Shown here piece after piece: positions 1-64,000 of a stretch of DNA of 64,000 bases. Source of the stretch: Stenotrophomonas sp. SY1 (GTDB lineage: Bacteria > Pseudomonadota > Gammaproteobacteria > Xanthomonadales > Xanthomonadaceae); contig NZ_JAJOYR010000001.1 of assembly GCF_021202945.1 (NCBI RefSeq), positions 248,001 through 312,000 on the forward strand, written 5' to 3'. The notes under the pieces were generated by a model. That model was not told where the DNA came from. It saw only the letters and a list, made by a program, of their open reading frames with translations, and did no database searches. Numbering within the stretch: position 1 is the first letter of the stretch; the number at the start of each line of letters is the position of its first letter. The position numbers and the translations under genes were made by a program.

Positions 1-727
1 ACGCGGCATCCTCGCCAGCGATGCCCTTGTCGAGCAGTGCAAGGCGCGGGTTGGCATTGGCCTGCTGCAGGATCTTCTCGGCCAGTGCCAGATAGCGTGG
101 CTCGCCGGTGACCAGGTACAGGTCGGCGGCCGGGTCCAGCAGCACCGTGGCCGACATGCCGTGGTGATTGCCCAGCGTGGTGATGTCGATACCCGATTCC
201 AGCGCCTGCCAGCACAGGTCGGCGATGCGACGCGCGGCTTGCAGGTAGCTGTCATCGCCCAGCGCCCGCCAGGTTTCCAGGAAACCCAGGATCAGGTAGC
301 TGTGGGTCCAGATGTCCCACGTGCGCAGCGCCGGTTCGCCGTTCCAGCTCTCCGGCTTTGGCGGCTGCGGCACGGTGAAGCGGCGGTCGGCGGCGTAGTT
401 GCCCAGGTAGCCATCGTCGTCCTGTTGGCTGATAAGCCAATCGGCGACGCGGCGCAGGTTGGTTTCCAGTGTCGGCTGGCTGCCCTGCGCCACCGCACGT
501 GCGGTGGCCGACAGCCACTTGCCGGCGTGTTCGCCGTACCAGTCACCTTCCTGGTTCTGCTGCTTGTGCGCCTGGCCGAAGATGCTGATCGACGGGCTGC
601 TTTCATCGACGATGAAGTGGCTCAGCCGGCCGCTGCGGTTGGCGGCGAGCATCTGCCCGAACAGGCCGTCCAGCTGCACCGCCGCCGGGGCCACCAGCCG
701 CTGACCGTGGTGGATGGCGGCACTCAT
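1..727 (-). CDS. GH127-like glycosidase (beta-L-arabinofuranosidase family), partial
   Basis: The first 242 codons of a minus-strand gene run off the left edge with no stop. The start ATG shares ATGA with the stop of the upstream fusion gene, so the two are translationally coupled. Visible motifs fit the six-hairpin (alpha/alpha)6 fold of GH127/DUF1680 proteins: GDWYGEHAGKW at residues 61-71, DDGYLGNY at 104-111 and WDIWTHSYL at 137-145. Characterised GH127 enzymes release beta-L-arabinofuranose from plant glycans. No signal peptide is seen, so it probably acts in the cytoplasm on imported oligosaccharide. The catalytic Cys/Glu region lies outside the window, and GH146 or a related family cannot be excluded. 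Confidence 0.7.
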   Translation of the reverse strand, partial: MSAAIHHGQRLVAPAAVQLDGLFGQMLAANRSGRLSHFIVDESSPSISIFGQAHKQQNQEGDWYGEHAGKWLSATARAVAQGSQPTLETNLRRVADWLISQQDDDGYLGNYAADRRFTVPQPPKPESWNGEPALRTWDIWTHSYLILGFLETWRALGDDSYLQAARRIADLCWQALESGIDITTLGNHHGMSATVLLDPAADLYLVTGEPRYLALAEKILQQANANPRLALLDKGIAGEDAA

Positions 728-2922
728 GCCGCATCCACCACGCAACGGAAGCCGAGCATGCCGCTGCGGTCCTTGGCCGGTGCCATCAGCAGGTACTTGC
801 CGTGCTGGTCCAGGCGGTAGGCCTGCGGGAAATACCAATGCGAGGTCTGCGGCTGGTAGCTGGAGCCACCGCGCAGCACGGCGGCGCGGGTGTGCTCGTC
901 AATGAACTCATCGGTCCACTGCCACACGTTGCCGACCAGGTCTTCCACGCCGAACGGGCTGGCGCCCTGCGGATGCGCATCGACGTCGGCAGGCGCCAGC
1001 ACGCGGCGGCCACGGTTCACCTGCGGCACGCGTTCGGCGTCCCATTCATTGCCCCACGGATAGCTGCGGCCATCGCTGCCCTGGGCGGCGTACTGCCATT
1101 CCCATTCGTGCGGCAGGCGCTTGCCGGCCCACGCGGCGTAGGCACGCGAATCCTCCAGCGACACCCACACCACCGGCTTGTTCTCCCAGCCGGCGCGCGG
1201 TGCGCCATCGACCCAATGCGCAAGGAAGTTGATGTCATCGGCAGGGCGGTAGCCGGTGGCATCGATGAAGGCCTTGAACTGCGCGTTGGTGACCGGGAAG
1301 CGATCGATATGGAACGCGCTCATCTGCATGTGCTTGCGGTGATGACGACGCGGGCAGTCTTCCCACGGGAACTGCACGTCCTGGCCCGCCCAGTTGAAGC
1401 CTTCGATCTCCACACCGCCGACGGCGAATACAAAATCGCCCGCCGGAATGCTGACCATGCCGGCCGGTGCACTGGACTGTGCCGGCGTGGCCGGGATCTC
1501 ACGCAGCTGCTGGCCGAGCGCCCTCCACGCACCGGAATAACTGTTGAGCGGCTGCTCTGCACGCTTGGCGGCATCGGCCATGAATGCATCGAAGCCTTCG
1601 AGTACGACGCCCGGCTGCACGCTCAGTAACGCGCCGAAGCCACGTGCTTCCATCGGCAGTTCAATGATCGCCACGCCATCGCGGATCGACGGCGACAGTT
1701 CCACGCCGTGCCACACGTCGTAGTAGCGCGTGCCGTCCACATGCGGCAGGCCGATCTGCTCGCCGTTGACCGCGTACTCGTTGCGGTTGATGAAGGTGTG
1801 CAGGCTCAGGCCATCGACCGGGAACTTGCTGGCGAAGATGCCGCCCTGGTAGCAGACCTGGTACGGCTCCCAGTCCATCGACACGACCAGCTGGGGGAAC
1901 TGGCGGTAGATCGCGGCGATGCGGCGCAGGGTTTCACCATCGCGCGCGGTGAACTGGTTCCAGATGCCCCAGATGTTTTCCCAGGCGTTGTAGCCGATGC
2001 CGTTGAAGAAGCAGTACTGAAGATCGTGGTTGCGGTTGCGGCCCCAACGGTTTTCGTAATTGACCATGTGGCGCGGCTCCAGCCACTTCCACTTGGACAC
2101 CGGCGGCACCGGGCCGTCGGGCGCCTTCTTGCCCCAGCTCTGCACGTTCCAGATCAGCTGCTCTTCGGAGCTGATGGTGGATTCGGGCTGCACCACCACC
2201 GGGTTGCCATTGGCATCGCAGGCGTCGAAGAACGCACGCGGCACGCCGTTGAAGGTGTCACCGTTGATGCCATCGGCGCCGGTGGCCTTGATGATTTCGG
2301 CCAGGCCGTCCCAATGGGTGACGCCCGGATCACGGGTGCCGTGGTCCCACGGCTTGGCCGGCAGGAACACGCGCACGCCGCGCTTCTGGAACGCCTGCAC
2401 GGCGGCCTTCAAGCCTTCCAGACCGCCCGGCAGCGTGTGCGCCAGATCGAACTGGTTGCGATCGTCGATGCCGATGTTCGGGTAGATGTACCAGATCAGT
2501 ACCGAGTCCAGCCCGCCGAAGCGTGCGATCAGGTCATCGAGGTACTTGTCCACCGTGTACTGCGCGGTGTCCACGTCGAAGAAGTAACGGTCCTCGACCA
2601 TCATCTGCGCGTGCACGAAGTTGCGCTGCGCCCACTGCAGTTCGGGGCGGCGGTAGTTCACGTCGGTGTAGCCGATCCGCACCAGGTGCTCGCGGCGCCA
2701 GTCCTTCAGTTCGGTCAGCCAGTCGCCGGCACTGGCGTTGGCATCGATCATCCAGCTGCCGATGTCGGCGAACGGCCATGCAGGCGCCTTGCCCGGCGTG
2801 GGCAGGTAGCGGCCGGTGGTGACGTGCGAGAACTTGTACTCGGTGGTGATTGCCTCGCGCCCGTAGTCGGCGGCTTCGTTGTCGTAATCAGGCGTGGTGT
2901 AAGGCGAGGTCATGGCATTCAT
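724..2922 (-). CDS. GH-like barrel fused to an FGE/SUMF1-like domain
   Basis: This 732-aa two-part protein has residues 1 to about 480 that look like a (beta/alpha)8 glycosidase barrel (alternating strands such as DSVLIWYIYPN, GVRVFLPAKPWDHG and GADGINGDTF). I cannot assign it to a numbered GH family. From about residue 485 a formylglycine-generating-enzyme-like (SUMF1) domain follows, with an MVSIPAGDF start, DRFPVTNAQF, RLPHEWEWQYAA, GNVWQWTDE and a GFRC end. Where active FGEs carry the two copper-binding cysteines after RGGS, this protein has RGGSSYQPQTSHWYFP and no cysteine. It is therefore probably not a sulfatase activator but a binding or oxidoreductase variant of the fold. It sits between the GH127-like and ribokinase-like genes, which suggests a role in sugar breakdown (inference). 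Confidence 0.7.
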   Translation of the reverse strand: MNAMTSPYTTPDYDNEAADYGREAITTEYKFSHVTTGRYLPTPGKAPAWPFADIGSWMIDANASAGDWLTELKDWRREHLVRIGYTDVNYRRPELQWAQRNFVHAQMMVEDRYFFDVDTAQYTVDKYLDDLIARFGGLDSVLIWYIYPNIGIDDRNQFDLAHTLPGGLEGLKAAVQAFQKRGVRVFLPAKPWDHGTRDPGVTHWDGLAEIIKATGADGINGDTFNGVPRAFFDACDANGNPVVVQPESTISSEEQLIWNVQSWGKKAPDGPVPPVSKWKWLEPRHMVNYENRWGRNRNHDLQYCFFNGIGYNAWENIWGIWNQFTARDGETLRRIAAIYRQFPQLVVSMDWEPYQVCYQGGIFASKFPVDGLSLHTFINRNEYAVNGEQIGLPHVDGTRYYDVWHGVELSPSIRDGVAIIELPMEARGFGALLSVQPGVVLEGFDAFMADAAKRAEQPLNSYSGAWRALGQQLREIPATPAQSSAPAGMVSIPAGDFVFAVGGVEIEGFNWAGQDVQFPWEDCPRRHHRKHMQMSAFHIDRFPVTNAQFKAFIDATGYRPADDINFLAHWVDGAPRAGWENKPVVWVSLEDSRAYAAWAGKRLPHEWEWQYAAQGSDGRSYPWGNEWDAERVPQVNRGRRVLAPADVDAHPQGASPFGVEDLVGNVWQWTDEFIDEHTRAAVLRGGSSYQPQTSHWYFPQAYRLDQHGKYLLMAPAKDRSGMLGFRCVVDAA

Positions 2923-2943
2923 CCAACGGAAAACTGAAAGGGC

Positions 2944-3885
2944 TTACAGCGCGCACCATGCCGCAAGCGCGGCATGGGCGTCGGCGCCGGGAACGCGGCT
3001 GGCATCGGCCAGCAGCGCGGAGACTTCGGCGTGATCGGGAATACTGGATTGTGCGCCCAGCCGTGTGCAGGCCAGGGCAGAGGCGGCGCTGGCGGCAAGC
3101 AGCGCATGTTGCAGGGCTTGACCACGGGCCAGTGCCGCCACCAGCGTGCCGCAGAACGTGTCGCCGGCAGCGGTGGTATCGAGCGGCGAAATGGAGAACG
3201 CCGGTTGCAGCAGCGTGTGGCCTTCATTGCGCGCCAGGCAACCGCGCGCGCCGAGGGTGACGATCACGCACGGCACGTCCAGCCGCGACAGGCCAGTGGC
3301 CAGATCCGGCGGATTGCCGGCCACCACGTCCAGTTCGCCTTCGTTGACGATCAGCATGTCCAGCAGCGCCAGCAGCTCGGCCGGCAGCACCTGCGCCGGT
3401 GCGGCATTGAGCGCGACCTTGACCCCGGCCGCATGCGCTGCGCGTGCGTAGGCCAGAACGGTTTCCAGCAGCGTTTCCAGCTGCAGCAGCAGCCACTGCA
3501 CGCCATCGAGTGATGGCAGGTGTTCGGGGGTCAATGCCATGTTGGCGCCGGGCGCGACGGTGATGGCGTTCTCGGCATCATCGGACAGGCAGATGAAAGC
3601 GGTGCCGGTGGACAACTGCACATCGCGCACGGTGTGCAGCTGCACGCCCGCATCGATAAGTGAAGCTTCGATCGGCCTGGCGAAATCATCGTTGCCCAGC
3701 GCCAGCAGCATCCGCGTATCGGCGCCACCGGCACGCGCGCAGGCAACGGCCTGGTTGGCGCCCTTGCCACCGGGGAAGGTGCGGAACTCACGGCCGAGCA
3801 CGGTTTCACCCGGTGCCGGCACGTGCGCGGCGCGCACCACGAAGTCGAGATTGGCCGAGCCGGCGACAAGAACGGTGGAGGTCAT
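2944..3885 (-). CDS. rbsK: PfkB-family carbohydrate kinase, ribokinase type
   Basis: A 313-aa PfkB kinase that would phosphorylate a sugar, ribose in the type enzymes, at the expense of ATP in the cytosol. The N-terminus VAGSANLDFV, the first family signature GGKGANQAVACARAGG near residue 39, and the second signature DTTAAGDTFCG with the catalytic Asp near residue 242 are all intact. Length matches ribokinases. The start overlaps the stop of the serine hydrolase gene by ATGA, and the fusion gene starts 21 bases downstream, so these genes look like one transcript. Given the glycosidase neighbours, the real substrate may be a pentose released from an arabinofuranoside; this is inference. Confidence 0.82.
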   Translation of the reverse strand: MTSTVLVAGSANLDFVVRAAHVPAPGETVLGREFRTFPGGKGANQAVACARAGGADTRMLLALGNDDFARPIEASLIDAGVQLHTVRDVQLSTGTAFICLSDDAENAITVAPGANMALTPEHLPSLDGVQWLLLQLETLLETVLAYARAAHAAGVKVALNAAPAQVLPAELLALLDMLIVNEGELDVVAGNPPDLATGLSRLDVPCVIVTLGARGCLARNEGHTLLQPAFSISPLDTTAAGDTFCGTLVAALARGQALQHALLAASAASALACTRLGAQSSIPDHAEVSALLADASRVPGADAHAALAAWCAL

Positions 3886-5171
3886 GGAATGGCCTGGTAA
3901 ACGAGGTTGTAGAACGGCGTGGCCGGCGAGGGCAGGCGCTTGTCGCCTTCAGGCAGGTACTGCATCAACAGGATCGCGATCAGCTTCTCGCTGCGGTCCA
4001 CGGTGAAGTAGGTGGAGGCCGCACCGGACCAGCCGAACTGACCAACGCTGCCCAGCCGTCCACGCACGGCCGGATTGGTGACGACATAGCCACCCAGGCC
4101 GAAGCCTTCGCCATTGCTGAAGCCGGCGATGGCCGGCGTGAAGCCGCCGAGCTGGTCGGCCATCATCAGGTCGATGGTCTTGCGCGAGAGCAGGCGCACG
4201 CCGCCTTCCTGGCCGTCGTTGAGCAGCATGCGTGCGAACTTCAGGTAGTCGGCGGCGGTGGAATACAGACCGCCTGCGCCGCTGTCGTAGTCCTTGCGAC
4301 GGACCCCGGGTGTGCGTGCGCTGGCGCCATCGTCCAGCACCAGCGTGCCGTTGGCGGTGCTGGTGGGCAGATCAACCACGCGGTGGCGCTGGTTGGCCGG
4401 TACTTCAAAGCCAGTGTCGTTCATGCGCAGCGGCTCGAAGATGCGCTGCTGCACGAACTGCGCGAACGGTTGGCCGCTGACCACTTCGACCACGCGCGCC
4501 AGCAGCTCGGTGTTGCTGCCGTCGTAATGGAAATGCGTGCCCGGTGCGTCGGCCAGTGGCACCTTGGCCAGGCGTGCGGCGACGTCCTGCAACGATGTGG
4601 CGCTGTCCACATCGGCGCGTTGCAGCAGGCCGGTGGCGACCGCATGTGCGTCGCTGTCGTAGGCAAAGCCGCTGGTGTGGGTGAGCAGGTGGCGCAGGCT
4701 GATCGCGCGCGGTGAGCGCGTCAGTTGCGGATGCGCGTCGTCGCCACCGCCGACCAGCTCGGTCCCGGCAAATGTAGGGATGAAGCGCGACAGCGGATCA
4801 TCCAGTGACAGCTTGCCTTCCTCCAGCAGCATCAGTATCGCCACCGAGGTGACCGGCTTGGTCATCGAGTAGATGCGGAAGATGCTGTCGGCCTGCATGG
4901 GCCGGGTTCCTGCCAGATCGGCGTGGCCCCATTGTCCGTGGAAAACGATGCGGCCCTGATGCTCGACCAGGGCGACGGCACCGGGGTAATGCCCAGGGCC
5001 GGTGGATTGTTCGAGGAAGGTTTCCAGGCGCTGCCAGCGTTCGTTGTCTGCCGCGTGCACGCTGCTGATGCCTGCCAGCCAGCCCATCGCGCCCAGCAAC
5101 AGGCTGCGGGCGATGCGACGGCAGCCGGTGGGTTGCATCGCGTTCTTCATCGATTTGGAACCGCAAAGCAT
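3882..5171 (-). CDS. Secreted serine hydrolase of the class C beta-lactamase family
   Basis: A 429-aa beta-lactamase/transpeptidase-fold protein (PF00144 type). The nucleophile motif SMTK is at residues 102-105, followed by a YDGSN segment in the place of the second-motif Tyr-x-Asn. The start was placed at 5171, where GGAGG sits five bases upstream; the open frame extends to 5450 but that extension is the low-information translation of an intergenic repeat. A signal peptide ends at about residue 40 (GISSVHA). Such proteins include esterases, D-aminopeptidases and transpeptidases, and resistance to beta-lactams should not be assumed. Its coupling to the sugar kinase gene suggests ester removal from a substrate (inference). 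Confidence 0.8.
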   Translation of the reverse strand: MLCGSKSMKNAMQPTGCRRIARSLLLGAMGWLAGISSVHAADNERWQRLETFLEQSTGPGHYPGAVALVEHQGRIVFHGQWGHADLAGTRPMQADSIFRIYSMTKPVTSVAILMLLEEGKLSLDDPLSRFIPTFAGTELVGGGDDAHPQLTRSPRAISLRHLLTHTSGFAYDSDAHAVATGLLQRADVDSATSLQDVAARLAKVPLADAPGTHFHYDGSNTELLARVVEVVSGQPFAQFVQQRIFEPLRMNDTGFEVPANQRHRVVDLPTSTANGTLVLDDGASARTPGVRRKDYDSGAGGLYSTAADYLKFARMLLNDGQEGGVRLLSRKTIDLMMADQLGGFTPAIAGFSNGEGFGLGGYVVTNPAVRGRLGSVGQFGWSGAASTYFTVDRSEKLIAILLMQYLPEGDKRLPSPATPFYNLVYQAIP

Positions 5172-5508
5172 GGAAGCCTCCAGTAGCAGGGACGCGCCTT
5201 GACCCCTCTTCCTTTGCGGGGCGATACGAGCATGCGCACGAACCACCGGTTCGCAGCGTGTTGAGCGCCTTTGCGCCAGCGCAAAGGCCGTGGCGTGGAG
5301 CGGGGCCTGGGGAGCCAGGGAGAACAGCATCTGTGCGGCCCAGCGGACTGAGCGTATTGCATGCGCAACCCCTCTTCCGCCCCTTTGGGGCACCTTCTCC
5401 CGCAAGGGGAGAAGGGGTAATGCGATGCCTTGGACAGTAGCCCGGCGCATCCATCAAACCAGAACGGCGCCACAGTTGCCTGCGGCGCCGCCCGTTGTTG
5501 CCTTGCTA
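5172..5508. repeat. Intergenic region with a dispersed repeat and palindrome
   Basis: No gene seen in 337 bases. Positions 5205-5300 hold an element shared in the same orientation with 49,392-49,530: common blocks are GAACCACCGGTTCG (5240-5253) and TTGCGCCAGCGCA. A nine-pair hairpin, CCTTCTCCC with GGGAGAAGG (5393-5415), belongs to the REP-like palindromes scattered over the window. It lies about 95 bases beyond the receptor gene's stop and could end or stabilise that transcript. Confidence 0.6.
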
Positions 5509-7689
5509 TCAGAACTTGATGGTGTGCGACAGCGACACCATCCGGCCGCGGCCGGAGAAGTAGTTCTGCCAGCCCGGCAGCTGCGACCAGGTCAACACGT
5601 ACTGCTTGTCGAACAGGTTCTCGATGCCCAGCGACAGTTCGCCGTAACGGCCGGTGTCATAGTTCACGCTCAGGTCCCACAGCGCGTAGCCGTAGGTGTC
5701 CTCTTCGTTGAGATAGACGCTGCCGTTGGCCGGATTGACGAAGGTCTCGCGCAGATCGCGGCTGAAGGTGCGGCTCACGCCGAGGGTGGCGTTGAGGTTG
5801 TCGGTCGGGGTCCAGGTCACCGAGGCGTTGGCCTTGTCCGGCGAGATGTCCAGGATGCCCATTTCCTTCTTCAGGCCCGAGCCCGGGTAGTACTGGGTCT
5901 GGCCACGGATGCGCGAGTACAGGAAGGTGGCCTTCCACTGCTCGTTGAAGGTCCAGGCGCTGTTGAGCTCGAAGCCTTCGATCTCCACCGGAGCGCGGGT
6001 GAGGATGAAGTCGTCGGTGGCCTTGTCGATGGTCAGGGTCGAGCCGAAGTCCGAGTTGGAGCGGTACACCGACGCGCCCACCTGGCCCTTGGCACCGCGC
6101 CAGTTGAAGCCGATTTCGCGGTTCTCGGTGATCAGCGGCTGCAGGTCGGCGATGCAGGACACGGCCTTGCAGGGGCTGTTGGCCTGGATGTTGCGCAGCG
6201 GGATGCCGACGTTGGCGATGCCGAAGCCTTCGGAGTACGAAGCAAACACCGACCAGGCATCGTTGATGCGCCAGATCGCGCCGAAGTTGGGCATGTTGGC
6301 CTTGTAGTCCATCTTGCCGCCCTGCACCGGGGTGTTGTCGCGGAACGCAACGGTGGTGTAGCTGTCGATCTCCAGCTCACCGTCTTCGCGACGGATGCCG
6401 GCATCCAGCGTCACCGGGCCGATGTCCCAGCTCAACTGCACGTACGGCGCGATGCTGGTGTACTTCATCGGCGGCACCCACAGGCGGTTGGTCAGGGCCA
6501 GGCGCTGCTCGGCGGTGTCTTCCACCAGGTCCAGGCCGCTGCGCAGGCGCAGGCCTTCAACCTTGAACAGGTCGCTGTAGGCGTAGCCGAAGCGCAGGCC
6601 CTTCTTCTCGCTGTTGATTTCCGACTGGTCCCAGATGCGCTCGGTGCCCGGCAGCATCGGCTTGACCAGCTGGCGGTCGTCGCCGTTCTCGGGCACGTAG
6701 CGCATGGCCTGCTCGGCCCAGTACGCATCCACGCTCAGGTCGCCGCCGAAGAAATCGGCGTTGGTGTACTTCACCGCGAACTGTTCGAAGTCGTTGAACT
6801 CGGCCAGCGAACCGGCGATGGAGCCCTTCTCGGCGGTGTTGGTGGTGGGCTTGGTGCAGCCATCGTCACCAGCGCGGCAGCCTTCCACGGGGATGTAGTT
6901 GTGCTTGCCGCCGATGTGGAAGTTGCTGTAGCTGGCCTGGATGCGCTGCATCTGGCCTTCGCCGAAGTTGTAGCCGCCCTTCAGGAACAGGTTCTTGCTG
7001 TACGAATCGGACAGCGAGCCGGAGGTGTTCAGGCCCACGCGGCGGCCGTCGCCGTCATAGGCGATGCCACGGTCGATATAGGCGCCGCTGATCAGGAAGT
7101 CGGCCGCTTCACCACGGTAGGTGTGGGTGATGCCGATCTTGGACTGGTCGCTGTTGTCCTTGAACTGGGTGCCGTAGCGGGTGTTGACGATGGTCTGGTG
7201 GCCATCCACCTCCGGGTTCTTGGACAGGTAGTTGATCACGCCACCACCGCCACCGATGCCTTCGGCAGCCGACGGACCATTGATGACCTCGATGCGGCCG
7301 ATCACGCCCATGTCGGTGAAGGTGCCGTTGCGGTTGCCTTCGCGCAGCGGCGAACCCTGCGGCACGCCGTCGAACAGGCGCAGCGCGATGCGGCCACGCA
7401 GGGTCTCACCGGAGCTGCTCATCGCCTGCGAGGATTCGGAATAGCCCGGCACCATGCGTGCGAGCACCGCGGTGGCGTCTTCGGTCAGGTTCAAGGTGCG
7501 CTGCACCTGCTCCTGGGTCACCAGGGTGACGGCGCCAGGCACCTTCTCGATGGCAACCGGCGTACGCGTGCCGGTGACCATGACCTGGTCCAGGTTTACT
7601 GCTTGGTCGTTGCTGTCCTGCGCAAAGGCCGGGCTCATTACGCTGGCGAGCAGTGCGGCGCTGATTGCAGCCGAAAGTGGCTTGATCAT
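5509..7689 (-). CDS. TonB-dependent outer-membrane receptor
   Basis: A 726-aa receptor with a signal peptide ending SPAFA at about residue 23, a TonB-box-like stretch (LDQVMVTGTR), a plug domain containing DGVPQGSP and IEVINGPSAAEGIGGGGGVINYLSK, a 22-strand type barrel, and a C-terminal Phe (HTIKF) as expected for Bam-inserted barrels. It would move a bulky ligand across the outer membrane using TonB energy. The plug resembles siderophore receptors, but no Fur box is seen upstream and the neighbours are sugar genes, so a carbohydrate ligand is as likely. A GGGGGAGAGGG Shine-Dalgarno tract precedes the ATG. Confidence 0.88.
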   Translation of the reverse strand: MIKPLSAAISAALLASVMSPAFAQDSNDQAVNLDQVMVTGTRTPVAIEKVPGAVTLVTQEQVQRTLNLTEDATAVLARMVPGYSESSQAMSSSGETLRGRIALRLFDGVPQGSPLREGNRNGTFTDMGVIGRIEVINGPSAAEGIGGGGGVINYLSKNPEVDGHQTIVNTRYGTQFKDNSDQSKIGITHTYRGEAADFLISGAYIDRGIAYDGDGRRVGLNTSGSLSDSYSKNLFLKGGYNFGEGQMQRIQASYSNFHIGGKHNYIPVEGCRAGDDGCTKPTTNTAEKGSIAGSLAEFNDFEQFAVKYTNADFFGGDLSVDAYWAEQAMRYVPENGDDRQLVKPMLPGTERIWDQSEINSEKKGLRFGYAYSDLFKVEGLRLRSGLDLVEDTAEQRLALTNRLWVPPMKYTSIAPYVQLSWDIGPVTLDAGIRREDGELEIDSYTTVAFRDNTPVQGGKMDYKANMPNFGAIWRINDAWSVFASYSEGFGIANVGIPLRNIQANSPCKAVSCIADLQPLITENREIGFNWRGAKGQVGASVYRSNSDFGSTLTIDKATDDFILTRAPVEIEGFELNSAWTFNEQWKATFLYSRIRGQTQYYPGSGLKKEMGILDISPDKANASVTWTPTDNLNATLGVSRTFSRDLRETFVNPANGSVYLNEEDTYGYALWDLSVNYDTGRYGELSLGIENLFDKQYVLTWSQLPGWQNYFSGRGRMVSLSHTIKF

Positions 7690-7993
7690 GTGTTCCCTCT
7701 CCCCCGGTTTGAATGTGCGACGGAGCGGGCAAGGGGAGCCGACTGCGCCAGATAACGACGGGGACTAACGCCCCTTTTTGTTCACCGTTTGACCGCGCGC
7801 GATATCCCGTGACAGGACGACTGCGGCGTGGTGCCGGCATTGGGCGTGAGACTAGGCGTGGCTCCGCAGCGATAGAAGCGCGGTTCTGTATGTTCACTGC
7901 CTAGGGTTTGTTGCGATTGGATGACGGCGGCGCGTTGTTGGCCGCCGGCGGAGCGGAGCCATGCTCGGCTGCGGCATTGCCGGGGTTGTTCCC

Positions 7994-8016
7994 TGCCGAG
8001 CGTGGCCCGGTACTAC
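7994..8016 (-). repeat. GTAG-headed REP palindrome (SMAG type)
   Basis: Read on the minus strand this is GTAGTACCGGGCCACGCTCG plus GCA: a GTAG head followed by a palindrome, the layout of the Stenotrophomonas SMAG REPs. A second imperfect half lies at about 7967-7985 (GAGCCATGCTCGGC), so it may be a REP pair. It lies in the 366-base gap between the receptor start and the LysR stop. Confidence 0.55.
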
Positions 8017-8031
8017 CGCTTCAGAAGCCCT

Positions 8032-8050
8032 TGCCGAGCTTGGCTCGGCA
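8032..8050 (-). terminator. Hairpin after the LysR gene
   Basis: TGCCGAGC (8032-8039) pairs perfectly with GCTCGGCA (8043-8050) around a three-base loop, starting six bases beyond the LysR stop. No T-run follows, so it is a transcript-end or stabilising hairpin rather than a textbook terminator. The rest of 7690-8055 should hold the receptor promoter; no clear boxes were recognised. Confidence 0.5.
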
Positions 8051-8055
8051 CTGCA

Positions 8056-8934
8056 TCAGGGGGCCTGCAACAACGCCGCGCGGGCTTCCTCCAGCAACAC
8101 ATTGACCTGGCGCAGGCGCACCGAGGCGCGTGACCAGACCATGCCCAGGCGACGCGGTTCGCTCGGCTCGGGCAGCGGGATGCTCACCACCGAGATGCCT
8201 TCGGGCCAGGGCTTGGCCCAATCGGGCACCAGCGACACGCCCAGCCCGCGATCAACCATCACCGCAATGGCGTTGAGCGCGTTCAGCTCGAAGCGTTCGC
8301 GCGGCACGATGCCGACGCGGCGCAGGTATTCATCGGCCTGGCGGCCACCCCATTCATGGCGGTCGTAGCGGATCAGCGGTTGCTCGCGCAGCAGCTGGTG
8401 CGGGTCGCAGCCGGCCAGTCGTGCCGGTGCCAGCACCACCAGCGGCTCCTCGCGCAGCAACTGCCAGTCGCAGGTCTTGGGCAGCGCGAACGGAGCTTGC
8501 AGCACCATCGCCGCATCCAGGTCGCCCGACTCCACCGCGCCGTACAGGTCGGCCGAATAACCGGGCTTGATGAAGACGTTGATCTCGGGGAACTTGGCCA
8601 CCATCCGCGCCAGGATGTCAGGCACCAGCCCGCCCAGTGCGGTTGGGCAGGCGCCCAGGCGCAGTTCGCCGGCCATGCCGGTTTCATTGGCGACGCTGCG
8701 CAGGTCGGCTACGCCACGCAGCAGGTCGCGCGCGCGCTGCAGGATGCGCGCGCCTTCCTCGGTGACGCTGACGGTACGCCCGGCACGCGCGATCAACGGC
8801 GCGCCAAGCTCGCGTTCCAGCGTGCGGATCTGTTGGGCCACGGCAGCGGGCGTGATGTGCAGCGAACGTGCCGCCGCTGCCATCGAGCCACGGTCGACGA
8901 CGGTGACGAATGTATTGAGGAACTGGGTTTCCAC
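8056..8934 (-). CDS. LysR-family transcriptional regulator
   Basis: A 292-aa regulator. The N-terminal winged helix-turn-helix (residues 1-60, METQFLNTFVTVVDRGSMAAAARSL onward) has the family's AAxxLHITPAAVAQQIRTLE pattern. A LysR substrate-binding domain (about 90-290) follows and would bind a small-molecule co-inducer. It lies between the receptor and the propeller/symporter genes on the same strand and is the best candidate for controlling uptake of their substrate (inference). No T-N11-A site was identified. Confidence 0.88.
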   Translation of the reverse strand: METQFLNTFVTVVDRGSMAAAARSLHITPAAVAQQIRTLERELGAPLIARAGRTVSVTEEGARILQRARDLLRGVADLRSVANETGMAGELRLGACPTALGGLVPDILARMVAKFPEINVFIKPGYSADLYGAVESGDLDAAMVLQAPFALPKTCDWQLLREEPLVVLAPARLAGCDPHQLLREQPLIRYDRHEWGGRQADEYLRRVGIVPRERFELNALNAIAVMVDRGLGVSLVPDWAKPWPEGISVVSIPLPEPSEPRRLGMVWSRASVRLRQVNVLLEEARAALLQAP

Positions 8935-9119
8935 GGTCTGATCTCTATGTCGCCGAAGCCAAACTCCCCTTTCCCGCCAGCGGGAGAGGGCGCCCGAAGG
9001 GCGGGTGAGGGGCTGCTTGCTGGAAGCTTCCCCTCACCCCCTGCACATCTCCCGCTGGCGGGAGAGGGGGGCAGGCAGCGGCAATCGGCGAATTTTACGC
9101 CACCGTGCCCGGCCCGTTT
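8935..9119. repeat. Long imperfect palindrome of REP-like type
   Basis: This spacer between LysR and the symporter gene is dominated by two facing arms. The left arm contains TTTCCCGCCAGCGGGAGAGG (about 8970-8990). The right arm contains CATCTCCCGCTGGCGGGAGA (about 9045-9065). Between them GGGTGAGGGG and CCCCTCACCCC face each other. Each arm is also a hairpin in itself. It is a dispersed intergenic repeat and probably also shapes the 3' end of the symporter message. Confidence 0.6.
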
Positions 9120-11534
9120 TCACACCGCATCCTGCTTGTAGATCGTCAAACCCTTCAGCGAACGCTGCGGCGCCGGGAAGAACAGGCTGGCCACGTAGCC
9201 GATCACGATGCACAACATGATCGAGATGGCCAGGTAGAAGTACGGGTGCACCAGGCTGAACCACCACGCCACGAAGGTCAGGATGATCGAGGCGGTAACG
9301 CCGATCGCCACGCCCTGCGAGTTCGCCCGGCGGGTGAACATGCCCAGCGTGTAGGCACCGGCGAAGCCGCCGCCGAGCAGGCCGGCCAGCTCGATGGAGA
9401 CGTCGAACAGCGAGTGGATGTCATAGCGCGACATGATCAGCGCCAGGCCAATCGCGGTCAGGCCCACCAGCACGGTGGAGATCTCGGCGAACAACACGCT
9501 CTTGCGCGGGTTCGGGTTCTTGGCCAGGCGCTCGTAGAAATCCACCGAGATCAGCGTGGCCACGCTGTTCATGATGCTCGACAGCGTTGCCATCGCCGCG
9601 GCGAACACGCCAGCGATGATCAACCCGGTCACGCCCGGCGGCAGCTCGGCGGCGATGAACAGCGGGAAGGTGGCATCGATCGGCAGCAGCGGGTCCAGGC
9701 GCTGCGGGTTGTTCTTGTAGAACACCCACAACGCGGTGCCGATGCCGTAGAAGATGAAGCCGCCCGGGATCATGATCGCGGCGAACGCCCAGATCGAACG
9801 GCCCGCTTCCTTGTCCGACTTGGTGGCCAGGGTGCGCTGCATCAGCACCTGGTCCTTGGGGAAGGTCAGCACCACGTCGAACACCACCAGGAAGATGAAG
9901 CCCCACACGGTGGCCTTGGTCAGATCGAAGCTGAAATCGAACAGCTTGGTCTTGTCCTCCATCGCTGCGGTGGCGACGAACTCGCCAAAGCCGCCCTTCA
10001 GCGTCCACACGATGAACAAGATGGCGAAGATCGCGCCACCCATCTTCACGATCACCTGCACGAAGTCGGTCCAGATCACCGCCTTCATGCCGCCCATCGC
10101 GGTGTAGATGATGGTGAACACGCCCATCATCATGATGCTCCACACCACGCTGATGCCGGTGATGGTGGCGATGGCCAGTGCCGGCAGGAACAGCACCACG
10201 CTCATGCGCGCACCGATCTGCATGACGATGCACAGCGCGCTGGCGAGCATGCGGATGGCCGGGTGGAAGCGGGTTTCCAGGTAGGAGAACACGCTCATCA
10301 GGTCCAGCCGGCGCAGCAGCGGCACGATCCACACCGCCACGAACATCAGGCCCAGCACCGCGATCAGGTTGTTGGTCAGGTACTGCCAGTTGGTCTCGAA
10401 CGCCTTGGCCGGAATGGCGATGAAGCTGATCGAGCTGGTGTTGGTGGCATACAGGCTCACACCTGCCGCCCAGAACGGAATGCTGCGGCCACCGACGAAG
10501 AAGTCAGCGGTGCTGCCGCGCTTTTCGCGGAAGTAGAACCACGCGCCCATGCCCAGCATCGCCGCCAGGTAGACGATGATCACCGCCCAGTCCAGCCAGC
10601 CCAGCAGGTGCTTGCCGCTCTGCAGTTCAAAGTTGTGGAAGCTGCCATCGGCGCCGGCCCAGGCCAGGCCATTGCCGAACGCGGCGGTTGCGACCGGCGC
10701 GGAGGCAGTGGTGTCGTCGAGGTTTGCCCAGGCGCTGGTGATGGTGTGGAAGGTACGCGCGTTGACCACGCCGGAGGCATCGCGCAGCTGCATCAGCAGG
10801 TGCGCCTGCCCCAGGGCGCGCAGTGAGCCCGGCACCAGCGTGCCGTCGATCGGTGGCGTTGCCTGCCAGCCTTTGTCCACCGTCCAGCGCCACAGCTGCT
10901 GGGCGCCACCGGCCGGTGCATCGATCACGTAAAGCGCGCCCTTCTGCGCCTGCATCGCGGCCGGCCCGGCGTTGCCTGGCCACAGTGCGGCCGGTTGCCA
11001 TTGCGGGCTGTCGATGGGCTTGCGGTAGAGCTGGGCGTTGCCGGTCGCGTCCACGCCGGCCACATAGAAGGTGCCGTCCAGCGCGGTGAACACCGCATCG
11101 GCCAGTGCCGTTGGCAACGGCAGCGTGCGGTTGCTGACCAGTGCATTGCCCTTTACCGCGACCTGTTCCAGGCGATCGCTATGCCCGGCATCGGCGCCGG
11201 TCAGCAGCCAGTTCACACCGCCGATATTGGCGCTGGCGTGGATGCCACCGGCTTTGAGCTTGCCCAGCCCCAGCGGCGCCCACGCCTTGTCACCCTTGCC
11301 CAGCGACCAGGCGTTGTCGCCGGCCAGGGCCAGCATGCGTCCGTCCACCGACAACAGCTGCTGCGGTGGGGTGTTGCCGGGCAGTGCCGGCAGCGTGCCG
11401 GTGGCAACCGAGTTCAGGCTTTCCGCCGAGGCCAGGCCGGCCACTGCAAGCAACGAGACGGCAAACAACAGGCGCAAGCCGATGGTGAGGTGCTGTTTCA
11501 GGCAGGCCGATGCGTTGGCCACAAGCTTGGTCAT
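9120..11534 (-). CDS. Beta-propeller / sodium:solute symporter fusion
   Basis: An 804-aa inner-membrane protein. A signal segment (about 20-38, ending GLASA) leads into a periplasmic kelch-like domain of about 270 residues, similar in pattern to N-acetylneuraminate epimerase or galactose-oxidase propellers. From about residue 315 a sodium:solute symporter (SSS) core begins with LDWAVIIVYLAAMLG and continues to the end with the expected run of transmembrane helices, including the conserved TDFVQVIVKMGGA and GFAGAYTLGMFTRR segments. It would import a sugar or sugar acid, possibly after anomer conversion by the propeller (inference from the sialic acid systems). It is upstream of the LysR gene on the same strand. 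Confidence 0.83.
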   Translation of the reverse strand: MTKLVANASACLKQHLTIGLRLLFAVSLLAVAGLASAESLNSVATGTLPALPGNTPPQQLLSVDGRMLALAGDNAWSLGKGDKAWAPLGLGKLKAGGIHASANIGGVNWLLTGADAGHSDRLEQVAVKGNALVSNRTLPLPTALADAVFTALDGTFYVAGVDATGNAQLYRKPIDSPQWQPAALWPGNAGPAAMQAQKGALYVIDAPAGGAQQLWRWTVDKGWQATPPIDGTLVPGSLRALGQAHLLMQLRDASGVVNARTFHTITSAWANLDDTTASAPVATAAFGNGLAWAGADGSFHNFELQSGKHLLGWLDWAVIIVYLAAMLGMGAWFYFREKRGSTADFFVGGRSIPFWAAGVSLYATNTSSISFIAIPAKAFETNWQYLTNNLIAVLGLMFVAVWIVPLLRRLDLMSVFSYLETRFHPAIRMLASALCIVMQIGARMSVVLFLPALAIATITGISVVWSIMMMGVFTIIYTAMGGMKAVIWTDFVQVIVKMGGAIFAILFIVWTLKGGFGEFVATAAMEDKTKLFDFSFDLTKATVWGFIFLVVFDVVLTFPKDQVLMQRTLATKSDKEAGRSIWAFAAIMIPGGFIFYGIGTALWVFYKNNPQRLDPLLPIDATFPLFIAAELPPGVTGLIIAGVFAAAMATLSSIMNSVATLISVDFYERLAKNPNPRKSVLFAEISTVLVGLTAIGLALIMSRYDIHSLFDVSIELAGLLGGGFAGAYTLGMFTRRANSQGVAIGVTASIILTFVAWWFSLVHPYFYLAISIMLCIVIGYVASLFFPAPQRSLKGLTIYKQDAV

Positions 11535-11596
11535 GGGATGAAACCCCGGAAGGAAAACAGAAGTGACGGCACGCCGTCACGGAACAAAAACCCGCC

Positions 11597-12448
11597 TCAA
11601 CCCCGGCTGGCGGTTGCAGCGATGGCCTCGGCGCGGCGCAGGAACGGCGCGTCGATCATCCGGCCTTCAAACAGGAATGCGCCGCGTCCCTGCGCATCGG
11701 CCGCGCGGGCGGCAGCGACAATACGCTGTGCCTCCTCGACCACGGCCTCCGGCACGCTGAATGCGGCGTTGGCCAGCGCCACCTGGCGCGGATGGATGCA
11801 GCTCTTGCCGATGAAACCCAGCTTGCAGGCCAGCTCGGCTTCGATCCGGAAGCCTTCGCTGTCGGCCACGTCCGGCCAGGCGCCGTCGCAGGCAAACACG
11901 CCGGCTTCGGCGGCGGCCATTTTCACCGCCAACAGGATGCCGTGCACGTTGGCCGGCTCGCGGGCGATGCCGTTGGGCGCGAAGAGGTCGCCCAGCCCCA
12001 GCTGCAGGCCGGCCACGCGCGGATGCGCGGCGGCTAGCTCGGCGGCCAGGCGCAGCCCGCGCGGGGTTTCGATGTTGAGCAGCAGCCCGATCGGCTGGCT
12101 GACGCCGTTGGCGGCCTCGGCCAGCTCCAGCGCGGCGACGGCCTGACGCACCTGTGCGGCCGATTCGATCTTGGGAAGGTTGAGCAGCCACACGCCGGGC
12201 AGCGCCACGGCGGCGAGGTCGTCGGCGAAATGCGGGCTATCGGTGGCATTGGTACGCACGATCAGCAGCTTGCCGGCGTCGGCGACATCGGTGCGGGCAA
12301 GGAACGCGGCGACCTGCGCACGCGCAGCCTGTTTGCCAGCCTCGGGCACCGAATCTTCCAGGTCGAAGGACAGGGCATCGGCCGCACCGGCCATGGCCTT
12401 GTCGAACAGTTCCGGACGTGCGCCGGGGACAAACAGCTTGCTACGCAT
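11597..12448 (-). CDS. HpcH/HpaI aldolase - CitE-like lyase
   Basis: A 283-aa TIM-barrel protein of the citrate lyase beta/HpcH group, which makes or breaks C-C bonds in acyl-CoA or sugar-acid substrates with Mg2+. Signs include the MRSKLFVPGARPELFDKA start, LSFDLEDSVPEAGK with the metal-binding acidic residues, LLLNIETPRGL, LGLGDLFAPNG and GKSCIHPRQV. GAGGG lies six bases before ATG 12448; the longer frame to 12517 has no ribosome site. No citDF partner genes are nearby, so it is a stand-alone CitE-like enzyme rather than part of citrate lyase. It is 62 bases upstream of the symporter gene on the same strand. Confidence 0.83.
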   Translation of the reverse strand: MRSKLFVPGARPELFDKAMAGAADALSFDLEDSVPEAGKQAARAQVAAFLARTDVADAGKLLIVRTNATDSPHFADDLAAVALPGVWLLNLPKIESAAQVRQAVAALELAEAANGVSQPIGLLLNIETPRGLRLAAELAAAHPRVAGLQLGLGDLFAPNGIAREPANVHGILLAVKMAAAEAGVFACDGAWPDVADSEGFRIEAELACKLGFIGKSCIHPRQVALANAAFSVPEAVVEEAQRIVAAARAADAQGRGAFLFEGRMIDAPFLRRAEAIAATASRG

Positions 12449-12764
12449 GGGGTTCCCTCTAAACCTTGAGGGCAGTCTGCGCGAATCGGAAGGCTGTAAA
12501 AGTGTATTCCCCGACATTCACGAGATAGTTTTTGTTGTTGTTTGCCGATCCTGTTCCCAGCAGGGCAGCGGCCCGCCTCCTGGGCGGGGCCGGGGGTTGA
12601 GCGGGACGCTGCGTGTGCGGTTTGACGGCGCCGGGCCAGCAGATGTGGCCCTGGTCGCACGGTGTGCGGATGTGCGGCAGCAGGCGGTGGCCTGTTCAGC
12701 AGCAAGGCTTGGCCGACACCTGCCCATGGCCTGGGCGCCGGTTCTCAGCCTGGCGTCTGCAGGC
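12449..12764. other. Intergenic, no gene seen
   Basis: These 316 bases separate the phosphatase stop from the lyase start. The only structure is a GC-rich stem CCCGCC/GGCGGG near 12,578-12,595, perhaps marking the end of the phosphatase transcript. No convincing open frame, promoter or RNA was seen. Confidence 0.5.
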
Positions 12765-13646
12765 TCATTGCACGCCCGGGATCGGGATCGCCAACGCCTC
12801 TTTCTCGGCATCGCAGCCGTTCGCTTCGGCACCGCTGCCGCGCAGGATGTCGATCTCGGTGCGGGCCAGGGCCATGTCCCGGTTGAAGTCGGCGTTGGCA
12901 TGCAGCTTGGCCAATGCGCCGGCGGCGACCGCACGGCCTTCGAGTACGTCGCTCTGCCAGTGCGCGTTGCAGATCAGCCGGTTCTCACCGAAGGCGCGAC
13001 CGCGCGCGAGCAGTGCGTCGGCCTGGCCGGGGCTCAGTTCGGTCAGCAGCAGGGCCCAGGTCCAGCCGATGGCGGTATGCCCGGACGGGTAGGAGCCGTC
13101 GCCACGGAGTTCGGCTTCATCGGCCGGTGCGCAGGTGCGCTCCTTATAGAAGACGAACGGGCGGGTGCGCTTGTAGTGGTTCTTGGCGCCGTAGGTGGCC
13201 AGCCCGGCATCGACCAGCGTGCGTTGCAGCAGCAGGTAAAGGTGTGGCGACTGCTGCTGGCTGATCGGCACGCCCAGTGCGCAGGAGAACGTGTTGGCGA
13301 CATGCGGGAAGTGCAGGTCCGCATCGGCGCTGGCCAGGGCATAGCGCAGCGTCGAACGCAGCCGCTGTGCGGCGCGGTGGACCGCCTGGTCCTGGGCGAA
13401 CCCTGCAGAGCCCCTGGCCGGCGGTGGTGGCAGCAGGGCCAGGCTGTCGGGCAGGTCATGACCAAGGTAGCCGGCGGGGACGCCCGGCCGCAGCTCGGGT
13501 ACCGGCGCGGGTGTGGTGGGCACCTTTGCCGGAGCGGGCGCATCGGCAGTCAACGGGGCGGTGCTGCAACCACCGGTCAGCACTGCAGCGAGCAACAGAG
13601 CCAGGCCGCTGCACGTGCAGGCGGAGGGTAATTGCGTCCGTTTCAT
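12765..13646 (-). CDS. Class A-type acid phosphatase lipoprotein (PAP2 superfamily)
   Basis: A lipoprotein signal with lipobox LTGGC follows the chosen start at 13646; an in-frame ATG at 13664 is possible. The PAP2 phosphatase signature is complete: K(x)RTRP in KNHYKRTRPF, PSGH in GSYPSGHTAIGW, and NRLICNAHWQSDV, matching the R-x5-H-x3-D block. Such enzymes remove phosphate from many organic monophosphates at low pH in the periplasm. Being a lipoprotein anchored to the envelope is less usual than the soluble form. It lies between the lyase and the histidine kinase genes on the same strand. Confidence 0.85.
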   Translation of the reverse strand: MKRTQLPSACTCSGLALLLAAVLTGGCSTAPLTADAPAPAKVPTTPAPVPELRPGVPAGYLGHDLPDSLALLPPPPARGSAGFAQDQAVHRAAQRLRSTLRYALASADADLHFPHVANTFSCALGVPISQQQSPHLYLLLQRTLVDAGLATYGAKNHYKRTRPFVFYKERTCAPADEAELRGDGSYPSGHTAIGWTWALLLTELSPGQADALLARGRAFGENRLICNAHWQSDVLEGRAVAAGALAKLHANADFNRDMALARTEIDILRGSGAEANGCDAEKEALAIPIPGVQ

Positions 13647-13737
13647 CTTCGTATCCGGCGACATGGGCGGTCGGGTCACTGTGTCGTTGGGCCGACAGGC
13701 GCACAACCGCCTTTCTACGCGGGGGCCGTCAGTATGT

Positions 13738-15432
13738 TTACTGGGGACAGGGCGCTGTTACGGCCAGCGCGTCCTGCGCCGGCGCGGCGACCGGAAAGCG
13801 CACCTCGATGCGGGTGCCGCCCAGCGGGCTGCGTTCGACCAGCAGCACGCCGCCGAGCAGCCGGGCGCGTTCCTCCATGCTGATCATGCCCAGGCCTGGC
13901 GATACCGGCAGGCGCGTAGGCGTGGGCATGCCAATGCCATCGTCGTCGATGCGCAGCACCATGTGCTGCCCGCGTATGGCCACCAGCACCTGCGCCACAC
14001 GGGCGCGGGCGTGCTTGTCGATGTTGTTGATGGCTTCCTGCACGATCCGGAACAGGCTCAGCTCCTGGTCGTCACTGAGCCGGGGGGTATCTTCGATGGT
14101 GCAGCGCAGATTGAGCGTGCCGCGCGCGCTGCGTTTGCTGCAGAACGCATCCAGCGCGCTGGCAAGGCCGGTGAAGCGCAGGATGCTGGGGTGCAGTTCG
14201 TGCGAGATCGAGCGGATGTCGTTGGAGACCGAGAGCAGCTGATCCTGCAGTTCAACCACACTGGGACGGTCGGCCGCGGGAATCTGGTTGCGCAGCACGC
14301 TGAGTCGGATCGAGATCGCCGCCAGCGACTGGTTGACGTCGTCATGCAGGTCGCGTGCGATACGCGTGCGTTCCTCTTCCTGCACGACAAGCATCCGTCC
14401 GGTCAGCTCGCCAAGACGCCGATACGCCTGTTGCAGCTTGAGGTGGCCGGACAGCTTCTGCTCGGCCAAGGCGCCAAGGAAAAGCAGCGCGGCGCCGGCG
14501 CCCAGAATCCAGATCTGTGCGGTGACCAGGTTGTGCTCGGCGTCGGAGAACGCAAACGGCCCCAGTCCGCGCACGCTCAACTGCATGCCGAGCACGGCCA
14601 CGATCAACATGCTGATACTCGCGCCGGTCACACCGAACACGATCAAGGCCAACACCAGCAATGGAATCGGTGCGAGCGCGAGCAGCGGGATGGCCACGCC
14701 GTCGTTCCAGTGCATGCCCCAGACCACGCCTAGCACACACAGCAGCAAAGACGCCAGGCCGACACTGCGCCAACTCCAGCCGTGTCGCCGTTCGGGGGAA
14801 CGCACGATGCGCGCAAGGTTGACGATGGTCGGCACGACAAGCAGGTAACTGACGCAGTTGCCCAAGGCCAGCATGCTGACCGTGCCGGGCATTGGCCCTT
14901 TTGCATTGCCGTCGAAGAACAGCGTTTGCCACCATGCGCTGCACAGCGGCAGTGCCATGCAACCCAGCAGCAGGAACAGCGTGATCTCGCGATAGCCCTC
15001 CAGCGGTGCGCGTGAACCGCGCCAGCGCAGCAGAATCCATGCAACCGCCACGACCAGTGCGAACTCGCCGAGGCTGGCGATCACCCAGTGCACCGCCACC
15101 GAAGGAAACAAGGCGAACGCCAGGAGCGTGCCGGTGCAGGCGGCCAGCACGCACAGGTGCCATGCCGGACGCGGTGCAAACAGCAGCCATCCCAGCAGCA
15201 GCGGACCGGGAATCCACAGCGCGTGCAGGCGGAAGCCAAGCGTCTGCGCGATGCCCGGCAGCAGGTGGCCAAGCAGGCAGCCAAGCAGAAGCGGCAGCCC
15301 ATATGTGAGCGTGCTGTGCAGGTTCAGTGAGTGTGGTGTGTATTTTCGCGTTGAGGTTGCAGCTGTCCCTGCGCCGTCGGCGTTCGCATGTACTGAACCG
15401 ATGTGCTTGACGTTGGCGACCACGTTGAACAT
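13738..15432 (-). CDS. Membrane sensor histidine kinase, MASE1-like plus HisKA_3
   Basis: A 564-aa kinase. Residues 40 to about 325 form eight or more membrane helices resembling a MASE1 sensor. The dimerisation/phosphoacceptor region is of the NarX/DegS type, with the predicted phospho-His363 in RIARDLHDDVNQSL. The HATPase domain has QEAINNIDKHARA (N box), DDDGIGM (G1 box) and GLGMISMEERARLLGG. GAGG five bases before the ATG supports the start. It is divergent from the AraC gene, and its natural partner is the NarL-type regulator at 16,849 (inference from class pairing). The ligand is unknown. Confidence 0.87.
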   Translation of the reverse strand: MFNVVANVKHIGSVHANADGAGTAATSTRKYTPHSLNLHSTLTYGLPLLLGCLLGHLLPGIAQTLGFRLHALWIPGPLLLGWLLFAPRPAWHLCVLAACTGTLLAFALFPSVAVHWVIASLGEFALVVAVAWILLRWRGSRAPLEGYREITLFLLLGCMALPLCSAWWQTLFFDGNAKGPMPGTVSMLALGNCVSYLLVVPTIVNLARIVRSPERRHGWSWRSVGLASLLLCVLGVVWGMHWNDGVAIPLLALAPIPLLVLALIVFGVTGASISMLIVAVLGMQLSVRGLGPFAFSDAEHNLVTAQIWILGAGAALLFLGALAEQKLSGHLKLQQAYRRLGELTGRMLVVQEEERTRIARDLHDDVNQSLAAISIRLSVLRNQIPAADRPSVVELQDQLLSVSNDIRSISHELHPSILRFTGLASALDAFCSKRSARGTLNLRCTIEDTPRLSDDQELSLFRIVQEAINNIDKHARARVAQVLVAIRGQHMVLRIDDDGIGMPTPTRLPVSPGLGMISMEERARLLGGVLLVERSPLGGTRIEVRFPVAAPAQDALAVTAPCPQ

Positions 15433-15664
15433 GGACCTCGAAACGGCGTGCGTGGAAGAGCTTCGGATCGACGGGGGTTCATCACGGCATCCCTGTCAAA
15501 GGCGTGCCGTTTTAACGATGTGTCGACGTGATGCGGTTCACGCTTGGCAGGCAGTACAGCTGCGTTGTGCATCCAGCAGTGCTGTATCCACCCGGCAATC
15601 ACACCGATCAAAGCATCTTGCCGGATTGGGCGCTATCCAGTTTCCGACGTGCCCGGGAGGCCGC

Positions 15665-16636
15665 ATGGACGAACCGATGGCCCACTACAGCCGCTTCGTG
15701 GTTGACGGCTTTGATGCCGATGCGCTGTTGGGCGTTGTACGTGACACCCGATTCGAGCAACGGTTGCTTGCGGCCGGGCATTTCCGCGCCTGTCTGCAGC
15801 GCCTGGTGTTTCCGGAATTCAGCCTGGACAGCGGTACTTACACGCTGCCGATCTTTGCCAGTGGCAGCTTCAGCGAAGGCATGATCGCATTGGCGCTGGC
15901 GGTCTCCTGCACACGGCCGATGTGGGCCAATGGCCGCTGGATCGGTGCCGGCGAGGTGATGGTGTTCGCCGAAGACAGCGAGTTGAATGTGCGCCCATGG
16001 CCGGGCGGCTGGCAGTGGGCGGTGCTGCTGATTCCGCGCGAGGTGCTGCAGAAGGCGGCGGTGCGCAGGATCGGGCGTGAGCTGCGCTTGCCCCAACGTG
16101 GCTGGTATAGCCGGCCCTCGGCGCCGGGCATCGCGCACTCCCTGCGTTATGGCGTGACCAAGGTGCTGGACGATGCAGCCACGCGGCAGGGGCTGGTGAC
16201 GTCTGAACAGGTGGCCGCACAGGCTGAACTGCTGTTGGCCGTGTTTGTCGATGCGGTGAGCGCCAGCGATGCGGGTCCGGGGCGACGCGAACGGGGCGTC
16301 TGGCTGGAACGCCATCGCGATGCATTGGTGCGGCGCGCCGAGGAGTTCCTCAAGGCAAACCTGGATCGGCCATTCGACAGCCTGTCGCTGTCGCTGGCGC
16401 TGGGTGTGGGCGAACGGCAGCTGGAACGGCTGTTCCGTGACGTCTACGGTCATGGCCCCTGCCACTGGCAGCAGATGGCGCGCCTGAATCACGCGCGCAG
16501 TGCCCTCCTGCATGCCGAAGGGCGAGCGAATGTGACCGAGATCGCAACCCGCTATGGGTTCAATCACCTTGGGCGGTTCTCGGTGATGTACCGCAATGTC
16601 TTCGGTGAATGCCCACGCGACACGCTGCGTTCCTGA
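15665..16636 (+). CDS. AraC-family transcriptional regulator
   Basis: A 323-aa protein with an N-terminal ligand or oligomerisation region of unknown specificity and a C-terminal AraC DNA-binding domain. The latter has two HTH units (LSLALGVGERQLERLFRDVYG and VTEIATRYGFNHLGRFSVMYR, ending FGECPRDTLR). GGGAGG lies five bases before ATG 15665. The open frame extends upstream to 15128, but that part is antisense to the kinase gene. It faces away from the histidine kinase, and the 232-base gap should hold both promoters. Confidence 0.87.
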   Translation: MDEPMAHYSRFVVDGFDADALLGVVRDTRFEQRLLAAGHFRACLQRLVFPEFSLDSGTYTLPIFASGSFSEGMIALALAVSCTRPMWANGRWIGAGEVMVFAEDSELNVRPWPGGWQWAVLLIPREVLQKAAVRRIGRELRLPQRGWYSRPSAPGIAHSLRYGVTKVLDDAATRQGLVTSEQVAAQAELLLAVFVDAVSASDAGPGRRERGVWLERHRDALVRRAEEFLKANLDRPFDSLSLSLALGVGERQLERLFRDVYGHGPCHWQQMARLNHARSALLHAEGRANVTEIATRYGFNHLGRFSVMYRNVFGECPRDTLRS

Positions 16637-16848
16637 ATTGCCGGCGCAGGCATGCCAGCACCGAATCGTCGGTAAAGCCCTGCCATGCAGACCTGACGCA
16701 TCACAGCCGCATCACGCCGGTGCTCGCATGTTCTGCGCTCTGTCGGGTGAATGTGGTACGCGTTCTTACGGTGTGCAGGCCGTAGCGCGGCGACAAGGCA
16801 GCCCGCCAGTTCAATCAGGGGATGATTGATGCCAACGGAGGCAGCGCA

Positions 16849-17499
16849 ATGAGCGTTTCGTGTATGCAGTCAACAGCTACGCCGTTTCGCAGGGTCCTGG
16901 TAGCCGACGACCACATGCTGGTGGCGCAGGGCATCGAGCGATTGCTGACTGATTGCTTCGAATCCATTGAGTTGGTCGCCTCGGGTGAGGAACTGGTCGA
17001 GGCGCTGCGGCGCGATCCGGCGGATGTGGTCGTGGCAGACATCAGCATGCCCGGCATCAGCGGCATCGATGCGATGCGGGTCATGCGCAACGAAGGCTGC
17101 CCTACGCCCTTCGTGTTCCTGACCATGCACAACGAATCGAACATGGCCGTCGAAGCGCTGCGTGCCGGCGCGCGAGGCTATGTGCTCAAGAGTGCGGCCG
17201 GCGAGGAGCTGGTGCGTGCGCTCAACGGCGTGATGGACGGACAGACCTATGTATCGCCAACGCTGGCGGCCAACGCCATCGCAAGCTCGGGCAGGAGCCG
17301 GTACACGCTGACCGAAAAACAGCTGTGCATTCTTGAATACGTTGCCCGCGGCCTGCGTTCCAAGCAGATTGCCTACGAGCTGGGGGTCTCGGTGCGGACG
17401 GTGGAGTCGCACAAGTACGCGATCATGCAGGCCCTGGGCGTCCACGGAACGCTGGAGCTGGTGCGCAGGGCCGAGCAGGAAGGCCTGATCCGCCACTGA
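16849..17499 (+). CDS. NarL/LuxR-type response regulator
   Basis: A 216-aa two-domain regulator. The receiver has the acidic pair in VADDHM, phospho-acceptor Asp64 in VVVADISMPG and the Lys of YVLKSAAG. The output domain is a LuxR HTH (LTEKQLCILEYVARGLRSKQIAYELGVSVRTVESHKY). Start 16849 is preceded by GGAGG at seven bases; an ATG at 16822 has no proper spacing. HisKA_3 kinases normally act on this class, so the MASE1-like kinase at 13.7-15.4 kb is the likely partner. Confidence 0.88.
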   Translation: MSVSCMQSTATPFRRVLVADDHMLVAQGIERLLTDCFESIELVASGEELVEALRRDPADVVVADISMPGISGIDAMRVMRNEGCPTPFVFLTMHNESNMAVEALRAGARGYVLKSAAGEELVRALNGVMDGQTYVSPTLAANAIASSGRSRYTLTEKQLCILEYVARGLRSKQIAYELGVSVRTVESHKYAIMQALGVHGTLELVRRAEQEGLIRH

Positions 17500-17524
17500 T
17501 GCCCCCCGTCGGCTACGGGATCAA

Positions 17525-17544
17525 GGCAAGTAAATTTACTTGCC
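17525..17544. promoter_or_regulatory. Perfect 20-bp palindrome
   Basis: GGCAAGTAAATTTACTTGCC is a perfect, AT-centred inverted repeat in a GC-rich genome. It lies 26 bases after the NarL-type regulator and about 80 before the lone receiver gene. It has no loop, which fits a binding site for a dimeric protein better than a terminator, though TTGTTTTT follows nine bases later. Which protein would bind it is unknown. Confidence 0.5.
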
Positions 17545-17622
17545 CTTCCACGGTTGTTTTTCCCTTGTCACACAGCGGGCGGGCGCGACACCATCAACGC
17601 ATGCGTCGAACTGGCGGGTGCC

Positions 17623-18030
17623 ATGAATGTCGTCCGTGTTCTGTTGGCCGAAGATGGAAATGCGATGGCATGGCAGTTGCGTGATCTGCTGTGCCAGAAA
17701 TTCGAGGTGATTGGCCTGGTCCAGGACGGCATGTCGCTGGTGCAGGCGGCACGGCGCATGCGTCCGGATGTGGTGGTCACTGACATCGCGATGCCGCAGA
17801 TGAATGGGCTGGACGCGGCGCGAAGCCTGCGCCAGCAGCGGCCGGGGCTGGGCGTGGTGTTCATCACCGTGCATGCCGAGCCGCAGATGGTGAGCCGCGC
17901 GATGGCGTTGGGCACCTGCAGCTACGTGCTCAAATCCGATGCGGGCGACGACCTGTTGCAGGCGGTCAGCGCGGCGATGGGCGGGGTGTCGTTCGTATCC
18001 CGTTCGCTGTGTGGTTCGGGCCGGAACTGA
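17623..18030 (+). CDS. Stand-alone receiver-domain response regulator
   Basis: A 135-aa single-domain receiver. It has LLAEDGNAM (acidic pocket), Asp54 in VVVTDIAMPQMNG and YVLKSDAGDD (conserved Lys), then ends with about 15 residues that form no output domain. Start 17623 is the Met directly before the receiver fold; its ribosome site (GGCGGGTG) is weak. It resembles the receiver of the preceding NarL-type gene, so it could be a duplicate that lost its HTH, and it might act as a phosphate sink or connector for the same kinase (inference). Confidence 0.8.
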   Translation: MNVVRVLLAEDGNAMAWQLRDLLCQKFEVIGLVQDGMSLVQAARRMRPDVVVTDIAMPQMNGLDAARSLRQQRPGLGVVFITVHAEPQMVSRAMALGTCSYVLKSDAGDDLLQAVSAAMGGVSFVSRSLCGSGRN

Positions 18031-18057
18031 ACAGCCTGGCGTTCATTGGACCGCGGC

Positions 18058-19224
18058 TCAGACCAGCACGCCGAGCAGCTTTTTGACCAGATCGTCCACC
18101 GACATCGCAAACAGCACCAGCGGGAACAGCGGCACCACCGCGTGCAGGGCGATCCACAGCAGGTTCCAGCGATTCAGTGGCACCACCGACATCGATACCA
18201 GGTTCTGGTAGACGCCGCCGAAGTCGGCCAACGCCGAAGCGTCGCCATGGTCGAGCAGGGACTCTGCTTCGCCCGGCTTTTCCGCCACCGGCTGCCAGCG
18301 TTGATCGAACAGCGCTGTGGCGTGGTTGCCCAATGCATCGAAACGGTACAGCGCGTGGCGCTTGGTTCGCATCATGGTCGGCATCAGCAGCAGCAACGGT
18401 GCGATCAGGAAGAGGGTGGCGCCGATGACGTAGCCGGCCAGCAGGTGGCGCATGTCGTACAGACTCTCGCCCAGATACTCGATGTGGTTGATGCAGAAGC
18501 CGGAGAGCAGGATGCCGCCGGTCAGCGCCAACACCGCAAAGCGCTCCTGTGCCAGGCCGATGAAGGCAAGGCCGCCGGCACCGTCGGGGTGTTCGGCATA
18601 CAGGCTCAGGCCGGCACGCGGCAGCCGGTACAGCAGGCAGGTCCACAGCACGAAACGCCACAGCCACAACAAGCCCACCAGCCGGAACAGGGGCACCGCC
18701 ACCCATTCGTACCAGCGCCCGGCCGGTGTCAGCGCCCCGTCATGCAGGCGCCAGTCGACCACGCCAGGCAACAGGCTGACTGCGGTGCTGGTCATCAGCA
18801 GCGGCGCGAAGGCGATCAGCACGCACACGGCCTCCGGCAGCCAGCTGTCGCGCCAACCACGCACGCGCTGCAGCAGTGCATCCAGGCGTGCCTGTCGCCT
18901 GGGATGCACCAGGCCGGCATGTGTCAACTGGCGAAATGCATTGCGCAGCAGGGCGTCCGAACGTGGTGCGGCGATCACCAGCAGCGGCAGTGCCAGCAGC
19001 AGCCTGCTCAACGTCGCGTAGTCACCGAGCAGCGTCATCATGGGCGGCTGCTGCCACAACGTGCCGGCCCTGGCGGTCAGCACCAGCAGCGGGATCACGC
19101 AGACCGCGACGATGGCCGCCGCCAGCCATGCTGCCAGGTGAACCCTTCCGCTCAACATGCCTGCGGCGTGCATGGCGCGATGCACCAGCCCGCCACGCAT
19201 CAATGAGTACATGTCCCGGTTCAT
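18058..19224 (-). CDS. Polytopic membrane protein of unknown function
   Basis: This 388-aa protein has about seven or eight hydrophobic segments (for example AAWLAAAIVAVCVIPLLVL, LLLALPLLVIAA, AVCVLIAFAPLLMTSTAVSLL and HLLAGYVIGATLFLIAPLLLLM) and a cytosolic-looking loop near residues 290-330. I do not recognise the family. The longest frame begins at 19569, but its first 115 residues are antisense to the next gene. ATG 19224 is the first sensible start and ATG 19212 is an alternative. It is convergent with the receiver gene and divergent from the envelope operon starting at 19,415. Confidence 0.7.
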   Translation of the reverse strand: MNRDMYSLMRGGLVHRAMHAAGMLSGRVHLAAWLAAAIVAVCVIPLLVLTARAGTLWQQPPMMTLLGDYATLSRLLLALPLLVIAAPRSDALLRNAFRQLTHAGLVHPRRQARLDALLQRVRGWRDSWLPEAVCVLIAFAPLLMTSTAVSLLPGVVDWRLHDGALTPAGRWYEWVAVPLFRLVGLLWLWRFVLWTCLLYRLPRAGLSLYAEHPDGAGGLAFIGLAQERFAVLALTGGILLSGFCINHIEYLGESLYDMRHLLAGYVIGATLFLIAPLLLLMPTMMRTKRHALYRFDALGNHATALFDQRWQPVAEKPGEAESLLDHGDASALADFGGVYQNLVSMSVVPLNRWNLLWIALHAVVPLFPLVLFAMSVDDLVKKLLGVLV

Positions 19225-19414
19225 GGCGATCCATGGCGCAAGTGGTGGAAGAGGACGCGGCGCACGTCGCCAGGCAACGCGGCCGAATCGAGCATAGCGC
19301 GCCGGTGCGACACGGCTGACGCAGTAAAAATACTGGGCGCGATGCAGTACTAATCTCGATTGTTCGGGCCGCACCCCACGGTCAAGCTGGGGCTCTGTCG
19401 CAAAGGCCCACGCA

Positions 19415-19858
19415 ATGATTTCTGTGTCTGTGATCGACTTTGCAAGCCGGTTCTGGATGGACATGATGGAACGAACGGATGGTCCGATGACCTTTCGCTT
19501 CTTCCTGCAGCCGACGATGGCATTGATCACGGCGTTGATCGACGGAATCAAGGATGCAAAGGCCGGCAAGTCGCCCTACGCCTGGCTGCTGTCCCATGGC
19601 TCCCTCGACGAGCGCAAGGTGGTATGGCGCGAAGGCGTCACCGCCACCACCCGCATCCTGCTGCTGGGTGTGGGCATGGATGTGATCTACCAGTTCCGCG
19701 TGTTCGGTGGCTTCGAGTACCCGCTGGAGACGCTGGTGATCGCCATCGTGCTGGGCTTCGTTCCCTACCTGCTGCTGCGCGGTCCTATCAACCGCATCGC
19801 CAGCCATTGGCTGCGCCGCGACGCTGACTCGTCCAACCCAAAGAACCCCAAGCCATGA
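19415..19858 (+). CDS. Small membrane protein of unknown function
   Basis: A 147-aa protein with a soluble N-terminus (MTFRFFLQPTMALITALIDGIKDAKAGKSPY) and two hydrophobic segments near residues 80-100 and 103-122 (LVIAIVLGFVPYLLLRGP). It appears to belong to an uncharacterised family often seen beside YidH-like proteins. The start at 19415 is the longest choice; Met17 or Met18 (MMERTDGP) is also plausible. Its stop overlaps the next start by ATGA, so the two are translated together. An inverted repeat CAGTA-AAAA-TACTG (19322-19335) lies about 80 bases upstream and may be regulatory. Confidence 0.72.
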   Translation: MISVSVIDFASRFWMDMMERTDGPMTFRFFLQPTMALITALIDGIKDAKAGKSPYAWLLSHGSLDERKVVWREGVTATTRILLLGVGMDVIYQFRVFGGFEYPLETLVIAIVLGFVPYLLLRGPINRIASHWLRRDADSSNPKNPKP

Positions 19859-20367
19859 GCGAACAGGATCCCGCCAAGCGTTTGTCCGAGCGTGCACTCA
19901 AGATCAAGCAGGCGCGCGATCTGCTGGGTGGCACCGATGAGGCATCGATCGAGCTGTCCTCGCGCCGCACCGGCATGTCCTTCCAGCGCACCCGCATGAG
20001 CGCGGACCGCACCCTGATGTCGATCATCCGCACCGCGCTGTCACTGATCGGCTTCGGCTTCACCATCTATCAGGTGTTCGGCCATCTGCTGCAGACCACG
20101 GAGGTGGGGTTGAGCCCGCATGCACCGCGCAACTTCGGCGTGGCACTGGTCGCGCTGGGGCTGGTCATGCTGACCCTGGGCATCGTCTACCACCTGCGTT
20201 ACATGCGTGGGCTACGCGCCGAGCGTGTGCTGATGATCCAGGAAGGCCTGGTTCATGGCGAGAGCAACTACCCGGTTTCGCTGACGCTGATCACCGCCGG
20301 CCTGCTGTGGCTGCTCGGCCTGATGGCGATCGTCAGCATGACCTTCAATGTGGCGCCGTTTGCCTGA
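19855..20367 (+). CDS. DUF202 (YidH-like) membrane protein
   Basis: A 170-aa protein with a charged N-terminus (about 45 residues) and three membrane helices, in the DUF202/YidH pattern: FQRTRMSADRTLMSIIRTALSLIGFGFTI followed by two more hydrophobic segments. The conserved R-T-x-M-S-x-I-R-T-A-L stretch is the family's hallmark. The molecular role is not known. It is coupled to the previous gene by ATGA and followed after 80 bases by the sulfatase gene on the same strand. Confidence 0.82.
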   Translation: MSEQDPAKRLSERALKIKQARDLLGGTDEASIELSSRRTGMSFQRTRMSADRTLMSIIRTALSLIGFGFTIYQVFGHLLQTTEVGLSPHAPRNFGVALVALGLVMLTLGIVYHLRYMRGLRAERVLMIQEGLVHGESNYPVSLTLITAGLLWLLGLMAIVSMTFNVAPFA

Positions 20368-20447
20368 CGCTCCGAACCACTTCGCAGTCCCGCAATCCCG
20401 TACGCCGGCGCAATGCCGGATCACCACACGTTCCATTGGAGAGTGTC

Positions 20448-22046
20448 ATGGCACCAGCGAAAGCCGCCCCGGCCAAGAAAGCCGCCGCCCCGGCGAAGAA
20501 GTCCGCCAGTGGCAAGCGCCCGAACATCCTGGTGATCTGGGGTGACGATGTCGGCATCAGCAACCTGAGCTGCTACAGCCGCGGCCTGATGGGATACCAG
20601 ACGCCCAATATCGACCGGCTCGCCAACGAGGGAATGCTGTTCACCGATTCCTACGGTGAGCAGTCATGCACTGCCGGACGCTCATCCTTCATCACCGGGC
20701 AGAGCGTGTACCGCACCGGCCTGTCGAAGGTCGGCTTCCCGGGCGCACCGGTGGGCATGAGCGACAAGCTGGTGACCACTGCGGCCCTGCTCAAGAACCA
20801 GGGCTATGCGACCGGCCAGTTCGGCAAGAACCACCTCGGCGACCTCAACCAGATGCTGCCGACCAACCATGGCTTCGATGAGTTCTTCGGCAACCTCTAT
20901 CACCTCAATGCCGAGGAAGAGCCGGAGATGTACGACTACTTCCCGGAGAAGGATTTCCCCAATTTCAGGAAGAACCGTGGCCCGCGCGGCGTGATCCACA
21001 GCTGGGCGACCGACAAGGACGACCCGACCAAGCATGAGCGCTGGGGCAAGGTCGGCAAGCAGAAGATCGAGGATACGGGCCCGTTGACCGTCAAGCGCAT
21101 GGAAACCTGCGACGACGAATTCGTCGCCGCCGCCAAGGATTTCATCCAGCGCCAGCATGACGATGACAAGCCGTTCTTCGTCTGGCTCAACACCACCCAC
21201 ATGCACATGTTCACCCACACCAAGAAGAAGAGCCTGGGCCAGGCCGGGCGCTGGCAGTCGCCTTATCACGACACCATGATCGACCACGACAAGAACGTGG
21301 GCGAGATGCTCGATTTCCTCGACGAGCTGGGCATCGCCGAAGACACCTTCGTGATGTATTCCACCGACAACGGGCCGCACCGCAACTCCTGGCCGGATGC
21401 GGCAACCACGCCGTTCCGCAGCGAGAAGAACACCAACTGGGAGGGCGCGTTCCGCATCCCGTTGCTGGTGCGCTGGCCCGGGCACGTCAAGCCCGGCTCG
21501 GTGGCCAACGGCATCGTGCAGCACCACGACTGGTTGCCCACGTTCCTGGCGATGGCCGGTGACCCGGATGTCAGCGCGAAGCTGAAGAAGGGCTACAAGG
21601 CGGCCGGGCGTACCTACAGGAACCACATCGATGGCTTTGACCTGACCGGCTACCTGACCGGCAAGGAGAAGGAAAGCCCGCGCAACATGTTCGTCTACTT
21701 CAGTGACGACGGCGACGTGCTGGGCATCCGCTACGACAACTGGAAGGTCTCCTTCATGGAGCAGCGCTGCCGGGGCACGATGCAGGTATGGGCCGAGCCG
21801 TTCACGCGGCTACGCCTGCCCAAGGTTTACAACCTGCGGACCGATCCGTACGAGTACGCCGACATCACGTCCAACTCGTACTACTCGTGGTTCCTGAAGC
21901 ATGACTACATCCTGTTCGGTGCCTTTGCGATTGCCGACAGGTTTGCGGCCACCTTCAAGGAGTTCCCGCCCATTCAAACGCCAAACACCTTCACCATCGA
22001 TGACGCGCTCAAGGCGCTCGGTGATGCTGCCACCGGCAGTCACTGA
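20448..22046 (+). CDS. Arylsulfatase-type sulfatase (formylglycine-dependent)
   Basis: A 532-aa type I sulfatase that would hydrolyse a sulfate ester. The modification motif is C74-T-A-G-R78 within SCTAGRSSFITGQ, fitting C-x-(P/A)-x-R. Metal ligands are seen in VIWGDDVG and YSTDNGPH, and GKNHLGD matches the family's GKxHLG block. The chosen start has GGAGAG upstream. Its first 23 residues are an Ala/Lys/Pro-rich tail (MAPAKAAPAKKAAAPAKK...) with no signal peptide, so the enzyme appears cytoplasmic, which is odd beside so many envelope proteins. The formylglycine-generating enzyme that should activate it is the next gene. The substrate is unknown. Confidence 0.88.
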   Translation: MAPAKAAPAKKAAAPAKKSASGKRPNILVIWGDDVGISNLSCYSRGLMGYQTPNIDRLANEGMLFTDSYGEQSCTAGRSSFITGQSVYRTGLSKVGFPGAPVGMSDKLVTTAALLKNQGYATGQFGKNHLGDLNQMLPTNHGFDEFFGNLYHLNAEEEPEMYDYFPEKDFPNFRKNRGPRGVIHSWATDKDDPTKHERWGKVGKQKIEDTGPLTVKRMETCDDEFVAAAKDFIQRQHDDDKPFFVWLNTTHMHMFTHTKKKSLGQAGRWQSPYHDTMIDHDKNVGEMLDFLDELGIAEDTFVMYSTDNGPHRNSWPDAATTPFRSEKNTNWEGAFRIPLLVRWPGHVKPGSVANGIVQHHDWLPTFLAMAGDPDVSAKLKKGYKAAGRTYRNHIDGFDLTGYLTGKEKESPRNMFVYFSDDGDVLGIRYDNWKVSFMEQRCRGTMQVWAEPFTRLRLPKVYNLRTDPYEYADITSNSYYSWFLKHDYILFGAFAIADRFAATFKEFPPIQTPNTFTIDDALKALGDAATGSH

Positions 22047-22063
22047 GACGAGCCCGCGAGCGG

Positions 22064-22092
22064 GCCGCCAGCCACCACGGATGGCTGGCGGC
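22064..22092 (+). promoter_or_regulatory. Hairpin between sulfatase and FGE genes
   Basis: GCCGCCAGCCA (22064-22074) pairs perfectly over 11 bases with TGGCTGGCGGC (22082-22092), loop seven bases, no T-run. It may stabilise the sulfatase message or lower expression of the downstream genes. Confidence 0.5.
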
Positions 22093-22154
22093 GTGCTGAT
22101 CTTTCCGGTGCTGGGTGGCGTTGAAGAGGCAGTCATCGTGATCAAGGAGACGTT

Positions 22155-23081
22155 GTGAACGTAGTTGCTGACTCAATGATTGATATCGCCGGTGGCGTGT
22201 TCCTGATGGGCTCCAACGACCATTACCCGGAGGAGCGTCCGGCGCACAAGGCGCGGGTGGCACCATTCCGGATTGATCGGTACCCGGTGACCAACCGCGA
22301 GTTCGCGCTTTTCGTGCGTGAGACCGGGCATGTCACTGCGGCCGAGCAGCCCGCCGATCCACGCGATTATCCGGGTGCCGATCCCGCCCTGCTGCTGCCG
22401 TCCTCGGTGGTGTTCGTGCAACCGCCGGGCCCGGTGGACATGAACAACACCCACAACTGGTGGCATTACATCGCAGGCGCCGACTGGCGCCATCCGCGTG
22501 GGCCGGGTTCATCGTTGCAGGGCCTGGACGATCACCCGGTGGTACATGTGACCTTTGCCGATGCACTTGCCTATGCGCAGTGGATGGACAAGGACCTGCC
22601 CACCGAAGCGGAGTGGGAATTCGCCGCACGCGGTGGCCGCGAGCCCACCGAGTTCGCCTGGGGCGACAGCCTGACCCTGGACGGACGCCACCAGGCCAAC
22701 ACCTGGCAGGGCCAGTTCCCGTGGCAGAGCCTGGACGAGGACGGCCATCGCTGGACCTCGCCGGTGGGCAGCTATGCGCCCAACGACTACGGCCTGTACG
22801 ACATGATCGGCAACGTGTGGGAGTGGACCAGCGACTGGTACCAGCAGCACGACCAGCTGCAGAGCAAGGCCTGCTGTGCGATCGACAATCCGCGTGGTGG
22901 CGAGCGCGAACGCAGTCACGACCCGCGCGATGCAAGCGCGGTCCCGCGTCGGGTGATGAAGGGCGGCTCACACCTGTGTGCGCCCAGCTACTGCCGGCGA
23001 TACCGGCCGGCGGCGCGCATGGCGCAACCCATTGACACCTCCACCTGCCATGTCGGCTTCCGTTGCGTGGAGCGCGGATGA
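22155..23081 (+). CDS. Formylglycine-generating enzyme (sulfatase activator)
   Basis: A 308-aa SUMF1/FGE protein that oxidises the sulfatase motif cysteine to formylglycine. Family blocks are in order: IAGGVFLMGSND, FRIDRYPVTNREF, LPTEAEWEFAARGG, GNVWEWTSDWY, MKGGSHLCAPSYCRRYRPAAR and GFRC. The copper-binding pair is present as Cys275 and Cys280. Translation starts at GTG 22155, five bases after AAGGAG. There is no signal peptide, consistent with a cytoplasmic substrate, and the sulfatase just upstream carries a matching CTAGR motif. This contrasts with the FGE-like domain at 0.7-2.9 kb, which lacks both cysteines. Confidence 0.92.
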   Translation: MNVVADSMIDIAGGVFLMGSNDHYPEERPAHKARVAPFRIDRYPVTNREFALFVRETGHVTAAEQPADPRDYPGADPALLLPSSVVFVQPPGPVDMNNTHNWWHYIAGADWRHPRGPGSSLQGLDDHPVVHVTFADALAYAQWMDKDLPTEAEWEFAARGGREPTEFAWGDSLTLDGRHQANTWQGQFPWQSLDEDGHRWTSPVGSYAPNDYGLYDMIGNVWEWTSDWYQQHDQLQSKACCAIDNPRGGERERSHDPRDASAVPRRVMKGGSHLCAPSYCRRYRPAARMAQPIDTSTCHVGFRCVERG

Positions 23082-23254
23082 ACCTGCACGGCCAGCTTTC
23101 GGTTGCGTGTTGGAGCCTGCGCGATGTCTCCACTCGTGGCGCCGCCCTCCGGCCAGCCGGGAACGGCTGGATGGCCGGGTCCTGGCCGCCTGGCGCCGCC
23201 GGATGTCCCGCTACACCGCATCACACCCCTTGATCGATTCCGGAGATGACCGCC

Positions 23255-24244
23255 ATGGCAGCATCAGACCGCATTGGCTCCCCTGCCTGCCGCCAACGGA
23301 AGCTGGCGTCGTTGGTACTGGGCATGCTGGGCATCGCACTGGCCGGGCCGGCGATCGCCACCGAAGGTGCGATGGGGCGCTCGATCACCGGCATGCAGAT
23401 CACCTCCTACGCCGGGGTCATCCCGCCGGATCCGGGCATGCAATGGTCGCTGAGTTACATCCAGTACGACGGCAAGATTGGCACCAGCCGCGCCGCACCG
23501 GTTGCCGGGCAGGTCTCCTTCGGCCTGGAAGCCGACGTCAGCCTGGTCGCGGCCACCGGCGTCTATGTGTGGCCGACCAAGGCCGGGCGCTGGAACTTCG
23601 CCTCCATGCTCACCGTGCCTTACATCGATGCCGAGGCGACGGCCGACCTGGAAGGGCCATTGGGTGCCCGTCGCCAGGCCAAGGACCATGCATCCAACCT
23701 GTTCGACGTGTACTTCGCACCGGTGATCGCCGGCTTCCACATCAATGAGGTGCAGCATTTGTCCTTCGGTGTGTACGTCTACGCTCCTACCGCCGAGTAC
23801 GACCCGACACAGCTGGCCAATCCCGGCATGAACGTGTGGACCTTCTCGCCGGCCGTTGGCTACACGCACCTGTTCCAGAAGGGCACGCTGGAGTTCAGCG
23901 TGCTCGGTGCAACCGACTGGTACACCCGCAACGATGACACCGACTACAAGAACGGCGTCGTCGCCCGCGTGGATGCGCTGGTGGTCAAGCGCACCGCCAG
24001 CGGCTGGGGCTTCGGCGCGGCCGGTGGCTGGATCCAGCAGCTGCAGGACGACAAGGGCGACACCGCCGATCGTCTGGACGGATTCAAGGGCCGCTCGTTC
24101 GGGCTGGGGCCGGTGCTGACCTACGGCAAGAAGTGGTCCGGCGGCGAGCACCTGGACGTGTCATTGCGGTACGTCAGCGAATTCAGCGTCAAGAACCGCT
24201 TCGAAGGTGATCCGGTGAGCCTGACGATCAGCGCCGGTTTCTGA
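23255..24244 (+). CDS. Outer-membrane channel of the phenol-degradation MetA family
   Basis: A 329-aa secreted protein predicted to be a beta-barrel of the Phenol_MetA_deg type: signal peptide ending PAIATEG, long amphipathic strands (WSLSYIQYDGKIG, FGVYVYAPTAEYDP, SFGLGPVLTYGKKW) and a C-terminal Phe (LTISAGF). Members are thought to carry small hydrophobic compounds across the outer membrane. ATG 23255 has GGAG nine bases upstream; ATG 23246 sits directly on it. It is the first gene of module copy 1, and a related barrel is encoded at 30,997-31,824. Confidence 0.78.
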   Translation: MAASDRIGSPACRQRKLASLVLGMLGIALAGPAIATEGAMGRSITGMQITSYAGVIPPDPGMQWSLSYIQYDGKIGTSRAAPVAGQVSFGLEADVSLVAATGVYVWPTKAGRWNFASMLTVPYIDAEATADLEGPLGARRQAKDHASNLFDVYFAPVIAGFHINEVQHLSFGVYVYAPTAEYDPTQLANPGMNVWTFSPAVGYTHLFQKGTLEFSVLGATDWYTRNDDTDYKNGVVARVDALVVKRTASGWGFGAAGGWIQQLQDDKGDTADRLDGFKGRSFGLGPVLTYGKKWSGGEHLDVSLRYVSEFSVKNRFEGDPVSLTISAGF

Positions 24245-24306
24245 GTCCAGTCCGGTCATGGTTGTGACCGGGCTGTCTGTGTTCCCTGCCATGCGGAGAA
24301 ACGGTC

Positions 24307-25125
24307 ATGTCCCCTGCATCAAAACCCCTTGCCTGGACGACCGGCCTGTTGCTGGCGACGCTGGTGCCCTGCCTGCACGCGGCGCCGGCCGAGGCCAAAC
24401 CGGCCGCGCCAGCGCCAACCACGGCCGCTGACAGCGAACGCGACCCCGCCGCACTGGCGGCGCTGGACCGCATGGGCGCCGCGCTGCGTGCCCTCAAGCA
24501 GTTCTCGTTGACCTCTGATGCCAGCACCGAAGTGGTGCTTGATGACGGACAGAAGATCGAGCTGGACGGCGTGGTGACCTACAAGGTCAAGGCACCCAAC
24601 CAGTTGTTCCTGGAGCTGCGCAGCGACCGCCAGCTGCGGCAGCTGTTCTATGACGGCAGCACCCTGTCGGTGTACTCGCCGCGGCTCAAGTACTACGCCC
24701 AGGTCGACGGCATGAGTGCCACGCTGGGGGATCTCGTCGAGGATGCGGCAACCCGCTACGGCATCGATCTGCCACTGGCCGACATGTTCCTGTGGGGCAC
24801 GGACAAGGCTCCCAAGACCGCGATCCGTGGCGCGTTGTACATCGGTGGCGGCACGGTGGACGGAGAGCCGGTTGACCAGTACGCCTTCAAGCAGGAGGGC
24901 GTGGACTGGCAGTTGTGGGTATCCACCGCGACCTCGCTGCCGAAGAAGCTGATCATCACCTCGCTGGACGATCCGGCACTGCCGCAGTATCGCGCGCAGC
25001 TGCGTTGGGATACGCGCACGCCGGTGGCCGAGACCGCATTCCGGTTCGCACCGCCGGCCGATGCATCGCGGATCAAACTGGTGCCGGTGGTGATGGTGGT
25101 TTCCGCAGACCCGCAGGAGAAGTGA
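24307..25125 (+). CDS. DUF2092 periplasmic protein, copy 1
   Basis: A 272-aa exported protein with a signal peptide (about residues 1-26, ending CLHAA) and a DUF2092 domain. The predicted fold is an open beta-sheet like LolA/LolB, suggesting a hydrophobic carrier (inference). Hallmarks are LDRMGAALRALKQFSLTS, VLDDGQKIEL, RQLFYDGSTLSVYSPRLKYYA, GVDWQLWVS and ITSLDDPALPQY. It lies 62 bases after the channel gene and ends one base before the next start, so they are probably co-transcribed. A clear paralogue is at 32,530-33,312. Confidence 0.85.
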   Translation: MSPASKPLAWTTGLLLATLVPCLHAAPAEAKPAAPAPTTAADSERDPAALAALDRMGAALRALKQFSLTSDASTEVVLDDGQKIELDGVVTYKVKAPNQLFLELRSDRQLRQLFYDGSTLSVYSPRLKYYAQVDGMSATLGDLVEDAATRYGIDLPLADMFLWGTDKAPKTAIRGALYIGGGTVDGEPVDQYAFKQEGVDWQLWVSTATSLPKKLIITSLDDPALPQYRAQLRWDTRTPVAETAFRFAPPADASRIKLVPVVMVVSADPQEK

Positions 25126-25126
25126 C

Positions 25127-25681
25127 ATGCGCACCCGTACCCGAGTCGGAAACGGCATTCCCCTGCTGCTGTTGATCGCAGCCACGGCCACGTTGTACCT
25201 GGCGCTGCCTGTGGATGCCGCCGCCGTGCAGCGTGGCGGTGGGCAGCACGCCGGTGCCCGTGCAGGCGCGCACGCTGGCGGGGCACGTGCCAGCGCCCAC
25301 ACCAGCGTCAACCGGGCCGCGCAACGGCCGCAGGGCGGCAACGTCAATCGCAATGCCCAGGTGAACCGCAACGCCCAGGTCAACCACAACCGCAACGTCA
25401 ATCGCAACGTCAACGTCAACCGCGATGTGCATGTGGACGTGGATTACCACGACGACCACTGGAACAGCTGGGACGATCACCCGTTCGCGACAGCCGCCGC
25501 GGTGACCGCAGGCGTGGCGGTGACCTCGGCGGTGATTGGTTCGATCGTCAATTCGGTACCGCCCAGCTGCGTCACCACCGTGATCAACGGCATGGCCTAC
25601 CAGCAGTGCGGCAACGTCTGGTACGAGCCGCGCTATTCGGGCACCACCGTGCAGTACGTGGTGATCAACCCGCCGCGTTGA
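25127..25681 (+). CDS. Exported Asn/Val-rich repeat protein with conserved C-terminus
   Basis: A 184-aa protein: a signal or membrane anchor (residues 12-32), an Ala/Gly/His-rich stretch, then NVNRNAQ/VNHNRNVNR repeats (about residues 66-100), then a conserved block with a glycine-zipper-like helix (TAGVAVTSAVIGSIV) and a cysteine-bearing end (CVTTVINGMAYQQCGNVWY, PRYSGTTVQYVV). The same C-terminal block ends the Pro-rich protein at 31,862-32,527, although the repeat parts are unrelated. Function is unknown; the layout suggests an envelope structural protein with a fast-changing spacer. Confidence 0.75.
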   Translation: MRTRTRVGNGIPLLLLIAATATLYLALPVDAAAVQRGGGQHAGARAGAHAGGARASAHTSVNRAAQRPQGGNVNRNAQVNRNAQVNHNRNVNRNVNVNRDVHVDVDYHDDHWNSWDDHPFATAAAVTAGVAVTSAVIGSIVNSVPPSCVTTVINGMAYQQCGNVWYEPRYSGTTVQYVVINPPR

Positions 25682-25717
25682 GCGCGCCTCGGTAATTTTC
25701 CCGGTCGCGACTCGGTA

Positions 25718-25731
25718 GTAATGCGCATTAC
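25718..25731. promoter_or_regulatory. 14-bp perfect palindrome upstream of the DUF4136 gene
   Basis: GTAATGCGCATTAC lies 110 bases before the DUF4136 start, in the promoter region after the module's third gene. It is a plausible operator for a dimeric regulator; no factor is identified. Confidence 0.4.
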
Positions 25732-25841
25732 CTGGAAGCGCCGTGGCTTTATCGTGATCGACACAAGTGCTGCAACCACCCCACATGAGGACGGCTCATC
25801 GCGGCACGTCCATAACCATCCTGGAACTGGAGACTCGCGTC

Positions 25842-26390
25842 ATGAAAGCCATTGCCATTGCCGCCGTTCTGGCGACCTCGCTGGTCGCCTGTACCTCCAC
25901 CCCGACGGTGAAAACCGACTTTGATCCGTCGGCCAACTTCGGGGGCTACAAGACCTACAGCTGGGCGCTCAAACCCCAAGCCGGCTCGCCGCTGGTGCAG
26001 CAGCGCATCGTCGACGGCATCAATGCGCGGATGCAGGCCAAGGGCTTGCGCGAGGCGCCCAATGGCGACATCGCACTGGCTGCGCACATCGCCAACAGCC
26101 AGAAGCAGACTCTGGATACGTTCTACAGCGGAACCGGCATGGGTGGCTGGGGTTGGCGTGGTGGGTGGGGTGGTGGCATGGCGATGGGAAGCGCCTCCAC
26201 CACCGTACACACCTACGACGTAGGCACCCTGGTGCTGGACATGTTCGACGCCCGCACCAAGCAGGCAGTGTGGCGTGGGACCGCCAGTGGCACCGTGCCC
26301 AGCTCGCCGGACAAGGTCAATGTCGCCGTCGATGCAGGGCTGGACAAGATGTTCGCATCGTTCCCGCCGGGCTCGACCGCGCCGCGCTGA
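25842..26390 (+). CDS. DUF4136 lipoprotein
   Basis: A 182-aa lipoprotein with lipobox LVAC at residue 16 followed by a DUF4136 domain: VKTDFDPSANFGGYKTYSWA at the start, a Gly/Trp-rich insert (GMGGWGWRGGWGGG) in the middle, and YDVGTLVLDMFDARTKQAVWRG. DUF4136 proteins are outer-membrane-associated lipoproteins of unknown role. Start 25842 has TGGAG nine bases upstream and begins the signal peptide; the longer frame to 25767 does not. It follows the low-complexity gene by 160 bases. Confidence 0.87.
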   Translation: MKAIAIAAVLATSLVACTSTPTVKTDFDPSANFGGYKTYSWALKPQAGSPLVQQRIVDGINARMQAKGLREAPNGDIALAAHIANSQKQTLDTFYSGTGMGGWGWRGGWGGGMAMGSASTTVHTYDVGTLVLDMFDARTKQAVWRGTASGTVPSSPDKVNVAVDAGLDKMFASFPPGSTAPR

Positions 26391-26423
26391 ATGCACCGGT
26401 AGCACGCTGCAAACGATTCAAAC

Positions 26424-26474
26424 GCGCGGGGCCATGTCGGGAAATCTCCCCCCTCCACCGGCATGGCCCCGCGC
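26424..26474 (+). terminator. Large hairpin after the DUF4136 gene
   Basis: GCGCGGGGCCATG (26424-26436) pairs perfectly with CATGGCCCCGCGC (26462-26474), 13 pairs with a 25-base loop, 34 bases after the DUF4136 stop. No T-run follows. It may mark a transcript end before the Omp85-type gene. Confidence 0.55.
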
Positions 26475-26558
26475 ACCTTGATCGCCGGGCCGCGTGGTTT
26501 CGCCACGGGTCACGATGTGCAAGGCAGCAGCCCCGCTGGCACTCCTTCACTGCGGAAC

Positions 26559-27776
26559 ATGAGGTGGTCTGTGTCGATCGGCAACGCTGCAAGGGTGGTA
26601 ACACTGTTGGTGCTGGCATCGCCCGCGCTGTGCAACGCACAGGAAGCCACCGCGACATCGGCCGCAGCAACACCTGCGACAACGCCAGCGTCGGCGCCGC
26701 ACACCTCGCTGTTCCGTGATGCCGAGGATGGCCATTTCGACATGTCGCGCTGGTTGCTCGAACATCGAGGGTTCCTGCCGGTGCCGATCGTCATCACCGA
26801 TCCGGCGGTGGGCAATGGCGGCGGCGTCGCACTGGCGTTCTTCCATCGACAACCGCCAACAGCAACCGGCGATGCCCCGGCAGACGGCAAGCCGAAGATG
26901 GCCACGCCCGACATCTACGGTGGCGCGGTGATGCGTACCGAGAACGGCAGCAAGGCATATGGAGTGGGGGCATCGCTGCATTTCGACGATGACCGCTGGC
27001 GATACAGGGGCGGTGTCGCCAAGGCTTCCATGAACCTGGGGTTCTACACCCCGGGCACGCTGTTCCCGACGCAGAAGATCGAATACAACACCGACGGCAT
27101 CATGTCGTTCCAGCAAGGCTTCCGGCAGCTGGGCAAGCGTGACCTGTATCTGGGCCTGGCCTGGATCTACATGGATCTGGACGTCGGTTTCGAGGTGGCC
27201 TCGGACCGTGAGCAATTCAAGCCGCATGAACTGTCCAGTCGCACCTCGGGGCTGGGGCTGTCACTGGAATATGATTCGCGCGACAACCCGTTCACACCCT
27301 CAAGTGGCTGGCTGGGCATGATCGAAGGCAATTTCTACCTGCCGGGCATCGGCAGCGAGAACAGCTTCCAGAGCTACCGGGGCCATGTTTACGGTTATTG
27401 GCCGATTGGCAAGCATTTCATCCTCGGTGGGCGCGCCGATGCGCGCTGGGCCAACGGCGATATTCCGTTCTATCGGCTGCCCTACATCGACCTGCGTGGC
27501 ATCGGTTCGGCGCGCTACCAGGACACGCGCGCGGCGGTACTGGAGACCGAACTGCGCTGGAACATGACTCGACGCTGGGCACTGATCGGCTTTGTCGGTG
27601 CCGGCCGCACCTGGGGCCGGCACAACAGCTTTGGTGATGGTGCCAGCCAGGTTTCCAAGGGTGCCGGCGTGCGTTACCTGATTGCCCGCCAGCTCGGCAT
27701 GCATGTCGGCCTGGATTATGCCTGGGGGCCGGAGGACGATACGTTCTACATCCAGGCCGGCAGCGCATGGCGATGA
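26559..27776 (+). CDS. Omp85-type outer-membrane barrel without POTRA domains
   Basis: A 405-aa exported protein: signal peptide ending ALCNA (about residue 27), an Ala/Thr-rich linker, then a barrel of the bacterial surface antigen (Omp85) type with repeated strands such as GLGLSLEYDSRDNPFTPSSGW, the family's DSRDNPFTPSSG pattern. RGIGSARYQDTRAAVLETELRW matches the loop-6/strand segment, and a C-terminal aromatic end (IQAGSAWR) closes the barrel. No POTRA domain is present. Its end overlaps the patatin gene start by 10 bases (or 4 from the second ATG), so the two are made together. Confidence 0.8.
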   Translation: MRWSVSIGNAARVVTLLVLASPALCNAQEATATSAAATPATTPASAPHTSLFRDAEDGHFDMSRWLLEHRGFLPVPIVITDPAVGNGGGVALAFFHRQPPTATGDAPADGKPKMATPDIYGGAVMRTENGSKAYGVGASLHFDDDRWRYRGGVAKASMNLGFYTPGTLFPTQKIEYNTDGIMSFQQGFRQLGKRDLYLGLAWIYMDLDVGFEVASDREQFKPHELSSRTSGLGLSLEYDSRDNPFTPSSGWLGMIEGNFYLPGIGSENSFQSYRGHVYGYWPIGKHFILGGRADARWANGDIPFYRLPYIDLRGIGSARYQDTRAAVLETELRWNMTRRWALIGFVGAGRTWGRHNSFGDGASQVSKGAGVRYLIARQLGMHVGLDYAWGPEDDTFYIQAGSAWR

Positions 27777-30064
27777 AACCTCCCCCGTCAGTATTCCGAT
27801 CCTGGTGTGCCTGCAGTTGCGTGCTGGCGCTGTTGCTGCTGCCGCCCGGGCTGCAGGCTGCGGAAGGAACGGTCCGGCCCACGGTGCCGAACGTGGATGG
27901 CAACAACTGCGGGGTGCGAGCCCCGGGGGACCAGCGCCCGCGTATTGGCCTGGCACTGGGCGGTGGTGGCGCGCGCGGCATCGCGCATGTGCGCATCCTG
28001 CGCCAGCTGGAAGCACTCAACATTCCGGTTGACTGCATTGCCGGAACCAGCGCCGGTGCGCTGGTCGGCGCGTTGTACGCGACCGGATCGAGCCCGGAAC
28101 AGATCGAACAACTGGTCCTGAGCACCGAATGGATGACGATGTTCAGTGACACCCTGCCGCGTCGCGAACGTTCGCTGCGGCGCAAGGCAGACGACTATGT
28201 GCAGCTGGCTCCGCTTGGCATCGGACTGGGCGGTGGTGACAAGGCGGTGGCACTGGCCGGTGGTCTGTCCGAAGGCGAAAAACTGATGGGGTTGTTCGAG
28301 CGCGCGACGGGCGGCAGCCGGGTCAGCGGCGATTTCGACGACCTGCCCATCCCGTTCCGTGCCATCGCCACCGACATCAATACCGGTGAAGCCGTGGTAC
28401 TGGCCAAGGGCAGCCTGCCGATGGCGATGCGGGCCAGCATGTCGCTGCCGGGCATCTTCCGCCCGGTGGTGATCGATGGCCACGTATTGCTTGATGGCGG
28501 GTTGTCCAACCAGGTGCCGATCGACGTGGTGCGTGGCATGGGCGCCGATCGCGTGATTGCAGTGGACGTGGGTACGCCGCTCAAGCCCTTGGATGGCAAT
28601 GCCAGCCTGGTGGATGTGGTCAGCCAGCTCAGCGGCTTTCTGACCACGCGCAGTGCGCAGATCCAGCTCGACAGCCTGGGCACGCAGGATCTGCTGATCT
28701 CGCCGGACCTGACCGGCAAGGTTGCCACCGGTGATTTCGACAAGGCGCCCGAAGCGTTGCGGATCGGCCAGCTCGCCGCAGACAAGGCCACGCCGGCATT
28801 GCGCGCGTTCGCGCAGAACCCGGACGAGTACCGGCAACTGGCCGCCGTACGCGCACAGCGGGCGACACCAACCGCGCCTGCGGCCATCGAGTTCGTCGAT
28901 GTGGTCAACGACACCGGTTATGCCGATGAGCTGTTGCTCTCCTACCTGCCGGTGAAGCTGGGCCAGCCGCTGGACGTGCCCGCCATGCAGGCCGGCGCCT
29001 TGCGCGCGTATGGCATGGGCACGCTGGCCAGCATCACCTATGACGTGCAGGAACGTGACGGCAAGACCGGCGTGGTGATCACCGCGCATGGCAAACCCAA
29101 TGGACCGGCCTACCTGGAAGCCGGCTTGAGCCTGAGCAACGATCTGGAAGGCAATCACGAAAGCAACCTGCGCGCGGGGCTGCTGTTCGCTCCGCTGTCG
29201 CCGTATGGCGCCGAGGCACGGGTCGGCCTGCAGATCGGAAGCGAACCCGCGCTGACTGGCCAGTACTACCACCCGTTCGATCTGCTCGATCGCTATGCGT
29301 TCCAGGTGGACGGCGGGTTCCAGACCCGCTCGTTCAATCTGTACAACGATGACGGCGACAAGATTGCGCGGTACCGGGTACGCCGCATCGGTGCGACCTT
29401 CGGCCTGGTGCGCAATGTTTCCAACGTACTGACGCTGAGTGCCGGGGTCGAGCGTTACACCGGCAATGCCAAGGTGGAAGTGGGCGATCCCACGATCCCG
29501 CGGGTGCATTTCGAGGAAGGCGCGCTGGTCGCGGCGGCCACGCTGGACGACATCGACAGCCTCTACTTCCCGCGTGATGGTTACCTGGTCAATCTGGGTA
29601 CCTACCAATCACGCACCGGTCTGGGTGCGGACAGCCGCTTCGGACAGATGGACCTGGATGCGGTGGCGGCCAAATCGTTTGGCAAGCATGCGCTGCAGTT
29701 CGGGCTGCGCTACCACGTCACGTCTTCGGGTACCGCGCCGGTGCAGAGCCTGTACCGGCTCGGCGGTCGCTGGCGGCTGGCCGGTTTCCAGCACAACCAG
29801 CTGACCGGCCAGGACTACGCGCTGGGTTTTACCGGCTACACCTACGAACTGGGCAAGGTGCTGGGCCGCTCGGCACAGGTGGGAGGCACGGTTGAATATG
29901 GCAATGCCTGGCAGCGCCGCAGCGACATGTCGCTCAGCGACGGCATCTGGAACGGCAGCCTGTTCCTGGGCTTTGATTCGTGGATCGGCCCGTTGATCTT
30001 CGGCGTGGGCTTCCGCGAAGGCGGCCAGAACGTGCTGTTCATCGAACTGGGTCAATCGCTCTGA
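27767..30064 (+). CDS. Patatin-like phospholipase autotransporter (type Vd, PlpD-like)
   Basis: A 765-aa secreted lipase with signal peptide ending GLQA (about residue 32) and a patatin domain (about 60-330) with GGGGARG, nucleophile motif GTSAG and the DGG dyad motif (LLDGGLSNQVP). A POTRA-like segment follows (about 365-445, IEFVDVVNDTGYADELLLSYLPVKLGQPLD), then a 16-strand-type barrel ending FIELGQSL. This order matches type Vd autotransporters such as PlpD, which put a phospholipase on or beyond the outer membrane. ATG 27767 gives the longest product; ATG 27773 forms an ATGA overlap with the Omp85-type gene. Confidence 0.9.
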   Translation: MAMKPPPSVFRSWCACSCVLALLLLPPGLQAAEGTVRPTVPNVDGNNCGVRAPGDQRPRIGLALGGGGARGIAHVRILRQLEALNIPVDCIAGTSAGALVGALYATGSSPEQIEQLVLSTEWMTMFSDTLPRRERSLRRKADDYVQLAPLGIGLGGGDKAVALAGGLSEGEKLMGLFERATGGSRVSGDFDDLPIPFRAIATDINTGEAVVLAKGSLPMAMRASMSLPGIFRPVVIDGHVLLDGGLSNQVPIDVVRGMGADRVIAVDVGTPLKPLDGNASLVDVVSQLSGFLTTRSAQIQLDSLGTQDLLISPDLTGKVATGDFDKAPEALRIGQLAADKATPALRAFAQNPDEYRQLAAVRAQRATPTAPAAIEFVDVVNDTGYADELLLSYLPVKLGQPLDVPAMQAGALRAYGMGTLASITYDVQERDGKTGVVITAHGKPNGPAYLEAGLSLSNDLEGNHESNLRAGLLFAPLSPYGAEARVGLQIGSEPALTGQYYHPFDLLDRYAFQVDGGFQTRSFNLYNDDGDKIARYRVRRIGATFGLVRNVSNVLTLSAGVERYTGNAKVEVGDPTIPRVHFEEGALVAAATLDDIDSLYFPRDGYLVNLGTYQSRTGLGADSRFGQMDLDAVAAKSFGKHALQFGLRYHVTSSGTAPVQSLYRLGGRWRLAGFQHNQLTGQDYALGFTGYTYELGKVLGRSAQVGGTVEYGNAWQRRSDMSLSDGIWNGSLFLGFDSWIGPLIFGVGFREGGQNVLFIELGQSL

Positions 30065-30079
30065 TCGGCAATGGTGCGG

Positions 30080-30256
30080 CTACCGCACCTGCGCCAGGAT
30101 CACGCCCAGTGCACCGATCCAGCAGGTAATCACGAACCAGGCCAGCACCGCGTTGGCGGAAATGCCACGGTGGCGTACCAGAAGGCTCACCACCAGCGCG
30201 GCCAGCATCGGCACCAGAAACAGGCTGATGATCCAGATCAGGGGATGCTCTTTCAT
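30080..30256 (-). CDS. 58-aa two-helix membrane protein
   Basis: A short gene, MKEHPLIWIISLFLVPMLAA onward, with two hydrophobic helices (residues 6-27 and 35-55) separated by a basic turn (VRHRGISANA). AGGAG lies seven bases before the ATG, and codon use matches the neighbours, which supports a real gene. The pattern is faintly like superinfection-immunity/DUF-type small membrane proteins, but no function can be claimed. It is tail-to-tail with the patatin gene, 15 bases apart, and 61 bases downstream of the SYLF lipoprotein gene on the same strand. Confidence 0.7.
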   Translation of the reverse strand: MKEHPLIWIISLFLVPMLAALVVSLLVRHRGISANAVLAWFVITCWIGALGVILAQVR

Positions 30257-30317
30257 GCGCGGGCTCCTGTGATGACGAGGGACAGGCGAACGGTGGCCGT
30301 TGCAGCGTAGCGCGGGC

Positions 30318-30917
30318 TCAGTTCAACTTCTTGTCCGGGTAGTAGCGGGTGCCCTTGACGGTCAGTTCGGCCGCCAGCCCGGTCCCGGTCATCTGGTACA
30401 CCCAGACCGCATCGGAGACCTGCGCCGCACCGGCCACACCGGCACCGGCCCCATCGACCTTGGCCGCAAGCGTGGCCTGGCCACCGATCTGGATGCCCTG
30501 GGTGATGAAGTCGTTGTAGGCCTCCGGCGTCCTGAATATCCACACCAGATCGAACTGCTTGGCACCAAAGCCCAGGCCGGCCTGGACTTCGACCATGCGC
30601 ATGAAGGTTTCCTGGCCGCTGCGATTGTCGATCGCCACACCGTGGCCGCTGCCACCGCCGGCGATCAGCACCTTGAGCCCGACGCTGCGGAATACCGCAT
30701 AGCCGGCGGCGTGTTCGACTGCGTGGCGGGCGTCAGGTTGTTGTGCGTACAGGCGCGAGAGCACCAGGGCCGCTTCCTCGCGTGCCTTGCGCTGCGCTTC
30801 ATGCTTTTCACTGGCCGCAGCGGGCGTACCGGGGGAGCTCTGGCCGCTGCTGCTGCAGCCGCCGAGCAGGCCGGCAAGCAGTGCAATGGCAACGGCGGGG
30901 AGAGTGAGGGACTTCAT
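30318..30917 (-). CDS. SYLF/Ysc84-domain lipid-binding lipoprotein
   Basis: A 199-aa lipoprotein with lipobox LLGGC at residue 21, a Ser/Ala linker, and a SYLF (Ysc84) domain from about residue 65: AGYAVFRSVGLKVLIAGGGSGHGVAID, GLGFGAKQFDLVWIFRTPEAYNDF. SYLF domains bind phosphoinositide-type lipids in eukaryotes; bacterial lipoprotein forms are periplasmic and of unclear role. It belongs to a minus-strand run with the second channel, Pro-rich and DUF2092 genes. Confidence 0.85.
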   Translation of the reverse strand: MKSLTLPAVAIALLAGLLGGCSSSGQSSPGTPAAASEKHEAQRKAREEAALVLSRLYAQQPDARHAVEHAAGYAVFRSVGLKVLIAGGGSGHGVAIDNRSGQETFMRMVEVQAGLGFGAKQFDLVWIFRTPEAYNDFITQGIQIGGQATLAAKVDGAGAGVAGAAQVSDAVWVYQMTGTGLAAELTVKGTRYYPDKKLN

Positions 30918-30996
30918 CTTCGTGCTCCGGTCGCATGCGGGGCCCGGCCAGCTCCAGGACCTCGTCAGTAGCGGCGCGGCGCACGATGCGCCGGCC

Positions 30997-31824
30997 TTAC
31001 TCGGGAAAGACCAGTGTGACCATGAGGCGGCCAGTCCAGCGGTTGGCGTACTGCGGACGATCGAGGTTGTAGAAGCCGCCCACGCCGATGCTCACCGGTG
31101 TATGCCCAAGCCGCAGCACCTTCGATACGGTGGCGCCCAAGGGCACCGTCCATGCATCGCTGCTGGCGGCCTTCCAGTTGTAGTTGGTTTCGGAAGTGAA
31201 GCTCAGTGACCAGCCATCGGGCAGGTTGCGGGTGACGAAGGGCTGGACGCTGGTGCTGCTCACGTCATCGCGATCGCTGTCGCCCCCAATCGACCAGACA
31301 TGATTGGCCAGCGCGCCGACCGTCCAGGACTTGGTCTTGTGGACAAGAATGAAGGCCGGGCCCAGCGAATACTTGCCTGTGCCAAGGCTGTCATGCGAAG
31401 CGGTGTCCAGCAGCGCGGCGGCACCGAACCCGAATTCGGTGCCATGCGCTTCCGACGCGGTCTTGGGGATGTAGTAGCCCTGCACGAAAAGATCGCCGGT
31501 GCCGTGCTTGTCTTCCGGAAACTGGTTCCAGCTCAGCGGCAGGATCGGGCGCAGGATGAACTTGCCGTTGTCACCCACGAAGGGGATCACCGGCTGGATC
31601 TTCAACTGTTGGTTGTGGAAGTCGCCGCCCGGCCCGACCGAGCCCAGGTAGTTGTACTGAAACGGCACCGAGATCAGCGCCGCGCCAGGGTCGGCGAGCT
31701 TGCGCGCGATGTCGTCCGTGGAGGACGTGGTCGCCGTTGTCGTCGCGGCGGTGGACGTGCCCTGCGCGGCGGCGTGGCCTGCACATAGCAGGCATCCCAG
31801 CGCCAACAGTTTCAATCCGGTCAT
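30997..31824 (-). CDS. Outer-membrane channel, MetA/neuromedin U-like family
   Basis: A 275-aa exported protein with signal peptide ending GHAAAQG (about residue 22), a Thr-rich linker and a barrel-like domain: ALISVPFQYNYLGSVGPGGDFHNQQLKIQPVIPF, ILRPILPLSWNQFP, FGFGAAALLDTASHD and VHKTKSWTVGALANHVWSIGG, ending with a C-terminal VFPE. It belongs to the broad transporter family that includes the channel at 23,255, though the two are only distantly alike. It is the third gene of module copy 2. Confidence 0.72.
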   Translation of the reverse strand: MTGLKLLALGCLLCAGHAAAQGTSTAATTTATTSSTDDIARKLADPGAALISVPFQYNYLGSVGPGGDFHNQQLKIQPVIPFVGDNGKFILRPILPLSWNQFPEDKHGTGDLFVQGYYIPKTASEAHGTEFGFGAAALLDTASHDSLGTGKYSLGPAFILVHKTKSWTVGALANHVWSIGGDSDRDDVSSTSVQPFVTRNLPDGWSLSFTSETNYNWKAASSDAWTVPLGATVSKVLRLGHTPVSIGVGGFYNLDRPQYANRWTGRLMVTLVFPE

Positions 31825-31861
31825 GCACCTGCCTCCTGTTGCCGTGTTGATGTGCGGTGCG

Positions 31862-32527
31862 TCATTGCGGCGAGTCGACCACGATGTACTGCACGGTGGT
31901 GCCGACGTAGCGCGGCTGGTACCAGGCGTTGTCGCAATGCTGGTAGCCGATGCCGTTGACGATCACCGTGGTGCAATCCACCGGCAGCGAATACACGATC
32001 GAACCGATCATTGCCGAGGTGACCGCAACGCCGGCAGTGAACGCGGCCGCATCCCAGAACGGGTGATCCCAGTACGGCGGCGGAGGCGGCGGCGGGTAGG
32101 GATGGGGCCCCGGCCCTGGGCCCGGGCCTGGTGGCGGCGGTCCGGGCGGATGCGGACCCGGCCCTGGGCCTGGACCCGGTGGTGGCGGCCCGGGCGGATG
32201 CGGACCCGGACCCGGACCAGGACCAGGACCAGGACCAGGATGTGGTCCTGGATGCGGTCCGGGGTTCGGCCCCGGCCCCGGATGCGGTCCCGGTTCGGGG
32301 TGCGGGCCGGGCTGTGGTGCAGGGCGGGGGCCGGGTGGACGTGGTGCCAGGCCACCGCCGGCATGGGCCATGCCGCCACCGAAGCCGCCCGGACGGGCGA
32401 CGGAATGATTGGCGAAGGCACGCAGGCCGGGCCGCGCATCAGCCGGAGCCGGGTACAGCATCGCTGCACCGGCAAGTGTCAGCAACGCACTGCCCGACGC
32501 GCTGCGCAGAAGAGAGCGAAGTTCCAT
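31862..32527 (-). CDS. Exported Pro/Gly-rich repeat protein with conserved C-terminus
   Basis: A 221-aa protein: signal peptide (ending PADA, about residue 30), a long Pro/Gly/His tract (about 60-150) built from GP and PPPPGP units with a 16-residue repeat, then the conserved block TAGVAVTSAMIGSIV, CTTVIVNGIGYQHCDNAWY and PRYVGTTVQYIVV. That block closely matches the C-terminus of the Asn-rich protein at 25,127. GGAGG lies nine bases before ATG 32527, two bases after the upstream DUF2092 stop, so the genes are coupled. Function unknown. Confidence 0.75.
   Translation of the reverse strand: MELRSLLRSASGSALLTLAGAAMLYPAPADARPGLRAFANHSVARPGGFGGGMAHAGGGLAPRPPGPRPAPQPGPHPEPGPHPGPGPNPGPHPGPHPGPGPGPGPGPGPHPPGPPPPGPGPGPGPHPPGPPPPGPGPGPGPHPYPPPPPPPYWDHPFWDAAAFTAGVAVTSAMIGSIVYSLPVDCTTVIVNGIGYQHCDNAWYQPRYVGTTVQYIVVDSPQ
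32105..32330 (-). repeat. Pro/Gly-encoding tandem repeats
   Basis: Within the Pro-rich gene a 48-base unit is repeated (32130 onward and 32178 onward, both GGTGG[C/T]GGCGG...GGGCGGATGCGG), followed by several GGACCA hexamers around 32,210-32,240. All periods are multiples of three, so copy-number change would alter spacer length without breaking the frame. Confidence 0.75.
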
Positions 32528-32529
32528 GC

Positions 32530-33312
32530 TCAGTTGCCTCCGTTGGCGGTTTGGGCAGCCACGGCCACCGGAACGAACACGATCCTGGTCGCGCCGGAGG
32601 GGTTGAACGCCAGCTCCTTGGGGCTGACCGCGCGTTTGGTGTCCCAATGCAGCGTGGCCACGTAGTCAGGCAAGGCCGGATCGTTGTGGCTGGTGATCAC
32701 CACTTGTCGAGGCAGCTGCGTGGCATCGGAGATCCACACCTGCCAGTCCACGCCGGGCATGCGGTAGGCGTAATGCTTGCTGCGCTCACCATCGATGGTT
32801 TCGGTGCCCACCAGCATCGCCGAGGTGAAGCGGTCGGTCGGGAACGCCGGCGTGCCCCACAGGAACAGGTCGGCCAGCGGGAAATCCACGCCGTAGGTGG
32901 TGGCCGATTCGGCCAGAAGCGCCTGGGTCGGCATGTTCAGATCATCCACGGTGGCGTAGTACTTCAGGCGCGGCGAGTAGATGGTCAGCGTCTTGCCGTC
33001 GTAGAACAGCTGGCGGTGCTGTTTGTCGCTTTGGACTTCGACGAAGAAGTGATCCGGCTCGCGCACCTTGTAGTTGACGGTGCCGGTGAGCGCCAGCTTC
33101 TGGCCATCATCGAGCACGTAGTCGGTGATGGTCCTGGCCGACAGCGTGAAGTTGTCCAGCGCCCGCAGCGCACCGCCCATCCGGGTGAGCGCGGTGACCG
33201 CGTCGGCATCGACGGTGGGCGCACTGGTTTGCTGCGCATGTGATGGGAGGCAGAGCAGCATTGGCCCGGCGAGGGCAAACGCCAGCAGCACGATCGATCT
33301 GGTGCGAGGCAT
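32530..33312 (-). CDS. DUF2092 periplasmic protein, copy 2
   Basis: A 260-aa exported protein with signal peptide ending PSHAQ (about residue 26) and a DUF2092 domain. It aligns along its length with the copy at 24,307: LTRMGGALRALDNFTLS, VLDDGQKLAL, RQLFYDGKTLTIYSPRLKYYA, FPLADLFLWGT, GVDWQVWIS and SHNDPALPDY. It is the first gene of the minus-strand module copy 2. An imperfect inverted repeat CCGTAAA/TTTCTACGG lies about 95-120 bases upstream and may be an operator. Confidence 0.85.
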   Translation of the reverse strand: MPRTRSIVLLAFALAGPMLLCLPSHAQQTSAPTVDADAVTALTRMGGALRALDNFTLSARTITDYVLDDGQKLALTGTVNYKVREPDHFFVEVQSDKQHRQLFYDGKTLTIYSPRLKYYATVDDLNMPTQALLAESATTYGVDFPLADLFLWGTPAFPTDRFTSAMLVGTETIDGERSKHYAYRMPGVDWQVWISDATQLPRQVVITSHNDPALPDYVATLHWDTKRAVSPKELAFNPSGATRIVFVPVAVAAQTANGGN

Positions 33313-33808
33313 GGGCGTATCCAGAGTGATGGTGGGTGGATGAGTCCGAAAGGACTCCCGAATGCCACTGTGCGCACGCTGTAGCGGCCGGACAAGCGGA
33401 GTTCCACCGTAAAGATCTAGGTATTTCTACGGGCCCGGCGGCTGCCGTGACGATGTTGCGAGGATGAGATGCCGGCAGGCATCGGCGGCGTCGTGAACCG
33501 CCGTTCTGAGCACCAGCGGTGCTGCTGCATCGTGTTTGTCCGTGGCTGTCGAACGGGCGTCACGGAGGAGGCCGCTGATACGCATCATGTGCTGCTCGCC
33601 GGGCAGCAATCGGTTGTCTGCACGGTATCGGAGCTTCTTTTTAGCGGAGTGATGTTCTCGGCCGGCCGGCCGCAGTGGAGTAAGGTCTGGCAAAATTGCC
33701 CGGCCAAAACCCCGTGTGTTCAGCGCTGCGGTTTGGGAGCACGCAGGGAGATCCGTTCCCCCTGGCGTGTCCATGAATTCAGAATCAGAACGGTTGGATA
33801 TCTCGCAT
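33313..33808. other. Divergent promoter region, no gene seen
   Basis: About 495 bases between the diverging DUF2092 and xthA genes. Open frames here are fragments with no ribosome site. Apart from the CCGTAAA/TTTCTACGG inverted repeat near 33,407-33,431, no defined promoter boxes, repeats or RNA structures were recognised. Confidence 0.5.
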
Positions 33809-34579
33809 ATGCGCATCGCTTCGTGGAACGTCAACTCACTCAATGTCCGCCTGCCGCACCTGGAACAGTGGCTGGCCGACTTTGCTCCCGACGTGGTCGG
33901 CATCCAGGAAACCAAGCTGGAGGACCACAAGTTCCCGGATACGCGCCTGCTCGAACTGGGCTACCGCAACGTGTTCGCCGGGCAGAAGACCTACAACGGC
34001 GTCGCGCTGCTGGCGCGTGATCCCATCGAGGATGTGCAGATCGGCATTCCCGGTTTCGAGGATGAGCAGAAGCGGGTGATCGCCGGCACCGTCAATGGTG
34101 TGCGCATCATCAATCTGTATGTGGTCAACGGCCAGGACGTGGGCACCGACAAGTACGAGTACAAGCTGCGCTGGCTGGCGGCGGTGCACGACTGGATCGC
34201 CGCCGAACTGCAGAAGTACCCGCAGCTGGTGGTGCTGGGCGATTTCAACATCGCCCCGGATGCGCGCGATGTGCATGATCCGGTGGTCTGGAACGAGAAC
34301 CACATCCTCACTTCCACCGCCGAGCGCGCTGCTCTGCAGAGGCTGCTGGATCTGGGCCTGCACGACGGATTCCGCCTGCACAATGACGCTGGCGGCATCT
34401 TCAGCTGGTGGGATTACCGCGCCGCAGGTTTCCGTCGCGACCTGGGCCTGCGCATCGACCTGACGCTGGTCTCCGATGCACTCAAGTCACGCGCGGTGGC
34501 CTCGGGCATCGATCGCGAGCCGCGCACCTGGGAACGCCCCAGCGACCATGCGCCGGCCTGGGTGCAGATCCAGCAATGA
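33809..34579 (+). CDS. xthA: Exodeoxyribonuclease III
   Basis: A 256-aa AP endonuclease/3'-5' exonuclease of base-excision repair. Family blocks are intact: MRIASWNVNSLNVR (catalytic Asn), QETKLED (Mg-binding Glu), YNGVALL, LGDFNIAP (Asp/Asn pair), RIDLTLVS and the catalytic His in PSDHAPAW. ATG 33809 gives the usual family start; an upstream in-frame ATG at 33773 would add 12 residues without a better ribosome site. It faces away from the envelope region and is convergent with the glsB-like gene. Confidence 0.95.
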   Translation: MRIASWNVNSLNVRLPHLEQWLADFAPDVVGIQETKLEDHKFPDTRLLELGYRNVFAGQKTYNGVALLARDPIEDVQIGIPGFEDEQKRVIAGTVNGVRIINLYVVNGQDVGTDKYEYKLRWLAAVHDWIAAELQKYPQLVVLGDFNIAPDARDVHDPVVWNENHILTSTAERAALQRLLDLGLHDGFRLHNDAGGIFSWWDYRAAGFRRDLGLRIDLTLVSDALKSRAVASGIDREPRTWERPSDHAPAWVQIQQ

Positions 34580-34593
34580 GTCAAAAGGAATGA

Positions 34594-34641
34594 GGAACGA
34601 GCAGCGGCAAGAGCGACACCGCCCTTGCGTCTACTCGTTCC
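34594..34641. terminator. Hairpin between convergent xthA and glsB-like genes
   Basis: GGAACGAG (34594-34601) pairs with CTCGTTCC (34634-34641), and inside it GCAAG pairs with CTTGC. It starts 14 bases after the xthA stop and 12 bases beyond the glsB-like stop, so it can serve both strands. Confidence 0.6.
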
Positions 34642-34653
34642 CGGCTCCTGTGT

Positions 34654-34908
34654 TCAGCGGACCTTCTTGCGGGTAAACAGATTGACGATGGCCAGCAGGA
34701 TCACCGCGCCCAGCAGCGACAACAGGAACGAGCGGATGGTGATGCCATCGCCGATGCTGCCACCGCTGAACAGAAAGCCGGCCAGCATGGCACCGACAAT
34801 GCCGACCACGACATTCAGGATGATGCCCTGCTGCGCATCGCGGCGCATGATGAGGCTGGCCAGCCAACCCACGACGCCACCGACGATCAACCAGATGATG
34901 ATGCCCAT
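34654..34908 (-). CDS. GlsB/YeaQ/YmgE-family small membrane protein
   Basis: An 84-aa membrane protein with three helices and the family pattern MGIIIWLIVGGVVGWLASLIM...GIILNVVVGIVGAMLAGFLF...FLLSLLGAVILLAIVNLF. Often called transglycosylase-associated, these proteins are general stress-induced inner-membrane proteins of unclear function. GGGAG lies nine bases before the start. The long upstream frame to 35,769 is antisense to the PPTase gene and not part of it. Confidence 0.9.
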   Translation of the reverse strand: MGIIIWLIVGGVVGWLASLIMRRDAQQGIILNVVVGIVGAMLAGFLFSGGSIGDGITIRSFLLSLLGAVILLAIVNLFTRKKVR

Positions 34909-35013
34909 GCCTGACTCTCCCTGCCGGAATGCACCTGAGAGGGTGCGGGAGTCACAGTCAACGCGCCCGACCGTGAAATCGGTGTCGTTCCGTTGCAGCC
35001 GGGCTGGCGCGGC

Positions 35014-35598
35014 ATGGTGACGGGCGCCTGGCAGTTCGGGCCGGTGCAGGTGTGGCTGCTGCCGCATACCCCGGGCACCCGCGGCGAGCCACAGGCCCGC
35101 GAACTGCTGGCCGCCGAGCTGGGCTACAGCCCCCAGGGGCTGCCGCTGACCCGAGACGAGCGCAACCGGCCATGGCTGATCGGTGAACTGGCCCATTACG
35201 GCACCGGCTGGAGCCACAGCGGCGGTCATCTGCTGGTGGCGCTGGGCGAGGGCGCGCGGCTGGGAGTGGACCTGGAGCAGCAACGGCCACGCCGGCAGAT
35301 GCGCGAGGTTATCCGTCGTTTCTTCCATCCCGATGAGATCGCCTGGCTGGACGGTTTGGATGACGCCGACTGCCAGCATTGGTTCTTCCGGGTGTGGTGC
35401 GCCAAGGAAGCGCTGTTGAAAGCGCATGGCCACGGCATTTCCTTTGGTCTGGAGAAGCTGCGTTTTGCCGCCGACGAGTCGGGTGCATTGCAGCTGGTGT
35501 GGTGCGACCCGGGGCTGGGTGAGGCGTCGCGTTGGCATCTGCACGAGTGGCAGGCCACCGCGGACTTCCGCGCGGCATTGGCCTGGTACCCGCTTTGA
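35014..35598 (+). CDS. 4'-phosphopantetheinyl transferase, Sfp type
   Basis: A 194-aa enzyme that moves phosphopantetheine from CoA onto carrier-protein serines. The two family signatures are present: GVDLEQQ (Mg-binding Asp/Glu, near residue 85) and FFRVWCAKEALLKAHGHG (near residue 125). Length is at the short end of the Sfp group. ATG 35014 was preferred to TTG 34993. No polyketide, peptide or fatty-acid synthase genes are in the window, so its carrier partner is elsewhere. Confidence 0.88.
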   Translation: MVTGAWQFGPVQVWLLPHTPGTRGEPQARELLAAELGYSPQGLPLTRDERNRPWLIGELAHYGTGWSHSGGHLLVALGEGARLGVDLEQQRPRRQMREVIRRFFHPDEIAWLDGLDDADCQHWFFRVWCAKEALLKAHGHGISFGLEKLRFAADESGALQLVWCDPGLGEASRWHLHEWQATADFRAALAWYPL

Positions 35599-35639
35599 TT
35601 CAGCGGTAGCAGCCGCAACCGCGGTAGCTGTTGCGGTTA

Positions 35640-35690
35640 CCCCCTCCCTTTGGCCGAAGGCCAAGGGGAGGGCCGGGGAGGGGTGCTGCG
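35640..35690. repeat. REP-like palindrome
   Basis: CCCTCCCTTTGGCCGAAGGCC followed by AAGGGGAGGGCCGGGGAGGGG is a palindrome centred on GGCC, of the same family as those near 36,080-36,130, 36,905-36,955 and 57,310-57,445. It follows the PPTase stop by about 45 bases and may act as its transcript end. Confidence 0.6.
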
Positions 35691-35718
35691 GCTGTGGCTC
35701 TGGCATCTGAGGCAAGCC

Positions 35719-36060
35719 TTTGCCTTTCGCTGTTGTCCAAAGCCGAAGCAGAAGCAGAAGCAGGATCAAGGGCTTTCACTCCCCTTCGAGGAGCGAGCCA
35801 CCGTTCTTTGCTCGTGCAAAGAAACCTGGCGCAAAGAGACGCCTTTTCAACAGCCGAATGGCTGGTCAAGCACGCCCCGCCTCCGCGCCCACGATGCTGT
35901 GTATCGCGGGTCCACTCCGCTGCCGGGATTTTTCGACGGGACATCCTTGTCCCGTCGAAAAACGACGTGCATTCATGCACGTCGCCCCGTTCGGGTCTTG
36001 TCCGTCAGCTCCGTCAGCTCCGTCGCTACGGAAGGGGGAATGGAGGTCAAAAGCCACGGC
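35719..36060. repeat. Gene-less repeat element with two perfect hairpins
   Basis: No convincing gene lies between the PPTase and rsmG genes. This part holds a TTTTTCGACGGGACA stem (35929-35943) pairing over 15 bases with 35948-35962 around loop TCCT, then CGACGTGCAT (35963-35972) pairing over ten bases with 35975-35984. A short CTCCGTCAG repeat follows. A minus-strand frame (35866-36057) gives [17 protein letters not shown], a phrase I associate with spurious short proteins annotated in Xanthomonadaceae, which would fit a dispersed element. Confidence 0.6.
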
Positions 36061-36077
36061 AACAGCTGAAGCCGAGC

Positions 36078-36135
36078 AAGCACCCTCTTCCCCAACCCTC
36101 CTCCTGGCCTTCGGCCAAAGGGTGGGAGCGCGGCT
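36078..36135. repeat. REP-like palindrome
   Basis: CCCCAACCCTCCTCCTGGCC-TTCG-GGCCAAAGGGTGGGAG: an imperfect palindrome around GGCC-TTCG-GGCC, in the opposite sense to the one at 35,640. The two may bound the gene-less element between them. Confidence 0.55.
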
Positions 36136-36185
36136 GGCGGCGCGCCGATACGGCCGTTCCGGTCACTCCTGCGATAATCCCCGCC

Positions 36186-36836
36186 ATGAACGACACCACC
36201 CTTCCGCGCGAAGTCGCCACCGACCTGCACAACGGCCTGCAGGCCATGGGCCTGGACACCGCACTGGCCCAGCCCCTGCTGGCCTACCTCGCACTGCTGG
36301 TGCGCTGGAACCGGACCTACAACCTCACCGCCATCCGCGACCCGCGCGAAATGGTCACCCGCCACCTGCTCGACTCGCTGGCCATGGCCAGCCACGTCCA
36401 GTCCGGCACCCTGGCCGACCTCGGCACCGGCCCCGGTCTGCCGGGCATCCCGCTCGCGATCACCCATCCGCAGCTGCAGGTCACCCTGGTCGAAAGCAAC
36501 GGCAAGAAGGCCCGCTTCCTGCGCGAGGCCGTGCGCCAGCTCGGTCTCAAGAACGCCCGCGTGGCCGAATCCCGTGCCGAGGCGCTGGATGAACCCGGCA
36601 GCTACGACAACCTCACCGCCCGCGCCATGGACACCCTGGCCGGCATCATTGAAGTTGGCGGCCACCTGCTGCGGCCCGGTGGCCAACTGCTGGCGATGAA
36701 GGGCGTCTACCCGCATGACGAGATCGCCCAGTTGCCGGCTGACTGGCAGGTGCTGGAAGTGCGCCCGCTGCAGGTGCCCGGCCTGGTTGGCGACCGCCAC
36801 CTGGTCGTGGCCGAACGCAGACACCTCAACGGCTGA
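36186..36836 (+). CDS. rsmG: 16S rRNA (guanine-527-N7) methyltransferase
   Basis: A 216-aa SAM-dependent methyltransferase (GidB) that modifies G527 of 16S rRNA. Seen: [26 protein letters not shown] in the N-terminal part, SAM-binding [31 protein letters not shown], and a C-terminal [12 protein letters not shown]. Length is typical. It is followed by parA and parB on the same strand, the usual rsmG-parA-parB order; gidA/mnmG is not adjacent here. Confidence 0.95.
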
Positions 36837-36899
36837 CCCCTGCCGAACCCTCCGCTTTGCTGCGTATGAAGAGAGGCAGCAGAAGCCGGCCCTTCCTGA

Positions 36900-36960
36900 T
36901 AAGTGGGCGGAACACCCCCTCCCTTGCACCGCAGGGGAGGGCCGGGAAGGAGTAGCTTGG
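36900..36960. repeat. REP-like palindrome between rsmG and parA
   Basis: CCCCTCCCTTGCACCGCAGG followed by GGAGGGCCGGGAAGGAG: another copy of the window's CCCTCCC-type palindrome, here in the 211-base spacer before parA. Confidence 0.5.
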
Positions 36961-37047
36961 GGCCACCCCCACCGGCACGCCGATTTCCGCCTGCGGGCTG
37001 GTACCCGCATAATGCCCAGTCCAACCCCGCCTACGAGGCTCTCCTGC

Positions 37048-37845
37048 ATGGCTCGCATCATCGCCATCGCCAACCAGAAAGGCGGCGTCGGCAAGACCAC
37101 CACGGCCGTCAACCTGGCTGCTGCCCTTGCCGCCGCACCCAAGCGTGTGCTGCTGGTCGACCTGGATTCACAGGGCAACGCGACCATGGGCAGTGGTGTG
37201 GACAAGCGTGAGGTTGAAGCCTCCACCTGTGACCTGCTGCTGGGCGAAAGCACCGCTGCCGACGTGCGCGTGAAGGCGGCCGAAGGCTTCGACCTGCTGC
37301 CCGGCAACATCGACCTCACCGCCGCTGAAATCCAGCTGATGGAGCAGGGCGAGCGCGAGCAGCGGCTCAAGCGCGCGCTGGCGCCCATCCGTGACGAATA
37401 CGACTACATCCTGATCGACTGCCCGCCGGCGCTGTCGCTGCTGACGCTCAACGCGCTGGCCGCCGCCGATTCGGTGATCGTGCCGATGCAGTGCGAGTAC
37501 TACGCCCTGGAAGGCCTGAGCGCGCTGGTGGAAACCATCGATGCGCTGAAGGTCAACCTCAACCCGGCGCTGGAAATCGAAGGCGTGCTGCGCACCATGT
37601 TCGACGTGCGCAACAACCTGGCCAATGCCGTTTCGGCGCAGCTGACCGAATACTTCGGCGACCGCGTGTTCCGCACCATCGTGCCGCGCAACGTGCGCCT
37701 GGCCGAGGCGCCCAGCTACGGCCAGAGCATCGTCGGCTACGACCGCGCCTCGCGCGGTGGCGTGGCTTACCTAGGGCTGGCCGGTGAAATCATCCGCCGC
37801 AACAACGAACGCAAGCAGGCCTCGCGGGCCGTGGAGGCTGTCTGA
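37048..37845 (+). CDS. parA: Chromosome-partitioning ATPase ParA (Soj)
   Basis: A 265-aa deviant-Walker ATPase with KGGVGKTTTAVNLA (Walker A, residue 11 on), DLDSQGNAT, DCPPALSLLTLNAL (Walker B) and a short N-terminus, so it is the chromosomal Soj type without a DNA-binding extension. It moves the ParB-parS complex during segregation. Its stop shares one base with the parB start (TGATG), so the pair is translationally coupled. Confidence 0.96.
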   Translation: MARIIAIANQKGGVGKTTTAVNLAAALAAAPKRVLLVDLDSQGNATMGSGVDKREVEASTCDLLLGESTAADVRVKAAEGFDLLPGNIDLTAAEIQLMEQGEREQRLKRALAPIRDEYDYILIDCPPALSLLTLNALAAADSVIVPMQCEYYALEGLSALVETIDALKVNLNPALEIEGVLRTMFDVRNNLANAVSAQLTEYFGDRVFRTIVPRNVRLAEAPSYGQSIVGYDRASRGGVAYLGLAGEIIRRNNERKQASRAVEAV

Positions 37846-38759
37846 TGGCAACGGCGAAGAAGCGCGGCCTGGGCCGGGGTCTGGATGCATTGCTCGGCCA
37901 CAAGGGCGCGGTGACGCCGGTGACGATGGCGGCCGTGGCCGAACCGGAGCCGGGTGAAGTGCTGCGCAAGCTGCCGCTGGACCAGTTGCAGCCGGGCAAG
38001 TACCAGCCGCGCCGGGACATGGACGAGGGCAAGCTGACCGAGCTGTCCGAATCGATCAAGGCGCAGGGCATCATCCAGCCGATCCTGGTCCGCCAGATCG
38101 AGGGTGGCCGCTACGAAATCATTGCCGGCGAACGCCGCTGGCGCGCCTCGCGCCTGGCCGGGCTGGACGAAGTGCCGGTGGTGGTGCGCGACCTGGAAGA
38201 CCGCACCGTCATCGCGATGGCGCTGATCGAGAACATCCAGCGTGAAGATCTCAACCCGCTCGAAGAAGCCCAGGCCCTGGCGCGCCTGGTCAGCGAGTTC
38301 TCGCTGACCCACGCTGAAGCGGCGCAGGCGGTGGGCCGCTCGCGTGCCTCGGTATCCAACCTGCTGCGCTTGATCGACCTGCCCATCGGCGTACGCGTGC
38401 TGCTGGAAACCCGTCGCCTGGAAATGGGCCACGCCCGCGCGCTGCTGACCCTGGCGCCGGAGCTGGCCACCAAGCTGGCCGAAGAAGCCGCCGAGGAAGG
38501 CTGGTCGGTGCGCGAAGTCGAGCACCGTGCCCAGCAGTTCGCCGCCGGCAAGGTGCCGGGTGCGCGCAAGGCCAAGCCGTCGCCCACCGCGCCGCAGGCC
38601 GATATCGCTTCGCTGGAAACAGAACTGTCCGAATCGCTCGGTACAAAGGTGGCCATCAGCCACGGCCGTGGCGGCAAGGGCAAGCTGGTCATCCATTACA
38701 CCGATCTGGACACGCTCGAAGGCGTGCTCGAGCGGCTGCGTACCCGTCAGCAGGGCTGA
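37845..38759 (+). CDS. parB: Chromosome-partitioning CTPase/DNA-binding protein ParB (Spo0J)
   Basis: A 304-aa protein: basic N-terminus with KKRGLGRGLDALLG (ParA-stimulating), ParB CTPase fold with QPILVRQ and GERRWRAS, central HTH (THAEAAQAVGRSRASVSNLLRL) that reads parS, and a C-terminal dimerisation domain (HGRGGKGKLVIHYTDLDTLEGVLERL). No TGTTTCACGTGAAACA-type parS site was found in the window. Confidence 0.96.
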   Translation: MATAKKRGLGRGLDALLGHKGAVTPVTMAAVAEPEPGEVLRKLPLDQLQPGKYQPRRDMDEGKLTELSESIKAQGIIQPILVRQIEGGRYEIIAGERRWRASRLAGLDEVPVVVRDLEDRTVIAMALIENIQREDLNPLEEAQALARLVSEFSLTHAEAAQAVGRSRASVSNLLRLIDLPIGVRVLLETRRLEMGHARALLTLAPELATKLAEEAAEEGWSVREVEHRAQQFAAGKVPGARKAKPSPTAPQADIASLETELSESLGTKVAISHGRGGKGKLVIHYTDLDTLEGVLERLRTRQQG

Positions 38760-38792
38760 CGTTCCTCCTACCCCCGAGGTGCATGCAAGGCA

Positions 38793-39095
38793 ATGAATCC
38801 AAACAAGGTCGATCGCAATCATCTGTTGCGTCTGACCGACCTGCCGAATGTCGGGCCGGCCTGTGAAAAAGATCTCCGTCTGATCGGAATCCGCGTCCCT
38901 GCGCACCTGCGAGGGCGTGACGCCTACGACATGTACGCGCAGCTGTGTCTGAAGACCGGCGTGATGCATGACCCTTGTGTGATCGACGTGTTCCTGTCCG
39001 TCGTGCACTTCATGGCCGGCGAGGCGCCGCAGCCATGGTGGGCTTTCAGCAAGGAGCGCAAGGCCGCCATGGCCAAGGAGCCGCTCACGTTATGA
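38793..39095 (+). CDS. Cdd1/pathogenicity-locus family HhH protein
   Basis: A 100-aa protein with a helix-hairpin-helix-like core (LLRLTDLPNVGPACEKDLRLIGI) and the family's DAYDMYAQLCLKTGVMHDPCVIDVFLSVVHFMAGEAPQPWW signature. The Cdd1 family has no firm function; HhH motifs suggest nucleic-acid contact. Its stop overlaps the following epimerase start by ATGA. Confidence 0.85.
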   Translation: MNPNKVDRNHLLRLTDLPNVGPACEKDLRLIGIRVPAHLRGRDAYDMYAQLCLKTGVMHDPCVIDVFLSVVHFMAGEAPQPWWAFSKERKAAMAKEPLTL

Positions 39096-40057
39096 CCATC
39101 CTTGTCACCGGTGCTGCCGGTTTCATTGGTGCCTACACCTGCCAGGCCCTGGCCGCGCGCGGTGAGCGCGTGGTCGGGCTGGACAACTACAACGACTACT
39201 ACGACCCGCAGCTCAAGCGTGACCGCGTGGCCGCGCTGTGCCCGCAGGTGGATATCCGCGCGCTGGAGCTCACCGACCGGGACGGCCTGGCCGCCCTGTT
39301 CGATGAGGTGCAGCCCACCGGGGTGATCCACCTGGCCGCACAGGCCGGCGTGCGCTATTCGCTGGAAAACCCGCACGCCTACGTCGAAAGCAACCTGGTC
39401 GGCTTCGTCAACATGCTGGAGTTGTGCCGGCATCGTGGCGTACAGCACCTTGTATATGCCTCCAGCAGCTCGGTCTACGGCAATTCGGCCACGCCGCCGT
39501 TCTCCGAGGACCAGCGCGTGGACCAGCCGCGCTCGCTGTACGCGGCCACCAAGGCCGCCAATGAACTGATGGCCTACACGTATGCGCAGCTGTACGGCCT
39601 GCGCGCCACTGGCCTGCGTTTCTTCACCGTCTACGGGCCGTGGGGACGGCCGGACATGGCACCGCTGCTGTTCTCGCGCGCGGTGCTGGCCGGGCGCAGC
39701 ATCGATGTGTTCAACGACGGCCACATGCGCCGCGACTTCACACATGTTTCTGACATCGTGGCCGGTATCCTCGGCGCGTTGTCGCATCCCAGCGCCGAGG
39801 CCACGCCCCACCAGGTGTTCAACCTTGGCAACCACACACCGGTTGAGCTGGAACGTTTCATCGACGTGATCGCCGCTGCGGCGGGCCGTCCGGCGCACAA
39901 GGTCTACAAGCCGATGCAGCCGGGCGACATGGTGCAGACCATGGCCGATACCGCGCGGGCAAGGGCCGCTTTCGGCTACGAGCCGGCCACGCCGATTGAA
40001 ACGGGCCTGCCGCCGGTGGTGGAGTGGTGCCGCAACTACTTTGGATCGCGTGCCTGA
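39092..40057 (+). CDS. NAD-dependent sugar epimerase (UDP-glucuronate 4-epimerase type)
   Basis: A 321-aa extended short-chain dehydrogenase: GAAGFIGAYTCQAL (NAD-binding GxxGxxG), DNYNDYYDPQLKRDR typical of the UDP-GlcA/UDP-Gal epimerase group, catalytic YAATK, and RFFTVYGPWGRPDMA. It probably interconverts a UDP-sugar for surface polysaccharide. It is coupled to the Cdd1 gene by ATGA and followed by glycosyltransferase and LAB_N genes, which fits a surface-glycan role. Confidence 0.88.
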   Translation: MTILVTGAAGFIGAYTCQALAARGERVVGLDNYNDYYDPQLKRDRVAALCPQVDIRALELTDRDGLAALFDEVQPTGVIHLAAQAGVRYSLENPHAYVESNLVGFVNMLELCRHRGVQHLVYASSSSVYGNSATPPFSEDQRVDQPRSLYAATKAANELMAYTYAQLYGLRATGLRFFTVYGPWGRPDMAPLLFSRAVLAGRSIDVFNDGHMRRDFTHVSDIVAGILGALSHPSAEATPHQVFNLGNHTPVELERFIDVIAAAAGRPAHKVYKPMQPGDMVQTMADTARARAAFGYEPATPIETGLPPVVEWCRNYFGSRA

Positions 40058-40129
40058 CTCATCTTCCGCTAAGCCGGGCACGGGAAAACAAATCTCCCCT
40101 CAGGTGTTGCCCGGCAAACGGATCTTGTG

Positions 40130-40852
40130 ATGAATCAGCCCGCGCTTTCGGTGGTTGTTCCGGTGTTCAACGAGCGCGACAACGTCGCGCCACTGGTCAA
40201 TGAAATCACTGCGGCGCTGCGTGGCCGGGTGCCGTTCGAAATCGTCTACGTGGACGACAACTCGCGCGATGACACCCTGCAGGTGCTGCAGTCACTGAAG
40301 GCGGCAAACCCCGAACTGCGGGTGCTGCACCACGTGCAGCAGAGCGGGCAGAGCACGGCGGTGCGCACCGGGGTCAAGGCCGCACACGGGCCTTGGATCG
40401 CCACCCTCGATGGCGATGGCCAGAACGACCCGGCCGACATCCCCAAGCTGCTGGCCGCGCGTGAGGCCGAACCGGCGCAGGTCAAACTGTTCGCCGGCTG
40501 GCGGGTCAACCGCCAGGACAGCGGCTCCAAGCGCTGGGCCAGCAAGTGGGCCAACGCCATCCGCGCACGCATGCTGCGTGACGACACGCCCGACACCGGC
40601 TGCGGTATCAAGCTGTTCGAGCGCGAGGCATTCCTCGACCTGCCGTACTTCGACCATATGCACCGCTACCTGCCGGCGCTGATGCAGCGCGCCGGCTGGA
40701 AGACGGTGAGCGTGCCGGTCAACCATCGTCACCGCACCGCCGGTGTGTCCAAGTACAACAACCTGGGCCGCGCGCTGGTCGGCATCCGCGACCTGCGCGG
40801 CGTGGCCTGGCTGATCACGCGCTCCAAGCGCACGGCGGTGGAGGAGGTCTGA
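40130..40852 (+). CDS. Family 2 glycosyltransferase, polyprenyl-phosphate type
   Basis: A 240-aa GT2 enzyme: LSVVVPVFNERDNVAPLV, EIVYVDDNSRDDT, the donor-binding DGDGQNDPADIP (DxD), DTGCGIKLFEREAF and HRHRTAGVSKYNN. These match dolichol/undecaprenyl-phosphate mannosyltransferases such as the ArnC/DPM1 group, without the C-terminal membrane helices of ArnC. ATG 40130 is used; a GTG lies directly before it. Three bases separate it from the LAB_N gene. Confidence 0.88.
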   Translation: MNQPALSVVVPVFNERDNVAPLVNEITAALRGRVPFEIVYVDDNSRDDTLQVLQSLKAANPELRVLHHVQQSGQSTAVRTGVKAAHGPWIATLDGDGQNDPADIPKLLAAREAEPAQVKLFAGWRVNRQDSGSKRWASKWANAIRARMLRDDTPDTGCGIKLFEREAFLDLPYFDHMHRYLPALMQRAGWKTVSVPVNHRHRTAGVSKYNNLGRALVGIRDLRGVAWLITRSKRTAVEEV

Positions 40853-40854
40853 GC

Positions 40855-41190
40855 ATGGATTTCATGAACCAGCCGCTGACCTGGCTGGAGTGGACCGGCG
40901 TGCACATGTCGCCGTGGAAGCTGATCGGACTGACCGGCGCGTTGATGTTTGGCGGGCGCTGGCTGGTGCAGTTCATCGCCTCGCGTCGTGCCGGCAAGCC
41001 GGTGATCCCGCGGCTGTTCTGGTACATGAGCGTGCTGGGCAGCCTGATGACGCTGAGCTACTTCGTGTTTTCGGCCAAGCAGGACGCGGTGGGCGTGATC
41101 CAGAACCTGTTCCCGGCGTTCACCGCGTTGTACAGCCTGCGCCTGGATATCAGGCACCGTGGCTGGAGGCGCGACAAAGCAGAGCATTGA
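40855..41190 (+). CDS. LAB_N (lipid A biosynthesis N-terminal-like) membrane protein
   Basis: A 111-aa membrane protein with the LAB_N pattern: WKLIGLTGALMFGGRWLVQFIASRRAGKPVIPRLFWYMSVLGSLMTLSYF, three helices, and a C-terminal SLRLDIRHRGW. The family is small and paired with GT2 enzymes like the one just upstream; a part in glycosylating or flipping lipid-linked sugars is inferred. Confidence 0.88.
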   Translation: MDFMNQPLTWLEWTGVHMSPWKLIGLTGALMFGGRWLVQFIASRRAGKPVIPRLFWYMSVLGSLMTLSYFVFSAKQDAVGVIQNLFPAFTALYSLRLDIRHRGWRRDKAEH

Positions 41191-41292
41191 GGCCTGCGTG
41201 ATTTCGGCGGATTTGCTGCCTGATTCGGTCTAGGTCGGCCGGTAGGTTCAGTGCGATGATCCGGGGACTGTCTGTTCCGGGGAATCCTGATT

Positions 41293-43077
41293 GTGAAATC
41301 GCCGCTTGTCGCTGCCCTTCTGCTTGCCCTTGGCCTGAGTGCCGTTCCTGCCTTCGCCGCCACGCCGGCTGCACCGTCCTCGCTGGCCGTGCAGAACGCC
41401 GACGCGCAGTTCAAGGCGATCTACGAGAAGGAATGGGCCTGGCGCCAGGCCGGCGGTGGTGAAGCAAGCGAGGACAGTGATGCACCGGCCAATTCCACCC
41501 GGCTGCCCGATGTCAGCGCACAGGCGCAGGAGGCCCGGCTGAAAGTTTGGGACGACGTGCTCAAGCAACTGGAGGGCATCGACCCGAAGACCCTGTCGGC
41601 CGACAACCAGGTCAACTACGCCATCTACCAGTACCAGGTCGAAAGCCTGGCCGACGAAGTGCGGCTGCGCGCCTACGAGATGCCGTTCAATTCGGATTCC
41701 TCGTTCTGGTCCAACCTGTCGTTCATGGCCCGGCGCGAGATGAAGACCGCGCAGGATTACCGCAACTACATCGCCCGCCTCAACGACGTGCCGCGTTACT
41801 TCGACCAGCAGATGGTCAACATGCGCGCCGGCCTGGCACGTGGCTTCAGCGTGCCGCGCGCGGTGCTGGAAGGCCGTGATGTGTCGATCTCGACCGTGGC
41901 CGAGCTGAAGGACCCGACCGAATCGCCACTGTACGAACCGCTGAAGAAGCTGCCGTCCAGCATTCCGGCCGCCGAGCAGCAGAAGCTGCAGGCCGATGCG
42001 CGGCAGGCGATCAGCGGCAGCGTGGTGCCGGCGTTCGGCAAGCTGCTGACCTTCTACCGCCAGGAATACGTGCCGCAGTCGCGCACCACCCTGGCCGCGG
42101 AGAAGATGCCCGGCGGCAAGGAGTTCTACCAGCAGCAGATCCGCGAATACACCACGCTGGACATGAGCCCGCAGCAGATCCACGCGGTGGGCCTGAGCGA
42201 GGTCAAGCGCATCCAGGCGGAGATGAACGCGATCATCGACAAGGTGGGCTTCACCGGCAAGAGTCCGGAAACCCGCTTCGCCGACTTCCTGGAGTTCCTG
42301 CGCACCGACCCGCAGTTCTATGCCAAGACCCCGGACGAGCTGCTGTGGCGCGCGGCGTGGATCTCCAAGCGCGTGGATGGCGTGATCGGCAAGTACATGA
42401 CCCTGCCGCGTGCGCGCTTCACCATCGTGCCGGTGCCGCCGGACATCGCCCCGTTCTGGACCGCCGGCCGTGGCGGCATGGGCACCTACTGGCTCAACAC
42501 CTACAACCTGCCGGCACGCCCGCTGTACAACCTGCCCGCGCTGACCCTGCATGAGTCCGATCCGGGCCATGCCCTGCAGGGTGCGCTTGCCGCCGAGCAG
42601 GGCGACCAGCCGGACTTCCGTCGCTACAACTACATTTCCGCCTACGGTGAAGGCTGGGGCCTGTACACCGAGAAGCTCGGCGTGGAAATGGGCATCTACC
42701 AGACCCCGTACGAGGACTTCGGCCGCCTGACCTACGAAATGTGGCGTGCCTGCCGACTGGTCATCGACACCGGCGTGCACCACTACGGCTGGGACCGCGA
42801 CCGCGCCATCGCCTACCTGCGCGACCACACCGCGCTGAGCGAGCATGAAGTGACCACCGAGGTGGACCGCTACATCTCCTGGCCGGCGCAGGCGCTGAGC
42901 TACAAGCTGGGCGAGATCGCCATCGTCAAGCTGCGTGCGCAGGCCGAGAAGGAACTGGGCGACAAGTTCGACATCAAGTCCTTCCACGACGCCGTGCTCA
43001 AGCAGGGTTCGGTACCGCTGCCGGTGCTGGAGCAGCAGATCAACGCCTACATTGCTCAGCGCAAGAGCGAAAAATAA
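41293..43077 (+). CDS. DUF885 exported putative metallopeptidase
   Basis: A 594-aa exported protein with signal peptide ending VPAFA (about residue 23) and a DUF885 domain. The likely metal site is HESDPGHALQ (near residue 420) with EGWGLYTEKLG downstream, resembling an HExxH-type zincin with a changed spacing. Members are thought to be peptidases; substrates are unknown. Translation starts at GTG 41293, nine bases after GGGGA. It stands alone between the glycan and metal-efflux genes. Confidence 0.87.
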   Translation: MKSPLVAALLLALGLSAVPAFAATPAAPSSLAVQNADAQFKAIYEKEWAWRQAGGGEASEDSDAPANSTRLPDVSAQAQEARLKVWDDVLKQLEGIDPKTLSADNQVNYAIYQYQVESLADEVRLRAYEMPFNSDSSFWSNLSFMARREMKTAQDYRNYIARLNDVPRYFDQQMVNMRAGLARGFSVPRAVLEGRDVSISTVAELKDPTESPLYEPLKKLPSSIPAAEQQKLQADARQAISGSVVPAFGKLLTFYRQEYVPQSRTTLAAEKMPGGKEFYQQQIREYTTLDMSPQQIHAVGLSEVKRIQAEMNAIIDKVGFTGKSPETRFADFLEFLRTDPQFYAKTPDELLWRAAWISKRVDGVIGKYMTLPRARFTIVPVPPDIAPFWTAGRGGMGTYWLNTYNLPARPLYNLPALTLHESDPGHALQGALAAEQGDQPDFRRYNYISAYGEGWGLYTEKLGVEMGIYQTPYEDFGRLTYEMWRACRLVIDTGVHHYGWDRDRAIAYLRDHTALSEHEVTTEVDRYISWPAQALSYKLGEIAIVKLRAQAEKELGDKFDIKSFHDAVLKQGSVPLPVLEQQINAYIAQRKSEK

Positions 43078-43091
43078 GGCCGAAGCAAGGG

Positions 43092-43384
43092 CGCCCTCAT
43101 CCGGCGCTACGCGCCACCTTCTCCCGCACGCGGGAGAAGGGCTTCAGTGCTGCAATTGCAGGCGCTGCTCCAGCGTGCGACCAACCGGCCCCTTTCCCGC
43201 AAGCGGGGGAAGGGCTTCAGTGCTGCGATTGCGGGCATTGCTCCCGTTCGCGGCCAACCGGTTCCTTCTCCCGCACGCGGGACAAGGGCTTCAGGGCCGC
43301 AATTGCAGACATTGCTTCCGTTTGCGACCAACCGGTCCCTTCTCCCGCACGCGGGAGAAGGTGCCCGCAGGGCGGATGAGGGCG
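43092..43384. repeat. Tandem array of 73-74 bp hairpin units with outer inverted repeats
   Basis: Units begin at 43,117, 43,191, 43,264 and 43,338 (the last is the hairpin only). Each opens with a palindrome of the form CCTTCTCCCGCACGCGGGAG followed by AAGG, then GCTTCAGTGCTGC-type spacer ending GACCAACCGG. The whole is bounded by a perfect 12-base inverted repeat, CGCCCTCATCCG (43,092-43,103) and CGGATGAGGGCG (43,373-43,384). No gene is present. Confidence 0.85.
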
Positions 43385-43438
43385 GGTTTTGGATCGCTGC
43401 GATTGTGTAACGGCCCCCACCACCGCTAGGCTGCGTCG

Positions 43439-43822
43439 ATGCTGCGCTCCCTGCGCCACCGCCGACTGTTCCTGCTGCGCCTGCTGATGCTGGCGTTGGT
43501 CGGCATGGGCGTGTTCGGGACCTCGCTGGCCTCGGCGCTCACCGATATCCACATGCTGTCGCATACCGACAGCGGTGTCGGCGTGCATGGTCATGATGAT
43601 GCTGCCCTGGCCGTCGCTCCCGACGCCGAGGACGCCGCAAACGCCCTGTTGCATGCGCTGGTGCATTGCGTGGACTGCCATGGCCACGGCGGCGTGCTGC
43701 CGACGATTGCACCGGCATGGTCGCTGTCGTTCCCGCCGGTCCAGCAGGCACCATTCGCACAGGTGCCGCAGTGCGATTCGCAGCCGCCGGAGAGCCTGTT
43801 CCGCCCCCCGATAACCGCCTGA
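43439..43822 (+). CDS. Short His-rich exported protein ahead of czcCBA
   Basis: A 127-aa protein with one N-terminal helix or uncleaved signal (residues 11-34), a His/Asp-rich middle (HMLSHTDSGVGVHGHDDAA, HALVHCVDCHGHGG) and a Pro-rich end. Such proteins precede Czc-type efflux operons and are often DUF2946-like. Metal binding in the periplasm is likely from the His and Cys content, and a regulatory or chaperone role is inferred. It is 55 bases upstream of czcC. Confidence 0.7.
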   Translation: MLRSLRHRRLFLLRLLMLALVGMGVFGTSLASALTDIHMLSHTDSGVGVHGHDDAALAVAPDAEDAANALLHALVHCVDCHGHGGVLPTIAPAWSLSFPPVQQAPFAQVPQCDSQPPESLFRPPITA

Positions 43823-43877
43823 CGTCCCGGCCCACGGCCGGCTCCCACGTCAGTACCTGTTATCCGGAGATTTCCCC

Positions 43878-45154
43878 ATGTGGATGCGCCTGGCGGCTGT
43901 TGCCGCTTTTGCGCTGGTTCCGTGCGTGCATGCGCAGGAACCGGCACCTGCTGTTCCGTTGACCCTTGATGCGGCCGTCACCCGCGTCGCGACCGATCAC
44001 CCCGACCTGCGCCTGATCGACGCCCAACGCCCCGTGCTGGAAGCGCAGCGCGATATCGCTTCGCTGCGCCCGCCGCTGCAATTGGGTGTGGATGTCGAAA
44101 ACTTCCTCGGCAACGGCGACAGCCGTGGCGTGCAGGGCCTGGAAACCACGGTGAGCCTGTCTGGCGTGCTGGAGCGCGGTGACAAGCTTGATGCGCGCCG
44201 GTTGCTGGCCCAGTCCAACATCGACGCGTTGGCGCCACAACGTGCCACCGCGCGGCTGGACCTGCTGGCCGAGACCGCGCGCCGCTATCTGGCCGTGGCC
44301 CAGGCGCAGTCCGCCCTGGACATCGCCCTCACCGACATTGAACAGCGTCGACGTGCGGTGAGCGCCGCGCGGTTGCGCCTGCAGGCCGGTGCCTCGCCCG
44401 AATCGGTGTTGTTCACCGCGCAGGCGATGCTGGCCCAGGCCGAGCTGGACCGCGACCGCGCCACCCAGGAAGCCGCATCGGCGCGGCTGGCACTGGCGGC
44501 CTTGTGGGGCGAACGCCAGCCGGGTTTCAGTGCGGTCAGTGGTGATCCGCTGCAACTGCCTGCTGCGCGCGACTTCGATGTGCTGGCCGAAGAACTGCAA
44601 CGCGCACCGGAACTGGCAGAACTGCTGGGTGAGGAGCGCATCCGCCAGGCGCAGCTGCAGTTGGCACGCACCGCCACTCGTCCTGACTGGAACTGGCAGG
44701 TCGGCGTGCGCAACAACCGCGCCGACAGCAGCACCTCGTTGGTCGGCGGTTTCAGCATCCCGCTGGGCAGTAACCGCCGCGCCGCACCGGAAATCCGCGA
44801 AGCCGAAGCCAACCTCGCGCTGCTGCCCTATGAACGCAAGGCGCGTCAGCAGCAGCTGTACGCAACGCTGGCCGAAGCGCATGGCCGCTATGCCGGCGCG
44901 CGTCTGGAAGTGGAGCGGATGAAGCGCGATGTGCTGCCGCAGTTGCAGAAGGCCGAGCGGGCCGCCGAACAGGCCTGGCGCGCCGGTGCCGCCAGTTACA
45001 TGGAGTGGGCGCAGTTGCAGGCAATGCGCATCGAAGCGCGCCAGCGCCAGCTCGATTCGGCCGTCGCCGCGCAAACCGCCCTGATTGAAATCCAGCGCCT
45101 TACCGGCCAGTCGATGCTTGCCGAAGACGCCACCGTTGCCATGGAGAACGCACG

Positions 45155-45158
<4 letters not shown>
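43878..45158 (+). CDS. czcC: Outer-membrane channel of heavy-metal RND efflux (CzcC-like)
   Basis: A 426-aa TolC-family protein: signal peptide ending CVHAQ (about residue 19), two repeats of long coiled helices (ARYLAVAQAQ, GASPESVLFTAQAMLAQAEL, AERAAEQAWRAGAASYMEWAQLQAMRIEAR) and barrel strands. It would form the exit duct of the Co/Zn/Cd efflux pump. Its stop overlaps czcB by ATGA. Confidence 0.9.
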
Positions 45159-49374
<4,216 letters not shown>

Positions 49375-49389
49375 CGGCGGGCGGAACTA

Positions 49390-49530
49390 CGCTTGAAAGC
49401 CCCTCTCCCGTTTACGGGGTAAGAGGGGCCGCTTGCGAACCACCGGTTCGTGGCCCGTCGAACGCCCTTGCGCCAGCGCAGGGGCCGGGGCGCGGAGCGG
49501 GGGTTGGGGTGAGGAGCGCTCTTGGCTCGC
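49390..49530. repeat. Dispersed repeat element, second copy
   Basis: The spacer after czcA carries the element also present at 5,205-5,300, in the same orientation: CCCCTCTCCCGTTTACGGGG, then GAACCACCGGTTCG (49,437-49,450), TTGCGCCAGCGCA and a GGCGCGGAGCGGGG stretch. CGAACC/GGTTCG forms a small hairpin. No gene is seen between 49,375 and 49,663. Confidence 0.65.
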
Positions 49531-49663
49531 AATGCACTGGGAGCACGAAACACTCCGGATGCGCAGCGCTTACTAAGCGCCACGGAACCCAAAGGACCTA
49601 CAACCTCCTGCAAACGATCCGCTTCAGCGCGACAATAGCCGCGACGAAAACCTTGAGTCCCCC

Positions 49664-50296
49664 ATGAGCGACTGTTGCGGCTGTGGCAGAACCCTGGAAG
49701 TCGAACGCATGCAGGCCCGGCAGCGCCGGGTGCTGGTCCAGGTGCTGGCGATCAATCTGGTCACCTTCGTGATGATGATGCTCGCCGCCTGGCACAGCGG
49801 TTCGGCCTCGTTGCTGTCCGGCAGCCTGGACAACCTCGGCGATGCGCTGACCTACGCGTTGAGTCTGGCGGTGGTCGGCGCCAGCCTTGCCGCCAAAGCG
49901 CGGGTGGCGATGCTCAAGGCGGTGTTCATCCTGTGCGCGGCCATCGCGGTGGCGGCGGGCATCGGCTGGAAACTGGCGCACCCGCATCTGCCGCTGTTCG
50001 AAAGCATGGGCATTGCCGCGCTGCTGAATCTGGCCGCCAACCTGCTGTGCCTGCGCCTGCTGTGGCCGTACCGGCAGGGCGACATCAATCTGGCCTCGGC
50101 CTGGGCCTGTTCACTGAACGATGTGTACGAAGGCGGCGCGGTGATCCTGGCCGCACTGGCGGTGTGGATCTTTGGTGCTGGCTGGCCGGATCTGCTGATC
50201 GCGGTGGCGTTGCTGCTGCTGTTCCTGCGCTCGGCGTGGCGGGTGGCGCGTGCGGCCTGGCGTGAGCTGCGTGGTGCGCAGGCGATTGCGTCCTGA
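49664..50296 (+). CDS. Cation diffusion facilitator-type transporter
   Basis: A 210-aa inner-membrane protein with a Cys-rich tip (MSDCCGCGRTLEVERMQARQRR) and about six helices. The first metal site appears as SGSLDNLGDALTYALSL and the second as SLNDVYEGGAVILAA, matching the D-x3-D pattern of CDF (ZitB/CzcD-like) zinc exporters. The C-terminal cytosolic domain is missing, so it is a short CDF. Its place after czcCBA supports a role in metal export. Confidence 0.82.
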   Translation: MSDCCGCGRTLEVERMQARQRRVLVQVLAINLVTFVMMMLAAWHSGSASLLSGSLDNLGDALTYALSLAVVGASLAAKARVAMLKAVFILCAAIAVAAGIGWKLAHPHLPLFESMGIAALLNLAANLLCLRLLWPYRQGDINLASAWACSLNDVYEGGAVILAALAVWIFGAGWPDLLIAVALLLLFLRSAWRVARAAWRELRGAQAIAS

Positions 50297-50354
50297 CTTG
50301 ATGTGCGTGATCCCGGCTGGCTAGAGTCGGGCGGTATATCCAGGGAGCGGGCCC

Positions 50355-51041
50355 ATGCGATTGCGCCATCTTGCCGTAACGGTTCTGTTGTCGCTGTGTG
50401 GCCCAGCCGTCGCGCAGGACAGCACCATCTACATCGAGTTCCTGTGGTCCAGGACACCGACTGAGGCGATTGCCCGACAGCAGACCCGGCAGTTCGTCAT
50501 GACGGGCGATCACGAGCACCAGATCTGTGTTGCCGCCAATGCCATGACCGACGATGTCGGCGGCCTGCAGCTGGAGCTGCGCGATGCCGACGGCAAACGG
50601 GTTTCCGTACACCGCTATGACGACTACCGCGGTGCCAAACGGTGCTACCGGGCCGACCTGGGCATCGGCGGCAGGCCGGGAGACTGGACGGCGCATGTCC
50701 TCCTCGGTGACGGTGGCACCAACACCGCGACGATCCGCGTCGATCCAAGCCTGGAGGACTCGCCGTTGTTCCAGGAGCGTGGCATTCCCTACGTCGCCGG
50801 CCGCCCGAACTACGATGCCTCGATCCCGCCGGAACAATGGTCGGGCCGACTGGTCTGGGCGATGGACGTCGACCCGCAAGGCAAGGTCACCCATGTGGAG
50901 GTGGAAGTGGCCGAGGGCGTGGGTGAACGCCTGCGTGACCGCGCCATCGCCGCCGGCTACCTGAGCCTGTTCCCGCCGGACCCGGGCCGGGCCGGCACGC
51001 CGCTGCGCTGGCGGCGGAGCCTGGATTTCGCGCCCCAATAG
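50355..51041 (+). CDS. Exported protein with TonB C-terminal-like domain
   Basis: A 228-aa protein with signal peptide ending PAVAQ (about residue 21), an uncharacterised middle domain and a C-terminal region (GRLVWAMDVDPQGKVTHVEVEVAEGVGERLRDRAIAAGYLSLFPP) in the pattern of the TonB C-terminal domain. Unlike TonB it has no Pro-rich spanning segment and appears fully periplasmic, so it is not an obvious energy transducer. Function unknown. Confidence 0.7.
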   Translation: MRLRHLAVTVLLSLCGPAVAQDSTIYIEFLWSRTPTEAIARQQTRQFVMTGDHEHQICVAANAMTDDVGGLQLELRDADGKRVSVHRYDDYRGAKRCYRADLGIGGRPGDWTAHVLLGDGGTNTATIRVDPSLEDSPLFQERGIPYVAGRPNYDASIPPEQWSGRLVWAMDVDPQGKVTHVEVEVAEGVGERLRDRAIAAGYLSLFPPDPGRAGTPLRWRRSLDFAPQ

Positions 51042-51060
51042 GCCCCGCTGCGGCCGGTGA

Positions 51061-51090
51061 TTTGCACCCGGGGCCTTGGCGCGGCATAAT
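51061..51090 (+). promoter_or_regulatory. Possible promoter of rpmBG
   Basis: TTTGCA (51061-51066) and CATAAT (51085-51090) are spaced 18 bases and lie about 165 bases before rpmB. They resemble weak sigma-70 boxes; no other candidate in the 213-base leader looked better. Confidence 0.35.
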
Positions 51091-51254
51091 TGCCGGCTCG
51101 CTGTGTCCGGAAACCTCCGGATTGGTGGCCGGGAACACGTCATTCGGCCCACCCTCGACAGCGTAACCCTTTGATTCCCATGACGTGTGGCGGGTGACCG
51201 CCGGGGCCGCCGTCTTCCTGGCTAAGGAAGTCACCAACATTACCGAGGTGCGCA

Positions 51255-51491
51255 ATGTCCCGCGTATGCCAAGTTTCCGGCAAGCGAGTGCAGACGGGTA
51301 ACAACGTCTCGCACGCCAACAACAAGACCCGTCGTCGTTTCCAGCCGAACCTGCACGAGCGTCGTTTCTGGGTCGCCAGCGAGAATCGCTGGATCAAGCT
51401 TCGTGTTTCCGCGCATGCACTGCGCACCATCGACAAGAACGGCATCGATTCCGTTCTGGCTGAGCTGCGTGCCCGCGGCGAAAAGGTCTGA
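51255..51491 (+). CDS. rpmB: Ribosomal protein bL28
   Basis: 78 aa, full length. [20 protein letters not shown] and [17 protein letters not shown] are the family hallmarks. It is part of the 50S subunit. It is followed 13 bases later by rpmG, the usual pair. Confidence 0.97.
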
Positions 51492-51504
51492 GGAGTAAAC
51501 GATC

Positions 51505-51669
51505 ATGGCAGGTAAGCGCGATAAGGTCCGTATGATTTCCTCGGCCGGCACTGGCCACTTCTATACGACCGACAAGAACAAGAAGAACACCCCGGGGAAG
51601 ATGGAATTCCTGAAGTACGATCCGGTTGTTCGCAAGCACGTGATGTACAAGGAAGGCAAGATCAAGTAA
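51505..51669 (+). CDS. rpmG: Ribosomal protein bL33
   Basis: 54 aa: [40 protein letters not shown], ending KEGKIK. This is the zinc-free bL33 form, with no CxxC pairs. A GAGGAG ribosome site lies ten bases before ATG 51505. It is too short for many gene finders but unmistakable; the operon ends at the terminator 37 bases on. Confidence 0.97.
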
Positions 51670-51705
51670 TCCACACGGATTGCCTGGTTTTACCGTTCCA
51701 CCCAG

Positions 51706-51733
51706 AACCCGCCGCAAGGCGGGTTTTGTGTTT
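51706..51733 (+). terminator. Rho-independent terminator of rpmBG
   Basis: AACCCGCC (51706-51713), loop GCAA, GGCGGGTT (51718-51725), then TTGTGTTT: a GC stem of eight pairs with a T-rich tail. Confidence 0.85.
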
Positions 51734-51822
51734 CAACCGTGTGAAAAACCGGAACGCATCGTCCATGAGCACATGCAGCCAGGGCATCAGATGTACCGGC
51801 CGCATCGCCTACAATCGGGACA

Positions 51823-53202
51823 ATGAGCGTTGTCGATATCCCCGGGCCGTGTGATGTGGCCATCATCGGTGGCGGTGCCGCCGGCGTCCTGACCGCCATT
51901 GGCGTGCTGCGTGCCGCGCAACAACCGTTGCGTGTGCTGATCCTTGAGCCGTCGTTGCCGCTGGCGCGCGGCGTGGCCTATGCCACCACCTATCCCGAGC
52001 ACCTGCTCAACGTGCCGGCCGGCAAGATGGGCGGCTTCCCCGACAAGGTCGAGGATTTCCTCGATTACCTGCTGGATGTGCAGGTCTTTCCGGGCATCGG
52101 ACGCGACACGCTGGCGACGATGTTCGTGCCGCGCCGCCTTTACGCCGAATACCTGCGCCAGCGCCTGCAACAGGCGGTGGAAGCGAGCCGCGCGCAGTTG
52201 GAAATCCGTGCCGAGCGGGTGCAGTCGCTGGATCGCCATGACGCCGGCTTCCAGCTGACGTTGACGTCGGGCCAGCGGTTGACCGCACGCAGGGTGGCGC
52301 TGGCATCGGGCAATGCGTTGCGTCCGCTGCCCGCGCGCGGTGCTGGTGCATTGCCGCAGGACAGGCGCATCGAGGCCTGGGACTTCGATGCGGTGCGTGG
52401 CGTGCCCGGCAATGCCGATGTGGCCATCGTGGGTTCCGGCTTGAGCATGGCCGATACCGTGGTGTCGTTGCTGGCGGCGGGTCATCGCGGTCAGATCCAC
52501 GTGCTGTCGCGTCACGCGTTGCTGCCGTTGCCGCATGCCAAGGGGCCGGCAGCCGATTACGACCCGCAGCCATTGCTGGCGATGAACCTGCGCCAGCGCG
52601 TGCGCGCGCTGCGCCAGCATGCCGCCGATGCCGCCTTGCGCGAGATTCCCTGGCAGAACGTGATGGAGCGCATCCGTCCGCTGGGACAGGCGCTGTGGCA
52701 GACGCTGTCCGTCGATGACCAGCGCCGTTTTCTGCGCCACGTGGTGCGTTACTGGGACGTGCACCGTCACCGCATTGCCGCCTCGGTGCATGCGCAGTTG
52801 CAGGAGTTGCAGCAGCAGGAGCGCCTGCATGTGCATCGCGGCCGCCTGGAAACCGCGTTCGCCGAAGGTGCCTGCGTGCAGTTGACCGCACTGGACAAGC
52901 GCCGCCTGCCGGTCCAGTTGGACGTGCACTGCGTGATCAACGCCACCGGCGTGGAGATGCGTGCGCAGGCCATGCGCAATGCCCTGCTGCAACAGCTGCT
53001 GGGCAGTGGCCTGGCGCGACCGGGGCCGCACGGCATCGGCGTGGACAGCGCGGACGATGGCAGCCTGATCGACGCCGATGGCAAGGCCGAACCACACGTC
53101 CAGGTGCTGGGCAGCCTGCGCATCGGCAACCTGTGGGAAAGCCTGGCCATTCCCGAACTGCGCGGGCAGGCGGCGCAAGCGGCGGTGGCGTTGCTGGGCT
53201 GA
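51823..53202 (+). CDS. FAD/NAD(P)-binding protein
   Basis: A 459-aa flavoprotein of the FAD-NAD(P)-binding (PF13454-like) type: VAIIGGGAAGVLTAIGVLR (FAD Rossmann), EPSLPLARGVAYATTYPEHLLNVPAGKMG, VAIVGSGLSMADTVVSLLAAG (second dinucleotide site) and VINATG. Relatives include HI0933-like and lycopene- or ornithine-oxidase-like enzymes; the substrate cannot be told. It starts after the rpmG terminator and has its own short upstream region. Confidence 0.85.
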   Translation: MSVVDIPGPCDVAIIGGGAAGVLTAIGVLRAAQQPLRVLILEPSLPLARGVAYATTYPEHLLNVPAGKMGGFPDKVEDFLDYLLDVQVFPGIGRDTLATMFVPRRLYAEYLRQRLQQAVEASRAQLEIRAERVQSLDRHDAGFQLTLTSGQRLTARRVALASGNALRPLPARGAGALPQDRRIEAWDFDAVRGVPGNADVAIVGSGLSMADTVVSLLAAGHRGQIHVLSRHALLPLPHAKGPAADYDPQPLLAMNLRQRVRALRQHAADAALREIPWQNVMERIRPLGQALWQTLSVDDQRRFLRHVVRYWDVHRHRIAASVHAQLQELQQQERLHVHRGRLETAFAEGACVQLTALDKRRLPVQLDVHCVINATGVEMRAQAMRNALLQQLLGSGLARPGPHGIGVDSADDGSLIDADGKAEPHVQVLGSLRIGNLWESLAIPELRGQAAQAAVALLG

Positions 53203-53265
53203 TTGACCCCGGCCTTTGGTGGGCCGGTATAGTGCCGGCACCAAGCCACAAGGAGAGCGGGGGAA

Positions 53266-54162
53266 ATGGAATTCGATACCGGTATGCGCCGTGCTTTCAT
53301 CAGCGGGCAAACCAGGCGCAGCCGTTGGTTGTTGGCTGCCGGCGCGGTATTGCTGCTCGGCGGCTGCGCATCATTGTTTGACGGCGGCACCGAGCGGCGG
53401 GGTGTTTCCAGCAGCGTGGTGGATTACCTGTATCCGCCGGGCCAGAAGTTCGAACCGGCCACCGAAGGCGAGGTGCCGCAGGTGCGGCTGCCGGCACGCG
53501 TGGGTCTGGTGTTCGTGCCTTCGCACAATGATCCGGTGGGTGTCAGTGCCGCCGATCGCAGTGCCTTGCTGGAAAAGGTACGTGCAACCTTCCGCGCGCA
53601 GCCGTTCATCGAGCGCATCGAAGTGATTCCGGATGGCTACCTGCGTTCACGCGGTGGTTTCGACAACCTGGAGCAGGTGGCGCGCATGTACAGCGTGGAC
53701 CTGGTCGCGCTGGTGTCCTACGACCAGATCATCCGCACCGACCAGAACGCGGCATCGCTGCTGTACTGGACGCTGGTGGGCGCTTACACCATCCACGGCA
53801 ACAACAACCAGGTCAGCACGTTTGTCGACACGTCGGTATTTGATGTGAAGACGCGCACGTTGCTGTTCCGCGCGCCGGGCACGGACCAGCGTGACGGCGG
53901 CTCGACCGCCGTGCGCGTGGACGAAACCCAGGTGCGTCTGGCCGGTGAGAGCTTCGGCGTGGCGATGACCAACATGACCGGCAATCTGGACAAGGCCATC
54001 GCTGATTTCTCCGTGCGTGTGCGCGAGGAAGGCCAGGTCAAGCTGGTGGACCGCCGTTCCGGCGGCGAATGGCGACGTGGCAGTGGCGGCGGCGGGAGTA
54101 CGCAGTGGTGGGAACTGGCCTTGTTGCTGGCTGGCGCCGGCCTGCTGTTGCGGCGACGCTGA
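53266..54162 (+). CDS. Rhombotarget lipoprotein with GlyGly-CTERM tail
   Basis: A 298-aa lipoprotein with lipobox LLGGC at about residue 34 and a soluble domain (about 45-260). A C-terminal sorting tail has SGGGGS, the hydrophobic helix WWELALLLAGAGLLL and RRR at the very end. That Gly-Gly/helix/Arg layout is the GlyGly-CTERM signal recognised by rhombosortase, an intramembrane protease that cuts the tail. The next gene encodes that enzyme. The protein would thus be anchored at both ends, by lipid and by the tail, until cleaved. Its last 58 bases overlap the protease gene. Confidence 0.88.
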   Translation: MEFDTGMRRAFISGQTRRSRWLLAAGAVLLLGGCASLFDGGTERRGVSSSVVDYLYPPGQKFEPATEGEVPQVRLPARVGLVFVPSHNDPVGVSAADRSALLEKVRATFRAQPFIERIEVIPDGYLRSRGGFDNLEQVARMYSVDLVALVSYDQIIRTDQNAASLLYWTLVGAYTIHGNNNQVSTFVDTSVFDVKTRTLLFRAPGTDQRDGGSTAVRVDETQVRLAGESFGVAMTNMTGNLDKAIADFSVRVREEGQVKLVDRRSGGEWRRGSGGGGSTQWWELALLLAGAGLLLRRR

Positions 54163-54710
54163 TCCTGCTGCTGCTGGCGGCACTGGTCAGCGCAGCTGCA
54201 TTGCGCTGGCCGGAGCTTGCCGAGCTGGCGGTGCTCGATCGTGGCGCTGTTGCAGGCGGACAGTGGTGGCGCCTGTGGAGCGGGCATCTGCTGCACCTGG
54301 ATCCGGCACATGCGCTGCTGAATCTGGGGGCGCTCGCGGTGATCCTGCTGCTGGCGGTGCGTCAGCGGATGCTGGGTGAGGTGATTGCGGCGGCGGTGCT
54401 GGGCATGCCGTTGTTGTCGCTGGCGCTGTTGTGGCTGGACCCGGCGCTGGATTGGTATGCCGGCCTGTCCGGCCTGCTGCATGGGCTGCTGGTGATCGTG
54501 CTGGCGCGCCGAGGCGGTGCCATCGCCTGGCTGTTGCTGGGGCTGATCGCACTCAAGCTGGTTTACGAATGGCGCTTTGGCAGCCGCTGGGAGGGGTGGA
54601 CCGTGATCACCCTGGCCCATCGCCTGGGCGCGGCCGCGGGTGCGCTGTGGGCGACCGCGGACTGGCTGCTGGCATGGGCGCGAATGCGCGTGGCCCGGCC
54701 CGGCCCCTGA
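54105..54710 (+). CDS. Rhombosortase (rhomboid-family intramembrane protease)
   Basis: A 201-aa membrane protein with about six helices. GGQWWRLWSGHLLHLDPAHALLNLGAL is the rhomboid loop, the Ser nucleophile is in YAGLSGLLHGLL (GxSG), and the His is in TLAHRLGAAAGA. The small size and the adjacent GlyGly-CTERM lipoprotein mark it as a rhombosortase. GTG 54105 is preferred because GGGAG (54,094-54,098) stands six bases upstream; ATG 54069 would add 12 residues. Either way the start lies inside the target gene's tail-coding segment. Confidence 0.86.
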   Translation: MVGTGLVAGWRRPAVAATLILLLLAALVSAAALRWPELAELAVLDRGAVAGGQWWRLWSGHLLHLDPAHALLNLGALAVILLLAVRQRMLGEVIAAAVLGMPLLSLALLWLDPALDWYAGLSGLLHGLLVIVLARRGGAIAWLLLGLIALKLVYEWRFGSRWEGWTVITLAHRLGAAAGALWATADWLLAWARMRVARPGP

Positions 54711-54773
54711 GGGAAGCCATGCCATGCGGCCTGCGTTGGGGGAACCACGCGCAGCGTGACGTAAAATGTGCCG

Positions 54774-56969
54774 ATGGATGTCTCCCACCTTCTCGACGGG
54801 CTGAATGAAGCCCAGCGCGAGGCCGTTTCCGCGCCTCCTGGTCACCACCTGATTCTTGCCGGCGCCGGTTCCGGCAAGACCCGCGTGCTCATTCACCGCA
54901 TCGCCTGGCTCAACGAAGTCTTCGGCGTGCCCACGCACGGCATCTTCGCGGTGACCTTCACCAACAAGGCCGCCGGCGAGATGCGCCACCGCATCGATGT
55001 GCAGTTGCCCAAGGGCAGCCGTGGCATGTGGATCGGCACCTTCCACGGCCTGGCCCATCGCCTGCTGCGCCTGCACTGGGCCGAGGCCAAGCTGCCTGAA
55101 GCCTTCCAGGTGATGGATTCGGACGACCAGCTGCGGCTGATCAAGCGCGTGGTACAGCAGCTGGAGCTGGACGACGGCAAGTACCCGCCCAAGCAGGTGA
55201 TGTGGTGGATCAACGCGCAGAAGGATGAAGGCCGCCGCCCGCAGCACATCCAGCCCGAGCCGCACGACCAGTGGGGCGAAACCATGCGCCAGGCCTATGC
55301 GGCCTACCAGGAGCGCTGCGATCGTGCAGGTCTGGTGGACTTCGCCGAGCTGCTGCTGCGTGCGCATGAGTTGCTGCGTGACAACCCGGCGCTGCTGGCG
55401 CATTACCGCGCGCGTTTCCGCGAAATCCTGGTGGACGAATTCCAGGACACCAACGCCATCCAGTACGCCTTCGTGCGTGTGCTGGCCGGCGACAGCGGGC
55501 ATGTGTTCGTGGTCGGCGACGATGACCAGGCCATCTACGGCTGGCGCGGTGCGAAGGTCGAGAACGTGCAGCGCTTCCTGAAGGATTTCCCGGGTGCCGA
55601 AACCGTGCGCCTGGAGCAGAACTACCGTTCCACCGCCAACATCCTGGGCGCGGCCAATGCAGTGATCGCGCACAACCCGGACCGCATCGGCAAGGAGTTG
55701 TGGACCGACAGCGGCGACGGCGATCCGATCGACCTGTACGCGGCCTACAACGAGATGGACGAGGCGCGTTACCTGGTTGAACGCGCGCGGCAGTGGGTAC
55801 GCGACGGTGGCAGCTACGGCGACGTTGCCGTGCTTTACCGCAGCAACGCGCAGTCGCGCGCCTTCGAAGAAGCGCTGCTCAGCGAGCAGGTGCCGTACCG
55901 CGTGTACGGCGGCATGCGCTTCTTCGAGCGCGCCGAAATCAAGGATGCGCTGGCGTACCTACGCCTGATGACCAACCGCAACGATGATGCGGCGTTCGAG
56001 CGCGCGGTGAACACGCCGACGCGTGGCATCGGTGATCGCACGCTGGATGAAGTGCGGCGCATTGCGCGCCAGCAGGCGTTGTCGTTGTGGGAAGCATCGA
56101 TGCTGGCCACCCAGGGCAATGACCTGACCTCGCGCGCGAAGAACGCGCTGGCCGGTTTCATCAACCTGGTCCAGCAGATCACCACCGAGACCGGGGAGAT
56201 GGACCTGGCCGAGCGCATCGAGCATGTGCTCACGCGCTCGGCGCTGCGCGAGCATTGGGGCAAGGAAAGCCGCAACGCGCTGGATTCGGAATCGCGCATC
56301 GACAACCTGGACGAACTGATCTCGGTGGCTTCGCGCTTCGTGCGTCGCGATGACGACATCGAAGAAGGCGCCGAGGACATGAGCGAGCTGGTGGCGTTCC
56401 TGTCGTATGCCTCACTGGAAGCCGGCGAAGGCCAGGCGCAGGCCGGCGAAGAGGGCGTGCAGCTGATGACGCTGCATTCGGCCAAGGGTCTGGAGTTCCC
56501 GTTGGTGTTCCTGGCGGGCATGGAAGAGGGTTTGTTCCCGAGTGCGCGGTCGCTGGAGGAAAGCGGGCGGCTGGAGGAAGAGCGCCGGCTTGCCTACGTC
56601 GGCATCACCCGTGCGCGTCAGAAGTTGATCCTCGGCTATGCCGAATCGCGTCGTATCCACGGCCAGGACAACTACAGCCTGCCCTCACGCTTCCTGCGCG
56701 AGATCCCGCGCGAGTTGCTGCATGAAGTGCGGCCCAAGGTGCAGGTATCGCGCCCGGCATCGCTGGGCGCCAACCGGGTGATGGGTGGCCACGCCAACAT
56801 CGAGGCGCCGCCGATCAAGCTCGGTGCGCTGGTCACCCATCCCAAGTTTGGCGAGGGCATGGTCACCGACTACGAAGGCAATGGCGCGCACGCGCGCGTG
56901 CAGGTGGAGTTTGCCGACGCCGGCAGCAAGTGGCTGGTGATGGCGTACGCCAACCTGACGGTGCTGTAG
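54774..56969 (+). CDS. uvrD: DNA helicase II (UvrD)
   Basis: A 731-aa SF1A helicase for nucleotide-excision and mismatch repair. Motifs: LNEAQREAV (Q), AGAGSGKTRVL (I), FTNKAAGEM (Ia), LVDEFQDTNAIQY (II), VVGDDDQAIYGWRGA (III), LEQNYRST (IV), VQLMTLHSAKGLEFPLVFL (V) and YVGITRARQKL (VI). The C-terminal Tudor-like end (LGALVTHPKFGEGMVTDYEGNGAHARVQVEF) is typical of UvrD. Six bases separate its stop from the small phosphatase gene. Confidence 0.95.
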   Translation: MDVSHLLDGLNEAQREAVSAPPGHHLILAGAGSGKTRVLIHRIAWLNEVFGVPTHGIFAVTFTNKAAGEMRHRIDVQLPKGSRGMWIGTFHGLAHRLLRLHWAEAKLPEAFQVMDSDDQLRLIKRVVQQLELDDGKYPPKQVMWWINAQKDEGRRPQHIQPEPHDQWGETMRQAYAAYQERCDRAGLVDFAELLLRAHELLRDNPALLAHYRARFREILVDEFQDTNAIQYAFVRVLAGDSGHVFVVGDDDQAIYGWRGAKVENVQRFLKDFPGAETVRLEQNYRSTANILGAANAVIAHNPDRIGKELWTDSGDGDPIDLYAAYNEMDEARYLVERARQWVRDGGSYGDVAVLYRSNAQSRAFEEALLSEQVPYRVYGGMRFFERAEIKDALAYLRLMTNRNDDAAFERAVNTPTRGIGDRTLDEVRRIARQQALSLWEASMLATQGNDLTSRAKNALAGFINLVQQITTETGEMDLAERIEHVLTRSALREHWGKESRNALDSESRIDNLDELISVASRFVRRDDDIEEGAEDMSELVAFLSYASLEAGEGQAQAGEEGVQLMTLHSAKGLEFPLVFLAGMEEGLFPSARSLEESGRLEEERRLAYVGITRARQKLILGYAESRRIHGQDNYSLPSRFLREIPRELLHEVRPKVQVSRPASLGANRVMGGHANIEAPPIKLGALVTHPKFGEGMVTDYEGNGAHARVQVEFADAGSKWLVMAYANLTVL

Positions 56970-56975
56970 GGGCGC

Positions 56976-57302
56976 ATGGTCCGCAACGTCCTGTTCGTAT
57001 GCAGCCAGAACCGGCTGCGCAGCCCGACGGCCGAGCAGGTGTTTGCCGACTGGCCCGGCATCGAGACCGCCTCGGCCGGGCTGAAGCCGGATGCGGAGGT
57101 TCCGGTAACGCCGGAACTGCTGCAATGGGCGGATCTGATCATGGTGATGGAGCCGGTGCACAAGCGCCGGCTCGTTGAGCGCTTCCAGCCCTGGCTGCGC
57201 GACAAGCGCGTGGTGAGTCTGGGGATTGCTGATGATTACGACTTCATGGCGCCGGCGCTGGTGCAGCTGTTGAAGCAGAAAGTGCCGCCGTTGTTGCGGT
57301 GA
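56976..57302 (+). CDS. Small low-molecular-weight protein-tyrosine-phosphatase-like protein
   Basis: A 108-aa protein with the P-loop C(x)5R in VLFVCSQNRLRSPTAE at residues 5-20 and the late DLIMVMEPVHKRR segment. It lacks the length of full LMW-PTPs (about 150 aa) and the usual DP loop with its acid Asp is not evident, so activity is uncertain. It is on the uvrD transcript. Confidence 0.78.
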   Translation: MVRNVLFVCSQNRLRSPTAEQVFADWPGIETASAGLKPDAEVPVTPELLQWADLIMVMEPVHKRRLVERFQPWLRDKRVVSLGIADDYDFMAPALVQLLKQKVPPLLR

Positions 57303-57309
57303 GAGTGCG

Positions 57310-57445
57310 AAAAGCGACCCCTCCCCAACCCTCCCCTTGGCTACGCCAAAGGGAGGGAGCAGGAGCGTTGTTTCGCGGCGATCGGACCGAACTGCGGGAG
57401 CCGCTCCCTTCCTTGCGCAGCAGGGGAGGGCTGGGGAGGGGTAAC
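57310..57445. repeat. Pair of REP-like palindromes
   Basis: CCCCTCCCCAACCCTCCCCTTGGC-TACGCCAAAGGGAGGG and, 60 bases on, CCGCTCCCTTCCTTGCGCAGCAGGGGAGGGCTGGGGAGGGG: two members of the CCCTCCC palindrome family in opposite sense, between the convergent phosphatase and rtcR genes. They may end both transcripts. Confidence 0.6.
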
Positions 57446-57469
57446 GCTTTGCGTTTCACGCTTCACACC

Positions 57470-59071
57470 TCATTCCTCCGCAGCACGCCCGCGCACCTGC
57501 TCCCAATCCAGCCCAAACTTCGCCAGATACTTTCGCAGCCGATCCGCATCATTGGTGCTCGCGCGCTGTGTGCGTGACACCGCGAACAGCTCGCGTCCCG
57601 CCGCCGACAGCGAACGCGAACGCAGACACACGCGCACCACGTCCTCCAACTGCACGCGATCAAATCGATCCAGCTCCATCGCCGCATCGCCCATCAATGC
57701 AGTCAATGGCGATGCTTCAGCGCCGCCATGCCACTGCCGACGTAGGCGGCCAATCTCGGCATCCACCTCGTCGGTTCGGATGCGCCCGGCCATGGACAGC
57801 GTCGCCATGCGGACAATACTGGCGCCAAGGTCCCGGAAGTTGCCGCGCCAGGTGGCTTCAGTGCTGGTGGCAAACGCCAGATATCGCGCCCGTGCTTCCA
57901 CGTTGAAGCGCACGCGTTCGTGCTGGTCGCGTGACCAGCGCTCCAGTTCGAACTCCAGATTGGGTTCGATATCCTCGCTGCGCTCGGCCAGGCCGGGCAG
58001 CTGATACGTCCACAAGTTCAGCCGCGCCAGCAGGTCCTCGCGAAAACGACCCTGGCGGACATCATCCTGCAGGTCGCGGTTGGTACCGGCAATCAGCTGG
58101 AAGTCGCTTTCCACCTCGCGGTCGCTGCCGACCGGCAGGAAGCGCTTTTCTTCCAGGGCGCGCAACAGCATCGCCTGCTCGTCGGCACCCAGTTCGCCAA
58201 TCTCATCCAGGAACAGCAGGCCCTTGTCGGCCGAGCGCAGCAGGCCGGCGCGGTCGCTGCTGGCGCCGGTGTAGGCGCCTTTGGTGTGGCCGAACAGCGT
58301 GCTCATCGCGCCATCGCCACGCAGCGTGGCGCAGTTCACTTCGACGAAGCGGCCCGGCAACTGGTGCTTGTTCTTCTTCAGTTCGAATACGCGCTTGGCC
58401 AGCTGGCTCTTGCCGGCGCCGGTCGGTCCCATCAACAGCATCGGGGCGCGCGAGCGGGTGGCCACGGTTTCAATCTGCTCAATCATCCGGTTGAACGCCG
58501 GGTTGCGGGTGGCGATGCCGCTCTTGAGCAGGTCGCGGTCCTGTAGCTGTTGCTGGGCAAAGCGCTGGGCGATGTGGTCGTAGCGCGACAAGTCCAGGTC
58601 GATCACCGCGTAGCTGCCCGCATCGCCGCTGATCTGCTTGCGCGGCGGCGAGGTCTGCAACAGCCGGCCTGGGAAATGGCGGCTTTCGGTCAGCAGGAAC
58701 CAGCAGATCTGGGTGACGTGGGTGCCGGTGGTGATGTGGACATAGTAGTCCTCTTCATCCGGCCGGAATGGGTACTCGGCGAGGAAGTCGTGCAGCCGTG
58801 CATACACGCCTTCGAACTCCCACGGATCAACCAGGTAGTTGTCGTGCAGACGGACCTGCGACTCTGGCGACACCAGTGCCAGATCATCGCTGACCAGGCG
58901 GGCCAGCTTGCCGAAACGGCGCTCGTCCAGCAGCAGTTCCAACCGGTCGAGTTGAAAATCCTCATGCATGCCCAGGGCGACGCTTGGGCGCCACTTCTCC
59001 CAGCGGCCAGGGCCGCTGCCGGCATCGAGTTGGGTGCCGAGCATGCCGAAGACTACCTGTCGCTTGGACAT
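57470..59071 (-). CDS. rtcR: RtcR, sigma-54-dependent activator of the RNA-repair operon
   Basis: A 533-aa bacterial enhancer-binding protein. The N-terminal CARF-like sensory domain (residues 1 to about 180) has the family's VVFGMLGTQLDAG and YYVHITTGTHVTQICWFLLTESR. The AAA+ core carries GPTGAGKSQLAKR (Walker A), TKGAYTGASSDRAG (sigma-54-contacting GAFTGA-type loop) and LLFLDEIGELG (Walker B). A C-terminal DNA-binding region follows. Start 59071 has AGGA seven bases upstream; ATG 59077 sits directly on it. RtcR senses RNA-damage products and activates rtcBA; here the divergent operon it should control also contains rsr and the Y RNAs. Confidence 0.94.
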   Translation of the reverse strand: MSKRQVVFGMLGTQLDAGSGPGRWEKWRPSVALGMHEDFQLDRLELLLDERRFGKLARLVSDDLALVSPESQVRLHDNYLVDPWEFEGVYARLHDFLAEYPFRPDEEDYYVHITTGTHVTQICWFLLTESRHFPGRLLQTSPPRKQISGDAGSYAVIDLDLSRYDHIAQRFAQQQLQDRDLLKSGIATRNPAFNRMIEQIETVATRSRAPMLLMGPTGAGKSQLAKRVFELKKNKHQLPGRFVEVNCATLRGDGAMSTLFGHTKGAYTGASSDRAGLLRSADKGLLFLDEIGELGADEQAMLLRALEEKRFLPVGSDREVESDFQLIAGTNRDLQDDVRQGRFREDLLARLNLWTYQLPGLAERSEDIEPNLEFELERWSRDQHERVRFNVEARARYLAFATSTEATWRGNFRDLGASIVRMATLSMAGRIRTDEVDAEIGRLRRQWHGGAEASPLTALMGDAAMELDRFDRVQLEDVVRVCLRSRSLSAAGRELFAVSRTQRASTNDADRLRKYLAKFGLDWEQVRGRAAEE

Positions 59072-59162
59072 ATCCATTCCTATAAAAAGCGCTTCAAAAG
59101 TATACGAAATTTATTTTTCACGGTGCGTTGGGAGTGGCTGGAAATAGAAAAATATCTTTTAA

Positions 59163-59175
59163 AATCAATCAATTG
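59163..59175 (+). promoter_or_regulatory. Consensus IHF site upstream of rsr
   Basis: AATCAATCAATTG fits WATCAANNNNTTR exactly, within an AT-rich tract (59,140-59,180) and 20 bases upstream of the sigma-54 GG. IHF bending would bring RtcR bound further upstream to the promoter. The overlapping AATCAATTGATT (59167-59178) is a palindrome and could instead be an RtcR site. Confidence 0.65.
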
Positions 59176-59192
59176 ATTCGTTCCATGGAAAG

Positions 59193-59208
59193 TTGGCACG
59201 GGCATTGC
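59193..59208 (+). promoter_or_regulatory. Sigma-54 promoter of the rsr-Y RNA-rtcBA operon
   Basis: TTGGCACGGGCATTGC matches TGGCAC-N5-TTGC with the correct GG-to-GC spacing, about 50 bases upstream of the rsr start. It faces away from rtcR, as expected for an RtcR-dependent promoter. Confidence 0.92.
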
Positions 59209-59257
59209 GTTTATAGGGCCAGGACAAGACGCGGGCATTCCCGCCAAGGAGTACCAG

Positions 59258-60805
59258 ATGGCCAACGCAACCCTTTTCGCTTCCCTGCGTGGTGCGCTGC
59301 TGCCGAAGGCGCAGGCGCGCAACGAGGCCGGTGGACTGGCCTATGCACGTGACCCGCGCACGGCGTTGGCCGTGTTCGCAGCCACCGGCTGCCTCAACAG
59401 CACCTTCTACGGTGATGCCGAGACGCAGCTGGAGCAGGTGCTGGCGCTGTGCAACGGGGTCGATGCCGACTTCGTCGCCCGCACCGCGGTGTACGCGCAT
59501 ACCGTTGCCCACATGAAGGACATGCCGGCGTTGCTGCTGGCGACGCTGAGCGTGCGCGATGGCGCGGCATTCGCCGCCGCCTTCCCGCAGGTGATCGACA
59601 ACGGCCGCATGCTGCGCACGTTCGTGCAGATCATGCGCAGCGGCCAGGTTGGGCGTCGCTCGCTGGGCTCGTTGCCGAAGCGCATGCTTCGCCAGTGGCT
59701 GGAGCAGGCTTCGCCGAAGGCGATCATCCGCGCCGCGATCGGTCAGCAACCGTCGCTGGCCGACGTGATTCGCATGGTCCACCCGAAGCCGCAGGACGCT
59801 GCGCGCGAAGCGCTGTATGCCTGGGTGATCGGGCGGCCATACGACGAGGCGCTGTTGCCGGAGGAGTTGCAGGTCTACGAAGCGTTCAAGCGCGACCAGC
59901 GAGCTGCGTTGCCGGACCTGCCGTTCCAGTACTACACCGCGCTGCCGCTGGACACCGTGCAGTGGGCGACATTGGCACGCAATTCGTCATGGCAACAGCT
60001 GCGCATGAACCTCAACACCTTCGCGCGTCATGGGGTGTTCGAGGATCCGGCGATGGTGGAGGTGGTAGCAGCCAAGCTGCGTGATCCGCTGCTGATTGCG
60101 CGTTCGCGGGTGCTGCCTTACCAGCTGCTGATGGCCTATCACGCTGCCTCCGCGTTGCCGCGTCCGATCCTGGATGCGCTGCAGGATGCGATGGAAGTCG
60201 CTACCGCATCGGTGCCGACGGTGCAGGGCAAGGTGGTGGTCGCGGTGGACGTCTCCGGATCGATGCAGTCGCCGGTTACCGGCTATCGCAAGGGTGCCAC
60301 GACGGCTGCGCGCTGCGTGGACGTTGCGGCACTGATCGCGGCCTGCGTGCTGCGCGGTCATCCGCAGGCGGAAGTGCTGCCGTTTGATACGAAGGTGCGT
60401 CCACAGCAGTTGAACCCGCGTGACAGCGTGATGACCCTGGCGCGCCAGTTGGCCATCAATGGCGGCGGAACGGCGGTGAGCACGCCACTGGCGTATCTCA
60501 ACCGCAGGCGCGCGGAGGTGGATCTGCTGGTGCTGGTATCCGACAACGAGAGTTGGCGTGACACCCGTGGCAGCGGTGCGACCGCGACCATGCGCGAGTG
60601 GGCCGCGCTGAAGGCGCGTTGCCCGCAAGCACAACTGGTCTGCATCGACCTGCAGCCGGTGGCCACCAGTCAGACGGTGGAGCGTGAGGATGTGCTGCAC
60701 GTCGGTGGCTTCAGCGATGCGGTGTTCGAGCTGCTGGCCGATGCCAGCCTGCCGCCCGACCAGCGCCCGCGCTGGGTGGAGAGGATCACCGCCATGCCCT
60801 TGTAA
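59258..60805 (+). CDS. rsr: Rsr, bacterial Ro60 orthologue (TROVE plus vWA)
   Basis: A 515-aa ring-shaped RNA-binding protein. Residues 1 to about 310 are a TROVE HEAT-repeat ring (GGLAYARDPRTALAVFAATGCLNSTFYGDAE, RTAVYAHTVAHMKDMPALLLA, LRTFVQIMRSGQVGRRSLGS). From about 325 a von Willebrand A domain has an intact MIDAS (VVVAVDVSGSMQS). Ro60 proteins bind misfolded RNA ends in the ring and Y RNAs on the outside; bacterial Rsr links with exoribonucleases. AAGGAG lies seven bases before the ATG. The Y-RNA array follows directly and rtcBA is beyond it. Confidence 0.95.
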   Translation: MANATLFASLRGALLPKAQARNEAGGLAYARDPRTALAVFAATGCLNSTFYGDAETQLEQVLALCNGVDADFVARTAVYAHTVAHMKDMPALLLATLSVRDGAAFAAAFPQVIDNGRMLRTFVQIMRSGQVGRRSLGSLPKRMLRQWLEQASPKAIIRAAIGQQPSLADVIRMVHPKPQDAAREALYAWVIGRPYDEALLPEELQVYEAFKRDQRAALPDLPFQYYTALPLDTVQWATLARNSSWQQLRMNLNTFARHGVFEDPAMVEVVAAKLRDPLLIARSRVLPYQLLMAYHAASALPRPILDALQDAMEVATASVPTVQGKVVVAVDVSGSMQSPVTGYRKGATTAARCVDVAALIAACVLRGHPQAEVLPFDTKVRPQQLNPRDSVMTLARQLAINGGGTAVSTPLAYLNRRRAEVDLLVLVSDNESWRDTRGSGATATMREWAALKARCPQAQLVCIDLQPVATSQTVEREDVLHVGGFSDAVFELLADASLPPDQRPRWVERITAMPL

Positions 60806-60832
60806 AGACGACATGGAAGTCGTCGCAATGAT

Positions 60833-60860
60833 GCCCGGCTGGCAATGGGGCCAGCCGGGC
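60833..60860 (+). promoter_or_regulatory. Hairpin between rsr and the Y-RNA array
   Basis: GCCCGGCTGG (60833-60842) pairs perfectly with CCAGCCGGGC (60851-60860), preceded by GACGAC/GTCGTC (60807-60824). There is no T-tail, so it more likely protects the rsr message after processing than terminates it. CATATGCATATG, a perfect palindrome, follows at 60877-60888. Confidence 0.6.
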
Positions 60861-60887
60861 CCGGACAACAGGATTTCATATGCATAT

Positions 60888-60970
60888 GGAAGAAGGCGGA
60901 TGCCGGTCTGACTACATCGATTACCCGGGCGCGAATCCGGGAGTCAGGCCAACCCTTGCCACCTGCTTCC
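60888..60970 (+). ncRNA. Y-RNA-like unit 0 (T-arm only)
   Basis: An 83-nt fold. GGAAG (60888-60892) pairs with CTTCC (60966-60970) and continues with AGG/CCT and GG/CC after single mismatches. GGTCTGACT (60905-60913) pairs with AGTCAGGCC (60942-60950). The tip is a T-arm-like hairpin CCCGG-GCGCGAAT-CCGGG (60924-60941). There is no D-arm. It has GATGCCGG...GACTAC where the other units have GAATGCC...GAACTAC, so it is the most divergent member. Probably a minimal Rsr-binding Y RNA. Confidence 0.7.
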
Positions 60971-60981
60971 ATCCCTTCAAT

Positions 60982-61153
60982 GTCGGTGTGCACGAATGCC
61001 GACGGAACTACAGCCTGTCACGCTCCAGGTCGCGGGTTCGAATCCCGCCCGCCGCAGCCATGCGTCGGTAGCTCAGTGGTTAGAGCAGGAACGCTGCACC
61101 GCCATCGTGGCGTTGCAGCGAAACGTTCCGTCACTCTTGTCATGCACAGCGGC
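60982..61153 (+). ncRNA. Y RNA unit 1 with permuted tRNA-like module (YrlA type)
   Basis: The closing stem GTCGGTGTGCA (60982-60992) pairs with TGCACAGCGGC (61143-61153) with one mismatch. The second stem GACGGAAC (61001-61008) pairs perfectly with GTTCCGTC (61125-61132). Inside is a tRNA-like module in permuted order: T-arm GCGGG-TTCGAAT-CCCGC (61032-61048), acceptor 3' strand CCGCCGC (61049-61055), loop AGCCAT, acceptor 5' strand GCGTCGG (61062-61068, six of seven pairs), TA, and D-arm GCTC-AGTGGTTA-GAGC (61071-61086). An extra hairpin CGCTGCA/TGCAGCG follows. The conserved GAATGCC...GGAACTAC lies in the Ro-binding region. Confidence 0.88.
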
Positions 61154-61196
61154 ACCCGTCGCAAAGCTTCATGCGGAAGCATGAGGTTGCTTCAAT

Positions 61197-61337
61197 GTCG
61201 GCACGCAGGAATGCCGAAGGAACTACAGCCATTGACGCTCCGTGTCGCGGGTTCGAATCCCGCCCATCGCCGCAACGCGGTGGTAGCTCAGTCCGGTAGA
61301 GCAGGATGTTCCTTCAACCCTCGTCGTGCGCGTCGGC
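61197..61337 (+). ncRNA. Y RNA unit 2 with permuted tRNA-like module (YrlA type)
   Basis: Closing stem GTCGGCACGCA (61197-61207) pairs with TGCGCGTCGGC (61327-61337), one mismatch. GAAGGAAC (61216-61223) pairs perfectly with GTTCCTTC (61308-61315). T-arm GCGGG-TTCGAAT-CCCGC is at 61247-61263, acceptor 3' strand CCATCGC at 61264-61270, loop CGCAAC and acceptor 5' strand GCGGTGG at 61277-61283 (seven pairs, one G-U). TA and D-arm GCTC-AGTCCGGTA-GAGC (61286-61302) complete it. This is the cleanest module: D- and T-loops have the residues that dock in real tRNA. Confidence 0.9.
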
Positions 61338-61357
61338 ACCCCCAGCAAGCGTTGCAT

Positions 61358-61480
61358 GCGGTGAATGCCGGTGGAACTACATTGGTAAGCCCTTCGGGGT
61401 CGTCCGGGTTCGAATCCCGGGAGCAACGTTGGGCCTCTGGCCTGATGTTGCTGAAAGGTTCCATCACCCTTTGTCACCGC
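61358..61480 (+). ncRNA. Y-RNA-like unit 3 (T-arm, no D-arm)
   Basis: Closing stem GCGGTGA (61358-61364) pairs perfectly with TCACCGC (61474-61480). GGTGGAAC (61370-61377) pairs with GTTCCATC (61458-61465) with one G-U. T-arm CCGGG-TTCGAAT-CCCGG is at 61404-61420, preceded by a GCCC-TTCG-GGGT hairpin. The acceptor-like GAGCAAC (61421-61427) pairs with GTTGCTG (61447-61453), but the D-arm is replaced by a GGCC-TCT-GGCC hairpin. CCTTTTAAG follows the closing stem. It ends the array 36 bases before rtcB. Confidence 0.8.
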
Positions 61481-61515
61481 ACCTTTTAAGATTTCGAAAT
61501 GACAGGAACATCATC

Positions 61516-62742
61516 ATGAGCAATATCAACTACAACGTCATCCAGCAGCCAGGTGCGGCGCCGATCAAGCTGTGGACGCGCGGCGTGCCGCTGGAAGACC
61601 AGGCCCGTGAGCAGTTGCAGAACATCGCGCGGCTGCCGTTCATCCACAAGTGGGTGGCGGTGATGCCGGACGTGCATCTGGGCAAGGGCGCGACCGTGGG
61701 GTCGGTGGTACCGACCATCGGCGCGATCATCCCGGCGGCAGTCGGCGTGGATATCGGCTGCGGCATGATCGCCACCCGTACCACGCTCACCGCCAGCGAT
61801 CTGCCGGACAACCTGTCGCAGCTGCGCAGCGCGATCGAACGTGCCGTGCCGCACGGCCGCAGCGTGGGCCGCGGCGGACGCGACAAGGGTAGCTGGGACA
61901 CGCCGCCGGAGCTGGCGATCGAAGGTTGGTCACAGCTGGTGGCCGACTTCGAGCTGATCTGCGAGCGCCATCCCAAGCTGAAGAACACCAACAACCTCAA
62001 GCACCTGGGAACGCTGGGGACGGGGAACCACTTCGTCGAGGTGTGCTTGGACGAGGAGCAGCGTGTGTGGTTCATGCTGCACTCCGGCTCGCGTGGCGTA
62101 GGCAATGCCATCGGCACCTACTTCATCGAACTGGCCAAGCAGGAAATGCGTCGCTGGATGATCAACCTGCCCGACCAGGATCTGGCTTACCTGCCCGAGG
62201 GCAGCGTGCATTACGGTGACTATGTATTCGCGGTGGACTGGGCGCAGCGCTTCGCGCGCATGAACCGCGAGATCATGATGCGCAACGTGGTCGCCGCGGC
62301 GCGCACGGTGATCGGCAAGCCGTTCCAGGCGCAGGCCGAGGCGGTCAACTGCCACCACAACTACGTCAACCGCGAGCACCACTTCGGCAAGGACGTGCTG
62401 GTTACCCGCAAGGGGGCGGTGAGTGCGCGCAAGGGCGAGATGGGCATCATTCCCGGCAGCATGGGGGCCAAGAGCTTCATCGTGCGCGGGCTGGGCAACG
62501 AGGACAGCTTCCACAGCTGTAGCCACGGCGCCGGCCGCGTGATGAGCCGCACCCAGGCGCGCAAGCTGATCAGCGTTGATGACCACATCAAGGCCACCGC
62601 GCACGTGGAATGCCGCAAGGATGCCGAGGTGGTGGACGAGTCGCCGGCCGCGTACAAGCCGATCGAGGCGGTGATGGAAGCGCAGCGCGACCTGGTGGAG
62701 ATCATGCACACCCTGCGCCAGGTGGTATGCGTTAAGGGATGA
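61516..62742 (+). CDS. rtcB: RNA-splicing ligase RtcB
   Basis: A 408-aa GTP- and Mn-dependent ligase that joins 2',3'-cyclic phosphate (or 3'-phosphate) RNA ends to 5'-OH ends, same length as E. coli RtcB. Metal-binding and catalytic blocks: MPDVHLGKGATVGSV, VGVDIGCGMIA, GTLGTGNHFVEV, LHSGSRGVGN, NCHHNYV and the guanylylated His in HSCSHGAGRVMSRTQA. It starts 36 bases after the Y-RNA array on the same strand and is followed by rtcA after a hairpin. Confidence 0.97.
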   Translation: MSNINYNVIQQPGAAPIKLWTRGVPLEDQAREQLQNIARLPFIHKWVAVMPDVHLGKGATVGSVVPTIGAIIPAAVGVDIGCGMIATRTTLTASDLPDNLSQLRSAIERAVPHGRSVGRGGRDKGSWDTPPELAIEGWSQLVADFELICERHPKLKNTNNLKHLGTLGTGNHFVEVCLDEEQRVWFMLHSGSRGVGNAIGTYFIELAKQEMRRWMINLPDQDLAYLPEGSVHYGDYVFAVDWAQRFARMNREIMMRNVVAAARTVIGKPFQAQAEAVNCHHNYVNREHHFGKDVLVTRKGAVSARKGEMGIIPGSMGAKSFIVRGLGNEDSFHSCSHGAGRVMSRTQARKLISVDDHIKATAHVECRKDAEVVDESPAAYKPIEAVMEAQRDLVEIMHTLRQVVCVKG

Positions 62743-62750
62743 ATACGATG

Positions 62751-62774
62751 GCCCTGCCGTGCATGCGGCAGGGC
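62751..62774 (+). promoter_or_regulatory. Hairpin between rtcB and rtcA
   Basis: GCCCTGCCG (62751-62759), loop TGCATG, CGGCAGGGC (62766-62774): nine perfect pairs, no T-tail. It lies 19 bases before rtcA and could set the ratio of ligase to cyclase by limiting read-through or shielding an RNA end. Confidence 0.65.
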
Positions 62775-62793
62775 GTCTAAGGAAGGCAACACA

Positions 62794-63810
62794 ATGGACA
62801 TGATTGAGATCGATGGAACCCTGGGCGGGGGGCAGCTGCTGCGCTCCGCGCTTACCTTGAGCCTGTGCACCGGCATTGGCTTCACCATGCAGGACATCCG
62901 GGCCACGCGTGCGCGCCCGGGCTTGATGCGCCAGCACCTGACAGCAGTGAACGCTGCGGCGCGGGTCGGCAATGGAACGGCCGCTGGCGCGGCACTGGGT
63001 GCCACCACGCTGCGCTTCGTGCCCGGTGCGGTACAGGCCGGTGACTACCATTTCGCCATCGGCAGCGCCGGCTCGGCAACGCTGGTGTTGCAGACCCTGT
63101 TGCCTGCGTTGTGGCAGGCACCCGCGCCGTCTCGGCTGCGACTGGAAGGGGGGACGCACAATCCGCTGGCACCCAGCGCTGATTTCATCAGCGCGTGCTA
63201 TCTGCCGGCATTGGCGCGGATGGGCGTCCAGGTGAATTTGCAGTTGCACCAGTACGGTTTCCATCCGGCCGGAGGTGGTGTTCTGGAAGCGGCCGTGCTG
63301 CCGTGCGCGGCCTTGTCGCCATGCAGCTTCGACCAGCGTGGGCCGCTGCAGTCCGTGGAGGCGAGCGTGCTGATGTCCGGGCTGCCTGCGGCAATCGGTC
63401 AGCGTGAGCTGGATGTGCTGGCCAGCCGGCTGGGTGTCCCGGCGCATCCGCGTCAGATACGGATGGTGCGGCCGGCGTTGGGGCCGGGAAATGTGGCCGC
63501 AGTGACGGTGCAGCATGGAGATCATGTGGAACTGTTCGACAGCCACGGCGAGCGTGGCGTGTCGGCCGAACAGGTTGCCGGGCGACTGGCCGATGCGGTG
63601 CAGCAGTATCTGCGAGGCACGGCATGTGTTGGCGAGCACCTGTCCGACCAGTTGCTGCTGCCAATGGCATTGGCCGGCGCCGGCAGCTTCACCACACGGG
63701 CCATCAGTGAGCACCTGCGCAGCAATGCGCGGTTGATCGAGAAATTCCTGCCGGTGGAGTTCGACTGGCAGGCATGCGCTGACGGCTGGCAGGTAAGGGT
63801 CGCCCACTGA
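62794..63810 (+). CDS. rtcA: RNA 3'-terminal phosphate cyclase RtcA
   Basis: A 338-aa ATP-dependent cyclase that turns a 3'-phosphate RNA end into a 2',3'-cyclic phosphate, giving RtcB a fresh substrate. Seen: IDGTLGGGQLLRSALTLSL, RARPGLMRQHLTAVNA, RGPLQSVEA, and the nucleotidylated His in GEHLSDQLLLPMALA. Length matches E. coli RtcA. Last gene of the RtcR-controlled operon. Confidence 0.96.
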   Translation: MDMIEIDGTLGGGQLLRSALTLSLCTGIGFTMQDIRATRARPGLMRQHLTAVNAAARVGNGTAAGAALGATTLRFVPGAVQAGDYHFAIGSAGSATLVLQTLLPALWQAPAPSRLRLEGGTHNPLAPSADFISACYLPALARMGVQVNLQLHQYGFHPAGGGVLEAAVLPCAALSPCSFDQRGPLQSVEASVLMSGLPAAIGQRELDVLASRLGVPAHPRQIRMVRPALGPGNVAAVTVQHGDHVELFDSHGERGVSAEQVAGRLADAVQQYLRGTACVGEHLSDQLLLPMALAGAGSFTTRAISEHLRSNARLIEKFLPVEFDWQACADGWQVRVAH

Positions 63811-63901
63811 GGCGCAGCAGTCCGATTGATTCGGCTCAATGCACTGCGGCAACATCGGGTGTGCAATGGTTACTGTCTACCCTTCACACCGGAGAACTGC
63901 C

Positions 63902-64000
63902 ATGTACAAGCGCATCCTGATTGCCACCGATGGTTCCGATCTCTCCGCCAAGGGCCTGCAGAAGGGCCTTGAGCTGGCCGCCCAGTTGGGCGCCCATGCC
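63902..64000 (+). CDS. Universal stress protein (UspA family), partial
   Basis: The first 33 codons run off the right edge: MYKRILIATDGSDLSAKGLQ and on to GLELAAQLGAHA, the standard UspA start with the nucleotide-site Asp in ATDGS. GGAG lies seven bases before the ATG. It is about 90 bases after rtcA and likely has its own promoter. Confidence 0.88.
   Translation, partial: MYKRILIATDGSDLSAKGLQKGLELAAQLGAHA

What the first reader, a model, noticed from the sequence alone, without database searches (positions are those of the whole stretch)
60888..61480. Array of four Y-RNA-like units with circularly permuted tRNA-like modules between rsr and rtcB
Seen directly: between a Ro60 orthologue and RtcB, where no protein gene fits, the DNA holds tRNA pieces in the wrong order. 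A T-arm is followed by an acceptor 3' strand, a short loop, an acceptor 5' strand and then a D-arm. In units 1 and 2 the two acceptor strands pair across that loop, so the tRNA fold is complete but opened elsewhere, and outer stems close each unit. Known: bacterial YrlA RNAs near rsr/rtcBA carry a tRNA-like module and mimic tRNA. Inferred: this operon makes four different Y RNAs, more than the two (YrlA, YrlB) I know from enterobacteria, which could tether Rsr to different partners or act as decoys for tRNA enzymes.
Basis: partly seen in the sequence, partly recalled or inferred. Interest (0 to 1): 0.93.

Follow-up and report, generated by a model that had tools for sequence, protein, structure and literature searches.

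The report
Array of four tRNA-mimicking Y RNAs
Between a Ro60-like gene and an RNA-repair ligase gene, this bacterium encodes a row of four small RNAs built around broken-and-rejoined tRNA shapes, two of them with an anticodon-like loop as well, which suggests they imitate whole tRNAs for enzymes that cut, mend or destroy tRNA.

Summary
The observation largely holds. Window 60892-61481, between rsr and rtcB, holds four Y-RNA-like units, each closed by the same two-part stem (no shuffle of 500 gave two hits). Units 2 and 3 are circularly permuted tRNAs of YrlA type. That permutation is already known for YrlA (PMC11472068, passages).

Units 2 and 3, and relatives in Gamma- and Alphaproteobacteria and Planctomycetota, also carry a 3-bp, 7-nt arm where the anticodon arm belongs. 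Rfam's YrlA consensus lacks it (13-nt insertion). It pairs in 43 of 45 distinct segments with 11 different helices; the next best helix pairs in 20. ARAGORN calls no tRNA in 147 inner segments as they stand, 65 when each is joined to itself, none in reversed or shuffled controls. Unit 2 matches this genome's own tRNA-Asp at 35 of 40 bases from anticodon loop to acceptor.

Two or more units were found in 41 of 50 distinct loci. The likeliest role is a set of Rsr adaptors with tRNA-like heads. A bait role for anticodon nucleases is possible but untested. Expression and binding are unproven.

The parts
57470..59077 (-). rtcR, divergently transcribed sigma-54 activator with RtcR domain
   Evidence: Pfam RtcR 257.1 bits, Sigma54_activat 169.2 bits
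59194..59208 (+). sigma-54 type promoter match TGGCAC-N5-TTGC upstream of rsr
   Evidence: Only exact match in the window, both strands; 0.42 expected by chance, 36 of 100 shuffles have at least one, so position counts more than the match
59258..60805 (+). rsr, Ro60 orthologue
   Evidence: Pfam vWA_Ro60 57.6 bits; PDB 2nvo Rsr E 7.6e-27 over residues 15-489
60833..60860 (+). hairpin GCCCGGCUGGC-AAUGGG-GCCAGCCGGGC just after rsr, role unknown
   Evidence: Stem read by eye; core GGCAATGGGGCC is in 35 of 155 fetched loci, own-genome and duplicate loci included
60892..60966 (+). Unit 1: short Y-RNA-like unit, closing stem plus one T-arm-like hairpin (T loop degenerate here)
   Evidence: Alignment A3 of 7 sequences, 8 of 20 predicted pairs with both sides changed; fold z only -1.48
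60988..61147 (+). Unit 2: YrlA-type, permuted tRNA module with anticodon-like arm and an extra hairpin
   Evidence: Rfam YrlA 37.7 bits, under cut-off; model R1 100.3 bits; fold z -3.66
61012..61024 (+). Anticodon-like arm of unit 2: AGC-CUGUCAC-GCU
   Evidence: Loop identical to tRNA-Asp(GUC) loop of the same genome; not in the single-sequence minimum-energy fold
61032..61048 (+). T arm of unit 2
   Evidence: Fold; GCGGG-UUCGAAU-CCCGC
61049..61068 (+). Acceptor-like helix of unit 2, closed by a 4-nt loop
   Evidence: Fold, 7 pairs and one mismatch
61071..61086 (+). D arm of unit 2
   Evidence: Fold
61092..61120 (+). Extra hairpin of unit 2 between D arm and closing stem
   Evidence: Fold; by eye a hairpin is also there in L006, L028, L037
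61203..61331 (+). Unit 3: YrlA-type, permuted tRNA module with anticodon-like arm
   Evidence: Rfam YrlA 66 bits, just under 69; model R1 127.9 bits, but it is the first row of the model; orthologue in L028 75.3 bits, above the cut-off; ARAGORN calls a tRNA only after rotation; fold z -1.88
61227..61239 (+). Anticodon-like arm of unit 3: AGC-CAUUGAC-GCU (lacks U33)
   Evidence: not in the single-sequence fold
61247..61263 (+). T arm of unit 3
   Evidence: Fold and alignment A1
61264..61283 (+). Acceptor-like helix of unit 3, 7 pairs
61286..61302 (+). D arm of unit 3
61357..61481 (+). Unit 4: closing stem, short hairpin (61390-61399), T arm (61404-61420), acceptor-like hairpin (61422-61452), no D arm
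   Evidence: Alignment A2 of 18 sequences, 8 of 24 pairs with both sides changed; fold z -4.91; Rfam YrlA 32.5 bits, under cut-off
61516..62742 (+). rtcB, RNA ligase
   Evidence: Pfam RtcB 427.7 bits
62794..63810 (+). rtcA, RNA 3'-terminal phosphate cyclase
   Evidence: Pfam RTC 239.8 bits

Best explanation
The stretch encodes four noncoding Y RNAs of one RNA-repair operon, transcribed with rsr and rtcBA when RtcR is activated (inferred from the layout and from Salmonella). Each is held by Rsr through the same closing stem (inferred from the conserved stem and from known Y RNAs). The heads differ. Units 2 and 3 are tRNAs opened between the D arm and the anticodon arm, with the Rsr stem inserted at the opening and the acceptor stem sealed by a loop, so the elbow arms, acceptor helix and an anticodon-like arm are all kept (shown by sequence). 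Units 1 and 4 keep mainly the T arm. I think the array gives Rsr a set of adaptors whose heads are bound by enzymes that normally hold tRNA, such as PNPase, tRNA-modifying enzymes and perhaps anticodon nucleases, so that Rsr RNPs are brought to, or compete for, damaged tRNA while RtcB and RtcA mend it (inferred). The tRNA-like anatomy I hold at about 0.95, Rsr binding at about 0.85, the adaptor role at about 0.5, and a specific bait role of the anticodon-like arm at about 0.2.
For: Position between rsr and rtcB with divergent rtcR and a sigma-54 type site. Closing stem above chance and covarying: A1, 26 sequences, 33 pairs, 96.5% of 840 cells paired, 17 pairs and 115 cells changed on both sides against 12.5 and 34.8 in shuffles, 0 of 500 as high. 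Circular permutation: ARAGORN of 147 inner segments as they stand, 65 of 147 joined to themselves, 93 of 147 with linkers trimmed, and 0 of 147 reversed and 0 of 147 shuffled in both settings. Anticodon-like arm: pairs in 43 of 45 distinct segments with 11 helices, next best helix 20 of 45; at its register in 56 of 90 T+D units against at most 7 at eight other registers. Loops in 52 units: U33 in 44, A37 in 49, U35 in 46. Own tRNA-Asp matches unit 2 at 35 of 40 bases and is the best of this genome's tRNAs in 45 of 52 units with the loop left out. The unit model R1 also picks up tandem tRNA genes: in 19 of 21 loci checked (L135-L155) tRNA genes, mostly tRNA-Lys pairs, lie at the match, as expected if the head is a permuted tRNA. 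[quoted passage not shown]
Against: No expression, processing or binding data. All window units score under the Rfam YrlA cut-off. The lone-sequence minimum-energy folds of units 2 and 3 do not contain the anticodon-like arm, and that of unit 4 does not contain the inner closing helix; units 1 and 3 fold only slightly better than shuffles (z -1.48, 14 of 200 as good, and -1.88, 10 of 200). The arm's stem is 3 bp, not 5. Of the 90 T+D units about a third show no such arm. Unit 3's loop lacks U33 and matches no tRNA loop of this genome; only 20 of 52 units (7 of 29 loops) match one exactly, and dealing the anticodon columns anew gives 3.4 on average and 7 or more in 35 of 5000 trials, so exact matching beyond column composition is modest. 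Thirteen of 52 loops have A34, which among this genome's tRNAs occurs only in tRNA-Arg(ACG). In A2 the number of further pair types does not exceed shuffles (17 against 16.5, 245 of 500). In Salmonella no YrlA fragments were seen when tRNAs were cut (PMC7790460, passage); that this YrlA lacks the arm is my inference from the Rfam consensus.
Confidence: 0.6

Rival explanations
1. Bait and sensor: the anticodon-like loops are cut by anticodon nucleases in place of real tRNAs, the ends with cyclic phosphate feed RtcR, and RtcB reseals them.
For: Seven distinct loops are identical to Lys, Asp, Glu, Asn, Arg or Met anticodon loops of this genome's tRNAs and 46 of 52 loops have U35; 11 of 50 loci carry two different loops in one array; RtcR is activated by anticodon-loop cleavage products (PMC7790460); [quoted passage not shown]
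Against: No cut Y RNA was seen in the passages read; Salmonella YrlA was not cut. Stem of 3 bp; 22 of 29 loops match no tRNA loop of this genome; unit 3 lacks U33.
Confidence: 0.2
2. Cis-acting leader: the array, above all the last unit, regulates translation or stability of the rtcB mRNA, for example through Rsr binding, and is not needed as free RNA.
For: 34 nt lie between unit 4 and the rtcB start; a unit of the V-T kind is the last one found in 23 of 50 distinct loci; its 5' strand GCGGUGAAUGC is nearly invariant in 18 sequences.
Against: Units 1-3 lie far upstream; the number found varies from none to 6 between the 50 loci; known Y RNAs act as free RNPs in Deinococcus (PMC7790460, passage).
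Confidence: 0.15
3. Remnants of tandem tRNA genes with no function of their own.
For: Model R1 matches junctions of tandem tRNA genes at up to 59.2 bits (L136), and the Rfam YrlA model hits a tandem tRNA cluster of this genome at 31.9 and 28.4 bits, so such junctions are a plausible origin.
Against: Closing stems and arms are kept by paired changes over several genera of Gamma- and Alphaproteobacteria and within the other two kinds; units were found just downstream of rsr in 46 of 50 loci, the only place that was searched.
Confidence: 0.03
4. The stretch is a protein gene (214-aa frame 60845-61489).
For: Open frame through the array, alignable in three near relatives.
Against: Broken by 2, 1 and 1 stops in L028, L006 and L037; paired changes follow the RNA structure.
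Confidence: 0.01

Closest known systems
YrlA Y RNA (Rfam RF02553; Salmonella YrlA, PDB 6CU1)
   Same: Place beside rsr and rtcBA, closing stem with GAAUGC / UUGUC motifs, T, acceptor and D arms in the permuted order
   Different: Scores of the window units lie under the family cut-off; a 13-nt anticodon-like arm is inserted that the family consensus lacks
YrlB, the second Y RNA of the Salmonella rsr-yrlBA-rtcBA operon
   Same: A further Y RNA in the same operon (PMC7790460 and PMC9879122, passages)
   Different: I could not compare sequences; no YrlB family came up in the Rfam scans
Deinococcus Y RNA, part of the Rsr-Y RNA-PNPase complex
   Same: Presumed tether of an Rsr (description in PMC7790460 and PMC8394870, passages)
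   Different: PNPase binding not tested; four units of three kinds
Permuted tRNA genes (known to me from red algae and some archaea, recalled)
   Same: Circular order of the tRNA parts
   Different: Here the opening is closed by the Y stem and the acceptor ends are sealed, so no mature tRNA is expected

Membership tests
Bacterial Y RNA (Rsr-associated) | Encoded next to a Ro60 orthologue | tested here: met
Bacterial Y RNA (Rsr-associated) | Closing stem with internal loop joining 5' and 3' ends | tested here: met
   All four units, paired changes
Bacterial Y RNA (Rsr-associated) | Bound by Rsr in the cell | not testable with these tools
   Needs co-purification
YrlA (RF02553) | T, acceptor and D arms in permuted order on the closing stem | tested here: met
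   Units 2 and 3
YrlA (RF02553) | Same three arms in units 1 and 4 | tested here: not met
   No D arm in either; no acceptor helix in unit 1. They are not filed as YrlA.
YrlA (RF02553) | Rfam gathering score 69 bits | tested here: inconclusive
   Not reached by any window unit: 66, 37.7, 32.5 bits; reached by the orthologue of unit 3 in L028, 75.3. Hence units 2 and 3 are called YrlA-type, not Rfam members.
YrlA (RF02553) | Modified by tRNA enzymes, binds PNPase | not testable with these tools
   Reported for YrlA in PMC8394870 (passages)
Functional tRNA gene | Contiguous tRNA with free acceptor end | tested here: not met
   ARAGORN 0 in the window and 0 of 147 segments as they stand

The most novel reading that the evidence does not exclude
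Y-RNA arrays are libraries of whole-tRNA mimics, anticodon loop included, each opened at the D/anticodon border or inside the D loop, that serve as replaceable targets for anticodon nucleases: cut Y RNA would raise the alarm through RtcR and be resealed by RtcB.
Probability: 0.18. Interest if true: 0.92.

Novelty: new variant of a known kind. Interest (0 to 1): 0.7.

Why it matters
As far as I could read, the function of bacterial Y RNAs beside RNA-repair enzymes is open. If some carry an anticodon-like arm as well as the elbow arms and acceptor helix, the vague idea of a tRNA mimic becomes testable: which tRNA each imitates, and whether nucleases that cut that tRNA also bind or cut the Y RNA. 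It also warns that the Rfam YrlA model under-scores such units, and that a tRNA finder may not see permuted tRNAs unless the sequence is rotated.

Tried and rejected
Protein gene in the array: rejected, frame broken in relatives. tRNA pseudogenes: rejected, paired changes and permuted order. An alternative hairpin in the same place, GCCUG/CAGGU in the lone fold of unit 2, was rejected as the general structure because the best competing 3-bp helix pairs in only 20 of 45 segments. Reading ARAGORN's anticodon names as identities was rejected: they shift with the trimming. Counting Y RNAs by the R1 tally of the phylum search (261 of 398 genomes) was rejected: the listing was cut, and of the 21 loci L135-L155, 19 have ARAGORN tRNA genes at the match. 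The finder gave two or more units in L127-L134 and none in L135-L137; but it missed modules there, since L135 and L137 have no tRNA at the match and by eye hold permuted modules. Assigning the D-arm half of units to one tRNA failed: best matches are spread over 23 tRNAs.

Limits of the counts. The unit finder is my own heuristic, with a threshold of 15 and 16 later (17.5 for L127-L137); it misses some visible units (for example one in L012 and one in L020) and makes some false ones (for example L011 unit 2). It was run only downstream of rsr; of the four loci without a unit, L008 ends 93 nt after rsr. The script for the arm misses some arms seen (L035 unit 1, L051 unit 1), so 52 units and 35 loci are low counts. 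The 26 rows of A1 were chosen from 48 units that already showed the arm, so helix 3 is conditioned on pairing; less conditioned are all 90 T+D units; only segments with an 18-21 nt linker. A2 uses 18 of 22 listed candidates, A3 7 of 8. The tRNA comparisons use this genome's 45 distinct tRNAs only, also for units of other species. Of 165 distinct units, 147 gave an inner segment.

Not held, so not read: Chen 2014, Wang 2018, Sim and Wolin 2018, Burroughs and Aravind 2016.

Full report
What is there. The window ends with an RNA-repair operon: rtcR on the minus strand (57470-59077), and rsr (59258-60805), rtcB (61516-62742) and rtcA (62794-63810) on the plus strand, identified by Pfam and, for Rsr, by the structure 2nvo of an Rsr at E 7.6e-27. 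A sigma-54 type site lies at 59194-59208, upstream of rsr; such a match is expected 0.42 times in the window by chance, so only its place makes it credible. By Rsr identity the nearest named relatives are Stenotrophomonas humi, Xanthomonas chitinilytica and S. terrae, 85-86%.

The four units. A finder for the closing stem (outer helix, GAAUGC, inner helix, ACUAC, then the two complementary strands around UUGUC) gives four units at 60892-60966, 60988-61147, 61203-61331 and 61357-61481. They are the four best hits in the window, and no shuffle of 500 gave two. Rfam YrlA matches units 3, 2 and 4 with 66, 37.7 and 32.5 bits, all under the cut-off of 69, and not unit 1. The S. humi orthologue of unit 3 reaches 75.3 bits.

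Three kinds of head. Units 2 and 3 hold T arm, acceptor-like helix closed by a loop, and D arm in permuted order. Unit 4 holds a short hairpin, a T arm and an acceptor-like hairpin but no D arm. Unit 1 holds only a T-arm-like hairpin, whose T loop is degenerate in this genome but has the motif UUCGA in the six relatives aligned. The same order of kinds recurs in L006, L028 and L037.

Structure is kept by paired changes. For 26 YrlA-type units, 96.5% of 840 cells pair, with 17 pairs and 115 cells changed on both sides; shuffles gave 12.5 and 34.8, and none of 500 reached the observed values. For 18 units of the last kind, 92.5% of 416 cells pair and 8 pairs changed on both sides (shuffles 4.3, 3 of 500 as high); the number of further pair types does not exceed shuffles. 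In that set the short hairpin is the weakest part: 81.5% paired and no both-side change in my structure, though RNAalifold's shifted version has one pair with such changes. For 7 units of the first kind, 8 of 20 predicted pairs changed on both sides.

The anticodon-like arm. Between ACUAC and the T arm, units 2 and 3 have AGC-(7 nt)-GCU followed by a 7-nt region like the tRNA variable region. Rfam's YrlA consensus has no such part; its alignments to units 2 and 3 show a 13-nt insertion there, the length of the arm. In 45 distinct segments with an 18-21 nt linker, this helix pairs in 43 with 11 different helices, and the next best of all 3-bp helices tried pairs in 20. Over all 90 units with T and D arms, the arm is found at this register in 56 and at eight neighbouring registers in at most 7. 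In the 52 units kept by that script, position 33 is U in 44, position 37 is A in 49 and position 35 is U in 46. Twenty of the 52 units, or 7 of 29 distinct loops, are identical to an anticodon loop of this genome's own tRNAs (41 loops). Shuffling letters within loops gave 0.22 on average and never 7 in 5000; dealing the anticodon columns anew gave 3.4 on average and 7 or more in 35 of 5000. So the loops are built like anticodon loops, but exact identity goes only modestly beyond that. Unit 2's loop CUGUCAC is that of tRNA-Asp(GUC); unit 3's loop CAUUGAC lacks U33 and matches none. Lone-sequence folds of units 2 and 3 do not show the arm.

The permutation tested. ARAGORN, which knows nothing of Y RNAs, calls no tRNA in 147 inner segments as transcribed. 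When each segment is joined to itself, so that the tRNA order is restored across the joint, it of 147; reversed and shuffled segments give 0 of 147 each. With trimmed linkers it of 147, and 0 of 147 in both controls over 4041 variants each. Unit 3 is called in both settings, unit 2 only with trimming, and there ARAGORN takes the extra hairpin or another part as anticodon arm. Unit 2 aligns with this genome's tRNA-Asp at 35 of 40 bases from the anticodon loop to the acceptor, and tRNA-Asp is the best match in 45 of 52 units even with the loop left out. Tandem tRNA genes also match model R1: of 21 loci checked, 19 have tRNA genes at the match, mostly neighbouring tRNA-Lys genes, at up to 59.2 bits. 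This fits an origin from the junction of two neighbouring tRNA genes; that origin is inference. In the other two of the 21, L135 and L137, no tRNA is called at the match and by eye there are permuted modules; that of L135 has a 5-bp arm UUCGA-CUCAUAA-UCGAG before its T arm.

Spread. In 395 genomes of the family, 33 have this Rsr at E <= 1e-50. Among 50 distinct loci (window included), 46 have at least one unit, 41 at least two, 29 at least three and 14 at least four; 35 have the anticodon-like arm and 11 have two different loops in one array. Named carriers of the arm outside Gammaproteobacteria are Rhizobium aethiopicum (L032) and Primorskyibacter aestuariivivens (L035), both Alphaproteobacteria, and a Planctomycetota MAG (L031) (the class of Rhizobium is recalled).

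How it may work. [quoted passage not shown] My preferred reading is a set of Rsr adaptors with tRNA-like heads; a bait role for units with an anticodon-like arm is the bolder version. Neither has been tested.

What is known already. The circular permutation of YrlA against tRNA is in print (PMC11472068, passages). Several Y RNAs per species, with at least one tRNA-like, is what I recall from Chen et al. 2014, which is not held. Searches of the held library listed no paper that I could recognise as describing an anticodon arm in a Y RNA; I judged by listings and by passages of six papers, so this is weak evidence of novelty.

Noticed in passing
window 60833-60860: A strong hairpin with loop AAUGGG sits just after the rsr stop codon; its core is in 35 of 155 fetched loci (duplicates included) and occurs twice in L012, L049, L050, L052 and L056. 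Role unknown.
   Followed up: partly
L135 1380-1700 (minus strand): Permuted tRNA modules without the usual GAAUGC stem motif; one has a 5-bp anticodon-like arm with loop CUCAUAA, and ARAGORN calls no tRNA there. Neighbouring genes were not examined.
   Followed up: partly
L136, L138-L155: The best cross-hits of the Y-unit model are tandem tRNA genes, in nearly every case neighbouring tRNA-Lys genes, which may hint at the origin of the Lys-like loops.
   Followed up: no
L015 6502-6650: Rfam calls a tRNA (40.3 bits) across the border of two neighbouring Y units, a false gene call that the permuted order would produce.
   Followed up: no
L015 unit 3 (6587-6717), L019 unit 3: D arms unlike the usual GCUC/GAGC: one like a class II tRNA (Ser), one like tRNA-Gln or -Glu, within the same arrays as ordinary ones.
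   Followed up: partly
L131 unit 2: AGC-UUCAGGU-GCU arm with the loop of tRNA-Leu(CAG) together with a D arm whose best match is also a tRNA-Leu, though weakly.
   Followed up: partly
L015 about 7016-7545: A stretch without found units, possibly an inserted gene, separates the last unit from the rest of the array.
   Followed up: no
window 60845-61489: A 214-aa frame runs through the whole RNA array and could be mis-annotated as a protein.
   Followed up: yes
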